NCBI RefSeq assembly: GCF_000317555.1 | Contig: NC_019745.1 | Coordinates: 2,480,001 to 2,544,000, forward strand | From: Gloeocapsa sp. PCC 7428 | GTDB lineage: Bacteria > Cyanobacteriota > Cyanobacteriia > Cyanobacteriales > Chroococcidiopsidaceae | Direction of reading: 5' to 3' | Length of the DNA: 64,000 nucleotides | Shown: one piece after another, positions 1 through 64,000 of the stretch | Numbering within the stretch: position 1 is the first letter of the stretch | How the letters are laid out: each line of letters starts with the position of its first letter | Position numbers and translations under genes: made by a program | The notes under the pieces: model-generated | What the model saw: the letters and a program-made list of their open reading frames with translations, nothing else | Told to the model about the DNA's origin: nothing | Database searches by the model: none

Positions 1-1
1 C

Positions 2-655
2 GTTAGAAACTATGATATTGATGGCGTTCAAGGCGACGATCGCTTACCTGCATTACCTTGCGAAGGTGGTTATGATGCAAGTACTGTAGAGCAATATCGG
101 CAAACTTTTAATTGCTATCCGCCGCCGAATCCTAAAGAGTCTCAATGGCTACAATGGCGGGCTGATATATTAACAAATTTCCTAGCACGTCTTTATCAAG
201 AAGTCAAGGCAATTAACTCCGATTTGCTCGTATCAATGTCGCCGAATATTTATGACTGGGGACTCAAAGAATATCTTCAAGATTCCAAAGCTTGGTTAGA
301 ACGCGGTTTGGTGGATATCATCCATCCGCAAATTTATCGCCGTGACTTTGCAAGTTACAAACAAGTTGTCGATCGCGTCACGCAGCAGTTGAATCGCGAA
401 CAGTTAGCAAAATTATCACCAGGAATCTTAATTAAATTGGGTTCTTATCGCATAAGTGCAGAACACTTGCGACAGGCGATCGCTTATAATCGCAGTCGTG
501 GGATTTCCGGCGAAGTATTCTTCTTTTACGAAGGGTTGCGCGAAGATCAGGATGCTTTAAGGAAAGTGTTGCGATCGCTTCCGTATAATAATTACAGCGG
601 ACACCCTGTAAGAGGAATTCAATCGTTTTTTCGCTTTCTCCAAAATCGCTTTTAA
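2..655 (+). CDS. GHL10-type glycoside hydrolase-like protein (5' end outside window)
   Basis: The reading frame is open from the first bases of the window, so this is the C-terminal ~217 residues of a longer protein. Near the left edge it reads N-Y-D-I-D-G-V-Q-G-D-D-R-L-P, followed by a Trp-rich stretch and S-M-S-P-N-I-Y-D-W, then G-L-V-D-I-I-H-P-Q-I-Y-R. This pattern is typical of the GHL10 (DUF187) family, (beta/alpha)8-barrel proteins related to glycoside hydrolases and often exported in cyanobacteria. Substrate specificity is not established for the family and I cannot assign one. The internal ATG at 224 is not the start, because family-like sequence continues upstream without a stop. The DUF2358 gene follows after 6 bp, so the two may be co-transcribed. 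Confidence 0.8.
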   Translation, partial: VRNYDIDGVQGDDRLPALPCEGGYDASTVEQYRQTFNCYPPPNPKESQWLQWRADILTNFLARLYQEVKAINSDLLVSMSPNIYDWGLKEYLQDSKAWLERGLVDIIHPQIYRRDFASYKQVVDRVTQQLNREQLAKLSPGILIKLGSYRISAEHLRQAIAYNRSRGISGEVFFFYEGLREDQDALRKVLRSLPYNNYSGHPVRGIQSFFRFLQNRF

Positions 656-661
656 GGCGCA

Positions 662-1105
662 ATGAACGTAGAATATCAGTTGCAAATCGAAAAAGTCATT
701 GCCACGCTTAAAGAGGATTTACCTACACTTTTTGAGCAAGACATCTCTTACGATATTTACACCAAAGATATTTACTTTCAAGATCCAGTCAATAAGTTTA
801 AAGGTAAACTAAACTACCGAATTATCTTTTGGACTCTACGATTTCACGGTCAATTGTTTTTTACTGAAATCCACTTCGATCTGCACGATGTGTATCAAGC
901 AGAGAAAGAGACTGTCATTGCTAATTGGACGGTGCGTGGTGTGTTGCGCGTACCTTGGAAAGCCTCTATTTTCTTCAATGGTTACTCGACGTACAAACTC
1001 ACTGAATCCGGTTTAATCTACGAACATATAGATCGCTGGGATCGTAAACCCAGCGAAATCTTACAACAGTTTTTTCAAAAAGGGAAAGACAAAAGCATTA
1101 GTTGA
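662..1105 (+). CDS. DUF2358 family protein
   Basis: This 147-aa soluble protein matches the cyanobacterial/plastid DUF2358 family, which has a predicted NTF2/SnoaL-like alpha+beta cone fold. Recognisable elements are an N-terminal helix with L-K-E-D-L-P-T-L-F, the segment D-I-Y-F-Q-D-P-V-N-K-F-K-G, and a C-terminal Y-E-H-I-D-R-W-D-R-K-P with conserved aromatics. No catalytic residues can be assigned and the function is unknown. An AAGG at 654-657, overlapping the stop of the upstream gene, lies 4 nt before the ATG. That supports this start and suggests coupling to the glycoside hydrolase-like gene. No signal peptide or membrane segment is seen. Confidence 0.75.
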   Translation: MNVEYQLQIEKVIATLKEDLPTLFEQDISYDIYTKDIYFQDPVNKFKGKLNYRIIFWTLRFHGQLFFTEIHFDLHDVYQAEKETVIANWTVRGVLRVPWKASIFFNGYSTYKLTESGLIYEHIDRWDRKPSEILQQFFQKGKDKSIS

Positions 1106-1113
1106 TATTTGCA

Positions 1114-1254
1114 TTATTTCCCCTGACTCAAGCGAATATGTTCCATAATCTGCTGCTTACGCTGTTCTGAATAAATTGGAGTTTTAATAAACTCTCCTTT
1201 ACTGCGAGCGATATGCTCCATAATGCGCTTTTGACGGTCAGACATTTCAGCCAT
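1114..1254 (-). CDS. 46-aa microprotein with an internally duplicated motif
   Basis: A short frame runs from ATG at 1254 to TAA at 1114. It encodes 46 residues containing two copies of the same pattern: R-Q-K-R-I-M-E-H-I-A-R-S-K-G near the N-terminus and R-K-Q-Q-I-M-E-H-I-R-L-S-Q-G at the C-terminus, separated by a short E-F-I-K-T-P-I-Y-S linker. The protein is charged and predicted helical, with no membrane segment. The internal duplication and biased composition argue that it is truly coding although it is very short. No strong ribosome binding site precedes the ATG. It is convergent with the DUF2358 gene and the two stops are 8 bp apart. I do not recognise the family. Function unknown. Confidence 0.6.
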   Translation of the reverse strand: MAEMSDRQKRIMEHIARSKGEFIKTPIYSEQRKQQIMEHIRLSQGK

Positions 1255-1414
1255 AGTTCTTTAACTTGGTAGTTAGTGTAATTAGTTATTTACATTATTT
1301 AATGATAAACTATTTTATCAAAGAATTGATGTAATTAAACGAACCTTACTAGGCATAGAGAACGCAGAGGAGAGATAAGGAGAAATATTTCATAAGCAAT
1401 ATATATAATAAATG

Positions 1415-2278
1415 TTAATTAATAACTCCAGCTTGTTGGAACGCTTGTGTTAGTATTTCTGTGATATTTAAACTTTCAGCCCATTGGGTTAAATAATTGA
1501 TATCAAGTTTATCTGCTTGGACTTTTAGCACGCCTAATACATCACGCCATTGTCTATCTGAAACTCCACCACCCATACGATACCAAATGAGTTTTTGTAA
1601 AATGATATCTTCAGCAGAAGGTAGCCAAGCCAGCCTTTGAGGGTTCTGAGTAATAATTAGCTGCTGACGTCGTTGCATTTCAGATTGAACTAAAGGCTGA
1701 TTTGATAATAAAAAAATATCTGCTTTTAGCATACTTTCAAGATGAATAACATTAAACGATGATTGACGTTCAATTGCTTCTGTCACCATTGTTTCATCAA
1801 TAAAAAAATCTTGGTTCATTAACGCCAATAATGATGGCACATGAGTAAGCTGCAAATCTGCGACAAAATCTACATCTAAAGTAGCACGGGGTTCACCTAA
1901 TATAGAACTAGCAACTGAACCACCAATTAAGTAAGGAATTTCCAAAGTATCAAAGATAGCTGCAATAGTTAATGCCAATTGTATAGCTTCCGCATCCACA
2001 ATTTTTTTTTCTTGATTATTTTTATACAAACGATCTGCTAATTCAGCCCCCAACCATCTAACTGCTAATTGAAACTTAACTTCTGCTAAGCTAATATTAG
2101 GAAATTGATTACGAATACCAACCAGCGCCCACTGTTGAATTCCCTTCGTTGCTTCATCAACAAGATGCGCTTTCTTCCAAACAGGCATATTCCGAAAAGC
2201 CCGCATCAAAAACTTATCAACATCAGGATGCGTATCCCTCGATTGCGACTGATACCCAGCACGAAAAAGCCCTCCCAT
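1415..2278 (-). CDS. Nucleotidyltransferase-fold protein with fused N-terminal helical domain
   Basis: 287 aa. Residues ~110-260 carry a nucleotidyltransferase (AbiEii/MNT-like) core: L-I-G-G-S-V-A-S-S-I-L-G-E-P-R-A-T-L-D-V-D-F-V, with the GGS motif and the D-x-D metal-binding pair in place, then a C-terminal helical part with E-D-I-I-L-Q-K-L. Residues ~15-90 form a helical domain (M-P-V-W-K-K-A-H-L-V-D-E-A-T through R-W-L-G-A-E-L-A-D-R-L-Y). From general knowledge of bacterial genomes, such a domain is often a separate small gene next to this nucleotidyltransferase type; here both are one polypeptide. Possible roles are a toxin-antitoxin-like NTase or a nucleotide-modifying enzyme; the sequence does not decide. 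There is no recognisable HEPN partner. It lies just downstream of uvrA on the same strand. Confidence 0.7.
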   Translation of the reverse strand: MGGLFRAGYQSQSRDTHPDVDKFLMRAFRNMPVWKKAHLVDEATKGIQQWALVGIRNQFPNISLAEVKFQLAVRWLGAELADRLYKNNQEKKIVDAEAIQLALTIAAIFDTLEIPYLIGGSVASSILGEPRATLDVDFVADLQLTHVPSLLALMNQDFFIDETMVTEAIERQSSFNVIHLESMLKADIFLLSNQPLVQSEMQRRQQLIITQNPQRLAWLPSAEDIILQKLIWYRMGGGVSDRQWRDVLGVLKVQADKLDINYLTQWAESLNITEILTQAFQQAGVIN

Positions 2279-2285
2279 ACATCTT

Positions 2286-2315
2286 CTCTCTGCGCCCTCT
2301 GTGCCTCTGTGGTTC
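2286..2315. repeat. Dispersed CTCTGTG-type intergenic repeat
   Basis: The spacer between the nucleotidyltransferase gene and uvrA contains a pyrimidine-rich run with short tandem steps (GCGCCCTCTGTGCCTCTGTG) followed by GTTCG. Similar CACAGAGG/GCAGAGG runs occur in other spacers here, on the opposite strand, at about 1364-1377 and 18294-18326. Such elements are common between genes in filamentous and chroococcalean cyanobacteria. It does not appear to encode anything. Confidence 0.5.
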
Positions 2316-2323
2316 GTTTCAGT

Positions 2324-5308
2324 TCACTTTGATGGATACTGCTGCAAAACCTGCTTAATATATTGCCCCGTATAAGACTGTGAATTTTCTGCTACTGATT
2401 CCGGCGTACCTGCTGCAACCAATTCACCACCTTTATCACCACCTTCTGGACCTAAATCAATAATCCAATCGCTACATCGAATCACATCTAAATTATGTTC
2501 AATTACCAAAATAGAATTACCTTTATCAACTAAACGTTGCAAAACATCTAGTAATTTATGCACGTCATAAAACGATAAACCTGTTGTTGGTTCGTCAATT
2601 AAATACAAAGTTTTTCCTGTGGCGCGGCGCGATAACTCAGTTGCTAATTTTACCCGTTGTGCTTCACCACCTGATAGTGTTGTTGCAGGTTGACCGAGTT
2701 TAATGTATCCCAAACCAACATCAACTAATGTTTGCAATCGCGTAAAAGCTTTAGGAATATTTTGGAAAACTTCTAAGCTTTCCTCTACCGTCATATCAAG
2801 AACATCAGCGATGGATTTTCCCTTATATTTGACTTGCAATGTTTCGCGATTGTATCGCGCACCTTTACAAACTTCACACTGCACATAAACATCAGGAAGA
2901 AAGTTCATTTCAATGACATTGACACCTTGTCCGCCACAAGCTTCGCAGCGCCCACCTTTGACATTAAATGAAAATTGTCCTGGCTTATAACCTCGTGCTT
3001 TGGCTTCGATTGTTTGACTAAAAACGTCGCGAATTGCATCAAAAACACCTGTATAAGTCGCGGGGTTAGAACGCGGTGTTCGCCCAATCGGAGATTGATC
3101 GATGACGATCGCCTTATCCACTGCGTCCAATCCTTCCACCGCATCGATCTGTTGTGGAAATGGCACTTTGCGCGTTAAGTGATGTTGTAAAGCCGGATAA
3201 AGTAATTCGTTAATTAGTGTCGATTTACCCGAACCTGAAACCCCAGTTACGCAGACAAGTTTACCAAGGGGAATTTTGACATCAATGTTTCTTAAGTTGT
3301 TGCGGTGGGCGTTTTTCATGACAAGCGATCGCCCGTTACCTTCGCGTCGTTGTGCGGGTGTTGCGATCGCCTGTCTTCCCGATAGGTACGCGCCTGTTAG
3401 CGAATCTTTGGCTTCTAGTAATGCTTGCAAGTTCCCTTGGGCAATAATATTACCACCATGAATCCCCGCGCCAGGACCAATATCGACAACATGATCCGCC
3501 GCGCGGATGGTTTCTTCATCGTGTTCGACAACAATTAAGGTATTTCCCAAATCGCGTAATCGCGTTAAAGTCCGTAGTAAGCGTCCGTTGTCGCGTTGAT
3601 GCAATCCAATACTCGGTTCGTCTAAAACATAAAGTACGCCCGTAAGTCCTGAACCGATTTGCGTTGCTAAGCGAATGCGTTGCGCTTCTCCGCCTGAAAG
3701 TGTCATCGCTGGACGGTCTAAAGTGAGGTAATCTAACCCTACATCCAAAAGAAACTGCAATCGGGCTTTAATTTCGCGCAGAACCAAATCAGCAATTTGC
3801 ATTTGGCGATCGCTGAGTTTTAAATTATGAATCCGCTGTTGACAATCGCGAATCGAAACTCCGGTAAGATCGAGAATGCGGTATTGCCCCAAACGCACCG
3901 CCAGCGCTTCGGGTTTTAAACGTTGTCCTTGACAAACTTCGCAAGGTTGATAAACAAGATACTGTTCGAGTTTTTGTTTGATCAGTTCGGAAGCCTCATT
4001 ATATTGTCGCTGTAAAATTGGAATGACACCTGCGTAACGGCGATAATCATTGCGATCGTGGTTCCAAATCGGTTGTTCTGCACCGTGTAAAATAACGTGT
4101 TGCTGTTCGGGTGTTAAGTGTTTCCACAGCGTTTTGATTTCAAATCCAAAAGCTTGCCCAACACTATAAAGTAAGGAAAGATAATAAGAATTGTCTTTTT
4201 CTGACCATGGTGCGATCGCGGCATAAACAGGCTGTGCAGGATCGGGAACAACTAATTCCGGTGAAAATGTCCGCAAATTTCCCAATCCATGACAGTGCGG
4301 ACACGCACCATACGGCGAATTAAACGAAAATAACCGTGGTGACAGTTCTTCCATCACCGCGCCATGTTCGGGACACGCAAAGTTTTCAGAAAAGACAATT
4401 TCTTTTTCTAAAGGTAAAGTCACGTATGCAGTTGAATCCTCTGCGGCTTTCATCTGTGTTGCAGTAGGATGCATCACGACGTTATTATCTGCCTCAGCGC
4501 GATCGAGAATCTCGATTACAGCAATTCCTTCGGATCGCCGCAAGCAAGTCGTTAACGAATCTGTCAGGCGTTCTTGAATTCCTGGTTTTTTAATTAAGCG
4601 ATCGATGACAACTTCGATGTTGTGCGTTTGATTTTTGTCAAGTTCAATTGAGTCACTTAGTTCGCGAACTTCTCCATCAATTCTAACGCGGGCGAATCCT
4701 TCGGAAGCAAGGCTAGATAAAAGTTTGCGATGCGTTCCTTTTTTCCCGCGTACCACGGGGGCGAGAATCTGAAAGCGCGTGCGATCGGGTAGTTCCATAA
4801 TGCGATCGCTCATCTCGTCGATTGTCTGCGGTGCAATCGAGCGATCGCAAATCGGACAGTGCGGCTTCCCAGCACGTCCGAACAATAATCGCAAGTAATC
4901 GTAAATTTCTGTTACTGTACCAACTGTAGAACGGGGATTGTGTGAAGTTGATTTTTGATCGATCGAAATCGCAGGGCTTAAGCCTTCAATTGCTTCGACA
5001 TCAGGTTTATCAAGTTGTCCTAAAAATTGCCTAGCGTAAGCACTGAGTGATTCTACATAGCGCCGCTGTCCCTCGGCAAAAATTGTATCAAACGCTAAAG
5101 AAGATTTGCCCGAACCGGATACACCAGTAAACACGATCAAGCGATCGCGCGGTAGTTCCAAGTCAATATTCTTGAGGTTATGCTGTCTAGCCCCACGGAT
5201 ACGGATTGTATTCTGACTAGCGCGATTCACACCAAGGGGACGATTCCCATTTGCATCCAGCGTGTCTAAAGTTTCAGCAGGGTGAGACATGAGCAGAGGA
5301 AAAACCAT
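2324..5308 (-). CDS. uvrA: Excinuclease ABC subunit A (UvrA)
   Basis: 994 aa, close to the normal UvrA length once a ~30-residue N-terminal extension is allowed for. UvrA is the damage-recognition ATPase of nucleotide excision repair; it dimerises, scans DNA with UvrB and hands lesions to UvrBC. Two ABC ATPase modules are complete: Walker A G-V-S-G-S-G-K-S at residues 62-69 and again near 688, and ABC signatures L-S-G-G-E-A-Q-R near 537 and 877. The Cys pairs C-P-I-C-D-R, C-P-H-C-H-G and C-E-A-C-G-G with C-E-V-C-K-G are zinc-binding modules. ATG at 5308 gives the longest form; ATG at 5290 (M-S-H-P) is an alternative, and neither has a convincing ribosome binding site. Solitary gene; no damage-response operator recognised. 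Confidence 0.97.
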
Positions 5309-5513
5309 TGCTTAATGATTTTAGCGTTGCCTTCTCATTCGCGGTTAAGGAGATGTTATTGTCAACAATTTCTATCATCGGCTAGGAAGCTATGCACATT
5401 GCCATCATTTTGTCTATCTTTTGCAATAAAATTTAATAAAAGAAGGTCAAAGCAATCATGCCTTAAATTTATTGATAGCGATCGCCTGATACCTTGTTGA
5501 AATAACATTGAAT

Positions 5514-8108
5514 TCACTCGCGGGACATCTGTAATTCATGTGCGATATCTACTGGTAAGCAAACTGTAAAGCAGCTACCGCGTCCTAGTTCGGAAGTCAC
5601 AGTGATATCTCCTCCGTGTAACCGTGCTAATTTACGCGATAGTGCTAAGCCTAAGCCCGTACCTTCGTATTTACGATTTAAGCCACTATCAAGCTGCTGA
5701 AACGGTTGAAATAAATTAGGTAAATCTTCAGCAGCAATACCAATTCCAGTATCAATAACAGCAAACATAATGTGGTTTGAATTCTTACTAACTTGAAGTA
5801 GGACTTGTCCTTTGGGAGTAAATTTTACTGCATTATTGAGCAGGTTAAATAAGATTTGTTTAAGGCGGCGCTTATCTGCAACACAAATTGCTGCTTCTGG
5901 GTGAATAACTAAAGAAAATACTAATTCTTTTTTTTGCCCTTTTTCTTGAACAAGCGATATGCATTCTTGGCAAATATCTTCAACAATCAATTTTTCTAGG
6001 GCTAATTCTTCTTTTCCTGCCTCAATTTTTGATAGGTCAAGAAGATCGTTGATTAAATCTAATAAATGTTGTCCAGAAGAATGAATCAGCGCGATGTATT
6101 GTTGTTGCTTCTCGTTGAGTTCTCCAAAGATTTGCTTGAGTAAAAGATTAGAGAAACCAATAATTCCTGTTAGCGGCGTTCGCAGTTCGTGACTCATATT
6201 TGCCAAGAAGTCAGTTTTGGCGCGATCCGCAGCTTCTGAAAGTAGTTTTTCCTGTTCGAGTTCTTGCGTCCGTTCTTTAACTAGCTGCTCTAAGCGTTCG
6301 TAACTTTGGGCATTATAAAGCGCGATCGCTGCTTGATTCGCGATGCGTTGTAAAAGCTGAATTTCCTCTGGAGTAAAAGTTCGCTGCGTCGTCGTTGTCT
6401 GTAATGATAATCCGCCAAAGAACTGATCGCGGATAAAAATTGGTACGCGCAATTCCGACCGCATTTGTGCTTGTTGAACGATAGGCTTTCGCTTGGGATC
6501 GATTTTAATTTTTGCGAAATCGGGGACGTGAAAAACTTGATAGTAAGAAGCGAAATACGTAGGATTTAGTAATTCTATATGTTCGGATAGAGGAACTTGC
6601 AAGTGTAATATGGAAATAATTGCTAAGCTTTTTCTCCATTCTTTCACAACACGAATATGCGTTGTATCGATTGCAAAAATGATCACGCGATCAACACCAA
6701 ATCCTTGACCTGTGAGGTTCACAATTTCTTGCAAAATATGTTCGGGATCGAGGCTAGAATTGAGCGATTGGCTGATATTGTTGAGCAAGTGTTCGCGTGC
6801 AGCTTGTTGTTGCACTTGGTTAAAAAGTTGCGCTTGTTGAATTGCGATCGCAACCTGTGTGGCCAACTTCTCAATCAAATCAATTTCGCTAAGTTGCCAT
6901 TGTCGCGATCGCGAACATTGATGTACTGCGAGTAACCCCCAAGCGTAGTCACCTTGTAAAATCGGAACAACTAACCGCGCTTTAACGTGCAATCGTTGCA
7001 ATAGTTGAGCAAATTGAGGATTAAGATTGGCGATCGCAACGTCATCAATTGATTGAACGCAGCCGCGCTGACATTCTGCTTGAGTTTCTTGCAACCAAGT
7101 GCCATGTATTTTAATCTCAGGATCGAAAGGCCAATTAGCATCTACAGATTCGGCAACAATTTTGCCATGACGATTATCTGCAAAGCGAAAGATCATGACG
7201 CGATCCGCGTGTAAAAATTGCCGAACTTCTGCAACCGTCGTACTGAGAATTTCATCTAAGTTGAGTGATTGACGAATTCGCGTCGCAATGGCACTGAGTA
7301 AGCGATCGCGTTCGGCTTGTTGCTGAACTTGAATTTCGACTTGCTTGCGGGCAGTAATATTGCGGATAATACCTTCAATCGCCGCTAAAGTACCATTATC
7401 GTAAATCGTGACGTTGCTTTGCTCTGTCCAGATAACCTTCCCATCTTTACAAATCCAACGCAGCATTAACGGTTGAGGCATTTCGCCATCAAGCGATCGC
7501 TGCCATAGCGACTGATCGTCAGGATGCACAATTTGTGAGATTAACGCAGGATTAGCATAATACTCTTGCGGTGTATAACCTGTAATTTTAGTAACAGCAG
7601 GACTAATATAATCAAAGCCTGGAGTCGGCTCAAAGCGATAGCGGTAAATGATATCTTGGGCGTTGTCCGCCAAGCGACGGAAGCGTTCTTCACTCGCTTG
7701 TAACGCAATTTCGGCTTGGCGCTTTTGATCGCGGAGATTTTTTTGGTCAACAGCTTGTTTAATCGCCTCACCTAAGCGAACTAAACGATCTTTTAATAAG
7801 TAATCTGCTGCACCCTGCTTCATGCACTCGACGGCAACTTCTTCACTGACGCTACCTGTAACAACAATAAAGGGAATATCTAATTTTTGTTGCTGCAATA
7901 ACTGCAAAGCTTGTAGCGCACTAAATTGTGGCATTCCGTAATCAGAGAGAATCACATCCCACGGTTGATTTAAGCACGCGCGGTAATCATCTTCGGTTTC
8001 GATACGTTGCCATTCAGGTTCAATACCACAAGTACGCAATTCGTACAGCATCAGTTCTGTATCACTCACCGAATCCTCTAAAATTAAAACCCGCAACAAA
8101 GTGGACAT
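5514..8108 (-). CDS. REC-PAS-GAF-GAF sensor histidine kinase
   Basis: 864-aa soluble kinase, last gene of a three-gene operon; its ATG lies 10 bp after the preceding response regulator. Domains in order: receiver at ~5-120 (phospho-acceptor D56 in L-S-D-Y-G-M-P), PAS at ~140-255, GAF1 at ~268-428, GAF2 at ~438-600, HisKA with H640 (M-S-H-E-L-R-T-P-L) and HATPase_c (D-T-G-I-G-I and G-T-G-L-G-L) to the end. GAF1 resembles a cyanobacteriochrome GAF ([22 protein letters not shown]), but Gln365-Phe366 stands where bilin-binding domains have Cys-His, so covalent chromophore attachment looks lost. The N-terminal receiver could take phosphate from the kinase encoded upstream. No membrane segments. 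Confidence 0.92.
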
Positions 8109-8118
8109 AATCGTTTTT

Positions 8119-8562
8119 TTAAGATACCGGAGGTTGATTCAGCAGCCGCCAATACAAGCCTAATTGTCGTACAGCCTCCGTGAACTGCTCAAAGTCCACT
8201 GGTTTGACGATGTAGCTATTGACTCCTAACTGATAACTGTCAACGATGTCGCGTTCTTCGCGCGAAGATGTCAGAACCACAACAGGAATAATGCGCGTGC
8301 GAGGATCGGATTTAATTTTTTGCAGAACTTCTAAGCCGTCAACTTTTGGTAGTTTAAGGTCGAGGAGAATCACCCTAGGTTCATCATCCATCGAGCGATG
8401 TGCATAATTGCCAGTACAAAAAATAAAGTCGAGTGCTTCTGCACCATCACGGACTACCTCAATATGATTTGTGAGGTTACTACTTTTAAGTGAATGAAGC
8501 GTCAGTTCTGCATCACACGGATTATCTTCAACAAGCAAAATTTCCACCGCACTATCTCGCAT
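8119..8562 (-). CDS. Rcp1-type single-domain response regulator
   Basis: 147-aa stand-alone receiver, like the response regulators (Rcp1 type) that partner cyanobacterial phytochrome kinases. It shows the acidic pair in I-L-L-V-E-D-N, the phospho-acceptor in I-L-L-D-L-K-L-P, the conserved Thr/Ser in V-V-V-L-T-S-S and the Lys in I-V-K-P-V-D. The [11 protein letters not shown] segment and a C-terminal Y-W-R-L-L-N-Q-P-P are characteristic of this subgroup. The frame is open up to 8637, but a GAGG at the end of the upstream kinase gene lies 8 nt before the ATG at 8562. That makes 8562 the likely start, 10 bp after the kinase stop. It probably relays phosphate from the MHYT-GAF kinase, but the output target is not visible here. 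Confidence 0.88.
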
Positions 8563-8572
8563 CAACATCGCC

Positions 8573-10993
8573 TCACAAAGTAAAGTAGAAAGTTGCACCG
8601 CGATCGACTTGTGCTTCTGCCCAAACACGTCCGCCATGACGATGGATAATCCGCTGCACGATCGCTAAGCCGACACCTGTTCCCTCGTATTCTTCTGCAC
8701 GGTGCAACCGCTGGAAAACACCAAAAAGTTTATGCGCGTATTGCATATCAAAACCTACGCCATTGTCTTTGACGAAGTAGACGTGATGTCCCATGTTATC
8801 TTGTTGACAACCGATCGTAATGTGCGCAGCGGTGTTTTTGTGCGTATATTTCAATGCGTTTGATAGTAAATTCATCCAGACTTGCTTCATGAGTGCTGGA
8901 TCGGCTTCACACGCTGCTAGCGCTTCGATTGTGATTTCAACGTGCCGATTTTTTTGCTCCTCGGCTAAATCGATTAATACTTGACGCACGATCGCACTCG
9001 GTTCAACGCGTTGTTTTTTTAAGGGCGCGCGACTCAATCGCGAAAATGTCAGCAGATCGTCAATTAAGCATCCCATTTGTTGCGCGTTAGCTTGTACCAA
9101 TTGCAAATAACGTTGCGCCTCTGGAGTTAATTGCGCTGTGCAATCTTTTAAGAGAATCCGCGAAAAGCCATGGATCGCGCGTAAAGGGGCGCGGAGATCG
9201 TGCGATACCGAATACGAAAAGGCTTCTAGTTCTTTGTTGGCTAATTCAAGTTCCGCCGCGCGATTTTGCAAGTCGGCGTTGAGATAGCTAATTTCGGCTT
9301 CAGCGCGTTTGCGTTCAGCGAGTTCGGTTTGTGCTTGTTGGTAAAGTTCAGATTGTTGAATGGCGATCGCGAGTTGTGTTGCGAGTTGCTGAAGAAGATT
9401 GATTTCGATCAGTTGCCATTGGCGCGGTTTTGAACAATGATTAGCAACGAGTAATCCCCACAGTTGTTCTTCTTTTAAAATTGAGACGACTAAGTTGGCG
9501 CGCACCTCTAACTGTGCGAGTAGATCGGCATGACAAGGATTTAATCTGGCAGTGTAAATATCATCTACGACTTGAATTCTGCCTTGTCGATATAATTCGC
9601 GGTTCCCAGGATGGCTAAAAAAAGTATCTTTGATATTCTTGCCAGCAATCGAATTCCATTCAGGGGCTACCGATTCGACAACAACGATTCCACTCCAATC
9701 TGGCTCAAAGCGATAAATAAACACGCGCTCGGTTTGCAGAAACTGCCGCACTTCGGCGACAGTCGTGTTTAAAATTGTCGTCAAATCCAGTGACTGGCGG
9801 ATACGTCGTGTAATTTCCGCAACTAATAACTCGCGTTCGGTTTGCTGTAACTGAAATTTTGCCGCTTGGATGCGTTCGGTGATATCGCGATAAGTTGTGA
9901 CAATGCCTGCAACGGCTGGATCGTGCAGGAGATTATTGACAATCACTTCAAAATCTCGGACTTGTCCGCGTGCAGTACGTAAGCGAAATTCAGCAGAGAT
10001 ATTGACATTTGGATAATTTTTTGCTTTATCGAGAAGAGCAGCAGCGATCGCTTGGTCTTCCTGAAGAACAAAATCAAAAGTATGCTGCCATGCATCAGGT
10101 TCATAACCCAAGATGCGTTTAATCGAGGCGCTGGTGTAATTGACACGACCATTCGCAGCAATGACTGCAATAATATCCGAGGCATTTTGCACCAAAGAAC
10201 GAAAGCGTTCCTCGCTTTGACGTAACGCCTCAGCGCGCGCTGTTTCTGCAAGGAGTCGCTGATCGAACGTCGAAGACACAAGCGCAAGCATCAAGACAAC
10301 TAATGTCGCGATCGCAATCGCAATTCCCAGCAACGTGTTATCGATCGCTGGTGCTGGATTTTTGAGCAACTGTTGATTGTGCCTAAAACTCACTGCTGCC
10401 ATCGCGGTGTAATGCATTCCGGCGATCGCAAACCCCATGACAATCGCGCCACCGACTTGCCATTGACCTTGGGCTGTTGTCGCTTTTTGCAAGCGAAATG
10501 CCAATTGCAGTGCGACTAAAGAAGCACCGATCGCGATTGCCAGCGACAGCACAACTAACTTGGGATCGTATTCTGGAGTTGCAGCGAGGCGCATCGCTGC
10601 CATACCTGTGTAGTGCATCGCGGCGATACTTAACCCCATCACACTTCCGCCAGCAATCAGTTGCGGTAAGCCGAATTCACGACTGACGACCAATAAAGCA
10701 ATCCCAGAAGCAACGATCGCGACTCCCATCGAGAGCAAAACCAGCGGCAGGTCATAATGAATCGCAACGGGGAGGTTGTAAGCCAGCATCGCGATAAAGT
10801 GCATTGCCCAAATACCGATGCCCATAGCGATCGCGCCGCCACTTAACCAAAGTTTGCGAATTCGTCCAACCGCAACGGTAACGCGTCCAGATAAGCTTAA
10901 TGCAGTGTAAGAAGCAACAATCGCGATCGCAATCGACAGGAAGACAAGTCCTAGATCGTGATGGGATAACAATACATCAGTATCAGATATCAT
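8573..10993 (-). CDS. MHYT-PAS-GAF histidine kinase with cyanobacteriochrome-type bilin-binding GAF
   Basis: 806 aa from the ATG at 10993, which has an AGGAG/CAGGT upstream; the frame extends to a TTG at 11032 without a better site. Residues ~10-240 form a seven-helix MHYT domain with M-H-F, M-H-Y and M-H-Y motifs at about 64, 126 and 193; this is a membrane sensor type proposed in the literature to bind a metal and sense gases. A PAS domain (~260-375) and a GAF domain (~387-549) follow, then HisKA with H598 ([10 protein letters not shown]) and HATPase_c. The GAF has N-P-C487-H488, the bilin-attachment motif of cyanobacteriochromes, plus Y-R-F-E-P-D-W-S-G and V-V-D-D-I-Y. In the DXCF register it reads D456-T-F-F, so the second cysteine is absent. 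First gene of an operon with an Rcp1-type regulator and a second kinase. Photochemistry is inferred, not shown. Confidence 0.9.
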
Positions 10994-11051
10994 TCTTACC
11001 TGCTCTCCTGCGATAGCAAACAATGCTAACAAACGCTAAAACCGAGTGTCT

Positions 11052-11083
11052 ATAAAAAAAACCTCCCGATTTGAGAGGTTTTT
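11052..11083 (-). terminator. Rho-independent terminator of the repeat-protein gene
   Basis: A 9-bp perfect stem (AAAAACCTC at 11057-11065 pairing with GAGGTTTTT at 11075-11083) encloses a 9-base loop. On the minus strand it is followed by a run of T residues. It lies between the stop of the 1045-aa protein gene and the start of the MHYT kinase gene. It therefore separates the two minus-strand transcripts and implies that the kinase operon has its own promoter. Confidence 0.85.
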
Positions 11084-11112
11084 ACTGTCAATTAATTAAA
11101 ATTGCCGAATTT

Positions 11113-14100
11113 CTAGCTTAAAACAGCAATCACGCCACCCATCGCGGCTGCAATTGCTGAAACAACCGCAGTTGCAAACAGCCACCAAGCTGCACTTCCT
11201 GCCGCCTTGCGGGTTTCTTCCGCTTGTCGTTGCGCTTGAATCCTTACTTGTTCGAGCCGGCGTTGTGCTTCTTGTTGAACGCGTTCTGCACGTTGCAGCA
11301 CGTTGTTCCGCGCTCCTTCGATTTGGTCAATGATCCGGTTAGCATCGGCTTCCGAAATATCCTCGCGCGAACTCATAATCGCGACAAGCGTTTCGCGGTT
11401 AAACGAACCTAAGCGATCGCGAATCGCTTCAAAACCCGCTTGCGGATCGTCAAACAGCTTACGTACATCCTTTTTGATGCCATCGTAGTTGAGTTCGGGA
11501 CGATCGAGCGAATTCAAGTAATTGCGGATTCTGCCAAAAACGCCATCAATGACGTCTTGAATGCGGCGTTGAATTGCCCGTACTTGTTCTACGAATTGAT
11601 CGCGTACCGCCAGAACTTGATCGACAGTGCGCGCCGCTTCTTCTTCCGACATATCACCGCGCGCTTGTAGAAGTGCGATAATCGTCGAACGGTCAAAGTG
11701 TGATAGGCGATCGCTTAAACTTTCTACCCCTGCGCGCGGATCGTTGAGCAACAGGTTCAATTCGCGCTTAATCGCTTCAGGATTCAATTCGTCTTTACCT
11801 GTGCTGCGTAAATAATCTTCCAAGGTTTGTTGGAAGTTCTGTACACTTGCTTGCGTACGTGCTGCCAAGCGGCGCGGCGCACGAATAATGTCGCGAATCG
11901 AAACTTGAACTTGGTCGATAATTTGATTTACTTGGTCTTCGCTTAAGTCTTGGCGTTGACTCAACAGCTTCACCAACGTATCGCGATCGACCTGTGCAAG
12001 CCGTCGTCTGAGTGCAGCAGCACCTTCTTGCGGATTATCAAACAAACGCGCAAAGTCGCGCTGAATGCCTTCGGGATTGAGTGCTTCTTTCCCTGTGTTC
12101 CGCAAATATTCGGCGATCGTCTGCGTTACCGAATCGTACTGCTCTTTGGCTTTGCCTGCAATCATTTGCGGCGCGTGCGTAATGTCGTGCCACGTTCCTT
12201 CAACTTGATTCAGAATTTGGTTAATCTGCTCTTCGGATAAGTCATCACGCTGATTCAACAGCTGAACTAGCGTATCGCGGTTAAAACGCGATAACCGTGC
12301 TTGAACTGCGGCAGTTCCAGCTTGCGGATCTTCCAGCAGTTTTTGCAAATCGCGCTTGATTCCTTCCGGATTAAGTTCGTCTTTACCAGTATTACGCAGA
12401 TAAGACTCTAAATTAATCCACAGCGTTTCCGCTTGTTGTTTGGCTTGATCCGCAACGTTTTGCGACTCGAATAAAACTTGCTGGCGTACTTCTTCCACTC
12501 CATTAAGGATCGTTTCTGCTTCCTCTGGTGTGATGTCGTTACGTTGTAGCAAAATTTGTCTTAACGAACCGCGTTCTAACCGTGCCAGGCGTAATGTAAG
12601 TAATTCGTGATCTGCTTCGTCATCCTCTAACAAGGGCTTGAAATCTTGCTGCATTTTTTCAGGCGTCAGATCTGCCTTACTTGTTACGAGTAGATAACTT
12701 TCGACACGTCGCTGTAACTCTTGAACCGCTTCGCGTTCTTCTTCGGCTCGCACAACCGTCAAAACTTCTTGCCGAATGCTTTCTAGCTGATCGGCAATTT
12801 CTTGAATTTTGGCTTGCGTAAAGACACCGCGTTGTTGTAGTAGATCGACAAAATCCTGTCGCGAAATCTGCTCAAGCTGACGCCGCACGGTTCCTGGATC
12901 GGCGGCTGGATCGTACAAAACGTCACGAAATTCTTGATTAACTTTTTCGCGGTTAATTTGCCAAGAATATGTATTTAGCAAGTAGTTTTCGACATCTGCG
13001 CGAATCGTATTGTACGGTACAGCAGCACTTTTTATTCCTACTTGCTCGGCAACCTTTTCAGCTTGATCTGTTGCTTTATCTCGTGCTTGCGAAAGCGAAC
13101 TCAATATCTTCTCAACATCCAAGTCTGAAAGATCCGCTCGACCCATCACAAGCCCCATCAAGGTTGTCAAACCTTGCTGAAGCGACATGGGGATAGGTCC
13201 TCCTCCAGTATTGGAGTCTTGCTTTCCCTTGCCCGAACGTACTTCTGCAATCAGCTGGTCTACCTTGGCGCTTAATTCGTCCGTTTTGGCTTGCCCAGGT
13301 TGTACCGACTTGAGGTAGTCTATCAACTCACCCATACGGTCTTTTTGGGGTGCTTGCTGCGATACGACTTGTCGCCAGACACTTTCGAGTTGATCGACGA
13401 TGCGATTAATATCGCGCCGTGAAAGATCAGTACGACTGCTGACTAACTCTACAAATTTCTGGCGATCGATGTTCCGCAGATCTTCGGTACCCGCAATTTC
13501 TTTTAGCTGCGGATCGTTCAACAGATTTTCAAATTCCTTACGGATATTGGACAAGTTCAATTCGGGAGGACGAAGCGTGTCCAAATAATCTTCGATGTTT
13601 TCCCGAATTGTCATTGGGTCGATCGCGCTACCGAGTTCGCGACGTACCGCCGCCGCCGCTGCTTCAGCTGTGGCTACGACTTGGTTATTAACCGCCTTCG
13701 CCCCCAATGCAGCTGTTGCTGTACCAATAATTGCTTGCAATCCTGATGTTGCGGTATTGACAACTGAGCCGACTAGGGAACCTACAGTAGTGGAACTAAA
13801 CCAAAACAGGAGTAAAAAATATGCTCCCCAAATGACAAGTCCTAGAATCGCGCCTAGTCCTACGTCTAGCGTTAACAAGCTTAGCTTCACTGCCAAAAGA
13901 CAAGCAATGAACAAAGCAACACTAACTGTGACTAGTGTCCAAATTCCTACCGCAGTACCAATCTTACGAATCGTTCCTCCTACACTACCACCATCACTAC
14001 TCGATGAGTCTGAGTCTGAATCTGAGGAACGCCCTAAGAAAGAAATGCCAGCAGCAACCGAGAGGTTTGTTAACACCAACTGAATGGCAAAGGCAAGAAT

Positions 14101-14250
14101 AATACCAGAAATTAAAGCAACAAAGAATCTCGGTCCTGAGAAAACTAGTGCTGCTTCGGCTGGCGTTACCGCCCCTGGAGTGACTGGCACCTGCGCTATC
14201 CAAAATAGCGCTTGGTGTGGCTCCAGTAGTATTTCCGTATTCTCAAACAT
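11113..14250 (-). CDS. Membrane protein with seven and a half tandem ~80-residue helical repeats
   Basis: 1045 aa. Transmembrane helices lie near residues 42-60, 99-120 and 130-155, with a Ser/Asp-rich linker between the first two, and one at the extreme C-terminus (~1020-1043). Between them seven related units start near residues 215, 415, 512, 611, 709, 806 and 904. Each has the form Y-L-R-x-T-G-K-x-E-L-N-P-E-x-I-K-R-x, a D-P-Q-A-G turn, R-L-x-x-F-x-R-x-T-L-V-x-L-L, then R-x-D-L-S-E-E-x-x-N-x-I-x-x-Q-V. A second-half-only copy lies at ~361-393. The last five units are the most alike, suggesting recent duplication. AAGGG before the ATG at 14250 supports the start. Similar cyanobacterial proteins are sometimes labelled transporter, but nothing here shows transport. 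A scaffold or membrane-tethering role is speculation; function unknown. Confidence 0.85.
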   Translation of the reverse strand: MFENTEILLEPHQALFWIAQVPVTPGAVTPAEAALVFSGPRFFVALISGIILAFAIQLVLTNLSVAAGISFLGRSSDSDSDSSSSDGGSVGGTIRKIGTAVGIWTLVTVSVALFIACLLAVKLSLLTLDVGLGAILGLVIWGAYFLLLFWFSSTTVGSLVGSVVNTATSGLQAIIGTATAALGAKAVNNQVVATAEAAAAAVRRELGSAIDPMTIRENIEDYLDTLRPPELNLSNIRKEFENLLNDPQLKEIAGTEDLRNIDRQKFVELVSSRTDLSRRDINRIVDQLESVWRQVVSQQAPQKDRMGELIDYLKSVQPGQAKTDELSAKVDQLIAEVRSGKGKQDSNTGGGPIPMSLQQGLTTLMGLVMGRADLSDLDVEKILSSLSQARDKATDQAEKVAEQVGIKSAAVPYNTIRADVENYLLNTYSWQINREKVNQEFRDVLYDPAADPGTVRRQLEQISRQDFVDLLQQRGVFTQAKIQEIADQLESIRQEVLTVVRAEEEREAVQELQRRVESYLLVTSKADLTPEKMQQDFKPLLEDDEADHELLTLRLARLERGSLRQILLQRNDITPEEAETILNGVEEVRQQVLFESQNVADQAKQQAETLWINLESYLRNTGKDELNPEGIKRDLQKLLEDPQAGTAAVQARLSRFNRDTLVQLLNQRDDLSEEQINQILNQVEGTWHDITHAPQMIAGKAKEQYDSVTQTIAEYLRNTGKEALNPEGIQRDFARLFDNPQEGAAALRRRLAQVDRDTLVKLLSQRQDLSEDQVNQIIDQVQVSIRDIIRAPRRLAARTQASVQNFQQTLEDYLRSTGKDELNPEAIKRELNLLLNDPRAGVESLSDRLSHFDRSTIIALLQARGDMSEEEAARTVDQVLAVRDQFVEQVRAIQRRIQDVIDGVFGRIRNYLNSLDRPELNYDGIKKDVRKLFDDPQAGFEAIRDRLGSFNRETLVAIMSSREDISEADANRIIDQIEGARNNVLQRAERVQQEAQRRLEQVRIQAQRQAEETRKAAGSAAWWLFATAVVSAIAAAMGGVIAVLS

Positions 14251-14253
14251 GAT

Positions 14254-14655
14254 ATCCCTTCGTCAAAGCCTAAATCAGGGTAAATTATAAGATTACATGA
14301 GAAAAAACTCTGTATCTTCAGCAATACTCAACTTTTTAGCTCAGAGTCTTTGAATCGGATAGGCTAAAGCATCCCCCTAAGGTCTGAAAACTTGTATCCC
14401 AAACAAAATTAGGTAAGCACAAGAATCAATAAAGTCTAGTAGCTTTCCTTACTCTAACTTTATTAACCTACGGCAAAATGTAACACTTTATTGAAATCTT
14501 TGAAGAATTACACCCTCCAACGGTGGAATTACTACCTTTAAAAATACCCTAAGAATCGCTCTTTAGACTTGGCTGAAGTTTGTATCTATAGACAGAAAGC
14601 ATCGCTAAAATAGGTCGATACAGTTAAAGCATCAGAGATTTTTTCGGAGCAAATT
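14254..14655. other. Divergent intergenic region between repeat-protein gene and hli
   Basis: About 400 bp, AT-rich, separating two divergently transcribed genes, so it must hold both promoters. I looked for HLR1 (RpaB) repeats upstream of hli and found only an isolated half-like GTTACATT on the minus strand near 14480, which is not enough to call. No gene, RNA or repeat recognised. Confidence 0.5.
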
Positions 14656-14853
14656 ATGGATAGCAACACAAATCTACCTCCAGTCGCTAAAGAGTATAAC
14701 GGCAAAGACCGCAACGCTTTTCTGTTTGGCTGGAATCCACAAGCTGAAATCTGGAACGGACGCTTAGCAATGATTGGCTTTCTCGCCTATTTACTCTGGG
14801 ATTTAGCCGGTTATAGCGTTCTGCGCGATGTATTACACTTGATGAGCTACTAA
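14656..14853 (+). CDS. High-light-inducible protein (HLIP / small CAB-like protein)
   Basis: 65-aa single-helix chlorophyll-binding protein of the thylakoid membrane. The diagnostic motif I-W-N-G-R-L-A-M-I-G-F at residues ~33-43 contains the Glu/Asn/Arg chlorophyll ligands (A-E-I-W-N-G-R), followed by one membrane helix L-A-Y-L-L-W-D-L-A. The N-terminus F-G-W-N-P-Q-A-E is typical. HLIPs protect and assist photosystem II assembly by binding chlorophyll and carotenoid, and are induced by high light and other stresses. GGAG at 14646-14649 gives a good ribosome binding site. A hairpin with a T run follows. The family has several paralogues per genome, so I do not assign a specific hli/scp name. 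Confidence 0.93.
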   Translation: MDSNTNLPPVAKEYNGKDRNAFLFGWNPQAEIWNGRLAMIGFLAYLLWDLAGYSVLRDVLHLMSY

Positions 14854-14864
14854 CTTCAAAGCAC

Positions 14865-14927
14865 TCGCTCACGGATGCGTTGGTTACAAATATAAAGCGC
14901 CTATTCGTGAGCGAAGGTATATTTTTT
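14865..14927 (+). terminator. Probable terminator downstream of hli
   Basis: A perfect 9-bp stem, TCGCTCACG (14865-14873) with CGTGAGCGA (14906-14914), encloses a 32-base loop and is followed within a few bases by a run of seven T residues. The long loop lowers confidence, but position and T tract fit a rho-independent terminator for the hli transcript. Confidence 0.6.
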
Positions 14928-15230
14928 TATGTTAAATGGGTTTCGCTTGAGAATAAATTTGATTTGATTAATGTCAGTCTAGGGAAATTTTTAACTAAAT
15001 CACAAGCGGGAACGTAGTAGTTTTTTGAATTAAAATTAATGTTTAAGATGCGATTCAAGTATATTTTCAAATCGCAATAGCTACTCAAGAAAAGATATTT
15101 TATAATTTGTCATTAAGCAAAAAATATTTCCATCGCTTGGCTTCAAGGTAACGAATTCCTATACAGATAAATTTGAGAAGATTATCTGGAGATGGCGTGC
15201 GCTTCACAACAAACACGCCATCGTAATACG
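14928..15230. other. AT-rich spacer between hli and the carotenoid oxygenase gene
   Basis: About 300 bp between two convergent genes. It is rich in A/T with no open frame of note, and no RNA gene or repeat was recognised. The minus-strand oxygenase gene ends just inside its right edge. Confidence 0.5.
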
Positions 15231-16727
15231 TCAGATATCAGCTGATGGGATAAAAACTTCGGATGTAAAGCTACCATGTAATCCATAAGGAACATGATGC
15301 TTGAGGTGGAGACGCGCGATCGCACCTTGCTCTAAATTACGCGCATCTAAAATCACGATATCCGAACGATGGTACGTTGCATCGTAGACTAACGCCAATA
15401 TCCAGCCATCATCTTCGCTTTCACCGCCAGGGCGTTCTACAAAAATTGGTTCGCTGATAAAGCCGCGTGGTGCAGCACTCCACAATTGTCGCTGTCCTGA
15501 TTCTAAATCAACCTTGAGAATTGCTTGCAATGGCGCATTTCCAGTCGCCGCGTGCGCTGCACCCATATACAAGTAACGACAAGCACGCCCGACTTTTTCA
15601 GGGTGCATCGTGGGAAACTCACAACAGCGTGGTTCAATTAATCCTCGCGATACTGTCTTCTGCTGCAAGTTGACATGAAAGCGCCACATCTGTCCTGGTT
15701 TAAGTGCATCAAAATCAACTTGTTTGAAATCACTTCCGGCTTCAACTTCAGGAAAAGATTCATAACAAATCGAGTCAATGAAAATTTCATCACCTTGCTC
15801 AAACGCATTCGCATGATGAAAGACAAAACCAGATCGCGTTTCTAAAATTTGTACTTGTCGCGATTTATGTCGACCAATCACAACAATGCGGGTAGGTTGA
15901 TTTGGGAGAAACTTGATACATTCTCCCGCACCGCGCAAACCTAAAACAAAAGGAATTGGATTAAATGCGATCGGGTTTTGAAAGAAGATGCAGTAATTTT
16001 CAGTGATAGCAAAATCGTGAATAAAGGCGAATCCAGGAACATTGTGCGCGTGTTGGCGAATCACGTTACCCGCTGGATCTAATTCAAAAATCGTAATTGT
16101 CGAAGACAAACCAGGCTTAATCGAGAAGTTGACCATGCACGGTGCGCCACCATCCTGATTACACCTCGGATCAATTCGCGGATGTGCAGCAAAAGCTTCG
16201 CCATCAGCTAAAACACCGTTGAGTGAGTCTTTACCCAAAGTTTCCAGCGTTACCGGATCGAGGCGGTGGGGATCAGCGGCTTCCCATAATGCTAGAAGTT
16301 TACTGCCCCAGTAGACAACGTTGGTATTGGCGATATTTTTCAATCGCAGATCGAAAGCGTTTGCTAGCCAACCACCAGGCTTTTGCGTACCAAAAACACC
16401 ACGATAGAGAATTTTGCCAGCTTTTTGTTCTTCTATGAACGCAGTAGTACGGATGAAACGATTACGGAAGTGCGCGCGACCATCTTTAAAGGCGATCGCA
16501 CTAATCATGCCATCACCATCAAACGGATGATGAATTGGAGTACCATTAATATCTAATAACGCTGGACCATTGCGGAACAAAGTTCCTTGCAATTCTGGCG
16601 GAATTTGCCCCTCAATGTCGTCAATCCAGTAATCGTATTCAGTTTTGAGTGATTCATATCCTCCTTGCCAATCCTGGCGTTGATAGGAGTGTGTAGGAAC
16701 TGTAGATGCGCGTTCGTGAAGTTGCAT
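15231..16727 (-). CDS. Carotenoid cleavage oxygenase (apocarotenoid-15,15'-oxygenase type)
   Basis: 498 aa, the full length of this family. These non-haem Fe(II) enzymes fold as a seven-bladed beta-propeller and cleave a conjugated double bond of (apo)carotenoids with O2; the Synechocystis enzyme makes retinal from apocarotenals. The four iron-ligand histidines are present at H182 (A-A-H-P-R), H237 (F-I-H-D-F), H304 (V-F-H-H-A-N) and H484 (G-L-H-G-S-F), almost the same numbering I recall for the Synechocystis ACO. The N-terminal G-T-L-F-R-N-G-P and H-H-P-F-D-G-D-G-M motifs are also typical. It probably acts at the membrane surface. It is 40 bp downstream of the transporter gene on the same strand, so they may share a transcript. 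The exact substrate cannot be read from sequence. Confidence 0.92.
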   Translation of the reverse strand: MQLHERASTVPTHSYQRQDWQGGYESLKTEYDYWIDDIEGQIPPELQGTLFRNGPALLDINGTPIHHPFDGDGMISAIAFKDGRAHFRNRFIRTTAFIEEQKAGKILYRGVFGTQKPGGWLANAFDLRLKNIANTNVVYWGSKLLALWEAADPHRLDPVTLETLGKDSLNGVLADGEAFAAHPRIDPRCNQDGGAPCMVNFSIKPGLSSTITIFELDPAGNVIRQHAHNVPGFAFIHDFAITENYCIFFQNPIAFNPIPFVLGLRGAGECIKFLPNQPTRIVVIGRHKSRQVQILETRSGFVFHHANAFEQGDEIFIDSICYESFPEVEAGSDFKQVDFDALKPGQMWRFHVNLQQKTVSRGLIEPRCCEFPTMHPEKVGRACRYLYMGAAHAATGNAPLQAILKVDLESGQRQLWSAAPRGFISEPIFVERPGGESEDDGWILALVYDATYHRSDIVILDARNLEQGAIARLHLKHHVPYGLHGSFTSEVFIPSADI

Positions 16728-16767
16728 AGCTGTAGTGGCTAATTGTTAAAGACTATAAAGCTAAAAT

Positions 16768-18213
16768 CTACTCTGCGGGTTCTTCGGCTGGCTGTTGCAA
16801 AAGTGACTGCGGAACTAACTCAGACATCAATTCTGGTAACAATCCTTGTCCAAGTTGCTTAGTAGGAGTCGCATCAGTATCGATTGCAACATCCGGTTCA
16901 ATTGTCTGAGTTGTGATTTCGGTTGCCGGTAGCCAATTGAGAAACGGTAATGGTAGTAGTGTGCTGACGTTCGCAATGACAACCAGTATCCAGAGGTTTT
17001 GAAAGTTGGTTTGCGTAATCCCCATCCAATGCATGAGTAACGCGCCTAATTGATAGGAAAGCAACCCTCCTAAATTAGAAATCGACATTAACAGTGCAAA
17101 TAAGGTTGCTTCCACCCCTGGAGGGCATAAACGTGCTGCTAATACTAAAACTGGCATATACGCAATCTGCCCCATCACTGTGAGGATCAGATTATCGCCA
17201 ATACTAAACCAATGATCGTCAATTCCTAAAGCACGGTTAGTATGAGTTACGAGCAGTAACATACTCATTCCTAAAACGGCTGAGAGTACGGTACTCCACC
17301 CAAAAATGACGCGAAACGGGACACTTTTCAAAAAGCGATGAAACAACCACACGCCAAGAAGCGAAGCGATGCTGGTGACTAGGCGGACTCTGCCTAAAAA
17401 CTCTGGTTCAAATCCTAATTCGTTTGTCGTGAAGAAAAAGAAAGCCGCGTCAGCTGTGGGAGTTGCTTGCCAAATGAAGACAAATGCGGTAGGAAGCCAA
17501 ATAGCTTTTTGCGCGATCGCTTTGCGTAATTCTCCCAGTTGATGCTTGACAGTCGATAAATCTGGTTTCTCGCTGACAGGAGACTCGCTAATCAACCAAG
17601 CAACTACCGAGACAATCAACGGAAAAGAAGCCGTAATCCAAAAAATGGTACGCGTAGAAAAGTGTTCGAGGAGTAATCCACTAAAATACGCAGTAATTAA
17701 GCCACCAAAAGCTGATGCGCCCCAACACAGCGATTGTAATGAGCCAACCTCTCCTTGCGATTCGGCGCGCGCACGTTCTACGACAAGCGAGTCAACAATG
17801 ACATCACCGATCGCGACTGACAAAGAACCAAGTGCGAGTGCTAAGGTTGCAGCGGTGGAACTATGGACGAGTGTTGCCAAACCCACCCAGGAAAGCGACC
17901 CTAAGATCCCTGACAAGATGAGGTAAGGACGCCGGCGGTATCCGAGAATCGGCAAACCATCTGAAATGAACCCAAATAGAGGTTTAACGATCCAAGGCAA
18001 CGCCACAATCCCAAATAGCGCTGATACCTCAGCTGGACTTAAGCCCAACTCATCTTTGAGGAAAAAGCTTACCGCTAACCGCGCCAACCCCAGAATCCCT
18101 TGCACAAAGTAAACTACTAGAATGCCGAGTAACTCTGGAGTGGGTTCGTGACCAAAAAACACTGCTTTTGTCAAAGAGTTTTTCAAACTCGTACCACTTG
18201 GAGAAATAAACAT
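16768..18213 (-). CDS. Folate/biopterin transporter family (FBT) MFS protein
   Basis: 481 aa with about 12 predicted transmembrane helices. It matches the FBT/BT1 branch of the major facilitator superfamily, whose cyanobacterial and plastid members carry folates: Y-F-V-Q-G-I-L-G-L-A-R-L-A near the N-terminus, then L-P-W-I-V-K-P-L-F-G-F-I-S-D with G-Y-R-R-R-P-Y, and the acidic motif A-I-G-D-V-I-V-D-S-L-V-V-E-R-A-R. The last ~60 residues are a hydrophilic Glu/Pro-rich tail. ATG at 18213 is a clear start. Substrate is inferred from family membership only. folP, which acts in folate synthesis, is 44 kb away, so there is no local operon link. Confidence 0.85.
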   Translation of the reverse strand: MFISPSGTSLKNSLTKAVFFGHEPTPELLGILVVYFVQGILGLARLAVSFFLKDELGLSPAEVSALFGIVALPWIVKPLFGFISDGLPILGYRRRPYLILSGILGSLSWVGLATLVHSSTAATLALALGSLSVAIGDVIVDSLVVERARAESQGEVGSLQSLCWGASAFGGLITAYFSGLLLEHFSTRTIFWITASFPLIVSVVAWLISESPVSEKPDLSTVKHQLGELRKAIAQKAIWLPTAFVFIWQATPTADAAFFFFTTNELGFEPEFLGRVRLVTSIASLLGVWLFHRFLKSVPFRVIFGWSTVLSAVLGMSMLLLVTHTNRALGIDDHWFSIGDNLILTVMGQIAYMPVLVLAARLCPPGVEATLFALLMSISNLGGLLSYQLGALLMHWMGITQTNFQNLWILVVIANVSTLLPLPFLNWLPATEITTQTIEPDVAIDTDATPTKQLGQGLLPELMSELVPQSLLQQPAEEPAE

Positions 18214-18320
18214 TGATAATTCTTAATAAATATCAATGATTACTATAGTATCCATCTACCCTAGGATGTGTAACCCCTATGTCAAAGAAGGGAGCAGAGG
18301 ACGCAGAGGGGCAGAGGACG

Positions 18321-18391
18321 CAGGGGAGAAATAATACTTATGAAATTCTCTTTTACTAATCAATTTTTTGCTCTACATTCCTCAAAACTCA
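18321..18391. repeat. 71-bp dispersed repeat, copy A
   Basis: The spacer between the FBT transporter and hisB carries a 71-bp segment starting CAGGGGAGAAATAATACTTA. It recurs in reverse orientation at 25376-25446 with only 3 mismatches. A purine-rich GCAGAGG run (18294-18320) precedes it. It has no coding potential; it may be a small non-autonomous element or a member of a genome-wide intergenic repeat family. Confidence 0.85.
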
Positions 18392-18442
18392 CGCACTCTT
18401 TCACTAACCACTAGCCACTCGATTCAACCACTGAACTAAGCT

Positions 18443-19093
18443 TTATAAAACTCCTTTTGAACTGGGAATTGCCCCTGCACGTCGGGGATCGACTTCTAGC
18501 GCCATGCGCATCGCTCGTGCAAAAGCTTTGAACGTAGCTTCAATGATGTGGTGCGAGTTGATACCATCAAGTTGGCGAATGTGTAGCGTCATTTGACTGT
18601 GGTTGACGATCGCTACAAAAAATTCCCGCACGAGTTGGGTATCGTACGTGCCTACACGCTGGGTTGGAATTTGTAAACCGTAGCTGAGGTGAGGGCGTCC
18701 TGAGAAGTCTAATGCAACTTGTACCAAAGCTTCGTCTAACGGCGCGAGAAAGTTGCCAAAACGGACAATTCCTTTGCGATCGCCTAACGCTTTATTCAGC
18801 GCTTGTCCCAGAGTAATACCAACATCCTCGTTTGTGTGATGGTCGTCAATTTCGAGATCGCCTGTTGCTTGAACGTCTAAATCAATCAAACCATGCGATG
18901 CAATTTGATGCAGCATATGGTCAAGAAACGGAATGCCCGTTGCTGCGGTACACTGACCTGTACCGTCAAGATTTAAATTCACTTGGACATCAGTTTCACC
19001 TGTACTACGGCGAATTGAAGCTGTCCGCGCTACAGTAATGTTTGAGATTTGTTGTAGGGCGTCGCCCTGACCTGGAGGATCGCTTAACTGCAT
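18443..19093 (-). CDS. hisB: Imidazoleglycerol-phosphate dehydratase (HisB)
   Basis: 216 aa. Catalyses dehydration of imidazole glycerol phosphate to imidazole acetol phosphate, a late step of histidine synthesis, in the cytoplasm. The Mn-binding repeats are present: H-H-T-N-E-D-V-G-I and [12 protein letters not shown], with [12 protein letters not shown] in the first half. The protein ends in [13 protein letters not shown], the usual HisB C-terminus. It is the single-function form without a phosphatase domain. The first ~24 residues before [13 protein letters not shown] are less conserved, so a later start is possible. fabI lies upstream on the same strand with a 91-bp spacer. Confidence 0.96.
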
Positions 19094-19146
19094 GGAGTCA
19101 AAATTAACGAGAGCAATTCTATTACCATGCTACAATTTTGTGACCC

Positions 19147-19163
19147 GCAGGCGAGATGCCTGC
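19147..19163. repeat. Small GCAGGC palindromic hairpin
   Basis: GCAGGC (19147-19152), a 5-base loop GAGAT and GCCTGC (19158-19163) form a perfect 6-bp hairpin between fabI and hisB. Short hairpins of this GCAGGC...GCCTGC type are frequent between genes in cyanobacteria. No T run follows on either strand, so it is more likely a repeat element or processing site than a terminator. Confidence 0.55.
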
Positions 19164-19184
19164 TTCCCTAAAAGGCTAATTTAA

Positions 19185-19961
19185 CTACATCCCCATAATT
19201 TCGTAGCCAGCATCGACATACAAAATTTGTCCAGTAATACCGCTTGCGAGATCGCTACACAAAAAAGCTGCTGCGTTACCAACTTCAAGTTGGGTCACGG
19301 TACGCCGCAACGGCGCAACTGCTTCGACATGGTGAATCATATCCAAAATACCGCCAACGGCTGAAGAGGCAAGTGTGCGGATAGGACCTGCGGAAATCGC
19401 ATTGACGCGAATATTTTGGGAACCAAGTTCTGATGCTAAATAGCGGACACTCATTTCTAATCCAGCTTTGGCAACTCCCATGACGTTGTAGTTGGGGACG
19501 ACGCGATCGCCACCTAAATAAGTCAGTGTCAGAATACTTCCACCTTCTGTCATTAAAGGCTTCGCGGCTGCACTTAGCTGAATGAGCGAATAAGTGCTAA
19601 TTTCTAAAGCCTTCGCAAACCCAGATCGCGATGTATTACTAAACTCGCCGCCTAAATCTTCTTTATTAGCAAATGCAAGACAATGAATCAGAATATCAAG
19701 CTTGCCCCATTTTTCTTGAATCGCGGCAAAGGTAGACTCAATCTGTGCCTCGTTTTGAACATCGCAGGGAACAAATAAGCTAGGGTTAAGTGGTTCTACA
19801 AGTTCTGCCACTTTTTTTTCCATCTTTCCCTTCTCATCAGGAAGGTAACTAACGCCAATATTGGCTCCTGCTTTATGCAGTTGTTGGGCAATTCCCCAGG
19901 CGATCGAGCGATTGTTAGCAATGCCTGTTACTAAAGCATTTTTTCCCGTTAAATCTAGCAT
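19185..19961 (-). CDS. fabI: Enoyl-[acyl-carrier-protein] reductase (NADH), FabI
   Basis: 258 aa, the usual FabI length when started at the ATG at 19961 (M-L-D-L-T-G-K-N-A-L-V-T-G-I-A-N-N-R-S-I). The frame is open upstream to 20042, but those 27 residues are not family-like. FabI performs the last reduction of each type-II fatty-acid elongation cycle. It is a short-chain dehydrogenase/reductase with the nucleotide motif G-I-A-N-N-R-S-I-A-W-G and the FabI-specific Y-x6-K catalytic pair in Y-N-V-M-G-V-A-K. Its gene is transcribed divergently from ntcA, with a ~440-bp shared upstream region. Confidence 0.96.
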   Translation of the reverse strand: MLDLTGKNALVTGIANNRSIAWGIAQQLHKAGANIGVSYLPDEKGKMEKKVAELVEPLNPSLFVPCDVQNEAQIESTFAAIQEKWGKLDILIHCLAFANKEDLGGEFSNTSRSGFAKALEISTYSLIQLSAAAKPLMTEGGSILTLTYLGGDRVVPNYNVMGVAKAGLEMSVRYLASELGSQNIRVNAISAGPIRTLASSAVGGILDMIHHVEAVAPLRRTVTQLEVGNAAAFLCSDLASGITGQILYVDAGYEIMGM

Positions 19962-20399
19962 GGTAGTTAACTTATGCAACCTTCTTGAGGATACTGGAAT
20001 CTGAGAAGCTTTTTCAGCATCAGGGCTACCGCATACGCGCATCGCTTATAGAACCCCAGAATCCTGGATTTGTCCGCCAACCTTGTGAACAAACGTTCTT
20101 CCTCGTCTTCCCCAATGCTGGGAGAAAGTGACAGGGAGATGGCACAAATTTCCTTGTAAATACTTAGTTTCTCACTTAAGAGCTTGACAAGTTATGCTAA
20201 CTAGTAGTAACTGAACGAATTATATGTAAATTAATCTAAAGTCTTGATTTAGGGGTAGGGAATTTGTCATTTTAGATTTTATGTAAATTAGACTACAAAA
20301 TCCCAAATGCAAGTCGGTTTAAGTGATTTAAAGTCTCAAACTCGCGTGTGGAATGTTGAATTGGTGTAGGCTTTCGAGCATCGGTAAGGGCAAGGATAT
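19962..20399. other. Divergent fabI/ntcA promoter region
   Basis: About 440 bp between the likely FabI start and the NtcA start, with no gene recognised. It holds the NtcA box described separately. A TTGACA at about 20185 points toward ntcA but lacks a matching -10 at normal spacing, so I do not call it. Confidence 0.5.
20283..20296 (+). promoter_or_regulatory. NtcA-binding site upstream of ntcA
   Basis: The sequence GTA-AATTAGAC-TAC is a perfect match to the GTA-N8-TAC consensus for NtcA, centred about 110 bp before the ntcA start codon. NtcA autoregulation through such a site is established in other cyanobacteria. A canonical -10 box ~22 nt downstream is not obvious; T/A-rich candidates lie near 20318-20332. 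The consensus is short, but its placement upstream of ntcA itself makes a chance match unlikely. Confidence 0.75.
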
Positions 20400-21071
20400 A
20401 TGGTCGTGACGCAAGATAGACCGCTAGCAGCTGTATTTCGTCAGGTAGGCGCTGGCTCGTTTCCACCAGTTGTGGAAACCTTTGAACGAGGTAAAACAAT
20501 ATTTTTTCCTGGCGATCCAGCAGAACGAGTTTATTTTCTCATTAAAGGTGCGGTGAAGCTTTCGCGCGTTTATGAAGCGGGAGAGGAAATCACGGTGGCG
20601 CTGCTGCGCGAGAACAGTGTTTTTGGGGTTTTGTCACTGCTGACGGGGAACCGTTCAGATCGGTTTTATCACGCCGTGGCGTTTACACCCGTAGAGTTAT
20701 TATCCGCACCGATAGAACAAGTAGAACAATCTTTAAAAGATAATCCTGAATTATCGATGTTGATGCTGCGTGGTCTATCGTCAAGGATCTTACAGACAGA
20801 AATGATGATTGAAACCCTAGCACACCGCGATATGGGTTCGCGCTTGGTTAGCTTTTTGTTAATTTTGTGCCGTGACTTTGGCGTTCCTAATGCAGATGGG
20901 ATCACAATCGATCTGAAACTGTCACATCAGGCGATCGCCGAAGCAATCGGCTCGACGCGCGTCACTGTCACTCGGCTACTCGGAGACTTGCGTCAGGAAA
21001 ATATGATTTCTATACACAAGAAGAAAATTACAGTACACAACCCAGTTGCGCTGAGTCAACAGTTTAGTTGA
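20400..21071 (+). CDS. ntcA: Global nitrogen regulator NtcA
   Basis: 223-aa CRP/FNR-family transcription factor that senses 2-oxoglutarate and controls nitrogen assimilation genes in cyanobacteria. It has an N-terminal cyclic-nucleotide-like effector domain ([22 protein letters not shown]) and a C-terminal winged helix-turn-helix, [24 protein letters not shown]. Length and sequence match NtcA orthologues end to end. AAGGAT precedes the ATG. A perfect NtcA box lies upstream, implying autoregulation. The ~170-bp downstream spacer has a TAG(C)CACTAGTAACTA-type repeat and no clear terminator. Confidence 0.98.
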
Positions 21072-21240
21072 GCGAGTGGGATAGTGAGTGGAAGAGTGAT
21101 GAGTGGCTAGTTACTAGCCACTAGTAACTAATTACTAAGTATTTTCCTGTAACTGTAATTCCCTCTCAAATTCTTGACTGAGCTTAACTTACTTCTAAAA
21201 GGTAGTAGGCTGTATCTGGAGGGGTAATCAAAAGCTAAAA

Positions 21241-22713
21241 ATGACCACCGGATACATTTTAATTGCATCGATTTTGATTTTGGGAGGCGTAATCGCAACG
21301 GTGGGCGATCGCCTAGGTACGCGAGTTGGTAAAGCACGGTTAAGCTTATTCAACCTGCGTCCGCGCAATACGGCTGTCGTGATTACCATTTTGACGGGAA
21401 GTATCATTTCGGCTTCGACGTTGGCAATTTTATTTGCAGCAGATGAGCGATTACGCACTGGAGTATTTGAACTAGAAGAAATTCAAAGCGAACTGCGCGA
21501 CAGACGCCAGCAACTAGAAGCCACACGTCAACAACTCGAAGCAACAACCCAAGAAAAAACGCAAGTCCAACAGGAACTCGTGCAAGCAAGAGCCGAACAA
21601 AGAGCCGAGCAACGAGAAGCCCAACGACGCGAAGCCGAAGCGCAGCAACGCTTAGAAGCGATCAATGAATCACTACAAGCAGCACGGACACAACAAGCAC
21701 AAACGCAAGCACAACTCAATCGCACCCAAGCCCGACAATCGCAAACACAAGCACAACTCAATCAAACACAACAAGAGTTAACTCAGGTTTCTGCGCAGTT
21801 CCAGCAAGCACAAGCCAGGTTAAAAACGGTTTCGCAACGCGCCAGAGAACTACGCGCTGAAATTCAACAAGTACAATCTGAATTGCAGCAGTTAGTCGAG
21901 CAACGCGATCAACTCAAAGCGCAAATTACGCAACGCGATCGCGAAATCGCGAAACTCGATGAAAGTATTACGCAACGCGATCAAGTAATTGCACAACGCG
22001 AAAGCCGCTTGAAACAATTAGAAGTTCAACAAAACTATCTCGAACAAGAAGCGCAAAGTCTCGAAAGAAACCTACAAGTATTGCGACGCGGAAATGTTGC
22101 ATTGTTTCGCGGTCAAGTGTTAGCAGGTGGTGTTGTGCGAATTGTCGATCCCAAAGCGGCGCGTCAAGCCGTCGATCAACTGTTGGCAGAAGCAAATCGA
22201 ACAGCGCTGAAATTTACGCAACCTGGTATTGAACAAGTCAACGCGCAAGTTGTCAATATCTCGCCTGCACAAGTTGACCAACTCGTTGCGCAAATTGATG
22301 ATGGGCGTGATTACGTTGTTCGCATTATGTCAGCGGGAAATTATGTTTTGGGCGAACGATCCGTACAAGTGATCGCCGATGCTGCGCAAAATCAAGTTGT
22401 ATTTCGTCCTGGAGATGTCTTAGCCGCAATCTCTGCTAATCCTGCTACTATGTCAGACAACGAACTCAGACAACGGGTAGAACTTCTTTTAGGAGCTTCT
22501 AATTTTCGCGCCCAAAGAGCAGGTATTCTAGGCGATACGATCCAAATTGGCGATAATCGAATTGAAACATTGATTGGTTTTATTGAACAACTCAAACAAT
22601 ACAACCAGCCGGTTGAAATTCAAGCGGTAGCAGCAGAGGTCACGTACACTGCTGGACCTTTGAAAGTTGAATTATTAGCAACGCAAAATGGGCAAGTTGT
22701 GTTTCGTACCTAG
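21241..22713 (+). CDS. DUF3084 membrane-anchored coiled-coil protein
   Basis: 490 aa, a cyanobacterial DUF3084 protein. Two membrane helices lie at ~4-24 and ~47-66. Residues ~75-280 form a very long Gln/Glu/Arg/Ala-rich coiled coil with repeating T-Q-A-Q-L-N-x-T-Q units. The conserved globular DUF3084 part follows from ~285 (L-R-R-G-N-V-A-L-F-R-G-Q-V-L-A-G-G-V-V-R). The biochemical role is unknown; architecture suggests a thylakoid or plasma membrane anchor with a cytoplasmic coiled coil. The following YqgF-like gene is on the same strand, a recurrent neighbourhood in cyanobacteria as I remember it. The low-complexity coiled coil produces open antisense frames that are not genes. Confidence 0.87.
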   Translation: MTTGYILIASILILGGVIATVGDRLGTRVGKARLSLFNLRPRNTAVVITILTGSIISASTLAILFAADERLRTGVFELEEIQSELRDRRQQLEATRQQLEATTQEKTQVQQELVQARAEQRAEQREAQRREAEAQQRLEAINESLQAARTQQAQTQAQLNRTQARQSQTQAQLNQTQQELTQVSAQFQQAQARLKTVSQRARELRAEIQQVQSELQQLVEQRDQLKAQITQRDREIAKLDESITQRDQVIAQRESRLKQLEVQQNYLEQEAQSLERNLQVLRRGNVALFRGQVLAGGVVRIVDPKAARQAVDQLLAEANRTALKFTQPGIEQVNAQVVNISPAQVDQLVAQIDDGRDYVVRIMSAGNYVLGERSVQVIADAAQNQVVFRPGDVLAAISANPATMSDNELRQRVELLLGASNFRAQRAGILGDTIQIGDNRIETLIGFIEQLKQYNQPVEIQAVAAEVTYTAGPLKVELLATQNGQVVFRT

Positions 22714-22888
22714 TGACAAGGGGTCAGAGGTCAGGGAATTATTTTGATTACTTGCTTCGCATTTAAAAAAAGTCGCTCGCGCTTGCTTAATTAAAGCAAA
22801 GACAATTAAACATTTTTGAGGTTAGGATTATTAGCTCATCCGACCTCAGACCTTTGATCCCCGACCTCTCAGAAAAAGGTTTGTGTCA
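22714..22888. repeat. GGTCAGAGGTC / GACCTCAGACC intergenic repeat pair
   Basis: Directly after the DUF3084 stop is GGGGTCAGAGGTCAGGG (about 22720-22736). At about 22850-22871, just before the next gene, are CCGACCTCAGACC and CCCCGACCTCTCAG, roughly its reverse complement. Related units occur at about 25491-25514 and 61237-61258. It looks like a dispersed intergenic repeat; the inverted arrangement could fold into a long hairpin. Confidence 0.6.
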
Positions 22889-23299
22889 ATGCAGCCAACT
22901 ATTTTAGGGTTTGATCCAGGGCGCGATAAGTGTGGAATCGCAGTGATGGGACTAGACCGCAAGTTGTATTACCATCAAGTTGTTTCCGCAACAGCGGCGA
23001 TCGCCTCAATTACACAACTGCGTCAACAATTTCCTGTATCGTTAATCGTCATCGGAGATCAAACAACTGCTAAAAATTGGAAACAAAAACTAGAGAAAGA
23101 ACTCTCCGAACCGCCATCAATTGTCATGGTTGACGAACGATATACGACCTTAGAAGCGCGCGATCGCTACTGGCAAATGTTTCCCCCACAAGGCTTGCAA
23201 CAGCTACTCCCACGCGGTTTACGTCAACCACCAAAACCCATCGATGATATTGTCGCCATTTTGTTAATCGAAAGATATCTCAATCGGCTCGCCCAATGA
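22889..23299 (+). CDS. YqgF/RuvX-like RNase H-fold protein
   Basis: 136 aa. The N-terminus L-G-F-D-P-G-R-D-K-C-G-I-A-V matches the YqgF/RuvC-like RNase H-fold core with its first catalytic Asp; the second acidic site is in V-M-V-D-E-R-Y-T-T and the third in P-I-D-D-I-V-A-I-L-L. Family members process the 16S rRNA 5' end or resolve branched DNA. This divergent cyanobacterial type (G-F-D-P-G-R-D-K, lacking the usual G-x-x-R-I-G-V) may have a different role. AAGG at 22876-22879 is 9 nt before the ATG at 22889 but only 3 nt before the GTG at 22883, so the ATG is chosen. It lies downstream of the DUF3084 gene. Confidence 0.8.
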   Translation: MQPTILGFDPGRDKCGIAVMGLDRKLYYHQVVSATAAIASITQLRQQFPVSLIVIGDQTTAKNWKQKLEKELSEPPSIVMVDERYTTLEARDRYWQMFPPQGLQQLLPRGLRQPPKPIDDIVAILLIERYLNRLAQ

Positions 23300-23331
23300 A
23301 AGACTGGAGGAGAAGATAACTCTAGCCCCTA

Positions 23332-23595
23332 CTAAAGTTCTGCACGAATAGTAAAGGCGTAATCTCCTCCTGGTTCGAGTTGATAATCTTTCTGTTCTAG
23401 AAAGCGTCCTAACGGTTCCTTAATGAGTGCACGACCTTGAGAAGGTTTGACAGACAATTCACCGCGCCGAAAGCACCATTGAAACTGCCATTCAAAATCA
23501 CCGGCTCGTACTTCTCCTTCTAAGTAGCCAAACTGCCAGGATTGTCGTGTAATCCTAACATGGGCAGTAGTTTCAGGCAATCGCTTACGACTCAC
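23332..23595 (-). CDS. DUF3146 family protein
   Basis: 87-aa conserved cyanobacterial protein with a GTG start preceded by AAAGGATT. It matches DUF3146 along its full length: T-T-A-H-V-R-I-T-R-Q-S-W, F-E-W-Q-F-Q-W-C-F-R-R-G-E-L, P-L-G-R-F-L-E and Y-Q-L-E-P-G-G-D-Y-A-F-T. The pattern is predicted beta-rich and soluble. No function is known. It stands alone on the minus strand between plus-strand genes, with its stop 32 bp after the YqgF-like gene's stop. Confidence 0.82.
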   Translation of the reverse strand: MSRKRLPETTAHVRITRQSWQFGYLEGEVRAGDFEWQFQWCFRRGELSVKPSQGRALIKEPLGRFLEQKDYQLEPGGDYAFTIRAEL

Positions 23596-23845
23596 AATCC
23601 TTTGCTTCCCAATTTCGACAAGAACGATTAGATCATTAACTTTCCATTGTGCCTAGAGGTTATAACTCGGAACAAAGATACAAAGACATAAATTTGGATC
23701 ACTTCCTAGGGTAGATCGTTTTATAGAGATCAGCGTTCTTCGAGCCTCCTTCAAAGGCGAAAAAACCGAACAACCTTTTGGCATAAAAGATGATTAGGAT
23801 CGAGATGAAGCATTGCGAAACTGCTGATACGTGGAGGTAAGCCAA

Positions 23846-25372
23846 TTGACTTTTGCATCGCCTGATCCAATTTCTGATGGAAATCAATTGTCTCAAAATT
23901 TTGAGCAGCGCCAAACATCATCAGAATCGCTTGGAGAAAGCACGTCTTCACTTTTAGATGATTGGGATGATGCAGAATTAGAGCGTGCGATTTCTAGCGT
24001 TGCCGAGATTCAAGCAGAGTTAAATTATCAACAAGCAAAAAATACACTCCACAATTTAGTTACAAAGCTCGATCTTACGTCTCAAGAGCGGTATGGTTTA
24101 GAAGCTGAGATTCAGCAATTAGAAACGATGCTGAGCAACCTAGAGCGCCAAGTATTACAAATTGCTGCTTTTGGTATGGTAGGGAGAGGCAAGTCATCGT
24201 TACTCAATGCTTTAGTCGGAGAACCTGTGTTTGTCACAGGACCACTACATGGTGTCACGCGTACAGCATCGCGTGTAGCTTGGAGCGTGAGCGAAGAAAG
24301 TATTAATGGCGATTCGTATCAAAAAGCGACACTTACGGGTGCTGGAAAGTCGCAGATTGAACTGATTGATACTCCAGGGTTAGATGAGGTTGATGGTGAA
24401 ACTCGCGCTGAACTAGCAACGCAAGTCGCGGCGCAGGCTGATTTGATTTTATTTGTTGTGGCGGGTGACATAACGCAGGTAGAACACATTGCACTATCAC
24501 AACTGCGCGAAGCTGGCAAGCCAATTTTGCTTGTATTTAACAAAATAGACCAGTATCCACAAACTGATCGCCTAGCGATTTACCACAAAATCCGCGATGA
24601 GCGTGTCCGCGAGTTGCTTTCTCCTGATGAAATTGTGATGGCGGCGGCTTCGCCACTGGTAAGGACGGCGGTGCAACGTGCTGATGGAACGCGTGGGGTT
24701 CAACTCCGAGCCAGTACGCCGCAAGTCGAGGAACTCAAGCTCAAAATTTTAGAAATTTTGTACCGCGAGGGCAAAGCTTTAGTAGCACTTAACAGTATGC
24801 TTTATGCCGATCGCGTCAACGAGCAATTAGTTCAGCGTAAACTCGAAATTCGCGACCGCAGTGCAAATCAATTAATTTGGCGGGCTGTGATGACTAAAGC
24901 AACTGCGATCGCGCTCAATCCTTTAACGGTCATCGATTTGATGAGCGGTGCGGTTATTGATATTGCTTTGATTCTCAGTCTGTCGAAACTCTACGATATT
25001 CCCATGACGCAAACGGGTGCGGCTGGATTGTTACAAAAAATCGCTATCAGTATGGGGGGAATCAGTGTCAGTGAGTTATTGACAAATTTAGGCTTAAGTT
25101 CGCTGAAATCATTACTAGGTGTTTCTACAGCAGCAACTGGCGGTCTTGCGATAGGTCCCTATGTCTCGGTCGCATTGACGCAAGCCGGAGTGGCTGGCGT
25201 GTCATCGTATGGTATTGGACAAGTGACCAAGACTTACCTGGCAAATGGTGCAACTTGGGGTTCTGAAGGCCCTAAAGCCGTTGTGCAAAGTATCTTGGCT
25301 TCGCTTGATGAAGCATCAATTATTAATCGGATTAAAGATGAATTGCGTAGTAAATTAGGGGCGAGAGGCTAG
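23846..25372 (+). CDS. Era-like GTPase with C-terminal DUF697 membrane domain
   Basis: 508 aa. An N-terminal helical region is followed by a GTPase domain with G1 G-M-V-G-R-G-K-S-S at ~110, G3 D-T-P-G-L-D-E at ~175 and G4 N-K-I-D at ~231. A DUF697 region with two or three hydrophobic helices (V-I-D-L-M-S-G-A-V-I-D-I-A-L; A-I-G-P-Y-V-S-V-A-L) fills the C-terminus. Such proteins are thought to be membrane-associated GTPases, and the cyanobacterial/plastid members remain poorly characterised. The start is decided by the ribosome binding site: GGAGGT at 23833-23838 is 7 nt before TTG at 23846, whereas the in-frame GTG at 23831 overlaps that GGAGGT and has none of its own. No operon partner. Confidence 0.85.
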   Translation: MTFASPDPISDGNQLSQNFEQRQTSSESLGESTSSLLDDWDDAELERAISSVAEIQAELNYQQAKNTLHNLVTKLDLTSQERYGLEAEIQQLETMLSNLERQVLQIAAFGMVGRGKSSLLNALVGEPVFVTGPLHGVTRTASRVAWSVSEESINGDSYQKATLTGAGKSQIELIDTPGLDEVDGETRAELATQVAAQADLILFVVAGDITQVEHIALSQLREAGKPILLVFNKIDQYPQTDRLAIYHKIRDERVRELLSPDEIVMAAASPLVRTAVQRADGTRGVQLRASTPQVEELKLKILEILYREGKALVALNSMLYADRVNEQLVQRKLEIRDRSANQLIWRAVMTKATAIALNPLTVIDLMSGAVIDIALILSLSKLYDIPMTQTGAAGLLQKIAISMGGISVSELLTNLGLSSLKSLLGVSTAATGGLAIGPYVSVALTQAGVAGVSSYGIGQVTKTYLANGATWGSEGPKAVVQSILASLDEASIINRIKDELRSKLGARG

Positions 25373-25375
25373 TGA

Positions 25376-25446
25376 TGAGTTTTGAGGAATGTAGAGCAAA
25401 AGAGTGATTAGTAAAAGAGAAGTTCATAAGTATTATTTCTCCCCTG
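25376..25446. repeat. 71-bp dispersed repeat, copy B (inverted relative to copy A)
   Basis: This segment begins 4 bp after the GTPase stop codon. It is the reverse complement of 18321-18391 with 68 of 71 positions identical. It is followed by C/T-rich sequence and, at about 25491-25514, by a GACCTCTGACC repeat unit. No coding potential. Confidence 0.85.
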
Positions 25447-25514
25447 CCCCTCAGATCTCCTCTGCTTCCTCTACACCTTGAACTACCTGTCCGACCTCTG
25501 ACCCCCGACCTCTT

Positions 25515-27305
25515 CTAACGCGGTGGTTGATTGCGTTGTTCTTGGAATGAACTCAAAAGGTTACGCACTTGTTGCGCGGCGATGTCGCGTCCACCTAAGC
25601 CAAAGGCGATCGCTACTGCGACTGCAACCGCACCGAGAAGCAATCCAAAGGCTAAGTTAACAATCTCAGTTGCAATGCCAATTTGTTGCAGTGCTAGAGC
25701 CGAAACAAAGACAATGATTGCAATTCGTGCTACTTGACCTAAAAGTTGTGCCTGACGATTGCTAGAGGAACTGACAATTAAACTATATGCAAGGTTGGCA
25801 AGGAATAAACCGATCGCAAACACGATCAAGCCAGCCAAAATGCGCCCGAAGATCACAATCAAACCGCTTACGAGTGCGGTGAGCGCAGGAATGTTTAGGA
25901 TATTAACTGCTGCTACTGTTGCAAACAGCATAATTCCCACTAAGGTAATAATTCCGACAACTTCTGATGGCGTGCGCGTTGAGATCGCGGCTGCGGCGTT
26001 CTCAGCTGTTGTGCGCTCAGGCTGTAATACAGTTTCTTGATCGCTACCAGGAGGCGGAATCACAAAAACTTCTTCGGTTCTTCTAATATCCGAAGGCACG
26101 CGGCGGCGTTGTAAGCCAGACAAGCCAATCACAGAGAAGATGTTATCAAAGCCCAAGCTAGAGAGAATGTTTGTTACTAGATCTGCTACAAAGCGCCCTA
26201 GAAAATAACCTAAAATCAGAATTAGTGCCGCAGTGAAAATTGCGGGTAGCGCGTTGAGGATTTGCTGAAGCATCGCGATCGCCGGAACGGAAATCGCATT
26301 AATCCGCAGCGCATTTAATGCCGCAATTGCTACCGGAATTAAAATCAGCACATAAACGATTGTGCCGATGATTCCTGACAAGGACTGTGTAGATGTACTG
26401 GTGCGAGTTCTTCCTAACCCGAACCGTTCGCCCATTTGATCGACTCCTGTTGACGCGAGCAAATTGGTGACAATTCGCCGGACAACTGTTGCGAGTAACC
26501 AACCCGCAGCCGCGATCAAAACTGCTGCCAAGATATTTGGCAGAATCAAAAGAATTTCATTAACAAGGTTCTGTACTGGTAGCAGCGCTTGTTGCAGCCC
26601 TAAAGTATCAAGAACCGGAATGAGAAAGAGTAAAAAAATGAACCAGTATAGTGCGTTGCCAATTGTTTCGCTCAATGACATTCGGTTCGATTCGCGCGGT
26701 TCGTCGGGCGATCGCTGATCTAAACGTTCATCGAGCCGTAATGCTTGCAATCCTCGTGTTGTAATCAGTTTTACGATCGTCGCAATTAACCACGCCACAC
26801 CAAACAGGATGGCTGCACCGATGATTCGAGGAATAAAGCCAAGAACAAGATTGAGGAAGTTGTTTAGTGGCTGCGATACGGCTTGCAGATTTAATGTTTG
26901 TAAAACTGCGACTGCCGTAAACAGGATAATAATCCAGAAGACAATGTTGCCGATTAAGTTTTCGACGCGTGGTAAGTCGCCTGAATCGCCGCGCCCAACG
27001 ACTCCAGCAGCGATGCGGTTGTCTAAATTAGTACGGCTGAGGAGTCCTTTAATGATTGATTTGGCGATCGCGGCAATAATCCAACCAACAATTAATACCA
27101 GCAGCGCTGCGAGTAAATTTGGCAGAAACGACCATAAACCTGCTAGTAGTCCAGCCGAATAGTCTACAGTAGATTGTATTGCCTGCCCTGTTTGCTGTAG
27201 TGGTTGTCCTGCTGGGGCTTGTTGTTGAAATTGTGCCAGTATTGCATCGCCAAGAATTGGCACTTTCAGTCCTATCGTTGCTATACCTTGCCAAGTTCCA
27301 TTCAT
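25515..27305 (-). CDS. CmpX-like membrane protein with tandem conserved TM-helix (MscS-type) repeats
   Basis: 596 aa with about ten or more hydrophobic segments. A conserved unit recurs about four times: L-P-N-L-L-A-A-L-L-V-L-I-V-G-W-I-I near 60, I-P-R-I-I-G-A-A-I-L-F-G-V-A-W near 155, L-P-N-I-L-A-A-V-L-I-A-A-A-G-W near 255 and L-P-A-I-F-T-A-A-L-I-L-I-L-G-Y near 355. Each is followed by an amphipathic helix and a D-N-R/D-E-R-type turn. This is the conserved TM-helix repeat related to the pore-lining helix of small-conductance mechanosensitive channels, but I see no MscS beta domain. A role in osmotic or envelope stress is plausible by family. The N-terminus is Gln/Pro-rich. ATG at 27305 is the only good start. 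Solitary gene. Confidence 0.82.
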   Translation of the reverse strand: MNGTWQGIATIGLKVPILGDAILAQFQQQAPAGQPLQQTGQAIQSTVDYSAGLLAGLWSFLPNLLAALLVLIVGWIIAAIAKSIIKGLLSRTNLDNRIAAGVVGRGDSGDLPRVENLIGNIVFWIIILFTAVAVLQTLNLQAVSQPLNNFLNLVLGFIPRIIGAAILFGVAWLIATIVKLITTRGLQALRLDERLDQRSPDEPRESNRMSLSETIGNALYWFIFLLFLIPVLDTLGLQQALLPVQNLVNEILLILPNILAAVLIAAAGWLLATVVRRIVTNLLASTGVDQMGERFGLGRTRTSTSTQSLSGIIGTIVYVLILIPVAIAALNALRINAISVPAIAMLQQILNALPAIFTAALILILGYFLGRFVADLVTNILSSLGFDNIFSVIGLSGLQRRRVPSDIRRTEEVFVIPPPGSDQETVLQPERTTAENAAAAISTRTPSEVVGIITLVGIMLFATVAAVNILNIPALTALVSGLIVIFGRILAGLIVFAIGLFLANLAYSLIVSSSSNRQAQLLGQVARIAIIVFVSALALQQIGIATEIVNLAFGLLLGAVAVAVAIAFGLGGRDIAAQQVRNLLSSFQEQRNQPPR

Positions 27306-27922
27306 GGTTTTTTAGAGTAAACGTCAGGTGTGAGGAGAGAGACTACGAATTTTCCTTGCAAAATTAGGTTACTGTGAATAATCCTACATTTGAGCCGGTT
27401 GTTTCGCTTGCATTATACGAGTAAACCACCTAGAAAAATAGAATATTACGTCAATATTTAGAGTGATGGCGAAGTTTATCGTTTGGCATCTACCTCTATG
27501 CGTAATTAGCTCTAAAAATTCAGTTTTTCCTCACTTTTTAGTAGAATTAAATACTTTCAAGGTGATACTAGAGACACTAAAATAAAATTGTTTTATAGCT
27601 TAGTAGAGTTGACGTCTAATTGTCAGCACAAAAGCTAAGTTTAATTACAGCAATTAAGCTCAGGTGCGCGCGTGGTTTATTTAAGGAAAAACTGCTGCAA
27701 CTTTGCCACAATGTTCAACGTTATCTTTAGCCGTTGCAGGTCTTCGTTAAAATTACTGGATTAGTTTTGAACAAGGTAAAATATAATACAGCAAATAACC
27801 TAATGACTAAGTTAATGTTGTACCTTAACAATAAAATCTGAACTCGTTTTACTTGAGATGCTGCCTCGGCAAGTCGTTCTTAATTCCCTATTTATATAGT
27901 TCATTGCTACTTTGGCTTGTCT
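27306..27922. other. Long divergent intergenic region
   Basis: About 615 bp between the minus-strand channel gene and the plus-strand SRPBCC gene. It is A/T-rich with only short open frames. I see no tRNA, repeat, terminator or recognisable operator. It must contain promoters for both genes and could hold a small RNA that cannot be called from sequence alone. Confidence 0.45.
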
Positions 27923-28375
27923 ATGCTTGTTAGTCAATTAAAACAGTCAATTGATATCAGTGCCAGCACAGACGTAGTAGATCGCTGCATCACAGATCAA
28001 ACGCTGATGCGTCGTTGGCTCAATCCGCTGCTGCATTGTGAACCGATAGGCGCTTGGAGTACTGATGTTGGTAGCCGTAGTCGCTTTATTATTCAAATTC
28101 CGCTTGTCAAACCTACGCTATATAATGTCGTCATCGAGCGATCGCCTGGATTGGTCGTGTGGGAGTTTCAAGGTTTTTTTCACGGACGCGATCGCTGGGA
28201 ATGTCAACCACTCGATCGAGGAACGCATTTAATCAACCACTTCGAGTTTAAAATTCCTAATCCTGTGGTTCGTTGGGGCTTTAATACCTTTGCTTTTACT
28301 TTGACACAAAAAGATATGCAAGCTCAGTTACATCGCCTGAAGCGCTTGGCAGAGGCAGTAGAGAAGCAGGAGTGA
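27923..28375 (+). CDS. SRPBCC family (START-like) protein
   Basis: 150 aa from ATG at 27923; a TTG two codons upstream is possible and neither has a clear ribosome binding site. The pattern fits the SRPBCC/polyketide-cyclase-like hydrophobic pocket fold: an N-terminal strand Q-S-I-D-I-S-A-S-T-D-V-V-D-R-C-I-T-D, then a helix with M-R-R-W-L-N-P-L-L, central strands L-Y-N-V-V-I-E-R-S-P-G-L-V-V-W-E-F-Q-G-F-F, and a long C-terminal helix A-Q-L-H-R-L-K-R-L-A-E-A-V. Such proteins bind lipids or other hydrophobic ligands, but the ligand is unknown. It is convergent with the SirB1-like gene; the spacer has a short GCAGAGG-type repeat run. Confidence 0.75.
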   Translation: MLVSQLKQSIDISASTDVVDRCITDQTLMRRWLNPLLHCEPIGAWSTDVGSRSRFIIQIPLVKPTLYNVVIERSPGLVVWEFQGFFHGRDRWECQPLDRGTHLINHFEFKIPNPVVRWGFNTFAFTLTQKDMQAQLHRLKRLAEAVEKQE

Positions 28376-28439
28376 ACAAAGTAGGAGTACAGAGGAGAAC
28401 TTACTTTAGACTTCTCATTTTGTTAAATTGTGTTGTGTC

Positions 28440-29264
28440 TTAAGAATTGCTTCCTAGTTGATTGAGTAGACGACGAATCACTGGCGCATCAGAGGCTTGA
28501 GGGACTTTGGCAAGATACGTTTGCAGGTCGTTAATTGCTGCATTCCAGTCACCAAGTTGGTAATAAAGTAAACCGCGATCGCGTATTTCTATTGGTATAT
28601 CAGGAAATAATAGTAAGATTCTTTCTACAGCTGCGAGGGCTTTTGCTAACTCTTCTTTTTGAAGATAGGCAAACTTGAGGTTAGTCAGCATTCGTGCCAG
28701 AAACTGCCGATGAGTGACAGCGTCTAAAAAAGAACTCTCAAGCTTCACTGGCTGCGTGTAAATTTGACTCAGTTTGTCTTGACAATCTTCAGGAAACAAC
28801 ACCTCACCACGATGAAAGGGATCGACAAAGATTTCCATTTGTTGGATATTAGGGCGGATCAGGAAATGTCCTGGCATTCCAACTCCCAACATCGGAAAAT
28901 CAATGCGTTTAGTCACTTCTAAGTAAATTAAAGAGAGTGTAATCGGAATTCCTGTACGGCGATCGATCACGTCGTTTAAAAAACTATTACGAGGGTCGTA
29001 GTAGCTTGTTGTGTTACCAGTAAATCCGAGATCGTCATACAAGTAACGATTGACAGTCTGAATAATCCGCAGCGGGTACTGTTCGCTGGGCAGCTGTTCT
29101 CGTACTTCAGCCGCCATCGTATCAAGTGCATTTAGGTATTCTTCGATATCGAGTTGCGGATATTCTTCTTGCGCGATGTAAAGTGCGGCTTTGGCTAAGT
29201 CGATTTGAGCGTCTGGTTGATGAATTTCTTGAAAGAAATGTTGGCGGGCTAAAGGGAAATCCAT
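28440..29264 (-). CDS. SirB1-family protein (transglutaminase-like plus TPR)
   Basis: 274 aa. The N-terminal ~170 residues match the SirB1 transglutaminase-like fold: V-N-R-Y-L-Y-D-D-L-G-F-T-G-N, Y-Y-D-P-R-N-S-F-L-N-D-V-I-D-R-R-T-G-I-P-I-T-L-S-L-I-Y and V-G-M-P-G-H-F-L-I-R. These proteins are usually enzymatically degenerate: the position of the catalytic Cys is occupied by Ser/Thr in G-I-P-I-T-L-S. The C-terminal ~100 residues are TPR-like (A-L-A-A-V-E-R-I-L-L-L-F-P and G-L-L-Y-Y-Q-L-G-D-W-N-A-A-I-N-D-L). Cytosolic, function not established in cyanobacteria. ATG at 29264. Confidence 0.85.
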   Translation of the reverse strand: MDFPLARQHFFQEIHQPDAQIDLAKAALYIAQEEYPQLDIEEYLNALDTMAAEVREQLPSEQYPLRIIQTVNRYLYDDLGFTGNTTSYYDPRNSFLNDVIDRRTGIPITLSLIYLEVTKRIDFPMLGVGMPGHFLIRPNIQQMEIFVDPFHRGEVLFPEDCQDKLSQIYTQPVKLESSFLDAVTHRQFLARMLTNLKFAYLQKEELAKALAAVERILLLFPDIPIEIRDRGLLYYQLGDWNAAINDLQTYLAKVPQASDAPVIRRLLNQLGSNS

Positions 29265-29509
29265 AAGGATTTTACTGGCTGAATAAAAGGAACGAGGGCG
29301 AGGTTACTACTGATTGCTTAGTAACAAGTAATACATAACTATCTAGTTATATACAGGAAAATCAAGCTTGTTTTAACTTTCTCAGCAGTTATAGCGGCAA
29401 GTAAATTCTACAATTGATCCTAAACTAGAAACACGTTTTGGTAGAAGGTAGGAAGTTTATGCAGAGGTTCAGTTAATTAAAATCTCACCTTAGGACTGAA
29501 ACAAATGTG

Positions 29510-30967
29510 ATGCACGTTAAGACTCGCAAATGGCATAGATTTTTACTCAGTGCTAGAACGCGCATTTTAGCTTGGTATATTATTTTGATGGCTGCCTCTT
29601 CGGTGGTATCGATTTTTGCAATTCGTCAAGAGTTGTTTATGCGCGTCCAAGACCGAGTACAGCGATCGCTTAGGCAAGAAGTCGAGGAGTTTCGTAAATT
29701 AGCTGGTGGTGTTAATCCAGATACGAATAGACCATTTACACGTAATGAAGTCGCCGCGCTGTTTGACTTGTTTGTGTCGCGGAATATTCCCGACGATGAT
29801 GAGTTTTTATTAACACTGTTAAATGGTAGTTTGTACAAGCATAGTCCCAGAGCGTTGCCCGAACCACTGCAACGAGACTCGCCACTGATTCGACATTGGG
29901 GTAAGCTGACGAAGCCAGAACGCGGACAGGTAGACACAACGCTGGGAGAACTACTGTATTTTGCAGAGCCAGTCAGAATTACATATCAAGCCGAACCGCT
30001 TGACAGCACAGCAGAAGTTCAAGGAGTCTTTGTTGTTGCGCATATTACAACTGGAGAGCGTGAAGAAGTTGATGAAGCGATCGCGGTCGTTGTTGAAATT
30101 ACAATTATTGTTTCAATCGCAGCGTCAGTACTCGCTTGGGTAGTCGCAGGACGAGTCTTAGCACCTTTACGCTTACTGACAAAAACGGCGCTTTCGATTA
30201 GTCATAATTCTGATTTAACGCAGCGTATCCCAGTCCAAGGAACTGATGAAATCGCAGAATTAACGCTGACTTTTAATGAAATGATGAATCGGCTAGAGGA
30301 TGCTTTTGCGAGTCAACGTGATTTTATCAATGACGCAAGTCACGAACTGCGGACACCAATCACAATTGTTCGCGGGCACCTCGAACTGATCAGCAACGAT
30401 CCACAAGAACGGCGGGAAACAATCGACTTAATTGCTGACGAACTCGATCGTATGACTCGCTTTGTTGATGATTTGCTAATTCTCGCTAAAGCAGAACAAC
30501 CAAAGTTTTTATGTTTAGAAACAGTAGATGTCGGATCTTTAACTGAGGAAATTTATACCAAAGCGCGAACACTTGCAGTACGTAACTGGCGACTTGATAG
30601 TAAAGGTTGTGGTTCGATTGTTGCCGATCGCCAACGCTTAACACAAGCGATCGTCAATTTGGCGCAGAATGCGACACAGCATACACGCCCTGGAGATGTC
30701 ATTGCACTCGGTTCAATTGTACGGAATGGCAAAGCACGTTTCTGGGTGAGCGATACCGGTGAAGGTATTGCTTATAGTGACCAAAAGCGTATTTTTAAAC
30801 GCTTCGCTCGCGGTGTTAATGGTCGTCGTTCGGAAGGTGCGGGATTAGGTTTAGCAATTGTGCAAGCGATCGCCACTGCTCACGGCGGTCAAGTAGAACT
30901 TTCCAGCCAACCTGGTGTTGGTTCAACTTTTACGCTCATCATTCCTGTAGATTCTCCTGTTGCTTAA
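29510..30967 (+). CDS. Membrane sensor histidine kinase (HAMP type)
   Basis: 485 aa from ATG at 29510, with AGGA upstream; an in-frame GTG sits one codon earlier. Order: membrane helix ~13-36, extracytoplasmic sensor region of ~150 residues, second helix ~187-208, HAMP (~210-262), HisKA with H278 (D-A-S-H-E-L-R-T-P-I) and HATPase_c with N-A-T-Q-H, D-T-G-E-G-I and G-A-G-L-G-L-A-I. The sensor region has no recognisable ligand domain. The OmpR-type regulator at 32092 is the probable partner, separated only by a broken methyltransferase gene. The glycan locus starts immediately after, so envelope polysaccharide control is a reasonable but unproven idea. Confidence 0.92.
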   Translation: MHVKTRKWHRFLLSARTRILAWYIILMAASSVVSIFAIRQELFMRVQDRVQRSLRQEVEEFRKLAGGVNPDTNRPFTRNEVAALFDLFVSRNIPDDDEFLLTLLNGSLYKHSPRALPEPLQRDSPLIRHWGKLTKPERGQVDTTLGELLYFAEPVRITYQAEPLDSTAEVQGVFVVAHITTGEREEVDEAIAVVVEITIIVSIAASVLAWVVAGRVLAPLRLLTKTALSISHNSDLTQRIPVQGTDEIAELTLTFNEMMNRLEDAFASQRDFINDASHELRTPITIVRGHLELISNDPQERRETIDLIADELDRMTRFVDDLLILAKAEQPKFLCLETVDVGSLTEEIYTKARTLAVRNWRLDSKGCGSIVADRQRLTQAIVNLAQNATQHTRPGDVIALGSIVRNGKARFWVSDTGEGIAYSDQKRIFKRFARGVNGRRSEGAGLGLAIVQAIATAHGGQVELSSQPGVGSTFTLIIPVDSPVA

Positions 30968-31144
30968 TTCAATGCGATATCTCGATTGTTTACTCACTGG
31001 CGATGTAGCTTTTACAAAATACTCAGTGTTATTATGTCGAAGCGTAGAAATGCTATTTTTTATACAAGTACTTATAGTGTAAGATTTCGATAGCAAACTT
31101 TTTTACACAGGGGTACAGATCTCTTAATAAAAATAGAATACCTT

Positions 31145-32005
31145 ATGCCAAGTTGTATTCAAGAATACGCAAAAAATCATCTTACGGTTGTACAAGTCGA
31201 GCAACCATACATTGAAAAAGATTTAGCCCAAAGATTGCGTAATTCAACGAAAGAAGAACGGCAATATCTTCATACTTATGTGTATAACGAACTATTTCAA
31301 AAGATTCCTTTTCATCCACAATTAATCAACAAAGCCAACTCTGAAGCTAACTTGCAGTGGAGCCATAACCGGACGCGATTAATCCGAGAATTCCTACCTT
31401 CAGATGCAACATTTTTAGAAGTAGGAATTGGTGATTGTTGTCTCGCTTTAGAAGTCGCGAACCTTGTTCGTAAGGTTTATACAGTCGATTCTAATGAAAT
31501 CACAAAAAATATCAGCTTTCCGCAAAATATGGAACTTGCGATATTGGATGGTGTCAATATTCCACTACCTAGCAGTAGTGTCAACGTTATCTACAGCGAT
31601 CAATTGATGGAATTGCATCCAGAGGACGCAATCGAGCAGTTACAGAACATAGATAAAGTGCTTGCCCCAGGCAAAGTTTACATTTGTCATACTCCTAATC
31701 GGTTATCGGGTTCGCACGACATTTCAGGTTGTTATGATGAAACTGCGACAGGTTTTCATCTTCAAGAATAATTAATTACTGATTTGTACAAATTATTCAA
31801 AAAAGTCGGATTATCGCAAATAAATGACTACAAAATTACAGAAAGATTTCAGATGAAACTGCCCCTTACATCTACTATTATGAAGATTATTGAGTTGAGT
31901 GAGTATACACTACTAAAACTTCCGTACTCGTTGCGAAGAAAAATAGCTATGTCTTCAATAGTTTTGAGAGGAATATCATTAGTTGCAGTTAAACCAGCAA
32001 CTTGA
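31145..32005 (+). pseudogene. SAM-dependent methyltransferase gene interrupted by an in-frame TAA
   Basis: The first 208 codons encode a class I methyltransferase: a helical N-terminus, then motif I as F-L-E-V-G-I-G-D-C-C-L-A-L-E-V-A and a post-I acidic residue in Y-T-V-D-S-N, then A-P-G-K-V-Y-I-C-H-T-P-N-R-L. TAA at 31769-31771 ends the frame after G-F-H-L-Q-E. Translation resumes in the same frame with L-I-T-D-L-Y-K-L-F-K-K-V-G-L, the expected next part, and runs to a stop at 32003-32005. So one base change, probably Tyr TAT/TAC to TAA, truncates a ~286-aa protein. A 208-aa product could still contain the SAM-binding core. It lies between a histidine kinase and a response regulator gene. 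A sequencing error is the other explanation. Confidence 0.8.
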
Positions 32006-32091
32006 AACAACCTGAATTTCTGAGAAGACGGTGTTGCGATTTTAATTTGATTAGTTAAAGATTGTCTTTGGATTAAATAGCCCTGCGACTC

Positions 32092-32760
32092 ATGAGCCAT
32101 ATTCTTATTGCTGAAGATGAACCTCGAATTGCTTCTTTTCTAGAAAAAGGACTTAAAGCAGCAGGTTTTACCACTGCAATAGCAAAAGATGGCAATGAAG
32201 TTATCCTGATGATCCAAAGCGATCGCTTTGACCTTTTACTATTAGATATCGGTCTTCCTGGTAAAGATGGTTGGCAAGTTTTAGAAGAACTACGCGGTTT
32301 AGGCGAGCAGTTACCGATTATTATCCTCAGCGCCCGCGATGATATCAACGATAAAGTCGCTGGGCTGGAAGGCGGTGCTGATGATTATGTTACCAAGCCT
32401 TTTCGCTTTGAAGAGTTGTTAGCACGGGTACGGTTGCGGTTGCGAGATAAGCACGTACCAAAAGTAAATGAGGAAATCGTGCTCAAGGTAGGAGAGATTA
32501 CTTTAGACTTACGTACGCGCAAAGCTACCGTAGGCGATCGCTTAGTCGAATTACCCGCTAGAGAATTTACCCTAGCAGAAACTTTTTTACGACATCCTGG
32601 ACAAATTTTGAGTCGCGAACAACTCCTCAACCGCGTTTGGGGCTACGATTACGATCCTGGTTCAAATATTGTAGATGTCTACGTAGGCTATTTACGAAAG
32701 AAGTTAGGTAATAAATTTATTGAAACAGTTCGCGGTATTGGTTATCGCTTGCGTAGTTAA
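32092..32760 (+). CDS. OmpR/PhoB-family response regulator
   Basis: 222 aa: receiver domain (residues 1-~120) with E-D-E at 8-10, phospho-acceptor D52 in L-L-L-D-I-G-L-P, Ser/Thr in I-I-L-S-A-R-D and Lys in V-T-K-P-F-R; then a winged-helix DNA-binding domain with E-L-P-A-R-E-F-T-L-A-E-T-F-L, R-V-W-G-Y-D-Y-D-P-G-S-N-I-V-D-V-Y-V and R-G-I-G-Y-R-L. A cytoplasmic transcription factor likely phosphorylated by the kinase encoded at 29510. Its nearest downstream genes are the glycosyltransferases starting at 32997, which are candidate targets. No repeated operator could be defined in the spacer. Confidence 0.93.
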   Translation: MSHILIAEDEPRIASFLEKGLKAAGFTTAIAKDGNEVILMIQSDRFDLLLLDIGLPGKDGWQVLEELRGLGEQLPIIILSARDDINDKVAGLEGGADDYVTKPFRFEELLARVRLRLRDKHVPKVNEEIVLKVGEITLDLRTRKATVGDRLVELPAREFTLAETFLRHPGQILSREQLLNRVWGYDYDPGSNIVDVYVGYLRKKLGNKFIETVRGIGYRLRS

Positions 32761-32996
32761 TCAAGCTCCGTCTCATTTTTCTAACTCAGCTTTTTATTTT
32801 ACAAACTCTCTTTTTATTCCTTAATTAACCTTGAGTTAACCTATTCTTAAATAATGAATTTTTTCTCACAAATTATTCATTTTTAATTCATGAAGATTTG
32901 TCAAGATGTTGTAGTACGAGAGTGGAGTTACACCATCTATTTACCGTAATTCTGCTGTCTTTTTTTTTCTAAAACTCAAGCAGAGGTCATTAAACC

Positions 32997-34250
32997 ATGA
33001 GACTGATGGTTTATTCTCACGATACATTCGGTCTCGGCAATATTCGGAGAATGCTATCTATCTGCGAATACTTATTAGAGTCTATTCCTAATTTATCAAT
33101 TTTACTTATCTCTGGTTCACCTATGCTTCATAGTTTTAGGATGCCAGTAGGATTGGACTATATCAAATTACCTTGTATCAATCGCAGCTATTCAGGTAAA
33201 TTATCTCCCAAATATTTGGGTACACAAACTGATGAAACTCTCAAGCTTAGAGCCGATATTATTCTTGCATCAACTGCGAATTTTAAACCGGATCTCATTT
33301 TAGTAGATAAAAAGCCCTACGGATTAAATCAAGAGTTAAAGCCAACGATTGACTATATTAAACATTTTCTACATAACACCAAGCTTGTACTACTTTTAAG
33401 AGATATTCTTGATTCGCCTGAAATTACTATAAACGAGTGGAAACAACAAAGTTACTACACAGCCATTCAATGGTTATATGACAAAGTTTTAGTGGTCGGA
33501 TCGCCAGAAGTTTTCGATTTCTGCAAAGAATATAAGTGTCCTCCTGCGGTGGCGTGTAAAGTGCAACAGTGTGGTTATATTCGCAAATTTGTAAACAGAC
33601 ATCCTGGAAATGAATTACATAAATCATCAACTAACCCACAAGAAAAATTAGTCTTGGTTACACCAGGTGGAGGCGAAGATGGTTATCACTTATTGAGTCA
33701 TTATTTATCAGGTCTAGCTATACTACCGGCAAAACATGATATTAAAAGTACGATCGTAGTTGGACCAGAAATGCCACAACACCACAAACAAGCACTATAT
33801 CAAGTAGCACAACAGTATCCTCATGTACAAATGTGTGAGTTTACTGACCAATTAACTATGTACATGAGCCTGGCAGATGTGGTTATCTGTATGGGAGGAT
33901 ACAACACTATTTGTGAAGTTTTATCACTTCATAAAAAAGCAATTGTCGTACCTCGAAATCGCCCTGTTGCTGAACAGTGCATTCGAGCAGAACGCATGGC
34001 TAAATTGGGCTTATTTCAAATGGTTCATCCAGATAGCTTAACTTCTGAAAAGTTAATGCGATCGCTCTTAACTGAACTCCATAAACCTCAAACCACGTCA
34101 CCCCAGTTTTCAATAGATTTAAATGCACTACCGCGCATCAGTCAATGTATCCAGATGTTGCTAAATAACGAAGTAGCTCATGGTAAACAGTATTTACCTC
34201 AGGAGAAATTGCAATGGCTAGCAACATACCCAAAATCGGTTATCTGCTAA
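32997..34250 (+). CDS. MurG-like glycosyltransferase (GT28-type C-terminal domain), copy 1
   Basis: 417 aa with a GT-B two-domain layout. The N-terminus M-V-Y-S-H-D-T-F-G-L-G-N-I-R-R-M resembles the acceptor-binding loop of MurG-like enzymes. The C-terminal GT28-type domain shows V-T-P-G-G-G-E-D-G at ~222 and C-M-G-G-Y-N-T-I-C-E-V-L at ~298, then V-P-R-N-R-P-V-A-E-Q, a nucleotide-sugar-binding pattern. It is a paralogue of the gene at 35494, with the same motifs at equivalent positions. Donor and acceptor are unknown. It is the first gene of the glycan locus; its last 37 bp overlap the next gene, implying coupled translation. Cytoplasmic or peripheral at the membrane. Confidence 0.85.
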   Translation: MRLMVYSHDTFGLGNIRRMLSICEYLLESIPNLSILLISGSPMLHSFRMPVGLDYIKLPCINRSYSGKLSPKYLGTQTDETLKLRADIILASTANFKPDLILVDKKPYGLNQELKPTIDYIKHFLHNTKLVLLLRDILDSPEITINEWKQQSYYTAIQWLYDKVLVVGSPEVFDFCKEYKCPPAVACKVQQCGYIRKFVNRHPGNELHKSSTNPQEKLVLVTPGGGEDGYHLLSHYLSGLAILPAKHDIKSTIVVGPEMPQHHKQALYQVAQQYPHVQMCEFTDQLTMYMSLADVVICMGGYNTICEVLSLHKKAIVVPRNRPVAEQCIRAERMAKLGLFQMVHPDSLTSEKLMRSLLTELHKPQTTSPQFSIDLNALPRISQCIQMLLNNEVAHGKQYLPQEKLQWLATYPKSVIC

Positions 34251-35497
34251 AAACATTTCCAAAATTATCAGAAACATTTATTTTAAATGAAATTTTGGAA
34301 TTGGAGCGCCAAGGGTTAAATCTGCATATTTTCTCTTTGAGGAAGCCTCAAGATGAAAAATCTCATACTGCGCTTCAGCAACTTAAAGCCGACGTAACTT
34401 ACATTCCTTCCTTACTTCCTCGATCTTCGCAAGATATTTTGCATTTACAAGCAGCTAATGTAGTACTAATGCAACAAAATTATCAACGCTACTTTCAAGT
34501 ACTACAGCTAGATCATTCAGCAACAGAAATAGAGTCTTTAAATATCTTTTTACAAGCTGGATATTTAGCACAAGCCATTCGTATAACAGGAATATCACAT
34601 CTGCACGCGCATTTTATTAATACTCCTGCGGCGGTAGCTGAATCAACTGCACAATTATGTGAGATACCTTATAGTATTACCGCTCACGCAAAAGATATCT
34701 ACTTATCTAAGCCCGAAGTTTTAAATCGCAGAATTAGCAAAGCACAATTTGTTGTGACTTGTACAGAATATAACCAAAAGTTTTTAAGAAGTATTTCTAC
34801 GAGCGATACTCCTATTCACCTCAACTATCATGGCTTAGATTTAAATAAGTTTTATTTTGGGAAGAAGAACAAAGAAAAACTTAATGAAATACCTACTATT
34901 TTAAGTGTTGGTAGATTTTGTGAGAAAAAAGGGTTTCCCTATCTTATTCAAGCATGTAAATTACTTAAGGAAAAAAGCTATCGCTTTCAATGTCTAATTG
35001 TGGGTTACGGTCCTCTTCAAACAGAAATTGAAAAGATGATTTCTGAATTGAAGTTAGAAGATTATGTAATTCTAGTTGGGAAGATGACTCAGGATGAGCT
35101 AATTGAAATATATTGCAAAGCTGATATTTTTGTCCTTCCATGCTACGTAACAGAAAATGGCGATCGCGATGGAATCCCAAACGTTCTTTTAGAAGCAATG
35201 GCGATGAAAGTTCCTGTTATTTCTACCAATATATCAGGAATAGCAGAATTAATAGAGCATAAAAAAAATGGTATTCTTGTACCACCTAAAGACCCACATT
35301 TACTTGCAATAGAACTAGAAAACCTGCTTAATAAGCCTAAGCTAAGAGATACATTAGGAGAATTAGGAAGAAAGCAAGTTATTAACAATTTTTCTATAGA
35401 TCGCAATATTACACATTTAAAAAATCTATTTACATCTGTACTTATGAATGAACATTTACAGAAAACCACATCTGAATTAGAGGTGTCGCTTGTATGA
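34214..35497 (+). CDS. Family GT4 glycosyltransferase, copy 1
   Basis: 427 aa GT-B enzyme. Features: K-T-F-P-K-L-S-E-T-F-I-L-N-E at the N-terminus (typical of exopolysaccharide GT4 enzymes of the WcaL/AmsK kind), L-H-A-H-F-I-N-T-P and S-I-T-A-H-A-K-D-I-Y in the middle, and the C-terminal P-C-Y-V-T-E-N-G-D-R-D-G-I-P-N-V-L-L-E-A-M at ~308-328 with the E-x7-E-type donor-binding pair. AGGAG at 34201-34205 gives a good ribosome binding site although the gene begins inside the previous one. It ends with a 4-bp overlap with the next gene. It probably builds a cell-surface oligosaccharide with its neighbours; the sugar is unknown. Confidence 0.9.
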   Translation: MASNIPKIGYLLKTFPKLSETFILNEILELERQGLNLHIFSLRKPQDEKSHTALQQLKADVTYIPSLLPRSSQDILHLQAANVVLMQQNYQRYFQVLQLDHSATEIESLNIFLQAGYLAQAIRITGISHLHAHFINTPAAVAESTAQLCEIPYSITAHAKDIYLSKPEVLNRRISKAQFVVTCTEYNQKFLRSISTSDTPIHLNYHGLDLNKFYFGKKNKEKLNEIPTILSVGRFCEKKGFPYLIQACKLLKEKSYRFQCLIVGYGPLQTEIEKMISELKLEDYVILVGKMTQDELIEIYCKADIFVLPCYVTENGDRDGIPNVLLEAMAMKVPVISTNISGIAELIEHKKNGILVPPKDPHLLAIELENLLNKPKLRDTLGELGRKQVINNFSIDRNITHLKNLFTSVLMNEHLQKTTSELEVSLV

Positions 35498-36693
35498 GAA
35501 AGCTAATGTTTTATTGCCAACATATTTTAGGTATGGGACACCTCGTCCGTAGTATGGAAATTATTCGAGGCTTGACCGAAGAATTTGAAGTTTGTTTTAT
35601 CAATGGTGGCGAAGTTGTTGAAGGTTTTAAAATACCACCAGATGTACAGGTTGTGAATTTACCAGCAATCAAAACTGATAGCGAATTTAAAGAATTACAA
35701 CTAGTAGATACTACTCAGAGTTTAGAGGAAGTTCAAGAATATCGCAAGCTAAAACTTCTAAAAGTATTTGAGCAATTTCAACCTGATTGTTTAATGATAG
35801 AACTTTTTCCGTTTGGAAGAAGAAGATTTGCTTTTGAATTAATTCCTTTATTAGAAAAAGTAAAAGCCAACAAGGGAAATACAAAGGTTGTTTGCAGTCT
35901 CCGCGATATCGTTGTTACCAAACAAGACCAAGCTCGACACGAAGAAAAAGTATGTAAATTAATGAATAAGTACTTTGATATGCTACTTATTCATGGCGAC
36001 CCGCAATTTCAAAAATTAGAAGAAAGCTTTTCGAGAGTAAACGATTTAAACTGTGAAGTTCATTACACAGGATACGTTGTTCAAAAAGCAGATGATGCAT
36101 CCAATAATATACATGAAATTGATGTAGAGAAGCCTTATATTCTCGTCTCAGTTGGTGGTGGTAGGTTTGGTCATGACTTATTAGAATGCGTCATCAAGTC
36201 AGCTACTTTTTTAGAAAAAAGAATCCCACATCAGATTTTGATGTTTACTGGACCATTTATCCCGCACGAAAAATACACCCAATTTCAAGCCTTGGCAAAT
36301 GGTTGCACAAATATAAAAATTCATCGTTATCATCCAAATTTTCTCAAATATATGGAATTTGCTGATTTATCAATCAGCATGGCGGGTTACAACACAACGA
36401 TGAATATCTTAACAACACAGGTAAGAGCAATGATTCTTCCTTTTACTGGAAATGACGATCAAGAACAAACAGTAAGAGCACAAAAATTAAAAGAATTGGG
36501 TATTGTTGAAGTCATTCATCCTAGTGAACTCATTCCTGAGATTTTTGCAGAGAAAATTATTCGTTATTTAAAATATCAACCGAAACGTATAAAATTTGAT
36601 GTAGAAGGTGTATTAAAAACTTCTAAATATATACATAAAATTGTTAAAACGACAGATAATCGTAATCGGAAGAATCAAAAAGTTATGATTTAG
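35494..36693 (+). CDS. MurG-like glycosyltransferase (GT28-type C-terminal domain), copy 2
   Basis: 399 aa. Its ATG overlaps the stop of the previous gene (ATGA). N-terminal Y-C-Q-H-I-L-G-M-G-H-L-V-R-S-M and C-terminal V-S-V-G-G-G-R-F-G near 220 and S-M-A-G-Y-N-T-T-M-N-I-L near 295 match copy 1 at 32997 in position and character. The two look like diverged duplicates acting on different linkages. F-T-G-N-D-D-Q-E-Q-T-V-R-A-Q-K-L is the usual donor-site C-terminal helix. No membrane helices. It is part of the same transcription unit, with a GT4 gene 42 bp downstream. Substrate unknown. Confidence 0.85.
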   Translation: MRKLMFYCQHILGMGHLVRSMEIIRGLTEEFEVCFINGGEVVEGFKIPPDVQVVNLPAIKTDSEFKELQLVDTTQSLEEVQEYRKLKLLKVFEQFQPDCLMIELFPFGRRRFAFELIPLLEKVKANKGNTKVVCSLRDIVVTKQDQARHEEKVCKLMNKYFDMLLIHGDPQFQKLEESFSRVNDLNCEVHYTGYVVQKADDASNNIHEIDVEKPYILVSVGGGRFGHDLLECVIKSATFLEKRIPHQILMFTGPFIPHEKYTQFQALANGCTNIKIHRYHPNFLKYMEFADLSISMAGYNTTMNILTTQVRAMILPFTGNDDQEQTVRAQKLKELGIVEVIHPSELIPEIFAEKIIRYLKYQPKRIKFDVEGVLKTSKYIHKIVKTTDNRNRKNQKVMI

Positions 36694-36735
36694 CATGACC
36701 TTGAGCTTAAAAACAAATTTAAGAGGAAATATATC

Positions 36736-37941
36736 ATGAAACAAAAAGTTTGTATTACTACTTTAGAGTTTCCTCCTGATATCGGTGGAGTAGGAGAATC
36801 TGTAAACCGGATAGCGCGTCTTTTGCTAGGACTAAATTACGAAGTTCATGTAGCAGTTTTTCATTCTAAGGATCGTAAAGTTAGTGCAGACTGTCGAAGA
36901 CGATCCAGTTGTACTACAACTGAACAGGACGGACTCTTTGTCCATCGTATTGAACCAGCAATTCGCGCTAGTGCTTCCACAAAGCAAGATTTCTTGAGTG
37001 AGATTTACTTACAACTAAATTTATTACAACGCCAGTATCAGTTTGATATCTTTCATGCTTTCTTTATTAATGAAACTGGTTATTTAACAACGCTAATTGC
37101 TAAAGAAAATGAAGTACCAGTCATTAACAGCGTACGAGGTAGCGATTTACACAAACACATTTTTAATCCTACGTTACACGCTCAAATGGTATGGGTGTTG
37201 GAAAATTCATCATGGATAACTTTTGTTAGTCAAGATTTATATAACCGTGCTAAATTATTTGCACCAACTATATCTGTTAAGTCATCAGTCTTTTGGAATT
37301 CAATCGAACCAATTGATTTTTCTCAACTTCTTGCTCCTCAATTAGTTGATAAATTACAAGGTATTACGATTGGCTCTGTAGGAAGATTTCGAGATAAAAA
37401 AGGAATTGAGTATCTGCTTGATGCTTGCGTTCAACTTCAGGAAGAAATTGAATTCAGACTATTATTAGTTGGCGACTTTGCTGAAAAAGAACGTGAATAT
37501 TGGCAACAAGAAATTAATAATAGTGGCATTAGCGAAAAAATTATCATTACTGGCATTATCGAGCGAAGAGAAGCTTTAGCTTACTTACCCTATATTGATA
37601 TTTTTGCGATTCCTTCACTGCATGATGGCTGTCCAAATGCCATGTTAGAGGCAATGCTGAGTGGTAGGGCAATTGTCGGTACAAATGTTGATGCGATTGG
37701 GGGTATTTTAATAGATGGAATTGATGCGCTAGTTGTTAATCCGGCTTCTAGTAAAGAGTTAGCTGTAGCCATACGATGTTTGGCTACTCAACCAAGATTA
37801 CGTCAACAATTAGGAGAGGCAGCAAAGCGAAAGGCGATCGCTTACTTTGCACCAACAGTAGAACAACAGCACTGGCAAGAAGTTTATTATCAAGTTCTTG
37901 CTCCACTCGAACAAGAAACTATAACTATCGGTGCTGCATAA
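36736..37941 (+). CDS. Family GT4 glycosyltransferase, copy 2
   Basis: 401 aa. A Gly-rich N-terminal loop, F-P-P-D-I-G-G-V-G-E-S-V-N-R, and the GT4 donor-site motif P-S-L-H-D-G-C-P-N-A-M-L-E-A-M-L-S-G near 293 are clear; V-G-R-F-R-D-K-K-G-I-E-Y-L-L-D-A at the domain junction is also typical. AGAGG precedes the ATG. It follows the second GT28-like gene by 42 bp, completing a GT28-GT4-GT28-GT4 alternation. It is expected to be a retaining enzyme by family. Sugar and acceptor unknown. Confidence 0.9.
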   Translation: MKQKVCITTLEFPPDIGGVGESVNRIARLLLGLNYEVHVAVFHSKDRKVSADCRRRSSCTTTEQDGLFVHRIEPAIRASASTKQDFLSEIYLQLNLLQRQYQFDIFHAFFINETGYLTTLIAKENEVPVINSVRGSDLHKHIFNPTLHAQMVWVLENSSWITFVSQDLYNRAKLFAPTISVKSSVFWNSIEPIDFSQLLAPQLVDKLQGITIGSVGRFRDKKGIEYLLDACVQLQEEIEFRLLLVGDFAEKEREYWQQEINNSGISEKIIITGIIERREALAYLPYIDIFAIPSLHDGCPNAMLEAMLSGRAIVGTNVDAIGGILIDGIDALVVNPASSKELAVAIRCLATQPRLRQQLGEAAKRKAIAYFAPTVEQQHWQEVYYQVLAPLEQETITIGAA

Positions 37942-38064
37942 GAAAAGTTTAAGAACAAGTCTATAGGCGCTACAAGTAAGTCAGAACATTGCAGATTTTC
38001 TCCTAATTATCTTTGGCTTAACTGACTGCTAGCCTTGTGTTTATCAGAATCAGAGGGAGTACTT

Positions 38065-39072
38065 ATGGTTGACCTGCAAGTAACACTTGTTGTTGTTCCC
38101 AGAGAACGTTTTAGCTATACACGAGAATCGTTAGAAAGCATTTATGCACATACAAAATTTCCATTTGAATTAGTTTATGTCGATGGCGGTTCGCCCGCAC
38201 ATATCCAGCGGTATTTGCAACAGCAAGCCGCAGAAAAAAACTTTCAACTCATCCGTACGGATCACTATCTTTCACCTAATCAAGCACGAAACTTAGGGCT
38301 TGCTGCGGTTAAAAGTAAATATGTTGTGTTTGTTGATAATGATGTTGTTGTAACTCCAGGGTGGTTAACTCGGCTCGTAGAGTGCGCTGAAGAAACTGAT
38401 GCAGCTATTGTTGGTCCATTAGTGTGTATCGGTCAACCAGAAGCCGGAATTGTGCATTTAGCGGGTGGAGAAGCTCATATCGAACTACAGCAGAAAGAGA
38501 AGAACGGCAAAATTAAAATCAAGCGTCGCGTTCATGAAAAGCACTACTTTGTCAATCGACGCCTTGCAGACGTTCAAAATCAGCTACAGCGTATTCAATG
38601 CGAGTTTGCCGAATTTCATTGCGTCCTCGTGCGCAGGGAAATTTTTACGAAAGTTGGCGTGCTAGATGAAAAACTGCTCAACACCCGCGAGCATATCGAC
38701 TTTAGTATGACGGTAGCCCAAGCCGGCGGAAAAATCTACTGCGAACCAGCATCGATTGTTACTTATGTTCCAGGACCACCGTTTGAGTTGAGCGATATGC
38801 CATACTTTATGCTGCGCTGGAGTGATGCTTGGGAACTTGCAAGTCTCAAACACTTTCGGGAAAAATGGGACGTTACGGAAGATAAATACTTCCAAAAGCG
38901 CTACGAACGTTTGGGACTGCGCCGCCATCAAGCTTTCTTAAAACCACTTGTACGTCGCTTTACTTTTGGTAAGCGCAGTCGATGGCTTGAACAAAAAATA
39001 GTTCCTCTAGAAAGAACACTCAATCGTTACATTAGCGATCGCTATCAGCAAGAACTAGGAGTAAGGGGCTAG
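38065..39072 (+). CDS. Family GT2 glycosyltransferase
   Basis: 335 aa GT-A enzyme. The start is placed at ATG 38065 because GGGAG at 38055-38059 sits 5 nt before it; an in-frame GTG at 38035 lacks such a site. Motifs: V-T-L-V-V-V-P-R-E-R-F at the N-terminus, V-Y-V-D-G-G-S-P (first Asp), N-Q-A-R-N-L-G-L, and the metal-binding D-N-D in V-F-V-D-N-D-V-V-V. The E-F-H-C-V-L-V-R-R-E-I-F segment and E-H-I-D-F-S as the catalytic-base region follow. There are no membrane helices, so it is not a processive synthase. It lies between the GT4 gene and the ABC exporter on the same strand. Confidence 0.9.
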   Translation: MVDLQVTLVVVPRERFSYTRESLESIYAHTKFPFELVYVDGGSPAHIQRYLQQQAAEKNFQLIRTDHYLSPNQARNLGLAAVKSKYVVFVDNDVVVTPGWLTRLVECAEETDAAIVGPLVCIGQPEAGIVHLAGGEAHIELQQKEKNGKIKIKRRVHEKHYFVNRRLADVQNQLQRIQCEFAEFHCVLVRREIFTKVGVLDEKLLNTREHIDFSMTVAQAGGKIYCEPASIVTYVPGPPFELSDMPYFMLRWSDAWELASLKHFREKWDVTEDKYFQKRYERLGLRRHQAFLKPLVRRFTFGKRSRWLEQKIVPLERTLNRYISDRYQQELGVRG

Positions 39073-39123
39073 TTTGATTAAAATTTCACCACTCCACTAA
39101 AAACACCAAACCTTGTTGAGGAG

Positions 39124-40971
39124 ATGAGTCGTCGTCCTAAGAATATTAAAGAAGCATTACCAGGTCTTAGCCGGATCATTCAGCGCTTTGCACCACAGAT
39201 TCGCCAGCAAAAATTGCTGCTTGGTATCTCGTTTTTTGCTCTACTTGCAGAAACTGTATTTCGGCTATTAGAACCTTGGCCGTTAAAACTCATTTTTGAC
39301 TACATTATTGTCAGTGGGTTTCAGACGGATGCGCTACCAATTCCAGCATTGAGCGGGCTAAATCCTGTCACCTTGCTGACGATATTTACTGCGGCGATTG
39401 TGGCGATCGCACTCGCCCGCGCTGCGGCTGCGTACTGTAGTACGGTAGGAATGGCACTCGCTGCAACACAAGTGATGACTGAGATTCGCGGGAATCTGTA
39501 CACTCATCTCCAACGGCTTTCACTTTCGTTTCATAGCAAAATCAAGTCAGGCGATCTCATTACCCGCGTCACTTATGATGTTGAACGGTTGCGCGAAGCT
39601 ACTGTGACGGCTGCGTTACCTTTACTCACCAATATCCTCACGCTGATCGGGATGCTGGGAGTGATGTTTTGGTTAAATTGGGAACTAGCAACACTCGCGA
39701 TCGCGGCTTTTCCGTTATTCGTCTTTTCCACATTTCGCACAACCAAGCGTATCCAAGGCGTCGCGCGGACGCAACGCAAACGAGAAGGCGCAATGGCGGC
39801 GACAGCCGCAGAAGCGATCGGCGCAATTAAGGTGGTACAAGCGCTATCACTCCAAAAAATTCTTGAAGGTGCATTTGCTAGTCAAAACAAAAAAAGCCTC
39901 AAAGACGGCGCGCGCGTACAGCGGCTTGCTGCGGCACTAGAACGTAGTGTAGAAGCCCTCGTTGCACTAGCAACTGCATTAGTCTTGTGGCGGGGTGTTC
40001 AGCTAGTCTTAGCGCAGGCGATTTCTCCTGGCGACTTATTAGTTTTTGTAAACTATCTCAAAACTGCCTTTAAACCGATGCGTTACTTGGCAAAGTACAC
40101 CGGACAAATTGCGAAAGCGACCGCTTCGGGAGAACGCATTATTGATTTATTAGATACTGTACCCGATATTCGCGACGCACGCGGAGCAATTGCCGCACCG
40201 CCATTTCGGGGTAAGGTAGAATTTCAAAATGTCAGCTTTGCGTATGAACCTGAACAAATCGTATTAAGAAATATCAACTTTAGCGTCAATCCAGGACAGC
40301 AGGTCGCATTAGTTGGTCCTTCTGGCGGCGGTAAGTCGAGTTTAGTTAGTTTACTACTACGTCTGTACGATCCGCTTGAAGGTCGCATTTTGATCGATGG
40401 ACGCGATCTGCGCGAGTATAAACTCGATTCGCTGCGCAAGCAAATTAGCATCGTTTTACAAGACAGCGTGTTGTTTGCTGTCAGCGTTCGCGATAACATC
40501 TCTTACGGTTCCCTCGGTGCAACCCAGCAGGAAATCGAAGCCGCAGCACGACTAGCGAATGCGCACGAGTTTATCATGGCAATGCCGCAAGGGTACGACA
40601 CTATTTTGAGCGAACGCGGCTCAACGCTTTCTGGGGGACAGCGCCAGCGAATTGCAATTGCACGGGCTGCGATTCGTCAAGCACCAATCGTCATTCTCGA
40701 TGAACCCACGACAGGCTTAGATAATCAAAACGAACGTGCTGTAAGCGAAGCACTCGATCGACTCACTGCGGGACGTACGACATTCATCATTTCGCATAAC
40801 TTAAGAACAACTGAGCACGCGGACTTAATTCTTTACATCGAACGCGGCGAAATCCTGGAAACTGGCACACATCAAGAACTCATCTATCGTGGCGGTCGCT
40901 ACGCTACTTTGTACCGTATGCAAGCTGTCATTGGCAGCGAATCAGGAGAAGATTATGCTTTGGAAGTCTAA
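39124..40971 (+). CDS. MsbA-like ABC exporter (fused membrane and ATPase domains)
   Basis: 615-aa half-transporter. Six membrane helices lie in residues ~25-310. The ATPase domain has Walker A G-P-S-G-G-G-K-S-S at ~397, signature L-S-G-G-Q-R-Q-R at ~502, Walker B V-I-L-D-E-P at ~523 and the H-loop I-I-S-H-N. It should work as a homodimer in the plasma membrane. The genomic setting among glycosyltransferases suggests it flips a lipid-linked oligosaccharide or glycolipid, as MsbA, PglK and WlaB do; it could also export a free glycoside. GAGGAG immediately abuts the ATG, an unusually short spacing, and no better start is visible. Confidence 0.93.
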   Translation: MSRRPKNIKEALPGLSRIIQRFAPQIRQQKLLLGISFFALLAETVFRLLEPWPLKLIFDYIIVSGFQTDALPIPALSGLNPVTLLTIFTAAIVAIALARAAAAYCSTVGMALAATQVMTEIRGNLYTHLQRLSLSFHSKIKSGDLITRVTYDVERLREATVTAALPLLTNILTLIGMLGVMFWLNWELATLAIAAFPLFVFSTFRTTKRIQGVARTQRKREGAMAATAAEAIGAIKVVQALSLQKILEGAFASQNKKSLKDGARVQRLAAALERSVEALVALATALVLWRGVQLVLAQAISPGDLLVFVNYLKTAFKPMRYLAKYTGQIAKATASGERIIDLLDTVPDIRDARGAIAAPPFRGKVEFQNVSFAYEPEQIVLRNINFSVNPGQQVALVGPSGGGKSSLVSLLLRLYDPLEGRILIDGRDLREYKLDSLRKQISIVLQDSVLFAVSVRDNISYGSLGATQQEIEAAARLANAHEFIMAMPQGYDTILSERGSTLSGGQRQRIAIARAAIRQAPIVILDEPTTGLDNQNERAVSEALDRLTAGRTTFIISHNLRTTEHADLILYIERGEILETGTHQELIYRGGRYATLYRMQAVIGSESGEDYALEV

Positions 40972-41002
40972 AAACCAAATAGAAGCGATAAATTAAACAC
41001 AT

Positions 41003-41021
41003 AATTCAAAACTTTTGAATT
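41003..41021. promoter_or_regulatory. Perfect 19-bp palindrome upstream of the phosphatase gene
   Basis: AATTCAAAA, one C, TTTTGAATT: a perfect 9-bp inverted repeat between the ABC exporter and the histidine phosphatase gene. No T run follows, so it is not an obvious terminator. It could be an operator for a dimeric regulator or a small RNA hairpin. In AT-rich DNA a palindrome of this length is noteworthy but could be chance. Confidence 0.4.
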
Positions 41022-41176
41022 GTCTAGGATTGAAATCACAGTTGCGATCGACATGACTGTGCTTTAACTAAGAAACGCTGTGGTTCAGCAGAACAAATCT
41101 GTATTGTCTTGCAAAGAAGAATATCTGATGCTTTGTATGGCAGTTAGCACTGATAACTCTCGAAAGGAAAAGTTCA

Positions 41177-42367
41177 ATGGACTCGCAGTCTAATGCTGAG
41201 GTGGGTTTTACCCGTGTCATTCTAGTACGTCATGGTCAAAGTACCTTCAACGCTGAAGGAAGATACCAAGGTCGTAGTGATGAGTCTGTGTTAACCGAAA
41301 AAGGTTATAACTCAGCTTATCAAACTGGAGTAGCTCTGCAAAGAATACCGATCGACGCGATCTACACGAGTCCCTTACAACGCGCGATCGCCACAACGCA
41401 TCAAATTATCGAGGGTCTTAGTATCAATGCTAAATCTTTAATCAAAATCAAGACAGATCCCAATCTCACAGAGATCGATCTCCCTGTATGGCAAGGCAAA
41501 ACTTTTGAGGATGTGCGCCAAAACTTTGCTGTGGAATACCAATGTTGGCAGCAACGTCCGCATGAATTTCAAATCAATCACCAAGATTCTCTGAGTAAAG
41601 CATACTATCACAATGCTGCGACTGCTATAAAGCCAGAATTTCCGGTACTAAATCTTTACGAACAAGCAAAACAGTTTTGGCAAACCGTTTTACCGCGTCA
41701 TTTAGGCAAAACAATATTAGTCGTCAGTCACGGTGGTACAAATCGCGCCTTGATTAGCAGCGCCCTCAATTTACCACCAGCACGGTATCACACAATTCAG
41801 CAATCAAACTGTGGTGTAAGTATTCTGAATTTTCCAGCAAATAGCCTATCAGCAGGGCTAAGTGCGTTAAATTTGACGTCACATTTAGGCGAAGTTCTGC
41901 CCAAACTCAAAGCCGGAAAGCACGGGTTACGCTTGTTACTATTGCCTGTAGATGCGATCGCCCCAACTCAATTGCAGCAATTGGCTGAATTTCTCAAGCC
42001 AGTATCGATAGACTTCAGCCTCACAAGTGAATTATGCACTTCCCAAGAAATTACCTCGCATCTTTTGCAGCATCATTCAACAACAGTGCAACTGCAAGTA
42101 TCTCGACACAATTTTCCGCTTGTATGGCAACAAACGATTGATTCGCGCCGTTCATTGGCAACTAATACATTAGTTACCGGATTGGTGATTGCTAGTAGTG
42201 CCATTATTAAATGTATTCTAGGTCAAATATTAGGACTCCATGCTAGTGATTTTTGGCACTTGCAATTAAATTCTGGTTACTTAAGTGTTGTTCATTATCC
42301 ATTAAAAGATAGCTTACCTGTAAGTCAAGCTATAAACGCGTCTAATTCCCAATCATATATCCTCTAA
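41177..42367 (+). CDS. Tandem histidine phosphatase-fold protein with degenerate second domain
   Basis: 396 aa. The first ~215 residues are an intact histidine phosphatase (phosphoglycerate-mutase-like) domain: V-R-H-G-Q-S-T-F-N with the phospho-accepting His, P-L-Q-R-A-I-A-T-T, an acidic E-I-D-L-P-V-W-Q-G, and the second catalytic His in V-V-S-H-G-G-T-N-R. The last ~150 residues look like a second copy of the fold with catalytic residues lost: L-R-L-L-L-L-P-V-D-A replaces the RHG segment and V-I-A-S-S-A-I-I-K-C-I-L replaces the second His motif. AAGGAAAAG precedes the ATG. Its setting beside the exporter and epimerase suggests a sugar-phosphate or lipid-phosphate substrate rather than glycolysis; that is inference. 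Confidence 0.82.
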   Translation: MDSQSNAEVGFTRVILVRHGQSTFNAEGRYQGRSDESVLTEKGYNSAYQTGVALQRIPIDAIYTSPLQRAIATTHQIIEGLSINAKSLIKIKTDPNLTEIDLPVWQGKTFEDVRQNFAVEYQCWQQRPHEFQINHQDSLSKAYYHNAATAIKPEFPVLNLYEQAKQFWQTVLPRHLGKTILVVSHGGTNRALISSALNLPPARYHTIQQSNCGVSILNFPANSLSAGLSALNLTSHLGEVLPKLKAGKHGLRLLLLPVDAIAPTQLQQLAEFLKPVSIDFSLTSELCTSQEITSHLLQHHSTTVQLQVSRHNFPLVWQQTIDSRRSLATNTLVTGLVIASSAIIKCILGQILGLHASDFWHLQLNSGYLSVVHYPLKDSLPVSQAINASNSQSYIL

Positions 42368-42385
42368 TCGCTGGAGAAAATGCCC

Positions 42386-43396
42386 ATGAGAGTATTAGTG
42401 ACAGGAGTTGCTGGATTTGTTGGATTTCACTTAGCACAACGCCTATTAAGCGAAGGTATTCAAGTTTACGGAATCGATAATTTAAATGAATACTACGATG
42501 TCAAACTCAAAAAAGATAGATTGGCTCAAATTAATTATCATCCCAACTTTTCATTTCAGTTTCTCGACCTAATTGACCGCGAGGGGATGTTTGATTTATT
42601 TCAAAACGTCGAGTTTGATTATGTAGTCAACTTAGCTGCGCAAGCTGGAGTTCGCTATTCACTTGAAAATCCTTTTGCTTACGTTGATAGTAATTTGTCA
42701 GGGTTTGTTAATTTATTAGAGGCTTGTCGCCGCAGTCATATTAAACACTTAGTTTTTGCTTCCTCAAGTTCCGTGTATGGTGCGAATAAGAAAGTGCCTT
42801 TTTCGGTGACTGATAATGTCGATCACCCAATTTCTCTATACGCAGCAAGTAAGAAAGCTAACGAACTTGTCGCGCACGTTTATAGTCATTTATATAACTT
42901 ACCAACAACAGGACTGCGATTTTTTACAGTTTACGGTCCTTGGGGTAGACCTGACATGGCTTATTTCAAATTTGTACAAGCGATCGCCGCAGGCAAGCCA
43001 ATCGATGTTTACAATTTTGGCAAGATGCAACGCGATTTTACCTATATAGATGACGTCATCGAGGGTGTTGTACGAGTTATGCATAAACCCCCGCAACCTC
43101 AAAAAAATTTGAGTACTGATGCACAGGATGAATCTACTGTCCCTTACAAACTTTACAACATTGGTAACAATAGCCCTGTGGAGTTAATGAAGTTTATTGA
43201 AATTATTGAAACGGCACTAGGTAAAAAAGCGCAAAAAAATTTCTTGCCAATGCAGCCTGGCGATGTTCCTGCAACTTATGCAGATGTAGAAGATTTAATG
43301 AAAGATGTAGGATTTAAACCCAATACATCAATTGAGGAAGGTATGCATAAATTTATTCAATGGTATACAGAATATTACGCGCAAACTATGGCTTAA
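42386..43396 (+). CDS. NAD-dependent epimerase, UDP-glucuronate 4-epimerase type
   Basis: 336 aa from ATG at 42386 (GGAG 9 nt upstream); another ATG two codons earlier is only 3 nt from the GGAG. It is an extended SDR enzyme with G-V-A-G-F-V-G-F-H-L, A-A-Q-A-G-V-R-Y-S, S-S-S-S-V-Y-G and the catalytic Y-A-A-S-K-K-A-N-E. The segments Q-A-G-V-R-Y-S-L-E-N-P, F-T-V-Y-G-P-W-G-R-P-D-M-A and Q-R-D-F-T-Y-I-D-D are typical of UDP-GlcA 4-epimerases that make UDP-GalA for capsules and lipopolysaccharide. It lies 12-18 bp after the phosphatase gene, so the two form an operon. It ends 19 bp from the convergent cruP gene. Confidence 0.9.
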   Translation: MRVLVTGVAGFVGFHLAQRLLSEGIQVYGIDNLNEYYDVKLKKDRLAQINYHPNFSFQFLDLIDREGMFDLFQNVEFDYVVNLAAQAGVRYSLENPFAYVDSNLSGFVNLLEACRRSHIKHLVFASSSSVYGANKKVPFSVTDNVDHPISLYAASKKANELVAHVYSHLYNLPTTGLRFFTVYGPWGRPDMAYFKFVQAIAAGKPIDVYNFGKMQRDFTYIDDVIEGVVRVMHKPPQPQKNLSTDAQDESTVPYKLYNIGNNSPVELMKFIEIIETALGKKAQKNFLPMQPGDVPATYADVEDLMKDVGFKPNTSIEEGMHKFIQWYTEYYAQTMA

Positions 43397-43415
43397 GCAG
43401 TGCCAAGTCTCTGTT

Positions 43416-44972
43416 TCAACTCTGACCTTTGCTATAGTCGCTACCAGAACCATACTTCCACGCATCAATCAATCTTTGACAGTAGTACCTCGGCACAGCA
43501 GGTAAATTTTTGCTCCACACCTGTAGCGCGGTTAATTGAGCTAAACCAGAATAAACACCTAAACTCAAAAAATGGAACATCCAAGTCAATAAGTGATTTA
43601 ATCCCACCTGGGGAATGATTTTAGCAACTAATACGGGATGCATAAATCCTGTTCTTAGCAGTGTTTTTGTTAACGCCGGAAATTGTACAACATCTTGCAG
43701 AAATGGTTTTAATACCGAATCTCCTAACAGATTCATTTCTTGAAATACGGCTGACAAGAGTTGATTGATTTGATCGGGTGCAACTTTTTGATTGATACCT
43801 ACACTCATTGCTTTTTGAAATAGCCAGGTGACACTAATATTGGGTTGATAAGGTTGTAGTAGTGCTAAAGCTTGTACGGAAAGAGAATCGCAACTCAGCG
43901 CTTCATGAATACCAAAAGTTAAACGCTTGAGATGACGGATCGTGGCTCCAAAACCACCAAAGCTAACAGGAGACTGACTACTACTACTATCGCCAATCGG
44001 TAAAATGCGATTCCAAGGTAGACGTAAAGGGCTTTGTTGATAAGAAGGAAAAAAGCCAAACAATGCTCGTTGCAGTTGTAACTGACTTAACGCGACATTC
44101 TGATACTCTGGCATTAAGCGCAGATAATTCTCAAACAAATCTTCTAAAGTAGGGCGCTGCGGGTGTGCATCCATGTATGTAAACAAATACGTTGTTCGCC
44201 CGTCGCGTGCGGGAAACGCTTCCCAAAAGTACTGACATTGGTTTTGTAGCGGGGTAAAAGAGACGAGTAAGTCTCCACTATCATTCTCAGGAAAGCCAGT
44301 CGCACAACTTCCCACGACTAAGCAAATTCCATCCGGTTTTTTTCCTTGTCGGGCTTGCTGAACAATAGGAGAAGCGTACCCCATAGCATCAAGTAGCAAA
44401 CGCGTGTTGAGTGGCGCGTCTCCTGTCTTGACAGCGACACCATTAGGATGCACCGTAGCGCTGATAAAGGGCGTGTTCTCGAACAATTTACCGCCAGCTG
44501 CGAGAAACTTTGATTTAAGCGTTTCTAATAAATAAACTGGATCGACACCAATATTCAAAACATCGCGTACCCATACTTCGACACTATTGTGGAAGCTAAC
44601 GCGGGCGGGATTGTATTCGGTAGCGATCGCTTGTTCTAACTCAGCTTCAGTGAGTACGTTAAGTTCTAAAAAAACTTCCAACTCTTGGCGCGAGATATTC
44701 CACTCTTGATCTCTACCGCGCAAAATTCCTCGTTCAACAAGTGCGACGCGCCATCCTAATTGTGCTAAAGTACAGCCCATTAGAATCCCTAGTGTTCCAC
44801 CACAGATAACCACATCCCAATCAACCGTTTCTAAAGCTTCCCGATCTTGGTGAATCACTAGGGGTACGGGATTGTTACCTTCTCTGATTGATGCTAAAAG
44901 GCGATCGCTACGACGTAAACTGTTGAGGATGTCGCCAGGCAATTGAGAGAGAATTTCTTCGGTAAGACTCAT
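43416..44972 (-). CDS. cruP: CruP, lycopene cyclase-like FAD-dependent protein
   Basis: 518 aa flavoprotein. The dinucleotide-binding motif appears as V-D-W-D-V-V-I-C-G-G-T-L-G-I-L-M-G with V-A-L-V-E-R-G at the end of the second strand. The stretches G-R-D-Q-E-W-N-I-S-R-Q-E-L and K-P-D-G-I-C-L-V-V-G-S-C are shared with plant and cyanobacterial CruP, the paralogue of lycopene cyclase CruA. CruP has been linked to lowering carotenoid epoxides and oxidative damage rather than to proven cyclase activity. The C-terminus has short hydrophobic segments consistent with membrane association. It lies 18 bp downstream of the KAS-like gene on the same strand, so they are probably co-transcribed. Confidence 0.88.
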   Translation of the reverse strand: MSLTEEILSQLPGDILNSLRRSDRLLASIREGNNPVPLVIHQDREALETVDWDVVICGGTLGILMGCTLAQLGWRVALVERGILRGRDQEWNISRQELEVFLELNVLTEAELEQAIATEYNPARVSFHNSVEVWVRDVLNIGVDPVYLLETLKSKFLAAGGKLFENTPFISATVHPNGVAVKTGDAPLNTRLLLDAMGYASPIVQQARQGKKPDGICLVVGSCATGFPENDSGDLLVSFTPLQNQCQYFWEAFPARDGRTTYLFTYMDAHPQRPTLEDLFENYLRLMPEYQNVALSQLQLQRALFGFFPSYQQSPLRLPWNRILPIGDSSSSQSPVSFGGFGATIRHLKRLTFGIHEALSCDSLSVQALALLQPYQPNISVTWLFQKAMSVGINQKVAPDQINQLLSAVFQEMNLLGDSVLKPFLQDVVQFPALTKTLLRTGFMHPVLVAKIIPQVGLNHLLTWMFHFLSLGVYSGLAQLTALQVWSKNLPAVPRYYCQRLIDAWKYGSGSDYSKGQS

Positions 44973-44990
44973 TGTGGAACATTGAGGATT

Positions 44991-46133
44991 TCATTCGTCA
45001 AATTTTCTCAATGCTACTACAGCATTTTGTCCGCCAAAACCGAAACTAAAACAAAGAACCGAATGAACCTCACCTCGGCGTGGTGTGGTAACGAAGTCTA
45101 AATCAAACGCTGGTGTTTGCAATCCGACACACGGGGGTAATAATTGATCGCGTAATGCCATTAAGCAAAAAGCAGTACCCAAAGCACCAGAAGCACCTAA
45201 AGTATGTCCTGTGGCTCCTTTAGTGGAACTGACAGCAACGCCGTGCGGAAACAACATTTGTAGTATATTTGCTTCGTTTTGATCGTTGAGCTTAGTTGCT
45301 GTACCGTGCGCGTGGATATAGTCGATATCTGTTGACAATAATTTACTACGTTCCAAACATTGCTTGACTGCTGCGATCGCACTTCGACTTTGAGGTTCGG
45401 GTGTATTTGCATGATACGCATCACACGTCAAACCACAGCCGAGGATTTGCCCGTAGATTTTTGCCTGACGTTCCTTTGCTTGCTTGGCGGTTTCTAAAAC
45501 AAACACCGCCGCACCTTCTCCTAACGCAAGTCCTTCGCGATCGCGATCAAAAGGATAAGCCCCAGTTTGTGCCAATGCCCCCATTTGCTGAAAACCAGCT
45601 AATGTCAGTGGTGTAATTGGTGCTTCGACTGCACCGGCGATCGCGCTTTGACATTGCCCTGTTTGAATCAGTTCATAAGCCTGCGCAATTGTCCAGATTC
45701 CTGTTGCACACGCTGCCATCGGCGCTAAAACTGAATTCTTTGCGCCAATTTGACGTGCAGCTGCGATCGCTGGTGCGTGTGGTAATTTGTCCAACCATCT
45801 TTCTAGAGCTATTTCTGGTACGTCAAAATATATCTGTCGTGCCAAGTCTTCCCACGCCGCTTGATGACTGCGACTTGAGCCGATAACCACGCCACATTCG
45901 GGTAGTGGCAACTTTAATCCTGCATCTTTAATCGCTGATGCGATCGCCAGCCAAGCAAGATCTTCTAACTCAGCTGGCTGCTGTGCGATCAGTGCTAACG
46001 GTCGTGGGTTGAGTTCCGCAAACGGCTGCTGTACGCGAATTCCAGATTGACCAACTAGTAAATTTTGCCAACTCGTCTCTAGGTTTGTACCTAAAGACGA
46101 GATTAAGCCAATACCAGTAACAACAACATCCAC
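44991..46133 (-). CDS. Beta-ketoacyl-ACP synthase II-like protein
   Basis: 380 aa thiolase-fold condensing enzyme, somewhat shorter than FabF (~415). The Cys-His-His triad is intact: C142 in M-A-A-C-A-T-G, His in H-A-H-G-T-A-T-K-L-N-D and His in G-A-T-G-H-T-L-G-A-S-G. N-terminal V-V-T-G-I-G-L-I-S-S-L-G and C-terminal F-S-F-G-F-G-G-Q-N-A are standard. It may be a second, specialised KAS rather than the housekeeping FabF, because it is not next to acpP and it is paired with cruP. Whether it acts in fatty acid, lipid-tail or secondary product synthesis cannot be told. Confidence 0.85.
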   Translation of the reverse strand: MDVVVTGIGLISSLGTNLETSWQNLLVGQSGIRVQQPFAELNPRPLALIAQQPAELEDLAWLAIASAIKDAGLKLPLPECGVVIGSSRSHQAAWEDLARQIYFDVPEIALERWLDKLPHAPAIAAARQIGAKNSVLAPMAACATGIWTIAQAYELIQTGQCQSAIAGAVEAPITPLTLAGFQQMGALAQTGAYPFDRDREGLALGEGAAVFVLETAKQAKERQAKIYGQILGCGLTCDAYHANTPEPQSRSAIAAVKQCLERSKLLSTDIDYIHAHGTATKLNDQNEANILQMLFPHGVAVSSTKGATGHTLGASGALGTAFCLMALRDQLLPPCVGLQTPAFDLDFVTTPRRGEVHSVLCFSFGFGGQNAVVALRKFDE

Positions 46134-46213
46134 AATTCAGGGGTGAGGAGTGAGCAATGAGTAAAAAATTCTATTAATTTTAAACTCAAAATTCAACACT
46201 CCTTAGCTCCTTT

Positions 46214-46972
46214 CTATTGCCCACCTCGTAAGTTTTCGGCTCCCTGGGTTACTTGAGCCGATTCGATGCGATCGCCTTGCTGAATTTGATCGACGACATC
46301 CATACCATCGGTGACATAACCAAAAACTGCATAGCTACCGTCTAAAAACGCCAAATCGGCTAAAGCAAAGTAGAACTGTGACGAGGCAGAATCTGGCTGC
46401 TGCGATCGCGCCATTGCCACTGCACCACGAGTATGACGTAGTTGTGGCGGTGTTGAAATACCAGCTTTTTCTAAGGTTTGACTATAAACTGGTTCAGCAG
46501 CACCTTGTGGTTTGATTTCTAAAGGAATAAAGCGCTCGCTTCCCGTGTTCGGATCGACAAACCCACCAGTACCTAAGCGCTGTGGTGGAAAGTTCGGGTT
46601 TCTACTTTGCGGGTCGCCACCTTGAACAACAAAAGGTTCCGGCTGTCGGACAACGCGATGGAAAACTAATCCGTCATAAACGCCGCGCTGCACAAGGTCA
46701 ACAAAATTGCCTGCGGTGACTGGGGCATTTGTGCCATCGACTTCAATCGTAATCGGCGAGCCATTAACCGTCATCACAACGGTGGCAGTTCCTTCTAAAA
46801 CAGGTGATTTCATTTGTGGACTACTCGTTTGAGTAGTAGGTGTAGTAGGCGATGTTGTCTGCGTTGCTGGAGAAGTTGGCGAAGATACAGAAGCTTGATC
46901 AGGTGTGCATCCGCCTAACATCAACCCACCAATCAGCAACACAGCAAACAACAACTGAATTTTTCGATGCAT
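46214..46972 (-). CDS. Cyclophilin-type peptidyl-prolyl isomerase lipoprotein
   Basis: 252 aa from ATG at 46972; the frame continues to a GTG at 46984. A signal peptide ends in the lipobox L-M-L-G-G-C, so the mature protein is predicted to be lipid-anchored outside the plasma membrane. A ~40-residue Thr/Ser/Pro/Gln linker follows, then a cyclophilin domain with [23 protein letters not shown] and S-S-Q-F-Y-F-A-L. It catalyses cis-trans isomerisation of prolyl bonds, likely helping periplasmic or lumenal protein folding. ycf4 lies upstream on the same strand. Confidence 0.92.
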
Positions 46973-47020
46973 TATGTTACTCACTCAACCTGAGTGTTTC
47001 ATCATCATTGCAAAATCTGA

Positions 47021-47614
47021 TTATAAACCTTCAAGTGGCACGCCTAAAAACTGAGCAAGTTGTGCACCGTCGGTTTCCAGCTTTTGTAACGACAGTGGCT
47101 GCCCTACACGGGTAAGTGGGACGTTTCTCCGACCTTTCACCCGCAAATACAAAGCCCGACGCGGGTTCAAACCTTCTTTGACTTCTACCCGTACCGCTTG
47201 CACATCTTGTGTTGGAAAATCGATTTCAATTCGTCGATTTTTCCCCCAAAATCCCCAGCGAAAGATGCGGACTTTGCCTGTTTCTTTGTTGAATTCGTTG
47301 TAACCGCCCCCTACATCTAAGATGACGACAACCCAAAGATACAGTGCTAACAGCAAGCCCGCAGCACCATAAAAAGTCATCGCCAAACCCTGAGGAACAA
47401 ACGTAATTTCATTAGGTGTAGCAAACGGAAGTAAGTTGATTTTGAAATAACTCGACAGTCCAGCAAGCAAAAACCCAGTTGCGCCCAACGAGACAACTGT
47501 TGCCCACCAGTAGTTACTAAAACGCCTTGAGCCTAAAATTTTCTGATGAAGAACCTGAGAAGCAGAGTTATCTTGTGCAAAGTCACCCGTATTCTTGGTT
47601 GATGATAAAGTCAT
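47021..47614 (-). CDS. ycf4: Photosystem I assembly protein Ycf4
   Basis: 197 aa, slightly longer than the typical ~185 because of a short Ser/Asn-rich N-terminus. Two membrane helices (W-A-T-V-V-S-L-G-A-T-G-F-L-L-A-G-L and F-Y-G-A-A-G-L-L-L-A-L-Y-L-W) sit in a thylakoid location. Conserved Ycf4 motifs are G-S-R-R-F-S-N-Y-W-W-A, F-V-P-Q-G-L-A-M-T-F-Y-G, N-K-E-T-G-K-V-R-I-F-R-W-G-F-W-G-K-N-R and the C-terminal A-Q-L-A-Q-F-L-G-V-P-L-E-G. It aids photosystem I assembly. It is divergent from psbD, with a ~385-bp shared upstream region, placing genes for both photosystems together. Confidence 0.96.
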   Translation of the reverse strand: MTLSSTKNTGDFAQDNSASQVLHQKILGSRRFSNYWWATVVSLGATGFLLAGLSSYFKINLLPFATPNEITFVPQGLAMTFYGAAGLLLALYLWVVVILDVGGGYNEFNKETGKVRIFRWGFWGKNRRIEIDFPTQDVQAVRVEVKEGLNPRRALYLRVKGRRNVPLTRVGQPLSLQKLETDGAQLAQFLGVPLEGL

Positions 47615-47998
47615 TAATCTACCCTGCTGATTCTAAAACTTTAAAAAACGTTAAGCTGTTAGATTTTGCCAAATTGCCTACATTCCTGAGAAAACTTGTG
47701 TCAAATTGTAAAATTTCTGATATCTATTATATTAAGAAGCTAATGCTAAAACCATAATCCCATATAGCTGGACTGGTTACAGAGCGTGAATAATGTGATA
47801 AGTTAAGAAAGATTAAAAACCATAGACTGGATAACCAGAAAGTGGTAGGGCAATTTGACAGACCCTTGAGGAAACAGCAAACTTTGGTTTGTAGGTATTT
47901 TCTCATAAATTTTCGCTACTTGGCGTAGTGAAGAGTGTCAAAAATTTAATTCCTCAAATGAGTTGCAATTTTTAGTAAACCGCGAGGATTATAGTTCA
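47615..47998. other. Divergent ycf4/psbD regulatory region
   Basis: About 385 bp containing the promoters of both genes and probably a psbD 5' leader. A TTGACA at 47855-47860 points toward psbD, but the sequence 17 bp downstream (CAAACT) is a poor -10, so it is not called as a promoter. A small CTGG-ATAA-CCAG hairpin lies near 47827-47838. GAGG at 47984-47987, 11 nt before the psbD ATG, is the likely ribosome binding site. Confidence 0.5.
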
Positions 47999-49054
47999 AT
48001 GACAATAGCAGTAGGACAGGCAACGAGTCGAGGATGGTTCGACGTCGTTGATGACTGGCTAAAACGAGATAGATTCGTATTCATCGGGTGGTCAGGAATA
48101 TTACTATTTCCCTGCGCGTACATGGCGTTAGGGGGATGGCTAACCGGAACAACGTTTGTAACATCGTGGTACACGCACGGGATAGCGTCATCGTACTTAG
48201 AGGGATGCAACTTCTTAACGGTGGCAGTATCAACACCAGCAAACAGCATGGGACACTCATTGCTGTTCTTGTGGGGGCCAGAAGCGCAGTGGGACTTCAC
48301 ACGTTGGTGTCAAATGGGCGGATTATGGACATTCGTAGCATTACACGGCGCGTTTGCACTAATCGGGTTCATGCTACGGCAATTTGAGATAGCGCGGCTG
48401 GTGGGAGTACGTCCGTACAACGCATTAGCATTCAGCGCACCGATCGCAGTATTCGTCAGCGTATTCTTGATGTACCCGTTGGGACAATCAGGATGGTTTT
48501 TTGCGCCCAGCTTTGGCGTGGCAGCGATCTTCCGCTTCTTGCTATTCTTCCAAGGATTCCACAACTGGACACTCAACCCCTTCCACATGATGGGAGTGGC
48601 GGGTGTACTCGGTGGCGCGCTGTTGTGCGCGATTCACGGTGCAACAGTAGAAAACACGCTATTTGAAGACGGCGACAAAGCAAACACATTCCGCGCGTTC
48701 AACCCAACACAAGCGGAAGAAACGTACAGCATGGTGACGGCGAACCGCTTCTGGTCGCAGATTTTTGGCATTGCGTTTTCCAACAAGCGCTGGTTGCACT
48801 TTTTCATGTTGTTTGTGCCCGTGACTGGCTTGTGGATGAGTGCAGTCGGCGTTGTCGGCTTAGCGCTGAACTTGCGCGCGTATGACTTCGTGTCGCAAGA
48901 GTTACGTGCGGCAGAAGACCCCGAGTTCGAGACATTCTACACGAAAAACATTCTGCTCAACGAAGGTATTCGGGCTTGGATGGCTCCCCAAGACCAGCCT
49001 CACGAGCATTTCCAATTCCCTGAGGAGGTACTACCCCGTGGAAACGCCTTATAA
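47999..49054 (+). CDS. psbD: Photosystem II D2 protein
   Basis: 351 aa from ATG at 47999 (M-T-I-A-V-G-Q-A); a 12-residue upstream extension is not D2-like. D2 pairs with D1 to form the photosystem II reaction centre and binds P680 chlorophyll, pheophytin, Q-A and the non-haem iron. Five membrane helices are visible, with conserved [35 protein letters not shown] and the Q-A region [15 protein letters not shown]. The 3' end overlaps psbC by 17 bp, the classic psbDC dicistron. Codon choice in the first half (many CGC/ACG/GTA) differs a little from the psbC part. Confidence 0.98.
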
Positions 49055-50438
49055 TGCCTCTTTTAATCGCGATTTAATAATGGGCGGCGGTCGCGACCAA
49101 GAATCGACCGGTTTCGCCTGGTGGGCAGGTAATGCCCGTTTAATTAACCTATCTGGTAAGTTGCTGGGTGCTCACGTCGCCCATTCTGGATTGATTGTCT
49201 TCTGGGCTGGCGCGATGACTTTGTTTGAAGTCGCGCACTTCATTCCAGAAAAGCCAATGTATGAGCAAGGACTCATCTTGCTACCTCACCTTGCTGCACA
49301 AGGTTGGGGCGTGGGTCCTGGTGGCGAAGTTATTAACACATTCCCTTATTTTGTAGTTGGTGTACTCCACCTCATTTCTTCAGCTGTTCTTGGATTTGGT
49401 GGCATCTACCACGCAATTCGCGGTCCAGAAACCTTAGAAGAATACTCTTCTTTCTTTGGTTACGACTGGAAAGATAAGAACAAGATGACCAGCATTATTG
49501 GTTTCCACCTCATTATTCTCGGATGCGGTGCGCTACTGCTGGTAATTAAAGCAATGTTTGTCGGTGGTCTTTATGACACCTGGGCACCTGGCGGCGGTGA
49601 CGTGCGCGTGATCTCTAACCCAACGCTAAACCCAGCGGTGATCTTTGGCTACGTGCTCAAATCTCCGTTTGGTGGTGAAGGCTCAATTGTCAGTGTAGAT
49701 AACCTAGAAGATGTTGTTGGCGGTCACATTTGGGTCGCGCTGCTGCTGATTTCTGGCGGTATTTTCCACATTCTGACTAAGCCTTTTGCTTGGGCGCGTC
49801 GCGCTTTCATCTGGTCAGGAGAAGCTTACCTATCTTACAGCTTAGGTGCTTTATCCTTGATGGCGTTTATTGCCACTTGTTTTGTTTGGTTTAACAACAC
49901 TGTTTATCCCAGCGAATTTTACGGTCCTACAGGTCCCGAAGCATCGCAAGCTCAAGCATTGACCTTCTTGATTCGCGACCAGCGCTTAGGTGCTAACGTC
50001 GGTTCCGCGCAAGGTCCTACAGGTTTGGGTAAATACTTGATGCGCTCTCCCACGGGTGAAATCATCTTCGGTGGTGAAACAATGCGCTTCTGGGATGTCC
50101 GCGCGCCTTGGTTAGAGCCGCTACGCGGTCCTAATGGTCTTGATTTAGACAAAATCAAGAACGACATTCAGCCATGGCAAGCTCGTCGTGCTGCTGAGTA
50201 CATGACACACGCACCTCTAGGTTCAATCAACTCTGTAGGTGGTGTAGCAACCGAGATTAACTCGTTCAACTACGTATCTCCACGTTCTTGGCTAGCTGCT
50301 TTCCACTTTATTATGTTCTTCTTCTTCCTCGTGGGTCACTTGTGGCACGCAGGTCGCGCAAGAGCAGCAGTAGCTGGTTTTGAAAAAGGTATTAACCGCG
50401 AGAACGAGCCAGTAATGGCGATGGGAGATCTTGACTAA
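49038..50438 (+). CDS. psbC: Photosystem II CP43 chlorophyll protein
   Basis: 466 aa, starting at GTG 49038 ([12 protein letters not shown]), inside the end of psbD. GAGGAGG at 49022-49028 precedes it by about 9 nt. This GTG start with overlap is the established arrangement in cyanobacteria and many plastids. CP43 is the inner antenna of photosystem II with six membrane helices and many chlorophyll-ligating His; the large lumenal loop contains the G-G-E-T-M-R-F-W-D motif, whose Glu and Arg contact the Mn4CaO5 cluster. The open frame extends upstream to 48882, but that part only overlaps psbD and is not CP43-like. A strong terminator follows. Confidence 0.98.
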
Positions 50439-50490
50439 GCAACAAACATATTTTGCTTTTGTCAATGCTCATAGTTAGTGAATAATATTC

Positions 50491-50523
50491 TGGCTCCTGT
50501 ACAAACACAGGAGCTATTTTTTT
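50491..50523 (+). terminator. Rho-independent terminator of psbDC
   Basis: An 8-bp stem GCTCCTGT (50493-50500) / ACAGGAGC (50507-50514) with a 6-base loop is followed after one A/T pair by seven T residues. It lies ~55 bp after the psbC stop. It is the clearest terminator in the window. Confidence 0.92.
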
Positions 50524-50676
50524 GAAAGTTCGATGAGAAAAGCTTTTCTTAATTTCAACACAACGATGTAAACAAAATGTCTATATTGACTAATTGCAAA
50601 AGTTTTTCATGCTAATCTATGACACAATTTGACTTAGCCGACATCGGATAGACATCTTATGTCATAAGTAATAGTT

Positions 50677-50862
50677 ATGAACGACTTTGAATCTTTAGAG
50701 GCTTTGCGATGGACACCTGAAGCTAAAGCCAAGCTAAAAAACATTCCTTTTTTTGCGCGAACTCAAGCTAAAGCACGAATTGAGCAATTAGCGCGTGCCG
50801 CAGGGCAAGAAGTTGTCACAGTAGAGTTAGTTGAACAGGCAAGAGTAGAGTTTGGTCAGTAA
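50677..50862 (+). CDS. Stand-alone PCP_red domain microprotein
   Basis: 61 aa. The pattern [31 protein letters not shown], then T-V-E-L-V-E-Q-A-R, matches the small helical domain at the C-terminus of light-independent protochlorophyllide reductase subunit B (ChlB; PCP_red domain), here without the reductase. In ChlB this domain helps cover the substrate. As a separate protein it may regulate or assist chlorophyll biosynthesis enzymes, but no function is known to me. It is monocistronic, 238 bp after psbC, with no obvious Shine-Dalgarno. Confidence 0.8.
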
Positions 50863-51034
50863 CCGCTTCTGGAAATCTTAATAGCAAGATGAAAACAGCT
50901 TAAAGCGAATTTAGTTGTTTGTTAATGAGTTGCTAGCACACCCTTAACGCTTCATGAGTAGGGTGTAATTGACTTCAACTACCTGTCATGACGCAGGCAT
51001 TTCTTTGAGATGATGCTTGTCGCGTGCAAACAAT

Positions 51035-52738
51035 ATGAAAATATACCAAAAGCGGATTCTAAATGCCCGTTTTTACTGCGGTTTTAGCGTTATTGGGTTA
51101 GCAATATCTTTACCAGCACCTGCGTTAGCAAATGCGTGTCGAGAACCGAGTGCTATTCAGCACAATATAGCAAATTCAACAATCCAGCTTGCAAGTTGGG
51201 TAGATGCGCCACAAACTTTGATTCCAAAACTTGTACAAGATCTTGGACCTTGGCTTGCAGCTTACTTGAATCCCCCTCCCATACCAAACCTGCACGTCAG
51301 AGCAAAGCAGGCAAGAGTACCAATCATGATGTATCACGATATTTTGCCACAAAAACAAGTCTTCTTTGACGTTACACCGCAGGAATTTGCAACGCACCTC
51401 GAATTAATGCGATCGCACCAACTCACTCCCATTAGTTTGGCGCAATTAGTTACTCATCTTCGTACAGGAATACCACTACCAAAAAAGCCAATTTTGTTAA
51501 CATTTGATGATGGTTACAGCGGTCATTATCAATACGTCTATCCCTTACTTAAAAAGTACGGCTATCCGGCTACTTTTTCAATTTATACATCTAATATTGG
51601 TAAAAATACAGGAAGACCACACGTTAGCTGGGAACAATTGCGGCAAATGGCGGCTGATCCTTTAGTCACGATCGCGGCTCACAGTGTAACGCATCCCGCC
51701 GATTTAAGAGATTTATCAGAAGCTCAATTGCGATTTGAAATTACTGAGTCAAAACGAATTCTAGAAACTCAGCTAGGGATGAGTATTGATTACTTTACAT
51801 ATCCGGTAGGGAAATATAATTCGCGAGTGACGCGCGTTGTGGAGCAAGCAGGGTATAAAGCCGCATTAACAATGGATGATTCGGCGGATCGCTTTGCGGG
51901 GCAATCTGAAAATCTTTTGGCGATCGCTCGTATCGGACAATCACGCTTAAAGCACGCGATCGCTGGTGCGTGGGGAGGTCCTCAATTACCTGCTTGGGGT
52001 GTAAAATTTGACTTTACGACGGATATTTCTGTTCAAACAACTACGATTGACTCTTCGCGACTCATCCTGATCGCTGGTGGTAAACCAATCACAATTCACG
52101 CCAAAAGCCGCTATCAAGTTCCACAAATTCTTGCAGGGAGTCCGGCGATCGCTGCTGTCGATGGCGGTTTCTTTTCGCTCAAATCCCTCGATTCTAATGT
52201 CATGATTGGACCTGTATTAAGTCACAGTGGCAAATTCGTTCCTGGAAACAATAGCGAAAATCGCAAGCTGAGCGGACGCCCTTTAGTACTTATCAATTCT
52301 CAAGCCGTTAAATTTGTTGCTTTTAACTCTCAACAGCACAACACGCTAGCCGGATTAAACGCCGCATTACCAAACGTCACCGATAGCTTTGTCGCAGCAG
52401 CATGGCTAGTCAAAGACAGTCAACCACAACCTGCAAGTACCTTTGGCAGTTTATTTGATTTTGATGCGGCTCGCCATCGAGCTTTTTGGGGTATCAATCA
52501 AGTAGGACAACCAACAATTGGGGTTTCTACAAAACTGATAGATTCAGTATCGCTAGGAATTACACTTGCTCAAGCTGGATTACGCGACGCCGTGATGCTC
52601 GACTCTGGCGCAAGTACTTCACTTGCTTACAAAGGAGAATCACTTGTCGGCTATACACCCCGCCCTGTACCTCATGTTGTGGCTTTAATTCCTCCACAGA
52701 CAATGACTCAAAGCGATTGCGTTATGGCATCTAGGTAA
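51035..52738 (+). CDS. Secreted polysaccharide deacetylase fused to phosphodiester glycosidase domain
   Basis: 567 aa from ATG at 51035; a TTG six codons upstream is possible. A signal peptide (F-S-V-I-G-L-A-I-S-L-P-A-P-A-L-A) directs export. Residues ~95-300 are a NodB/CE4 deacetylase: M-M-Y-H-D-I, the catalytic/metal T-F-D-D-G-Y at ~156 and the metal His pair in A-A-H-S-V-T-H-P at ~214. Residues ~332-560 match the phosphodiester glycosidase (NAGPA, DUF2233) domain: A-A-V-D-G-G-F-F, S-G-R-P-L-V-L, M-L-D-S-G-A-S-T-S-L. Together they suggest remodelling of an extracellular polysaccharide or a phosphodiester-linked sugar. It is a monocistronic plus-strand gene. Substrate unknown. Confidence 0.88.
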   Translation: MKIYQKRILNARFYCGFSVIGLAISLPAPALANACREPSAIQHNIANSTIQLASWVDAPQTLIPKLVQDLGPWLAAYLNPPPIPNLHVRAKQARVPIMMYHDILPQKQVFFDVTPQEFATHLELMRSHQLTPISLAQLVTHLRTGIPLPKKPILLTFDDGYSGHYQYVYPLLKKYGYPATFSIYTSNIGKNTGRPHVSWEQLRQMAADPLVTIAAHSVTHPADLRDLSEAQLRFEITESKRILETQLGMSIDYFTYPVGKYNSRVTRVVEQAGYKAALTMDDSADRFAGQSENLLAIARIGQSRLKHAIAGAWGGPQLPAWGVKFDFTTDISVQTTTIDSSRLILIAGGKPITIHAKSRYQVPQILAGSPAIAAVDGGFFSLKSLDSNVMIGPVLSHSGKFVPGNNSENRKLSGRPLVLINSQAVKFVAFNSQQHNTLAGLNAALPNVTDSFVAAAWLVKDSQPQPASTFGSLFDFDAARHRAFWGINQVGQPTIGVSTKLIDSVSLGITLAQAGLRDAVMLDSGASTSLAYKGESLVGYTPRPVPHVVALIPPQTMTQSDCVMASR

Positions 52739-52766
52739 GCAGAGGAGAAGAATATAATAACAAATT

Positions 52767-53441
52767 TTAAACTGTGCCCCAACCTGGTGGTGGTAAGGCA
52801 ACTTGATCGTCTGGCTTCGATTGCGAAACGCGCTGCATACTGGCTGATAGCCAAATAAACATCTCTTGAAAATTAAGTCCTTTTAACTTCAGTGGCGATC
52901 GCACGACAATCTGGCTAAGGCGATCCATATTAGCACCCTCGACACCCACCGCAAAAAAGGCAACGCGCTTGCTGTTTTCATCATCTCTAATTCGCTGCGC
53001 TGCTTGCTCTACAAGACTTTCCAACTCGCCTTGTGGTTCGCCATCCGTAATCAAGAATACCCACGGACGATAGTAAGCAATACCGTTGTTGCGATATTCA
53101 GTTTTGCGCGCTTGAATTAAATCTAACCCTTGATGAATTGCTGCACCCATATGAGTCAAACCATGCGCGACAAGTGTCGGTGGCTCAAACTGATCGGCGG
53201 TAACGAACTCTTGAACGACTTTTACCTCAAAGTTGAAAGAAATAATCGCTACTTCAACTCGTTTTTTAGCAAGGCTGTCGCGATTCAACTCATCCCTAAA
53301 TACTTTTAATCCTTCGTTGAGTGCTTCAATTGCTTCCCCCTGCATCGAACCAGATGTGTCAAGAAGAAGAACACATGGACACCGTGGTTCTGGGTTCTCG
53401 GCGAATTCTACAGCATCTTCAAGTTTCAAAATTTCTGGCAT
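52767..53441 (-). CDS. VWA-domain protein (TerF/YegL-like)
   Basis: 224 aa composed of one von Willebrand factor A domain. The MIDAS metal site is complete: D-T-S-G-S-M-Q-G at ~28-35, Thr in H-G-L-T-H-M-G-A-A-I near 95, and Asp in L-I-T-D-G-E-P near 132. The N-terminus has a Pro/Cys-containing E-P-R-C-P-C-V-L-L-L-D, typical of the YegL/TerF-like cytoplasmic group rather than adhesins. Partners of such proteins in tellurite-resistance-type clusters are kinases and phosphatases, none of which is nearby. The SNF2/SWIM pair is 0.7 kb upstream on the same strand. Confidence 0.88.
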   Translation of the reverse strand: MPEILKLEDAVEFAENPEPRCPCVLLLDTSGSMQGEAIEALNEGLKVFRDELNRDSLAKKRVEVAIISFNFEVKVVQEFVTADQFEPPTLVAHGLTHMGAAIHQGLDLIQARKTEYRNNGIAYYRPWVFLITDGEPQGELESLVEQAAQRIRDDENSKRVAFFAVGVEGANMDRLSQIVVRSPLKLKGLNFQEMFIWLSASMQRVSQSKPDDQVALPPPGWGTV

Positions 53442-54145
53442 AGATCTATTTATGAAAATTCTCTAGTTATTGAAGCTACTACAGCATGAGCCGTAAGTTT
53501 TTTAAAATTAATTGATTATCTTAACAGACATAGCAAAAAACTACTCTACTCGTTAGATTTTGTCTGCCAAAGTCAAGGTTGCCTAATTTTAGATAATATG
53601 CTAGTCAATTTTTCTACTCTTTTAAGTAACTTTTCTACAAGCTCATTAAAATACTTGGGATATTCCTAAATCTGCTTTAGTTTTAAACTCTCAGCATCGA
53701 GGCTATCGCGAGCATCAAACCACAAGCCAGTTGGGAACTTTCTACAATAGCATTCTTACCTATTTGAGTTAAGATTCTCCTTTTTCAAGTCGGCTGTCTT
53801 ACATTTGTATACTCTATAGTTTATAAAACACTTATCACAACTTTTGCTAAGCAAAAGACACTTAGCGCTTAAGACTAATTGTTTCTATTTAAGTTTCCCA
53901 ACCATAATATCGGGCTAGTAGTAGAGAACAAGTTATACATAACAAAAGATAATCTTTGATAAAAATATAAATTGAAATCTACTTGTATATTTTTTTGACA
54001 TAGTTGATTTGCGTACTAATTCATGAAATATCATCAATACAGATTGACAGCCTGATAGCATGGCTGAATAATCTAAGTATTTTCCAGGAATAAAGTAACA
54101 CTAAGTTACAAATTACGCAACTCTGGTAATCATCAACGTTAGGTT
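53442..54145. other. Long intergenic region with a possible decayed gene
   Basis: About 700 bp, very A/T-rich. On the minus strand 53755-53573 one frame reads C-Y-C-R-K-F-P-T-G-L-W-F-D-A-R-D, continues S-L-D-A-E-S-L-K-L-K-Q-I, meets TAG, then reads E-Y-P-K-Y-F-N-E-L-V-E-K-L-L-K-R before a TGA. It has protein-like composition but no start codon and an internal stop, so it may be a remnant of a lost gene. The rest (53760-54145) shows nothing recognisable. Confidence 0.4.
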
Positions 54146-54982
54146 TTAATTAGCCGCAGTGTTCATCGCAGCGATGAAAGCTTGCTGAGCCACCTGTTTG
54201 TAAGTCGTATCTAAGTAGTTCATCAGTATCTCAGACGAGTTAGCGTCAGAATCGTCAGCAAGATCGTGAGACAATGGAATTGCACCTAACATTTCTAAGA
54301 CATCACTGCTCGTTGATGGCGCAATAACGACTAAGTTGGGATCGAGGGGTTCTTGATAGTGCCAAAACGATGTGCTCGTGACACTTGGTGCATTGTCTAG
54401 AGTAGATGAAGTCGTTTCTGGTTCAGTACTAACAACTTCTTCTTGGTGCGCGCTGCGTAACTCGCGCAAAGCGTCGATAATTTGATTTTTGGTACGTCCG
54501 CGTAGCTGAAATAAGACAAAAGGATCTTCACTAAAGCGATCGCCTAATTGATAATACACAGCACCGATATGCTTACAAGGATTTGCTTTATCAGGACACG
54601 AGCATTTGCTCCGCACTTCAGAAAGTGTAAACGGAAATAGTGATAGCCCATTTGCCGTGAAAACTTCTTCAATATTAGGTGGCATTTCACCTGCTAGGAG
54701 TTTTGCTGCAAAAATGGCGCGTTGCGACATCGTTTCAATGACGTAACTCCATTGTTCGTCGGTGAAAGGTTCTAAAAACAGCGAAACTTGATACGGTTCT
54801 GGTTCTGTACCTTGGACGCGTGCTGATACCTTTGCGCCTTCAAACTGGATACCTAAGATATTACCTTGACGCGCGTAATTGCGTGCGCGCTCCAGACGCT
54901 TTTTAAAGCGGTAGGAATCGAGGAGATCGAGCCAGCGTTGCGACCACCATTCGCGACTTGCTTGAAAGCTAAAATTGGTCAT
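54146..54982 (-). CDS. SWIM zinc-finger protein
   Basis: 278 aa. A SWIM zinc finger is visible at ~124-138 as K-C-S-C-P-D-K-A-N-P-C-K-H-I (C-x-C-x(n)-C-x-H). The N-terminus has W-W-S-Q-R-W-L-D-L-L and a R-A-R-N-Y-A-R-Q-G-N segment typical of bacterial SWIM partners of SNF2 ATPases. The C-terminal ~110 residues are Ser/Thr/Asp-rich and variable. SWIM domains are thought to bind DNA or protein. The ATG overlaps the stop of the SNF2 gene by 4 bp (ATGA), so translation is coupled and a complex is likely. Biological role unknown. Confidence 0.88.
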   Translation of the reverse strand: MTNFSFQASREWWSQRWLDLLDSYRFKKRLERARNYARQGNILGIQFEGAKVSARVQGTEPEPYQVSLFLEPFTDEQWSYVIETMSQRAIFAAKLLAGEMPPNIEEVFTANGLSLFPFTLSEVRSKCSCPDKANPCKHIGAVYYQLGDRFSEDPFVLFQLRGRTKNQIIDALRELRSAHQEEVVSTEPETTSSTLDNAPSVTSTSFWHYQEPLDPNLVVIAPSTSSDVLEMLGAIPLSHDLADDSDANSSEILMNYLDTTYKQVAQQAFIAAMNTAAN

Positions 54983-57900
54983 TCTGCATCCTCATCAATA
55001 ACAGCGTTACGGTCGAGTACGAGTAAATTCCGCAATTGATCGGTATCTAATTCTGTCAACCACTGTTCGCCTGCACCTACAACTTGTTCAGCTAAAGCTT
55101 TTTTACTTTCGATCATTTCGTGAATTTTTTCTTCTAATGTTCCGGTACACACAAACTTATGCACTAAAACATTCCGTGTTTGACCGATACGAAAGACACG
55201 ATCTGTCGCTTGGTTTTCTACCGCAGGATTCCACCAGCGATCAAAGTGAAAGACGTGATTTGCCCGTGTTAAATTCAACCCGACACCACCAGCTTTTAAA
55301 GAAAGAATCATAATCGGCGGACCTTGCGGATCGTGCTGAAAGCGATCGATCATTTCTTCGCGGTGTTTTTTGGAAGTACTGCCATAAAGAAACAAAATTT
55401 CGCGCTGTAAATGCTGTTGTAGATAGGGTTGCAGCAGTTTACCCCACTCGGCAAATTGCGTAAAAATTAACGCGCGATCGCCTTCGGCTAAAGCTTCCTC
55501 TAACATTTCTCCAAGGCGCAGTAGCTTTCCTGACTGACGCGGTTCGGCAATTTTGTTTTGCTTGAAATACTGTGCAGGGTGATTACAAATTTGTTTGAGT
55601 TTGACGAGTAATCCTAAAATCATGCCCCGCCGTTGCAATCCTTCTGCGGCGTCGATCTCCGCTAAAGATTCCTCGACAACTTGTTGATACAACGCGGCTT
55701 GTTCGGGGCTTATACCGCAAAACTCGGTCATTTCCTGCTTTTCAGGCAGATCTTGAATGATATCGCGATCTGTTTTAACGCGTCGCAGAATAAAAGGCTG
55801 AACGAGCGATCGCAACTGTGTAAGAGAATCAACATCGCCGTATTTTTCGATCGGCATTGCAAAGCGTCGTTGAAAAAATTGCCGCGTGCCTAAATAACCT
55901 GGATTGAGAAAATCCAAAATTGACCACAATTCTTGCAAGCGGTTTTCGACTGGGGTTCCTGTTAGGGCAATGCGAAACGCGGATTCGAGTTGGCGAATTG
56001 ATTGCGACTGCTTCGCTTCAGGATTTTTAATATTTTGTGCCTCATCTAGCACAATTCCTTGCCACGAAACACTTTGTAGATCTTTAATATCGCGGTGAAT
56101 CAACGCATAACTTGTAATGACTAAATCGTGCTTGCGCGCGGCGGTGACAAAGGTTTTACCTTTAGGACGCTTATCACCGTGGTGCAGCATCACTTTTAGC
56201 TGCGGTCCAAATTTCTTGACTTCACGCTCCCAGTTACCTAATACTGAAGTTGGACAAACAAGTAATGTGGGATTTTCTAGTGCCTCCTGCTCTTTCTGAT
56301 GTAGCATAAAGGCAATAAACTGAATCGTTTTACCAAGTCCCATATCGTCGGCGAGACACGCGCCTAAGTTCCAGCGTTCGAGAAAAGCAAGCCAGCTAAA
56401 GCCGCGTACTTGATACGGACGCAGTTCGCCTTGAAAGCTTTTTGGTGGTGGTAAAAGCGCGATCGCCTGATTATTTGTCAGCGCGGACATTAATTCTTGT
56501 AGCGCCCCCGTTGCTTCAAAGTTGACGACGGGGAGTTTTTCAATCACCAAGCTGTCGCCGCTACTCAACCGTAAAGCATCTTCGAGTGATAGCGATAACT
56601 TATCTTTGCGACTTGCAAAAAAGCTTTGGGCGGTTTTGATGTCTTGCGATCGCAGTTCTACCCATTCGCCATTGATTTCTACTAACGGGCTATTTAACGC
56701 CACTAAACGGTCAAATTCAGCTTTCGATAAAGTTTGTCCGCCAATTGCTAATTCCCACTCGAAATTTAATAAACTTTGCAGCCCTACTCCTTGTTTTTCG
56801 CGCGGTGTTACAGCGCGGATTTTCAACCCTAAGCGATTTGCCCAACCTTCGCGATTTGCTAAACTTGGTGGTAAAATCACTCCTAATCCGCTGTCGGTAA
56901 ACCTTGGCGCAATTGATTTGATAAAATCGTAGGCTTCGAGCGGCGTTAAACGACACGACGTTGGATATTGTTCGTCTAAACTTGTCGCTATCGGGGTAAA
57001 TAAACGCGAAGCTAGCCCCAAGCCTCTTAAAAACGTTTCTTGTGGTTGATGAATCGTGCGATCGCCGATCGCCCACTCAGCAATCGGATGACGCCAAATG
57101 CTTGCTGCATCGACTACAAATTCTGGATCGCTAGCGGCTTGCAACCCGTATGCTAATGTCCACTCATTACCTGTTGCCGGTGGATGTAGGATAAAACAAG
57201 TCCGAATTTGAGCTTGGTTGATTTGATACTGAAGTGGTGCTGTCCAAGCATTCAGTACGGCGGCTAATCTTTCGAGTTGATTTGGTGCGGCTTTGACAGT
57301 TTCATCTGGCGTTGTTAATGCTTGTAACCATTCTGGTATCGGAGAGGGTGCATTTGGTAGCGTAGTGCCATTGAGGAACGTTCTAATCTGCGCGTCTATA
57401 GTGCTATCCAGAAAGCTTAATATCACTTCTTGTGGCGACGGTTGGCTCGCGTCATTGTCTTCTTCACCTGTGCGATAAGCTAGACAAACACTAGGCATGA
57501 CTTTCGCAAATTTTTCGAGTCGCGAAGTATCGACGGCGCTATCTAAAAGCGATCGCCAGCTAGCCACGAATGAATCATCAGATTGGCTTAATGCGGGTAA
57601 GAACTTACAGCGACTCAGCAGATCCAAACTCCAACGCGCAACGTGCGACCAAAAGCGTAAATCGCCTCCTAGATACTCATCTTGACTTGCGCTACCCAAT
57701 GGTAACGAAGTGAGAAACTGAAATGCTGCTAGAGGATCTAGATATAAACCTTGCACGCGCCAGGGTTTGAGTGTAGGGTCTGCATCTAAAGAAAACGCGG
57801 CTGAATGAATTGGATAACCTGTATCAGGATCGGTTGGTAAGGCAAGAATAGCAGTAGGCGATCGCTTAATTTCTACCACACTGTTCGCTTGTTTTGTCTT

Positions 57901-58152
57901 TCCTTTACGACTGCGTTCAGTCGTCGCAGTTTCTATAACTGGCAACGCCGATTTTAAGATATTACGCGACACCTGCGGCAAAAAGTCAGTTTTGCGTAGC
58001 CATTCATCTAATTCTGCTAAAGTCATTACCAACGGATGATCTAAAATTTCCGCTGTTAACGCGGCTTCTATCCCACCCAAAGACCGCCACGTCTCTCCCC
58101 AAATGAATAAGCTGTGATTTTCTACTAGCCAACTACCGTGTAAAATTGCCAT
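54979..58152 (-). CDS. SNF2-family DNA translocase/helicase
   Basis: 1057 aa. The N-terminal ~560 residues are a region found in bacterial SNF2 proteins of this type (DUF3670-like), with many Trp/Leu-rich segments. The ATPase core follows: motif I D-D-M-G-L-G-K-T at ~600, motif II L-D-E-A-Q near 701, T-G-T-P-V-E-N-R motif III, and a helicase C domain with L-S-L-K-A-G-G-V-G-L-N-L and D-R-V-F-R-I-G-Q-T. SNF2 proteins translocate on double-stranded DNA and remodel protein-DNA complexes. It is coupled to the downstream SWIM gene. Related pairs are widespread in cyanobacteria and actinobacteria; roles in repair, transcription or defence remain open. Confidence 0.93.
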   Translation of the reverse strand: MAILHGSWLVENHSLFIWGETWRSLGGIEAALTAEILDHPLVMTLAELDEWLRKTDFLPQVSRNILKSALPVIETATTERSRKGKTKQANSVVEIKRSPTAILALPTDPDTGYPIHSAAFSLDADPTLKPWRVQGLYLDPLAAFQFLTSLPLGSASQDEYLGGDLRFWSHVARWSLDLLSRCKFLPALSQSDDSFVASWRSLLDSAVDTSRLEKFAKVMPSVCLAYRTGEEDNDASQPSPQEVILSFLDSTIDAQIRTFLNGTTLPNAPSPIPEWLQALTTPDETVKAAPNQLERLAAVLNAWTAPLQYQINQAQIRTCFILHPPATGNEWTLAYGLQAASDPEFVVDAASIWRHPIAEWAIGDRTIHQPQETFLRGLGLASRLFTPIATSLDEQYPTSCRLTPLEAYDFIKSIAPRFTDSGLGVILPPSLANREGWANRLGLKIRAVTPREKQGVGLQSLLNFEWELAIGGQTLSKAEFDRLVALNSPLVEINGEWVELRSQDIKTAQSFFASRKDKLSLSLEDALRLSSGDSLVIEKLPVVNFEATGALQELMSALTNNQAIALLPPPKSFQGELRPYQVRGFSWLAFLERWNLGACLADDMGLGKTIQFIAFMLHQKEQEALENPTLLVCPTSVLGNWEREVKKFGPQLKVMLHHGDKRPKGKTFVTAARKHDLVITSYALIHRDIKDLQSVSWQGIVLDEAQNIKNPEAKQSQSIRQLESAFRIALTGTPVENRLQELWSILDFLNPGYLGTRQFFQRRFAMPIEKYGDVDSLTQLRSLVQPFILRRVKTDRDIIQDLPEKQEMTEFCGISPEQAALYQQVVEESLAEIDAAEGLQRRGMILGLLVKLKQICNHPAQYFKQNKIAEPRQSGKLLRLGEMLEEALAEGDRALIFTQFAEWGKLLQPYLQQHLQREILFLYGSTSKKHREEMIDRFQHDPQGPPIMILSLKAGGVGLNLTRANHVFHFDRWWNPAVENQATDRVFRIGQTRNVLVHKFVCTGTLEEKIHEMIESKKALAEQVVGAGEQWLTELDTDQLRNLLVLDRNAVIDEDAE

Positions 58153-58942
58153 TTACCAACTACTCGATCTGACACAAATACTTTTGTTTATTTAAACTAA
58201 CCAGTATGCTAATTCAGCTAGCGTAAGTTTTAAATAACATTCTCTACTTTTATTCTAAAATGATATATTCTCTAACTGCTATCGCTTTGAGTATCTAAAT
58301 TAAACGACCGAGTAAAATTAATATGTAAACAAAGCTTTTTAAATTGAAATATCTAAATCAACAGTAAAGCAAAAATTTGTTTATTGCCAAGGTAAGTAAG
58401 AATAGAAAAATATCTAGTTTGGATAAATAACTTGGTATTTATATTAGATCAAACTAAATTTTCTGAATACATCAATCATTATTATTTATGCTAAATTTAT
58501 TGTACAACTAAAATAGCAATTCAAAAGATCCAACAAGATTGCTGCAAGTCAGCGTACTGCATCTAAATCATCTAAGTTATATCACACCAAGATTCTCTTT
58601 GGTTTTGGAGACGAAGTTAGCTGCGGTTAAAGCATAAAAATCTTTTGATGTAGCATTATTAACTAATTCTTCATACGCTGCTTTAGCAAATGGGCGTCTA
58701 TGTGATACATGGACGCTTTGTGTAAATTCCTGTAAATATCAGCTACAAATGTTAGTAAAAAAACATACTTCAATTAATATATAGAACCTTTTTTCTACTG
58801 ACATATACATAGACCTAAAACCCTACTCTCTATTCTTGTAACGTTAGTTTCTAATTTGTCATTCGCTGCAAGGCAGTCATAGGGCTAGAAATGCTAGGAT
58901 TGCCACAGAAAAAGAAAGTGACAAAGAAGGACAAAAAACTTA
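58153..58942. other. Long divergent intergenic region between SNF2 gene and pnp
   Basis: About 790 bp, strongly A/T-rich. Promoters for both flanking genes must lie here. On the minus strand 58738-58577 an open frame with no start codon reads R-R-P-F-A-K-A-A-Y-E-E-L-V-N-N-A and on to K-T-K-E-N-L-G-V-I before TAA. It looks like the tail of a former coding sequence that I cannot identify; the preceding in-frame codon is TGA. Nothing else recognisable. Confidence 0.45.
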
Positions 58943-61102
58943 ATGGTAGAGATTGATAGGTCAATATCCTTTGACGGAAGGGATATTAGATTGACCGTAG
59001 GTCTACTAGCACCCCAAGCTGGTGGGTCAGTTTTAATGCAATCTGGGGACACCGCTGTATTAGTAACAGCTACCCGCTCTGCCGCAAGGGAAGGCATTGA
59101 TTTTCTGCCGCTAACGGTAGACTACGAAGAAAGACTATATTCCGTTGGTCGGATTCCTGGTGGTTTTCTCCGGCGCGAGGGACGCCCACCCGAAAAAGCA
59201 ATTCTCACTAGCCGTTTAATAGACCGTCCACTACGCCCTTTATTTCCCCAGTGGTTGCGCGATGACTTACAGATTGTCGCAACAACTTTATCGATGGACG
59301 AGTTAGTTCCACCTGATGTATTAGCTGTAACAGGTGCATCGCTAGCGGTGCTGTTAGCAAAAATACCGTTTGATGGTCCGATGGCAGCTGTGCGGGTTGG
59401 TTTAGTCGGAGATGACTTTATTATCAATCCCACGTATGCAGAAATTGAGGCGGGAGATTTAGATTTAGTTGTCGCCGGATCGCCAGCAGGCGTGATTATG
59501 GTGGAAGCTGGCGCTAATCAATTGCCGGAACAAGACATCATTGAGGCAATTGATTTCGGTTACGAAGCTGTACAAGACTTAATTCAGGCACAAAGAGACC
59601 TGATAGCGGAGCTTGGAATAGAGACGGTATACGAGGAACCGCCCGCCGAAGTAGAGCCGACCTTAATCGAGTTTATTCGCGATCGCGCCCAAGCACCAGT
59701 CAAACAAATTTTGTCGCAATTTGACCTCGACAAAAATAACCGCGATGCTGCGTTAGATGCCGTCAAAGAAGAAATTGTTGCAGCGATCGCCGAACTTCCC
59801 GAAGAAGACCCGATCCAAGTTGCTGCAACGACAAACAGCAAAGCTGTAGGCAACACATTTAAAGACTTGACCAAAAAACTCATGCGCCGTCAAATTGTCG
59901 AAGATGGCGTTCGCGTTGATGGTCGTAAGCTTGATGAAGTTCGCCCAGTGTCTTGTCGTGTAGACGTTCTTCCAAAACGAGTTCATGGCAGCGGCTTATT
60001 TAATCGCGGACTCACCCAAGTGCTATCTGCGTGTACGCTGGGTACACCAGGAGATGCGCAAAACTTATCCGACGATCTGCAACAAGATTTAGAAAAGCGC
60101 TATATCCATCACTACAACTTCCCGCCATTCTCTGTAGGAGAAACCAAGCCACTACGCGCTCCAGGGCGTCGGGAAATTGGTCACGGGGCGCTCGCCGAAC
60201 GCGCTTTAATTCCAGTGTTACCACCTAAAAATGAATTTCCCTACGTCATTCGCGTTGTATCTGAAGTTCTCTCTTCCAACGGTTCCACGTCGATGGGTTC
60301 GGTTTGCGGTTCGACACTGGCGTTAATGGATGCAGGCGTTCCCCTTATCAAACCTGTCAGTGGCGCAGCAATGGGCTTAATCAAAGAAGGTGATGAAGTC
60401 CGCGTCCTTACCGATATTCAGGGTATAGAAGACTTTTTAGGCGACATGGACTTTAAAGTTGCAGGGACAGATAGCGGGATTACAGCCTTGCAAATGGATA
60501 TGAAAATCCCAGGTTTACCCTTAGAAATCATTGAACAAGCGGTCAAGCAAGCCTTGCCAGCACGATTGCACATTTTAGAAAAAATGCTGCAAGCAATTGA
60601 CAATCCGCGTACCGAGATGTCGCCTTTTGCCCCACGGCTACTAACAATTAAGATCGATCCAGAGATGATCGGGATGTTAATTGGACCTGGAGGTAAGACA
60701 ATTAAAGGCATTACCGAGGAAACTGGAGCCAAAATTGACATCGAAGATGATGGCACGGTGACAATCTCTGCGATTGATGAAAGCAAAGCCAAACGCGCCA
60801 GAAACATCGTTCAAGGTATGACGCGCAAGCTGAACGAGGGCGATGTTTACGCGGGTAAAGTCACTCGCATTATTCCGATCGGTGCTTTTGTCGAATTCTT
60901 GCCTGGTAAAGAAGGCATGATTCATATTTCTCAGCTTGCGGATTACCGTGTGGGTAGAGTCGAGGATGAAGTTGCAGTCGGTGATGAAGTTATTGTCAAA
61001 GTTAGAGAGTTAGACAGCAAAGGTCGGATTAACCTAACGCGCTTAGGAATTCATCCTGACCAAGCCGCCGCCGCGCGCGAAGCCGCAACAACGAATCAAT
61101 AA
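58943..61102 (+). CDS. pnp: Polynucleotide phosphorylase
   Basis: 719 aa, normal length. It degrades RNA 3'-to-5' with phosphate and can also add 3' tails; in cyanobacteria PNPase makes the heteropolymeric RNA tails. Two RNase PH domains are separated by a helical linker (residues ~1-220 and ~310-540), followed by a KH domain from ~570 ([13 protein letters not shown]) and an S1 domain from ~633 ([20 protein letters not shown]). R-D-R/G-R-R-E-I-G-H catalytic-core residues are present in the second PH domain. AAGGA lies ~12 nt before the ATG. Cytosolic; forms a trimeric ring. Monocistronic, with a hairpin downstream. Confidence 0.97.
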
Positions 61103-61218
61103 TCTATTCACAGCAATTAGCAATGAGCGGTTGGCAATTAGCTAAATACGAATGGCTAATAGCTAATCGCTTTGTTAATCCGTGACATTCTAGACTCTGT
61201 TTTAACCCTGCTCTCTAC

Positions 61219-61239
61219 GGGCAAGTCAGTGCCTTGCCC
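61219..61239. repeat. Hairpin and GACCTCT repeat between pnp and tpiA
   Basis: GGGCAAG (61219-61225) and CTTGCCC (61233-61239) form a 7-bp stem with a 7-base loop ~120 bp after pnp. There is no T run. It is followed by CTCTGACCTCTAACCTCTGC (61239-61258), related to the GACCTCTGACC units at 22.7-22.9 and 25.5 kb. Upstream the spacer has TAGCTAA/TTAGCTA short repeats. Confidence 0.5.
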
Positions 61240-61356
61240 CTCTGACCTCTAACCTCTGCTATAGAATTCGCAAGTAAAATGTGACATTGATCCCTTAAAG
61301 CTTTAAACTATTTTTACATTTCATCGTGTTTTAAATTGGGATTGATTGAGTCACCT

Positions 61357-62082
61357 GTGCGAAAAATAGTTATTGCCGGTAATTGGAAAATGTATAAAAC
61401 CCAGGCAGAATCTCTGGAGTTCTTGCAAGGATTTATGCCGAGTTTGGAGCAAACACCAGAAGCACGAGAAGTCGTGCTATGCGCTCCATTTACTGCACTA
61501 TCGTTAATTTCTAAAAATCTTCACGGAAGCCGCGTGCAGTTAGGCGCACAAAATGTCCACTGGGAAGTTCAAGGAGCTTATACAGGTGAAATTGCGGCTC
61601 CCATGCTCACAGAAATTGGCGTACGTTACGCGATCGTTGGTCACAGTGAACGGCGACAATTCTTTGGCGAGACGGATGAAACAGTCAATAAAAGATTAAT
61701 AGCAGCCCAAGCGCATGGTTTGACTCCAATTTTATGTGTAGGAGAAACGAAGCAACAACGCGATGCGGGTGAAACCGAAGCACTCATTTCGATGCAGTTG
61801 GAAAAAGATCTGGTGAAAGTCGATCAGCAAAATCTGATCATTGCATACGAACCAATCTGGGCAATTGGAACGGGTGATACGTGCGAAGCCTCTGAAGCAA
61901 ACCGCGTGATTGGGTTGATTCGCAGTCAGTTAAGTTATCCTGATACGCCAATTCAATACGGTGGTTCAGTGAAGCCAAACAATATTGATGAAATTATGGC
62001 ACAACCAGAGATTGACGGTGCTTTAGTCGGAGGGGCAAGCTTAGAACCAGGTAGTTTTGCCCGAATTGTCAATTATCAGTAG
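61357..62082 (+). CDS. tpiA: Triosephosphate isomerase
   Basis: 241 aa from GTG at 61357 ([14 protein letters not shown]), matching the conserved N-terminus. TTG codons at 61336 and 61342 would give slightly longer, non-conserved forms. It interconverts dihydroxyacetone phosphate and glyceraldehyde 3-phosphate in glycolysis and the Calvin cycle. Catalytic N-W-K (Asn/Lys), His in I-V-G-H-S-E-R-R and Glu in [11 protein letters not shown] are all present, as is the phosphate-binding Y-G-G-S-V and G-G-A-S-L. folP follows after 21 bp, a common cyanobacterial tpiA-folP operon. Confidence 0.96.
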
Positions 62083-62103
62083 CGGCGACTCAGAGTTAAC
62101 TCA

Positions 62104-62928
62104 ATGGCAGCCTTAAACTCGTTTGAGTGGGGTAAGCGTACCTATTTAATGGGAGTGTTGAATGTTACGCCAGACAGCTTTAGTGATGGTGGCGAGTTTA
62201 ACACCCCACCTTCTGCGTTAGCTCAAGCACGGCACTTAGTCGCCGCTGGTGCAGATATTCTTGATATCGGCGGACAATCCACGCGCCCAGGTGCAGAAGA
62301 AGTTTCACCTGAAGAAGAACGAGAGCGCGTATTGTCTGTATTACAAGTTTTGCGTCCAGAAATATCTATTCCCATTTCTGTTGATACGACACGAGCAACT
62401 GTTGCTAAAGCTGCGATCGCGGCTGGTGCAGATATTATTAATGACATTTCTGGCGGAACTTTTGATGTGGATATGTTACCAACTGTAGCTGAGCTTGGTG
62501 TACCAATTGTGTTAATGCATATTCGCGGTACACCACAAACGATGCAACAACATACTGAATACGAAGATTTAATCGGGGAGATTTATGCGTTTTTAGCAAG
62601 TCGAATTAGTGCGGCGATCGCCGCCGGAATTCCGCAAAATCGCATCATTATCGATCCTGGTATTGGCTTTGCTAAAAAATACAATCAAAGTATTGAACTT
62701 ATCCGCAAATTAGCAGAATTTCGCTCGCTCAATTGTCCCATTTTAGTGGGACCATCGCGAAAAAGTTTCATCGGACATATCTTAAATCAACCAGAACCTA
62801 AAGCACGAGTTTGGGGAACCGCCGCCGCGTGTTGTGCAGCTATAGCTAATGGTGCAGATATTCTCCGAGTCCATGATGTGCGAGAAATGCATGATGTCTG
62901 CCGCGTTGCTGATACTTTATTTAGATAG
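62104..62928 (+). CDS. folP: Dihydropteroate synthase
   Basis: 274 aa TIM-barrel enzyme that condenses pterin pyrophosphate with p-aminobenzoate in folate synthesis. Signature segments are M-G-V-L-N-V-T-P-D-S-F-S-D-G-G, D-I-G-G-Q-S-T-R-P-G-A, S-V-D-T-T-R, N-D-I-S-G-G, H-I-R-G-T-P-Q-T-M-Q, D-P-G-I-G-F-A-K and G-P-S-R-K-S-F-I-G. All the pterin- and sulfonamide-binding residues expected at these motifs look intact. It lies 21 bp after tpiA on the same strand. ATG at 62104 has only a weak ribosome binding site, consistent with coupling to tpiA. Confidence 0.96.
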   Translation: MAALNSFEWGKRTYLMGVLNVTPDSFSDGGEFNTPPSALAQARHLVAAGADILDIGGQSTRPGAEEVSPEEERERVLSVLQVLRPEISIPISVDTTRATVAKAAIAAGADIINDISGGTFDVDMLPTVAELGVPIVLMHIRGTPQTMQQHTEYEDLIGEIYAFLASRISAAIAAGIPQNRIIIDPGIGFAKKYNQSIELIRKLAEFRSLNCPILVGPSRKSFIGHILNQPEPKARVWGTAAACCAAIANGADILRVHDVREMHDVCRVADTLFR

Positions 62929-63119
62929 TTCTAGATAAATACTTATAATCTGTTTATAACAACTATTTAAGTTTGAGAGCTAATTTCTTGCCGGTTATCT
63001 TTCAGTATTCAGAATTAAAAATCTTAAAGTCTTACAGTATGGCAGATCAAAATTTAATGCTGAATAGGGTGCTTCTCAATTGAGAATCTATAAAATTGAA
63101 TTAGGTTTATCACAAGAAT

Positions 63120-63677
63120 GTGAGCAATTTTGCTATGAAGACACTAGCTAAATGGTCTGTAGATGACTATCACCGGATGGTCGAAGCGGGTATTCTGCGA
63201 GACCGCCGTGTAGAATTGCTAGTAGGTGAAATTGTTGAGATGAGTCCAGAAACCCCAATTCATTACACCACAGCAAAACGAGGAGCAAAATATTTAGAAC
63301 AATTGCTATCAGGGAAAGCAGATGTTCGCCTCAATGGTCCTATTACTCTATCCGATTCAGAGCCTGAGCCTGATATTGCAATTGTTCGACTTCCAGAGTC
63401 AGCGTAGAGCGATCGCCATCCTGCTCCTCAAGATATCTTCTGGATTGTAGAAGTTGCCAAGACAAGTGTAAAGAAAGAATTGGAGATTAAGAGTGCAATT
63501 TATGCAACTGCTGCGATTCAAGAATATTGGGTTTTAGACTTATCTGCTCAGCAGATGAGCGTGTTTAGAAATCCTCAACAGGGGAAGTATGTTGAAGAAT
63601 ATACGATTAAAGAAGGAATGATTAAACCATTAGCATTTGCAGATGTTTCAGTGTCTATTGAAAAGCTTTTATCTTGA
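63120..63677 (+). pseudogene. Uma2-family endonuclease gene interrupted by an in-frame TAG
   Basis: The frame starts at GTG 63120 or ATG 63135 with K-W-S-V-D-D-Y-H-R-M-V-E-A-G-I-L, then R-R-V-E-L-L-V-G-E-I-V-E-M-S-P and E-P-E-P-D-I-A-I-V-R, which is the PD-(D/E)xK core of Uma2 proteins. TAG at 63405-63407 stops it after L-P-E-S-A. In the same frame the sequence then continues S-D-R-H-P-A-P-Q-D-I-F-W-I-V-E-V-A, K-K-E-L-E-I-K-S-A-I-Y-A and I-Q-E-Y-W-V-L-D-L to the normal C-terminus (stop 63675-63677). A single base change from a Tyr codon (TAT/TAC) to TAG would explain this. The product without the second half lacks catalytic residues. Uma2 genes are very numerous in cyanobacteria; their role is unclear. 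Confidence 0.85.
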
Positions 63678-63908
63678 GGTAGTAATGCAGTGGAGCCAAC
63701 AGCCTTGACTTAGTGCTGAGTTTAGTCTTATCTGCTGTTATCTACCTTTGCCGTTGACTAGTTTAAGTCTTTGGTGAAGGAAGCACCTAAAGTTTGTTAG
63801 CGATCTGTTTGTTGGGCTGCTTTGCCTCTAGACAAGGTAAATACTAGTTGTCTACTAGAGTTACAGTTAAATTAATAGTTTGTAGCCACTGCAAAGCTAA
63901 ACACCTCC

Positions 63909-64000
63909 ATGTCACTTCGTGTTTTTATTAGAAGACCAACCGCAGAGGATTATCAAGGATTGTTATCCCTTCACCAAAGAAGCCAAGATTTCCATTTTCC
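63909..64000 (+). CDS. GNAT (RimJ/RimI-like) N-acetyltransferase, 3' end outside window
   Basis: The first 30 codons of a gene run off the right edge. They read M-S-L-R-V-F-I-R-R-P-T-A-E-D-Y, then L-L-S-L-H-Q-R-S-Q-D-F-H-F-P. This is the usual N-terminus of GNAT acetyltransferases close to RimJ, which acetylate ribosomal-protein or other N-termini; the L-x-L-H-x-x-S-x-x-F-H-x-P pattern is characteristic. The acetyl-CoA-binding motif lies beyond the window, so specificity cannot be judged. No strong ribosome binding site precedes the ATG. Confidence 0.7.
   Translation, partial: MSLRVFIRRPTAEDYQGLLSLHQRSQDFHF

Follow-up and report, generated by a model that had tools for sequence, protein, structure and literature searches.

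The locus at positions 8573-10993 of the complementary strand raises the question of whether one protein can read both light and gas. It lies in the window analysed here, a stretch of 64,000 nucleotides from the genome of Gloeocapsa sp. PCC 7428 (5.88 Mb, 5 contigs), and encodes a sensor histidine kinase in which an MHYT membrane domain is followed by PAS, cyanobacteriochrome (CBCR)-type GAF, HisKA and HATPase domains. We consider it likely that the product is a membrane-bound multi-sensor histidine kinase with light and gas inputs. The architecture, family placement, intact motifs, conserved operon and purifying selection were observed here, and by comparison with known systems the reading of light and gas by one protein appears well founded as a hypothesis.

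Kinase gene, orthologs and selection

ORF reading gave a single uninterrupted frame with an ATG start and 806 codons plus the stop, which is included in the span (806 aa). All coordinates given below for the kinase and its operon refer to the complementary strand. The order of MHYT, PAS, GAF and HisKA-HATPase in the original prediction was borne out by Pfam, which identified MHYT in three stretches (E 1.7e-49; residues 8-235, 10289-10972, as delimited by Pfam and an AlphaFold2 model of residues 1-250), PAS (residues 262-371, 9881-10210, E 1.9e-8), GAF (residues 403-545, 9359-9787, E 7.8e-25), HisKA (residues 590-653, 9035-9226, E 1.6e-13) and HATPase_c (residues 698-806, 8576-8902, E 7.8e-23). 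By sequence, the phospho-acceptor of the HisKA domain is His598. A motif script showed that the predicted motif positions were exact: M-H-F/Y motifs starting at residues 64, 126 and 193, D456-T-F-F, and C487-H488. The YRFEPDWSG stretch was also found.

The same MHYT-PAS-GAF(Cys-His) order was then sought in 60 genomes, including that of the window and 19 of the same family. Among the matches listed, the full architecture was present in at least 6 of the 60 genomes, all from one family: the window's own genome, G004, G010 and G014 (87-90% identical), and G005 and G011 (67-68%). Among named records, the closest that carries the gene is that of Gloeocapsopsis crepidinum LEGE 06123 (89% identity), and one further copy comes from a Gloeocapsa MAG. 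The nine MHYT-motif residues and D456, F458, F459, C487 and H488 were kept in all six genomes; given the 67-68% identity of the two most distant copies, this retention exceeds what chance would leave. Judging by these sequences, the pairing of putative light and gas domains in one kinase looks real and conserved.

The kinase is under purifying selection. Of 20 domain-by-genome comparisons, 14 had an estimable dS and gave dN/dS values of 0.05-0.15, the remaining six being saturated. Against G004, G010 and G014 the values ranged from 0.049 to 0.119 across all four domains. In each of three pairs the GAF domain had the lowest value of the four (0.049-0.068, compared with 0.056-0.102 for MHYT).

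The GAF domain and its predicted colours

Sequence searches, fold searches and a tree all assign the GAF domain to the CBCR type. Its best solved relative by sequence is PPHK of Leptolyngbya sp. JSC-1 (6oap, E 5.8e-59), followed by miRFP670nano and its variants, NpR6012g4 (6bhn) and TePixJ (3vv4). From their titles, we take the structure rows 5zoh, 8k9o and 6bhn to be engineered AnPixJg2, RcaE and NpR6012g4, respectively. When an AlphaFold2 model of the domain (pLDDT 86.3, built from six sequences) was searched with Foldseek, PPHK chains occupied ranks 1-6 (best E 2.0e-23, 60% identity), and miRFP670nano came next.

The GAF tree contained 57 rows, ten of them from solved structures, and was rooted on three phytochromes; row G012 and L168 (a G004 sequence identical to L119) were omitted. 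The branch between phytochromes and the rest had a support of 100/99, with the kinase GAF on the non-phytochrome side, so that the tree places it with CBCRs, as the original prediction supposed. Since CBCR and phytochrome GAFs were sampled, its nearness to CBCRs versus ordinary GAFs rests on the searches. Both the XRG clade (five rows, 100/99) and the DXCF-type clade containing TePixJ (five rows, 100/99) excluded the kinase GAF, which formed a clade of eight rows with its orthologs (six in all), L169 and L171 (99/98). The deeper branching order among CBCR groups was without resolution.

Within the same genome, the seven next-best GAF matches were 38-50% identical over most of the domain. Five of them carry Cys-His or Cys-Tyr together with DPCF, and two are without the cysteine (the hybrid kinase described below and C1:4008282). 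Lower matches comprised a Cys-Leu GAF, a phytochrome-like GAF, GAFs at 24-32% and a short piece at 44%. One match each to PF01126 (heme oxygenase) and PF05996 (bilin reductase) was found in the genome. From family knowledge, we presume that these enzymes make phycocyanobilin, which makes a bilin supply, and thus bilin synthesis by the host, plausible.

Script and alignment located the canonical cysteine of the C-H/Y motif at C487-H488 (9530-9535), the predicted site of covalent bilin attachment. The DXCF second cysteine is absent, Phe458 occupying its site in D456-T-F-F (9617-9628), and the XRG mark WXDXXL is absent as well, the sequence reading I-K-D-T-F-F. The single-cysteine type that had been predicted is thus supported, and it could be sharpened to a DXXF motif lacking the second cysteine, with Phe425 (9719-9721), Asn518 (9440-9442) and a residue other than Trp two positions ahead of the Asp. 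According to the available excerpts, the NpR3784 group is recognized by a DXXF motif devoid of the second cysteine (PMC5578081, PMC11284453), by Val in place of the Trp of the XRG motif WXDXXL (PMC11284453) and by a Phe in the beta1 notch (PMC5240096). At these sites the kinase GAF has DTFF, Ile454 and Phe425. The substitutions F25C and N117H in miRFP670nano imply that its parent NpR3784 had Phe25 and Asn117, the latter near bilin ring D (PMC6336887, in excerpt). Counted on the alignments, these correspond to Phe425, the beta1-strand Phe of the group, and Asn518.

Phe425 and Asn518 occurred together in 14 of 75 aligned GAF rows (11 different proteins), never singly, and both were missing from the other 61, which include miRFP670nano owing to its engineering; the rows contain repeated sequences and were mostly picked by likeness to the query. 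The 11 proteins are the six orthologs, L169 and L171 with DxFF, and L183, L036 and PPHK with DxYF. At the XRG Trp site, read by motif because the alignments gap there, Ile was found in four of the six copies (including that of the window), Leu in one and Val in one, and Trp in none. A clade of the orthologs, L169, L171, L183, PPHK and miRFP670nano was absent from the tree and was not rejected when imposed as a constraint (AU p 0.367). Because the grouping was proposed after the first tree and the residues had been inspected, the assignment rests on the residues and best matches. By these, the kinase GAF fits the NpR3784 group, and it would have a single cysteine, a red-absorbing dark state and typically a red/green photocycle.

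The two closest characterized systems show what may be expected. PPHK (6oap, 6oaq, 6ob8), a phosphorylation-responsive photosensitive histidine kinase, resembles the kinase in its single cysteine, its CH motif and its equivalents of Phe425 and Asn518; it has DQYF, whereas DTFF is found here. NpR3784 of Nostoc punctiforme, the parent of miRFP670nano and prototype of this red/green CBCR group, shares with the kinase GAF, as far as the excerpted sources describe it, DXXF without the second cysteine, the beta1 Phe, Asn at the 117 site and the lack of Trp two residues before the Asp, but it carries DXYF instead of DXFF and does not form one clade with it in the tree. Since Phe458 stands where both carry Tyr, the colours may differ. 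The green photoproduct is a prediction from PPHK, whose Pg state lies at 562 nm (PMC11480761, in excerpt).

A somewhat unlikely alternative is that the GAF domain binds bilin and is not a red/green switch, Phe458 leading to another photoproduct colour, fast dark reversion or non-switching fluorescence. None of the ten solved-structure rows of the tree falls in the DxFF subclade (the six orthologs, L169 and L171), whose residue at the Phe458 site is not that of PPHK and NpR3784, and the excerpt of PMC5578081 calls the photoproducts of the NpR3784 subfamily variable. However, Phe425, Asp456, Phe459, Cys487, His488 and Asn518 all match PPHK, for which the excerpt of PMC11480761 gives a green-absorbing Pg state, which favours the red/green prediction. 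The kinase also draws attention to a DxFF subclade among the single-cysteine CBCRs.

The MHYT domain and its pairing with CBCR domains

The N-terminal domain matches PF03707 and contains three motifs, M64-H65-F66 (10796-10804), M126-H127-Y128 (10610-10618) and M193-H194-Y195 (10409-10417). Seven helices are seen in the AlphaFold2 model of residues 1-250 (pLDDT 84.7), with the motifs close to the C-terminal ends of helices 2, 4 and 6. According to this model, the three motifs probably share one side of the membrane, which would be the outside provided that the kinase end faces the cell interior, and the last helix (219-249) heads towards the PAS domain. No confident match to the model was found among solved structures (best E 0.32). 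In a 48-row MHYT alignment with records from several phyla, His65, His127, Met193 and His194 were invariant; in a 65-row alignment His65 and His194 were invariant, and His127 and Met193 nearly so. By position, the genome of the window encodes five MHYT proteins, and no CBCR GAF was found in the other four.

MHYT had been put forward as a gas or metal sensor, an idea that has since been demonstrated elsewhere: in the excerpt of PMC11347149, the MHYT domain of CoxC from Afipia carboxidovorans responds to CO, requires copper and is antagonized by O2. CoxC, like the kinase here, has an N-terminal membrane MHYT domain; its output is a DNA-binding LytTR domain in a single-component protein without a kinase or light input (PMC11347149).

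MHYT might instead be a mere membrane anchor, sensing neither gas nor copper, in a protein whose only sensor is the photoactive CBCR GAF. This is the role that the excerpt of PMC11347149 describes for CdgB, whose MHYT domain serves localisation to the membrane. Moreover, of the MHYT proteins named in the excerpted literature, CoxC alone has a direct gas response, the NO or nitrate role of NbdA and MucR having been deduced from deletion or substitution. A pure anchor would nevertheless hardly be expected to keep all nine motif residues in six of six genomes, to have H65, H127 and H194 invariant in 48 MHYT rows (H127 nearly so in 65), or to be under purifying selection about as strong as that on the GAF domain, and we regard this alternative as unlikely.

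The combination of MHYT with a CBCR GAF is not confined to this ortholog group. A phylum search with an MHYT-PAS-GAF query, in which the top 3 candidates per genome were scored, detected the architecture in at least 2 of 386 genomes (G000 and G004). Among 127 MHYT frames in the loci collected (many of them repeats), 26 also matched the CBCR GAF profile, and these collapse to the six ortholog genomes plus five or six with an XRG-like GAF: G298 (L203), G363 (L206), Tolypothrix sp. FACHB-123 (L054), Richelia sinica FACHB-800 and G124 (L073 with L208; probably one genome) and G008 (L127). Like the kinase here, they join MHYT and a CBCR GAF with the canonical cysteine in one histidine kinase; they differ in having DTYL or DTYF, then CY, and extra residues ahead of the motif, compared with DTFF and CH here. 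L127, the only one of them in the tree, was placed in the XRG clade. Among the five XRG-like kinases examined with Pfam, L073, L127 and L206 have REC and PAS domains, and both are missing from L054 and L203. From the existence of two GAF types, we infer that MHYT and CBCRs came together on two or more occasions.

Several look-alikes were set aside. The G038 match of the phylum search does not have the same architecture. G038:C90, G014:C1:2408615 and G006:C1:2786262 can be aligned over the MHYT-PAS-GAF part, but they carry GAF domains that are not CBCR-like, judged by the lack of a match to the window GAF and by Pfam. In G006 C1:278893, MHYT-PAS, a repeated linker, GAF and kinase domains follow one another; with 25 bits to PF01590, the GAF is of the ordinary sort, and the cysteine motif is absent.

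Outside the family, GAF relatives with 65-70% identity were found in L197 and L199. MHYT is absent from both kinases (L197, 1995-4898, + strand; L199, 2233-5148, + strand), and no hydropathy segment was found in L197. Their N-terminal 280 aa contain C-x-x-C and, as we presume, weakly resemble AhpD. Pfam gave nothing for this part of L197 and E 0.12 and 0.16 to unrelated families for that of L199, and the N-terminus of L197 had no match in NCBIfam. Against the PDB, L197 matched the AhpD core at E 0.087, weaker than ATP synthase subunit d at 0.021. Another redox input is possibly paired with a DxFF GAF in these two proteins.

In the open-licence literature, as far as excerpts were available, no paper was found that pairs MHYT with a cyanobacteriochrome in one protein, and in the same literature nothing was found on Gloeocapsopsis with a cyanobacteriochrome. 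Both sensor modules of the kinase are known; their combination is new, and it does not amount to a system of a new type.

Operon, partner kinase and proposed signalling

The kinase heads a three-gene operon. The second gene encodes a single-domain response regulator (8119-8637 as the longest ORF); its start is more likely at 8568 or 8562, just past the kinase stop, leaving 4 or 10 bases between them. The third gene (5514-8108) encodes a hybrid kinase of 864 aa with the Pfam order REC-PAS-GAF-GAF-HisKA-HATPase. The same order of kinase, response regulator and hybrid kinase was found in five other genomes, the hybrid kinase of G011 being incomplete at a contig end. Promoter and terminator scans were uninformative (11 and 11 versus 10.0 and 7.0 expected).

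Two further genes of the complementary strand may be recorded. At 11113-14250 lies a gene for a protein of 1045 aa in which repeated units and hydrophobic ends can be made out by eye; the gene also adjoins the kinase locus in L119, L120, L121, L129 and L214; in Pfam, Bac_DNA_binding reached 31.7 bits, over the cut-off, with no single stretch passing, and DUF2087 stayed below the cut-off. At 15231-16727, close to the photoreceptor genes, an RPE65-family carotenoid oxygenase is encoded (E 8.2e-148, Pfam).

By sequence comparison, the first GAF of the hybrid kinase (6810-7322) is CBCR-like and 43-50% identical to the kinase GAF, and it lacks both the DXCF and the canonical cysteine in all six operon copies and in G002; the window copy reads NPQF at the latter site. 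This sibling, together with the cysteine-less GAF of C1:4008282, shows how the kinase GAF might have lost bilin binding and become a structural relay or small-molecule domain, but with Cys-His and the other checked pocket residues kept in all six copies, and the lowest dN/dS of the four domains in three pairs, such a loss is very improbable.

The operon has changed in related genomes. An intact kinase was absent from both of the other genomes of the genus that were searched (G001 and G002), indicating that it is dispensable. In G002 the neighbouring genes are still in place, as is a hybrid kinase with 90% identity, but all that is left of the kinase and the regulator is a single frame of 200 codons in which the start of MHYT is joined to the end of the regulator (L214, 10693-11292, + strand). 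In G001, scattered remnants alone lie between the same neighbours. Since the remnants differ, the sensor was probably lost twice. G006 has the same gene order with the cysteine on the other side: the GAF of its MHYT kinase is ordinary and without Cys, and the hybrid partner has a CBCR GAF with DSCF and CY. In the seven intact operons read, a cysteine-bearing CBCR GAF was found in one kinase or the other, never in both (the second GAF of the partner was inspected for cysteine in the window copy only).

Family knowledge suggests how the preferred light-and-gas kinase could work, with respect to bilin, copper and gas binding, colours, phosphotransfer partners and the integration of inputs. All three Met-His-Tyr/Phe motifs of the seven-helix MHYT domain would face the same side of the membrane, probably the outside, and the copper that the domain probably holds would bind a diatomic gas (O2, CO or NO). 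Because the last MHYT helix would lead into the PAS-GAF-kinase chain, both inputs could bear on autophosphorylation of His598. From there the phosphate would pass to the regulator encoded at 8119-8637, and the hybrid kinase (5514-8108) might also accept it through its receiver. PPHK, too, is a histidine kinase with two inputs, one of them through a CBCR GAF; the second is a phosphorylation signal, by its name and the BeF3- bound in 6oaq, whereas here it would be the membrane MHYT domain.

A more speculative extension, which we hold to be quite improbable, is a coincidence detector for light colour and for a gas linked to the photosynthesis or pigment metabolism of the cell itself: its red/green GAF would read the photosynthetic light field and its MHYT copper photosynthetic O2 or the CO from heme oxygenase, with the light input having changed places between the operon's two kinases in the course of evolution. 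Heme oxygenase releases CO while making bilin, the pigment that the GAF would carry.

For the light-and-gas kinase itself, both halves are experimentally anchored, the GAF domain by PPHK and NpR3784 and the MHYT domain by CoxC, and the integration of light and gas in one kinase would therefore be directly testable.
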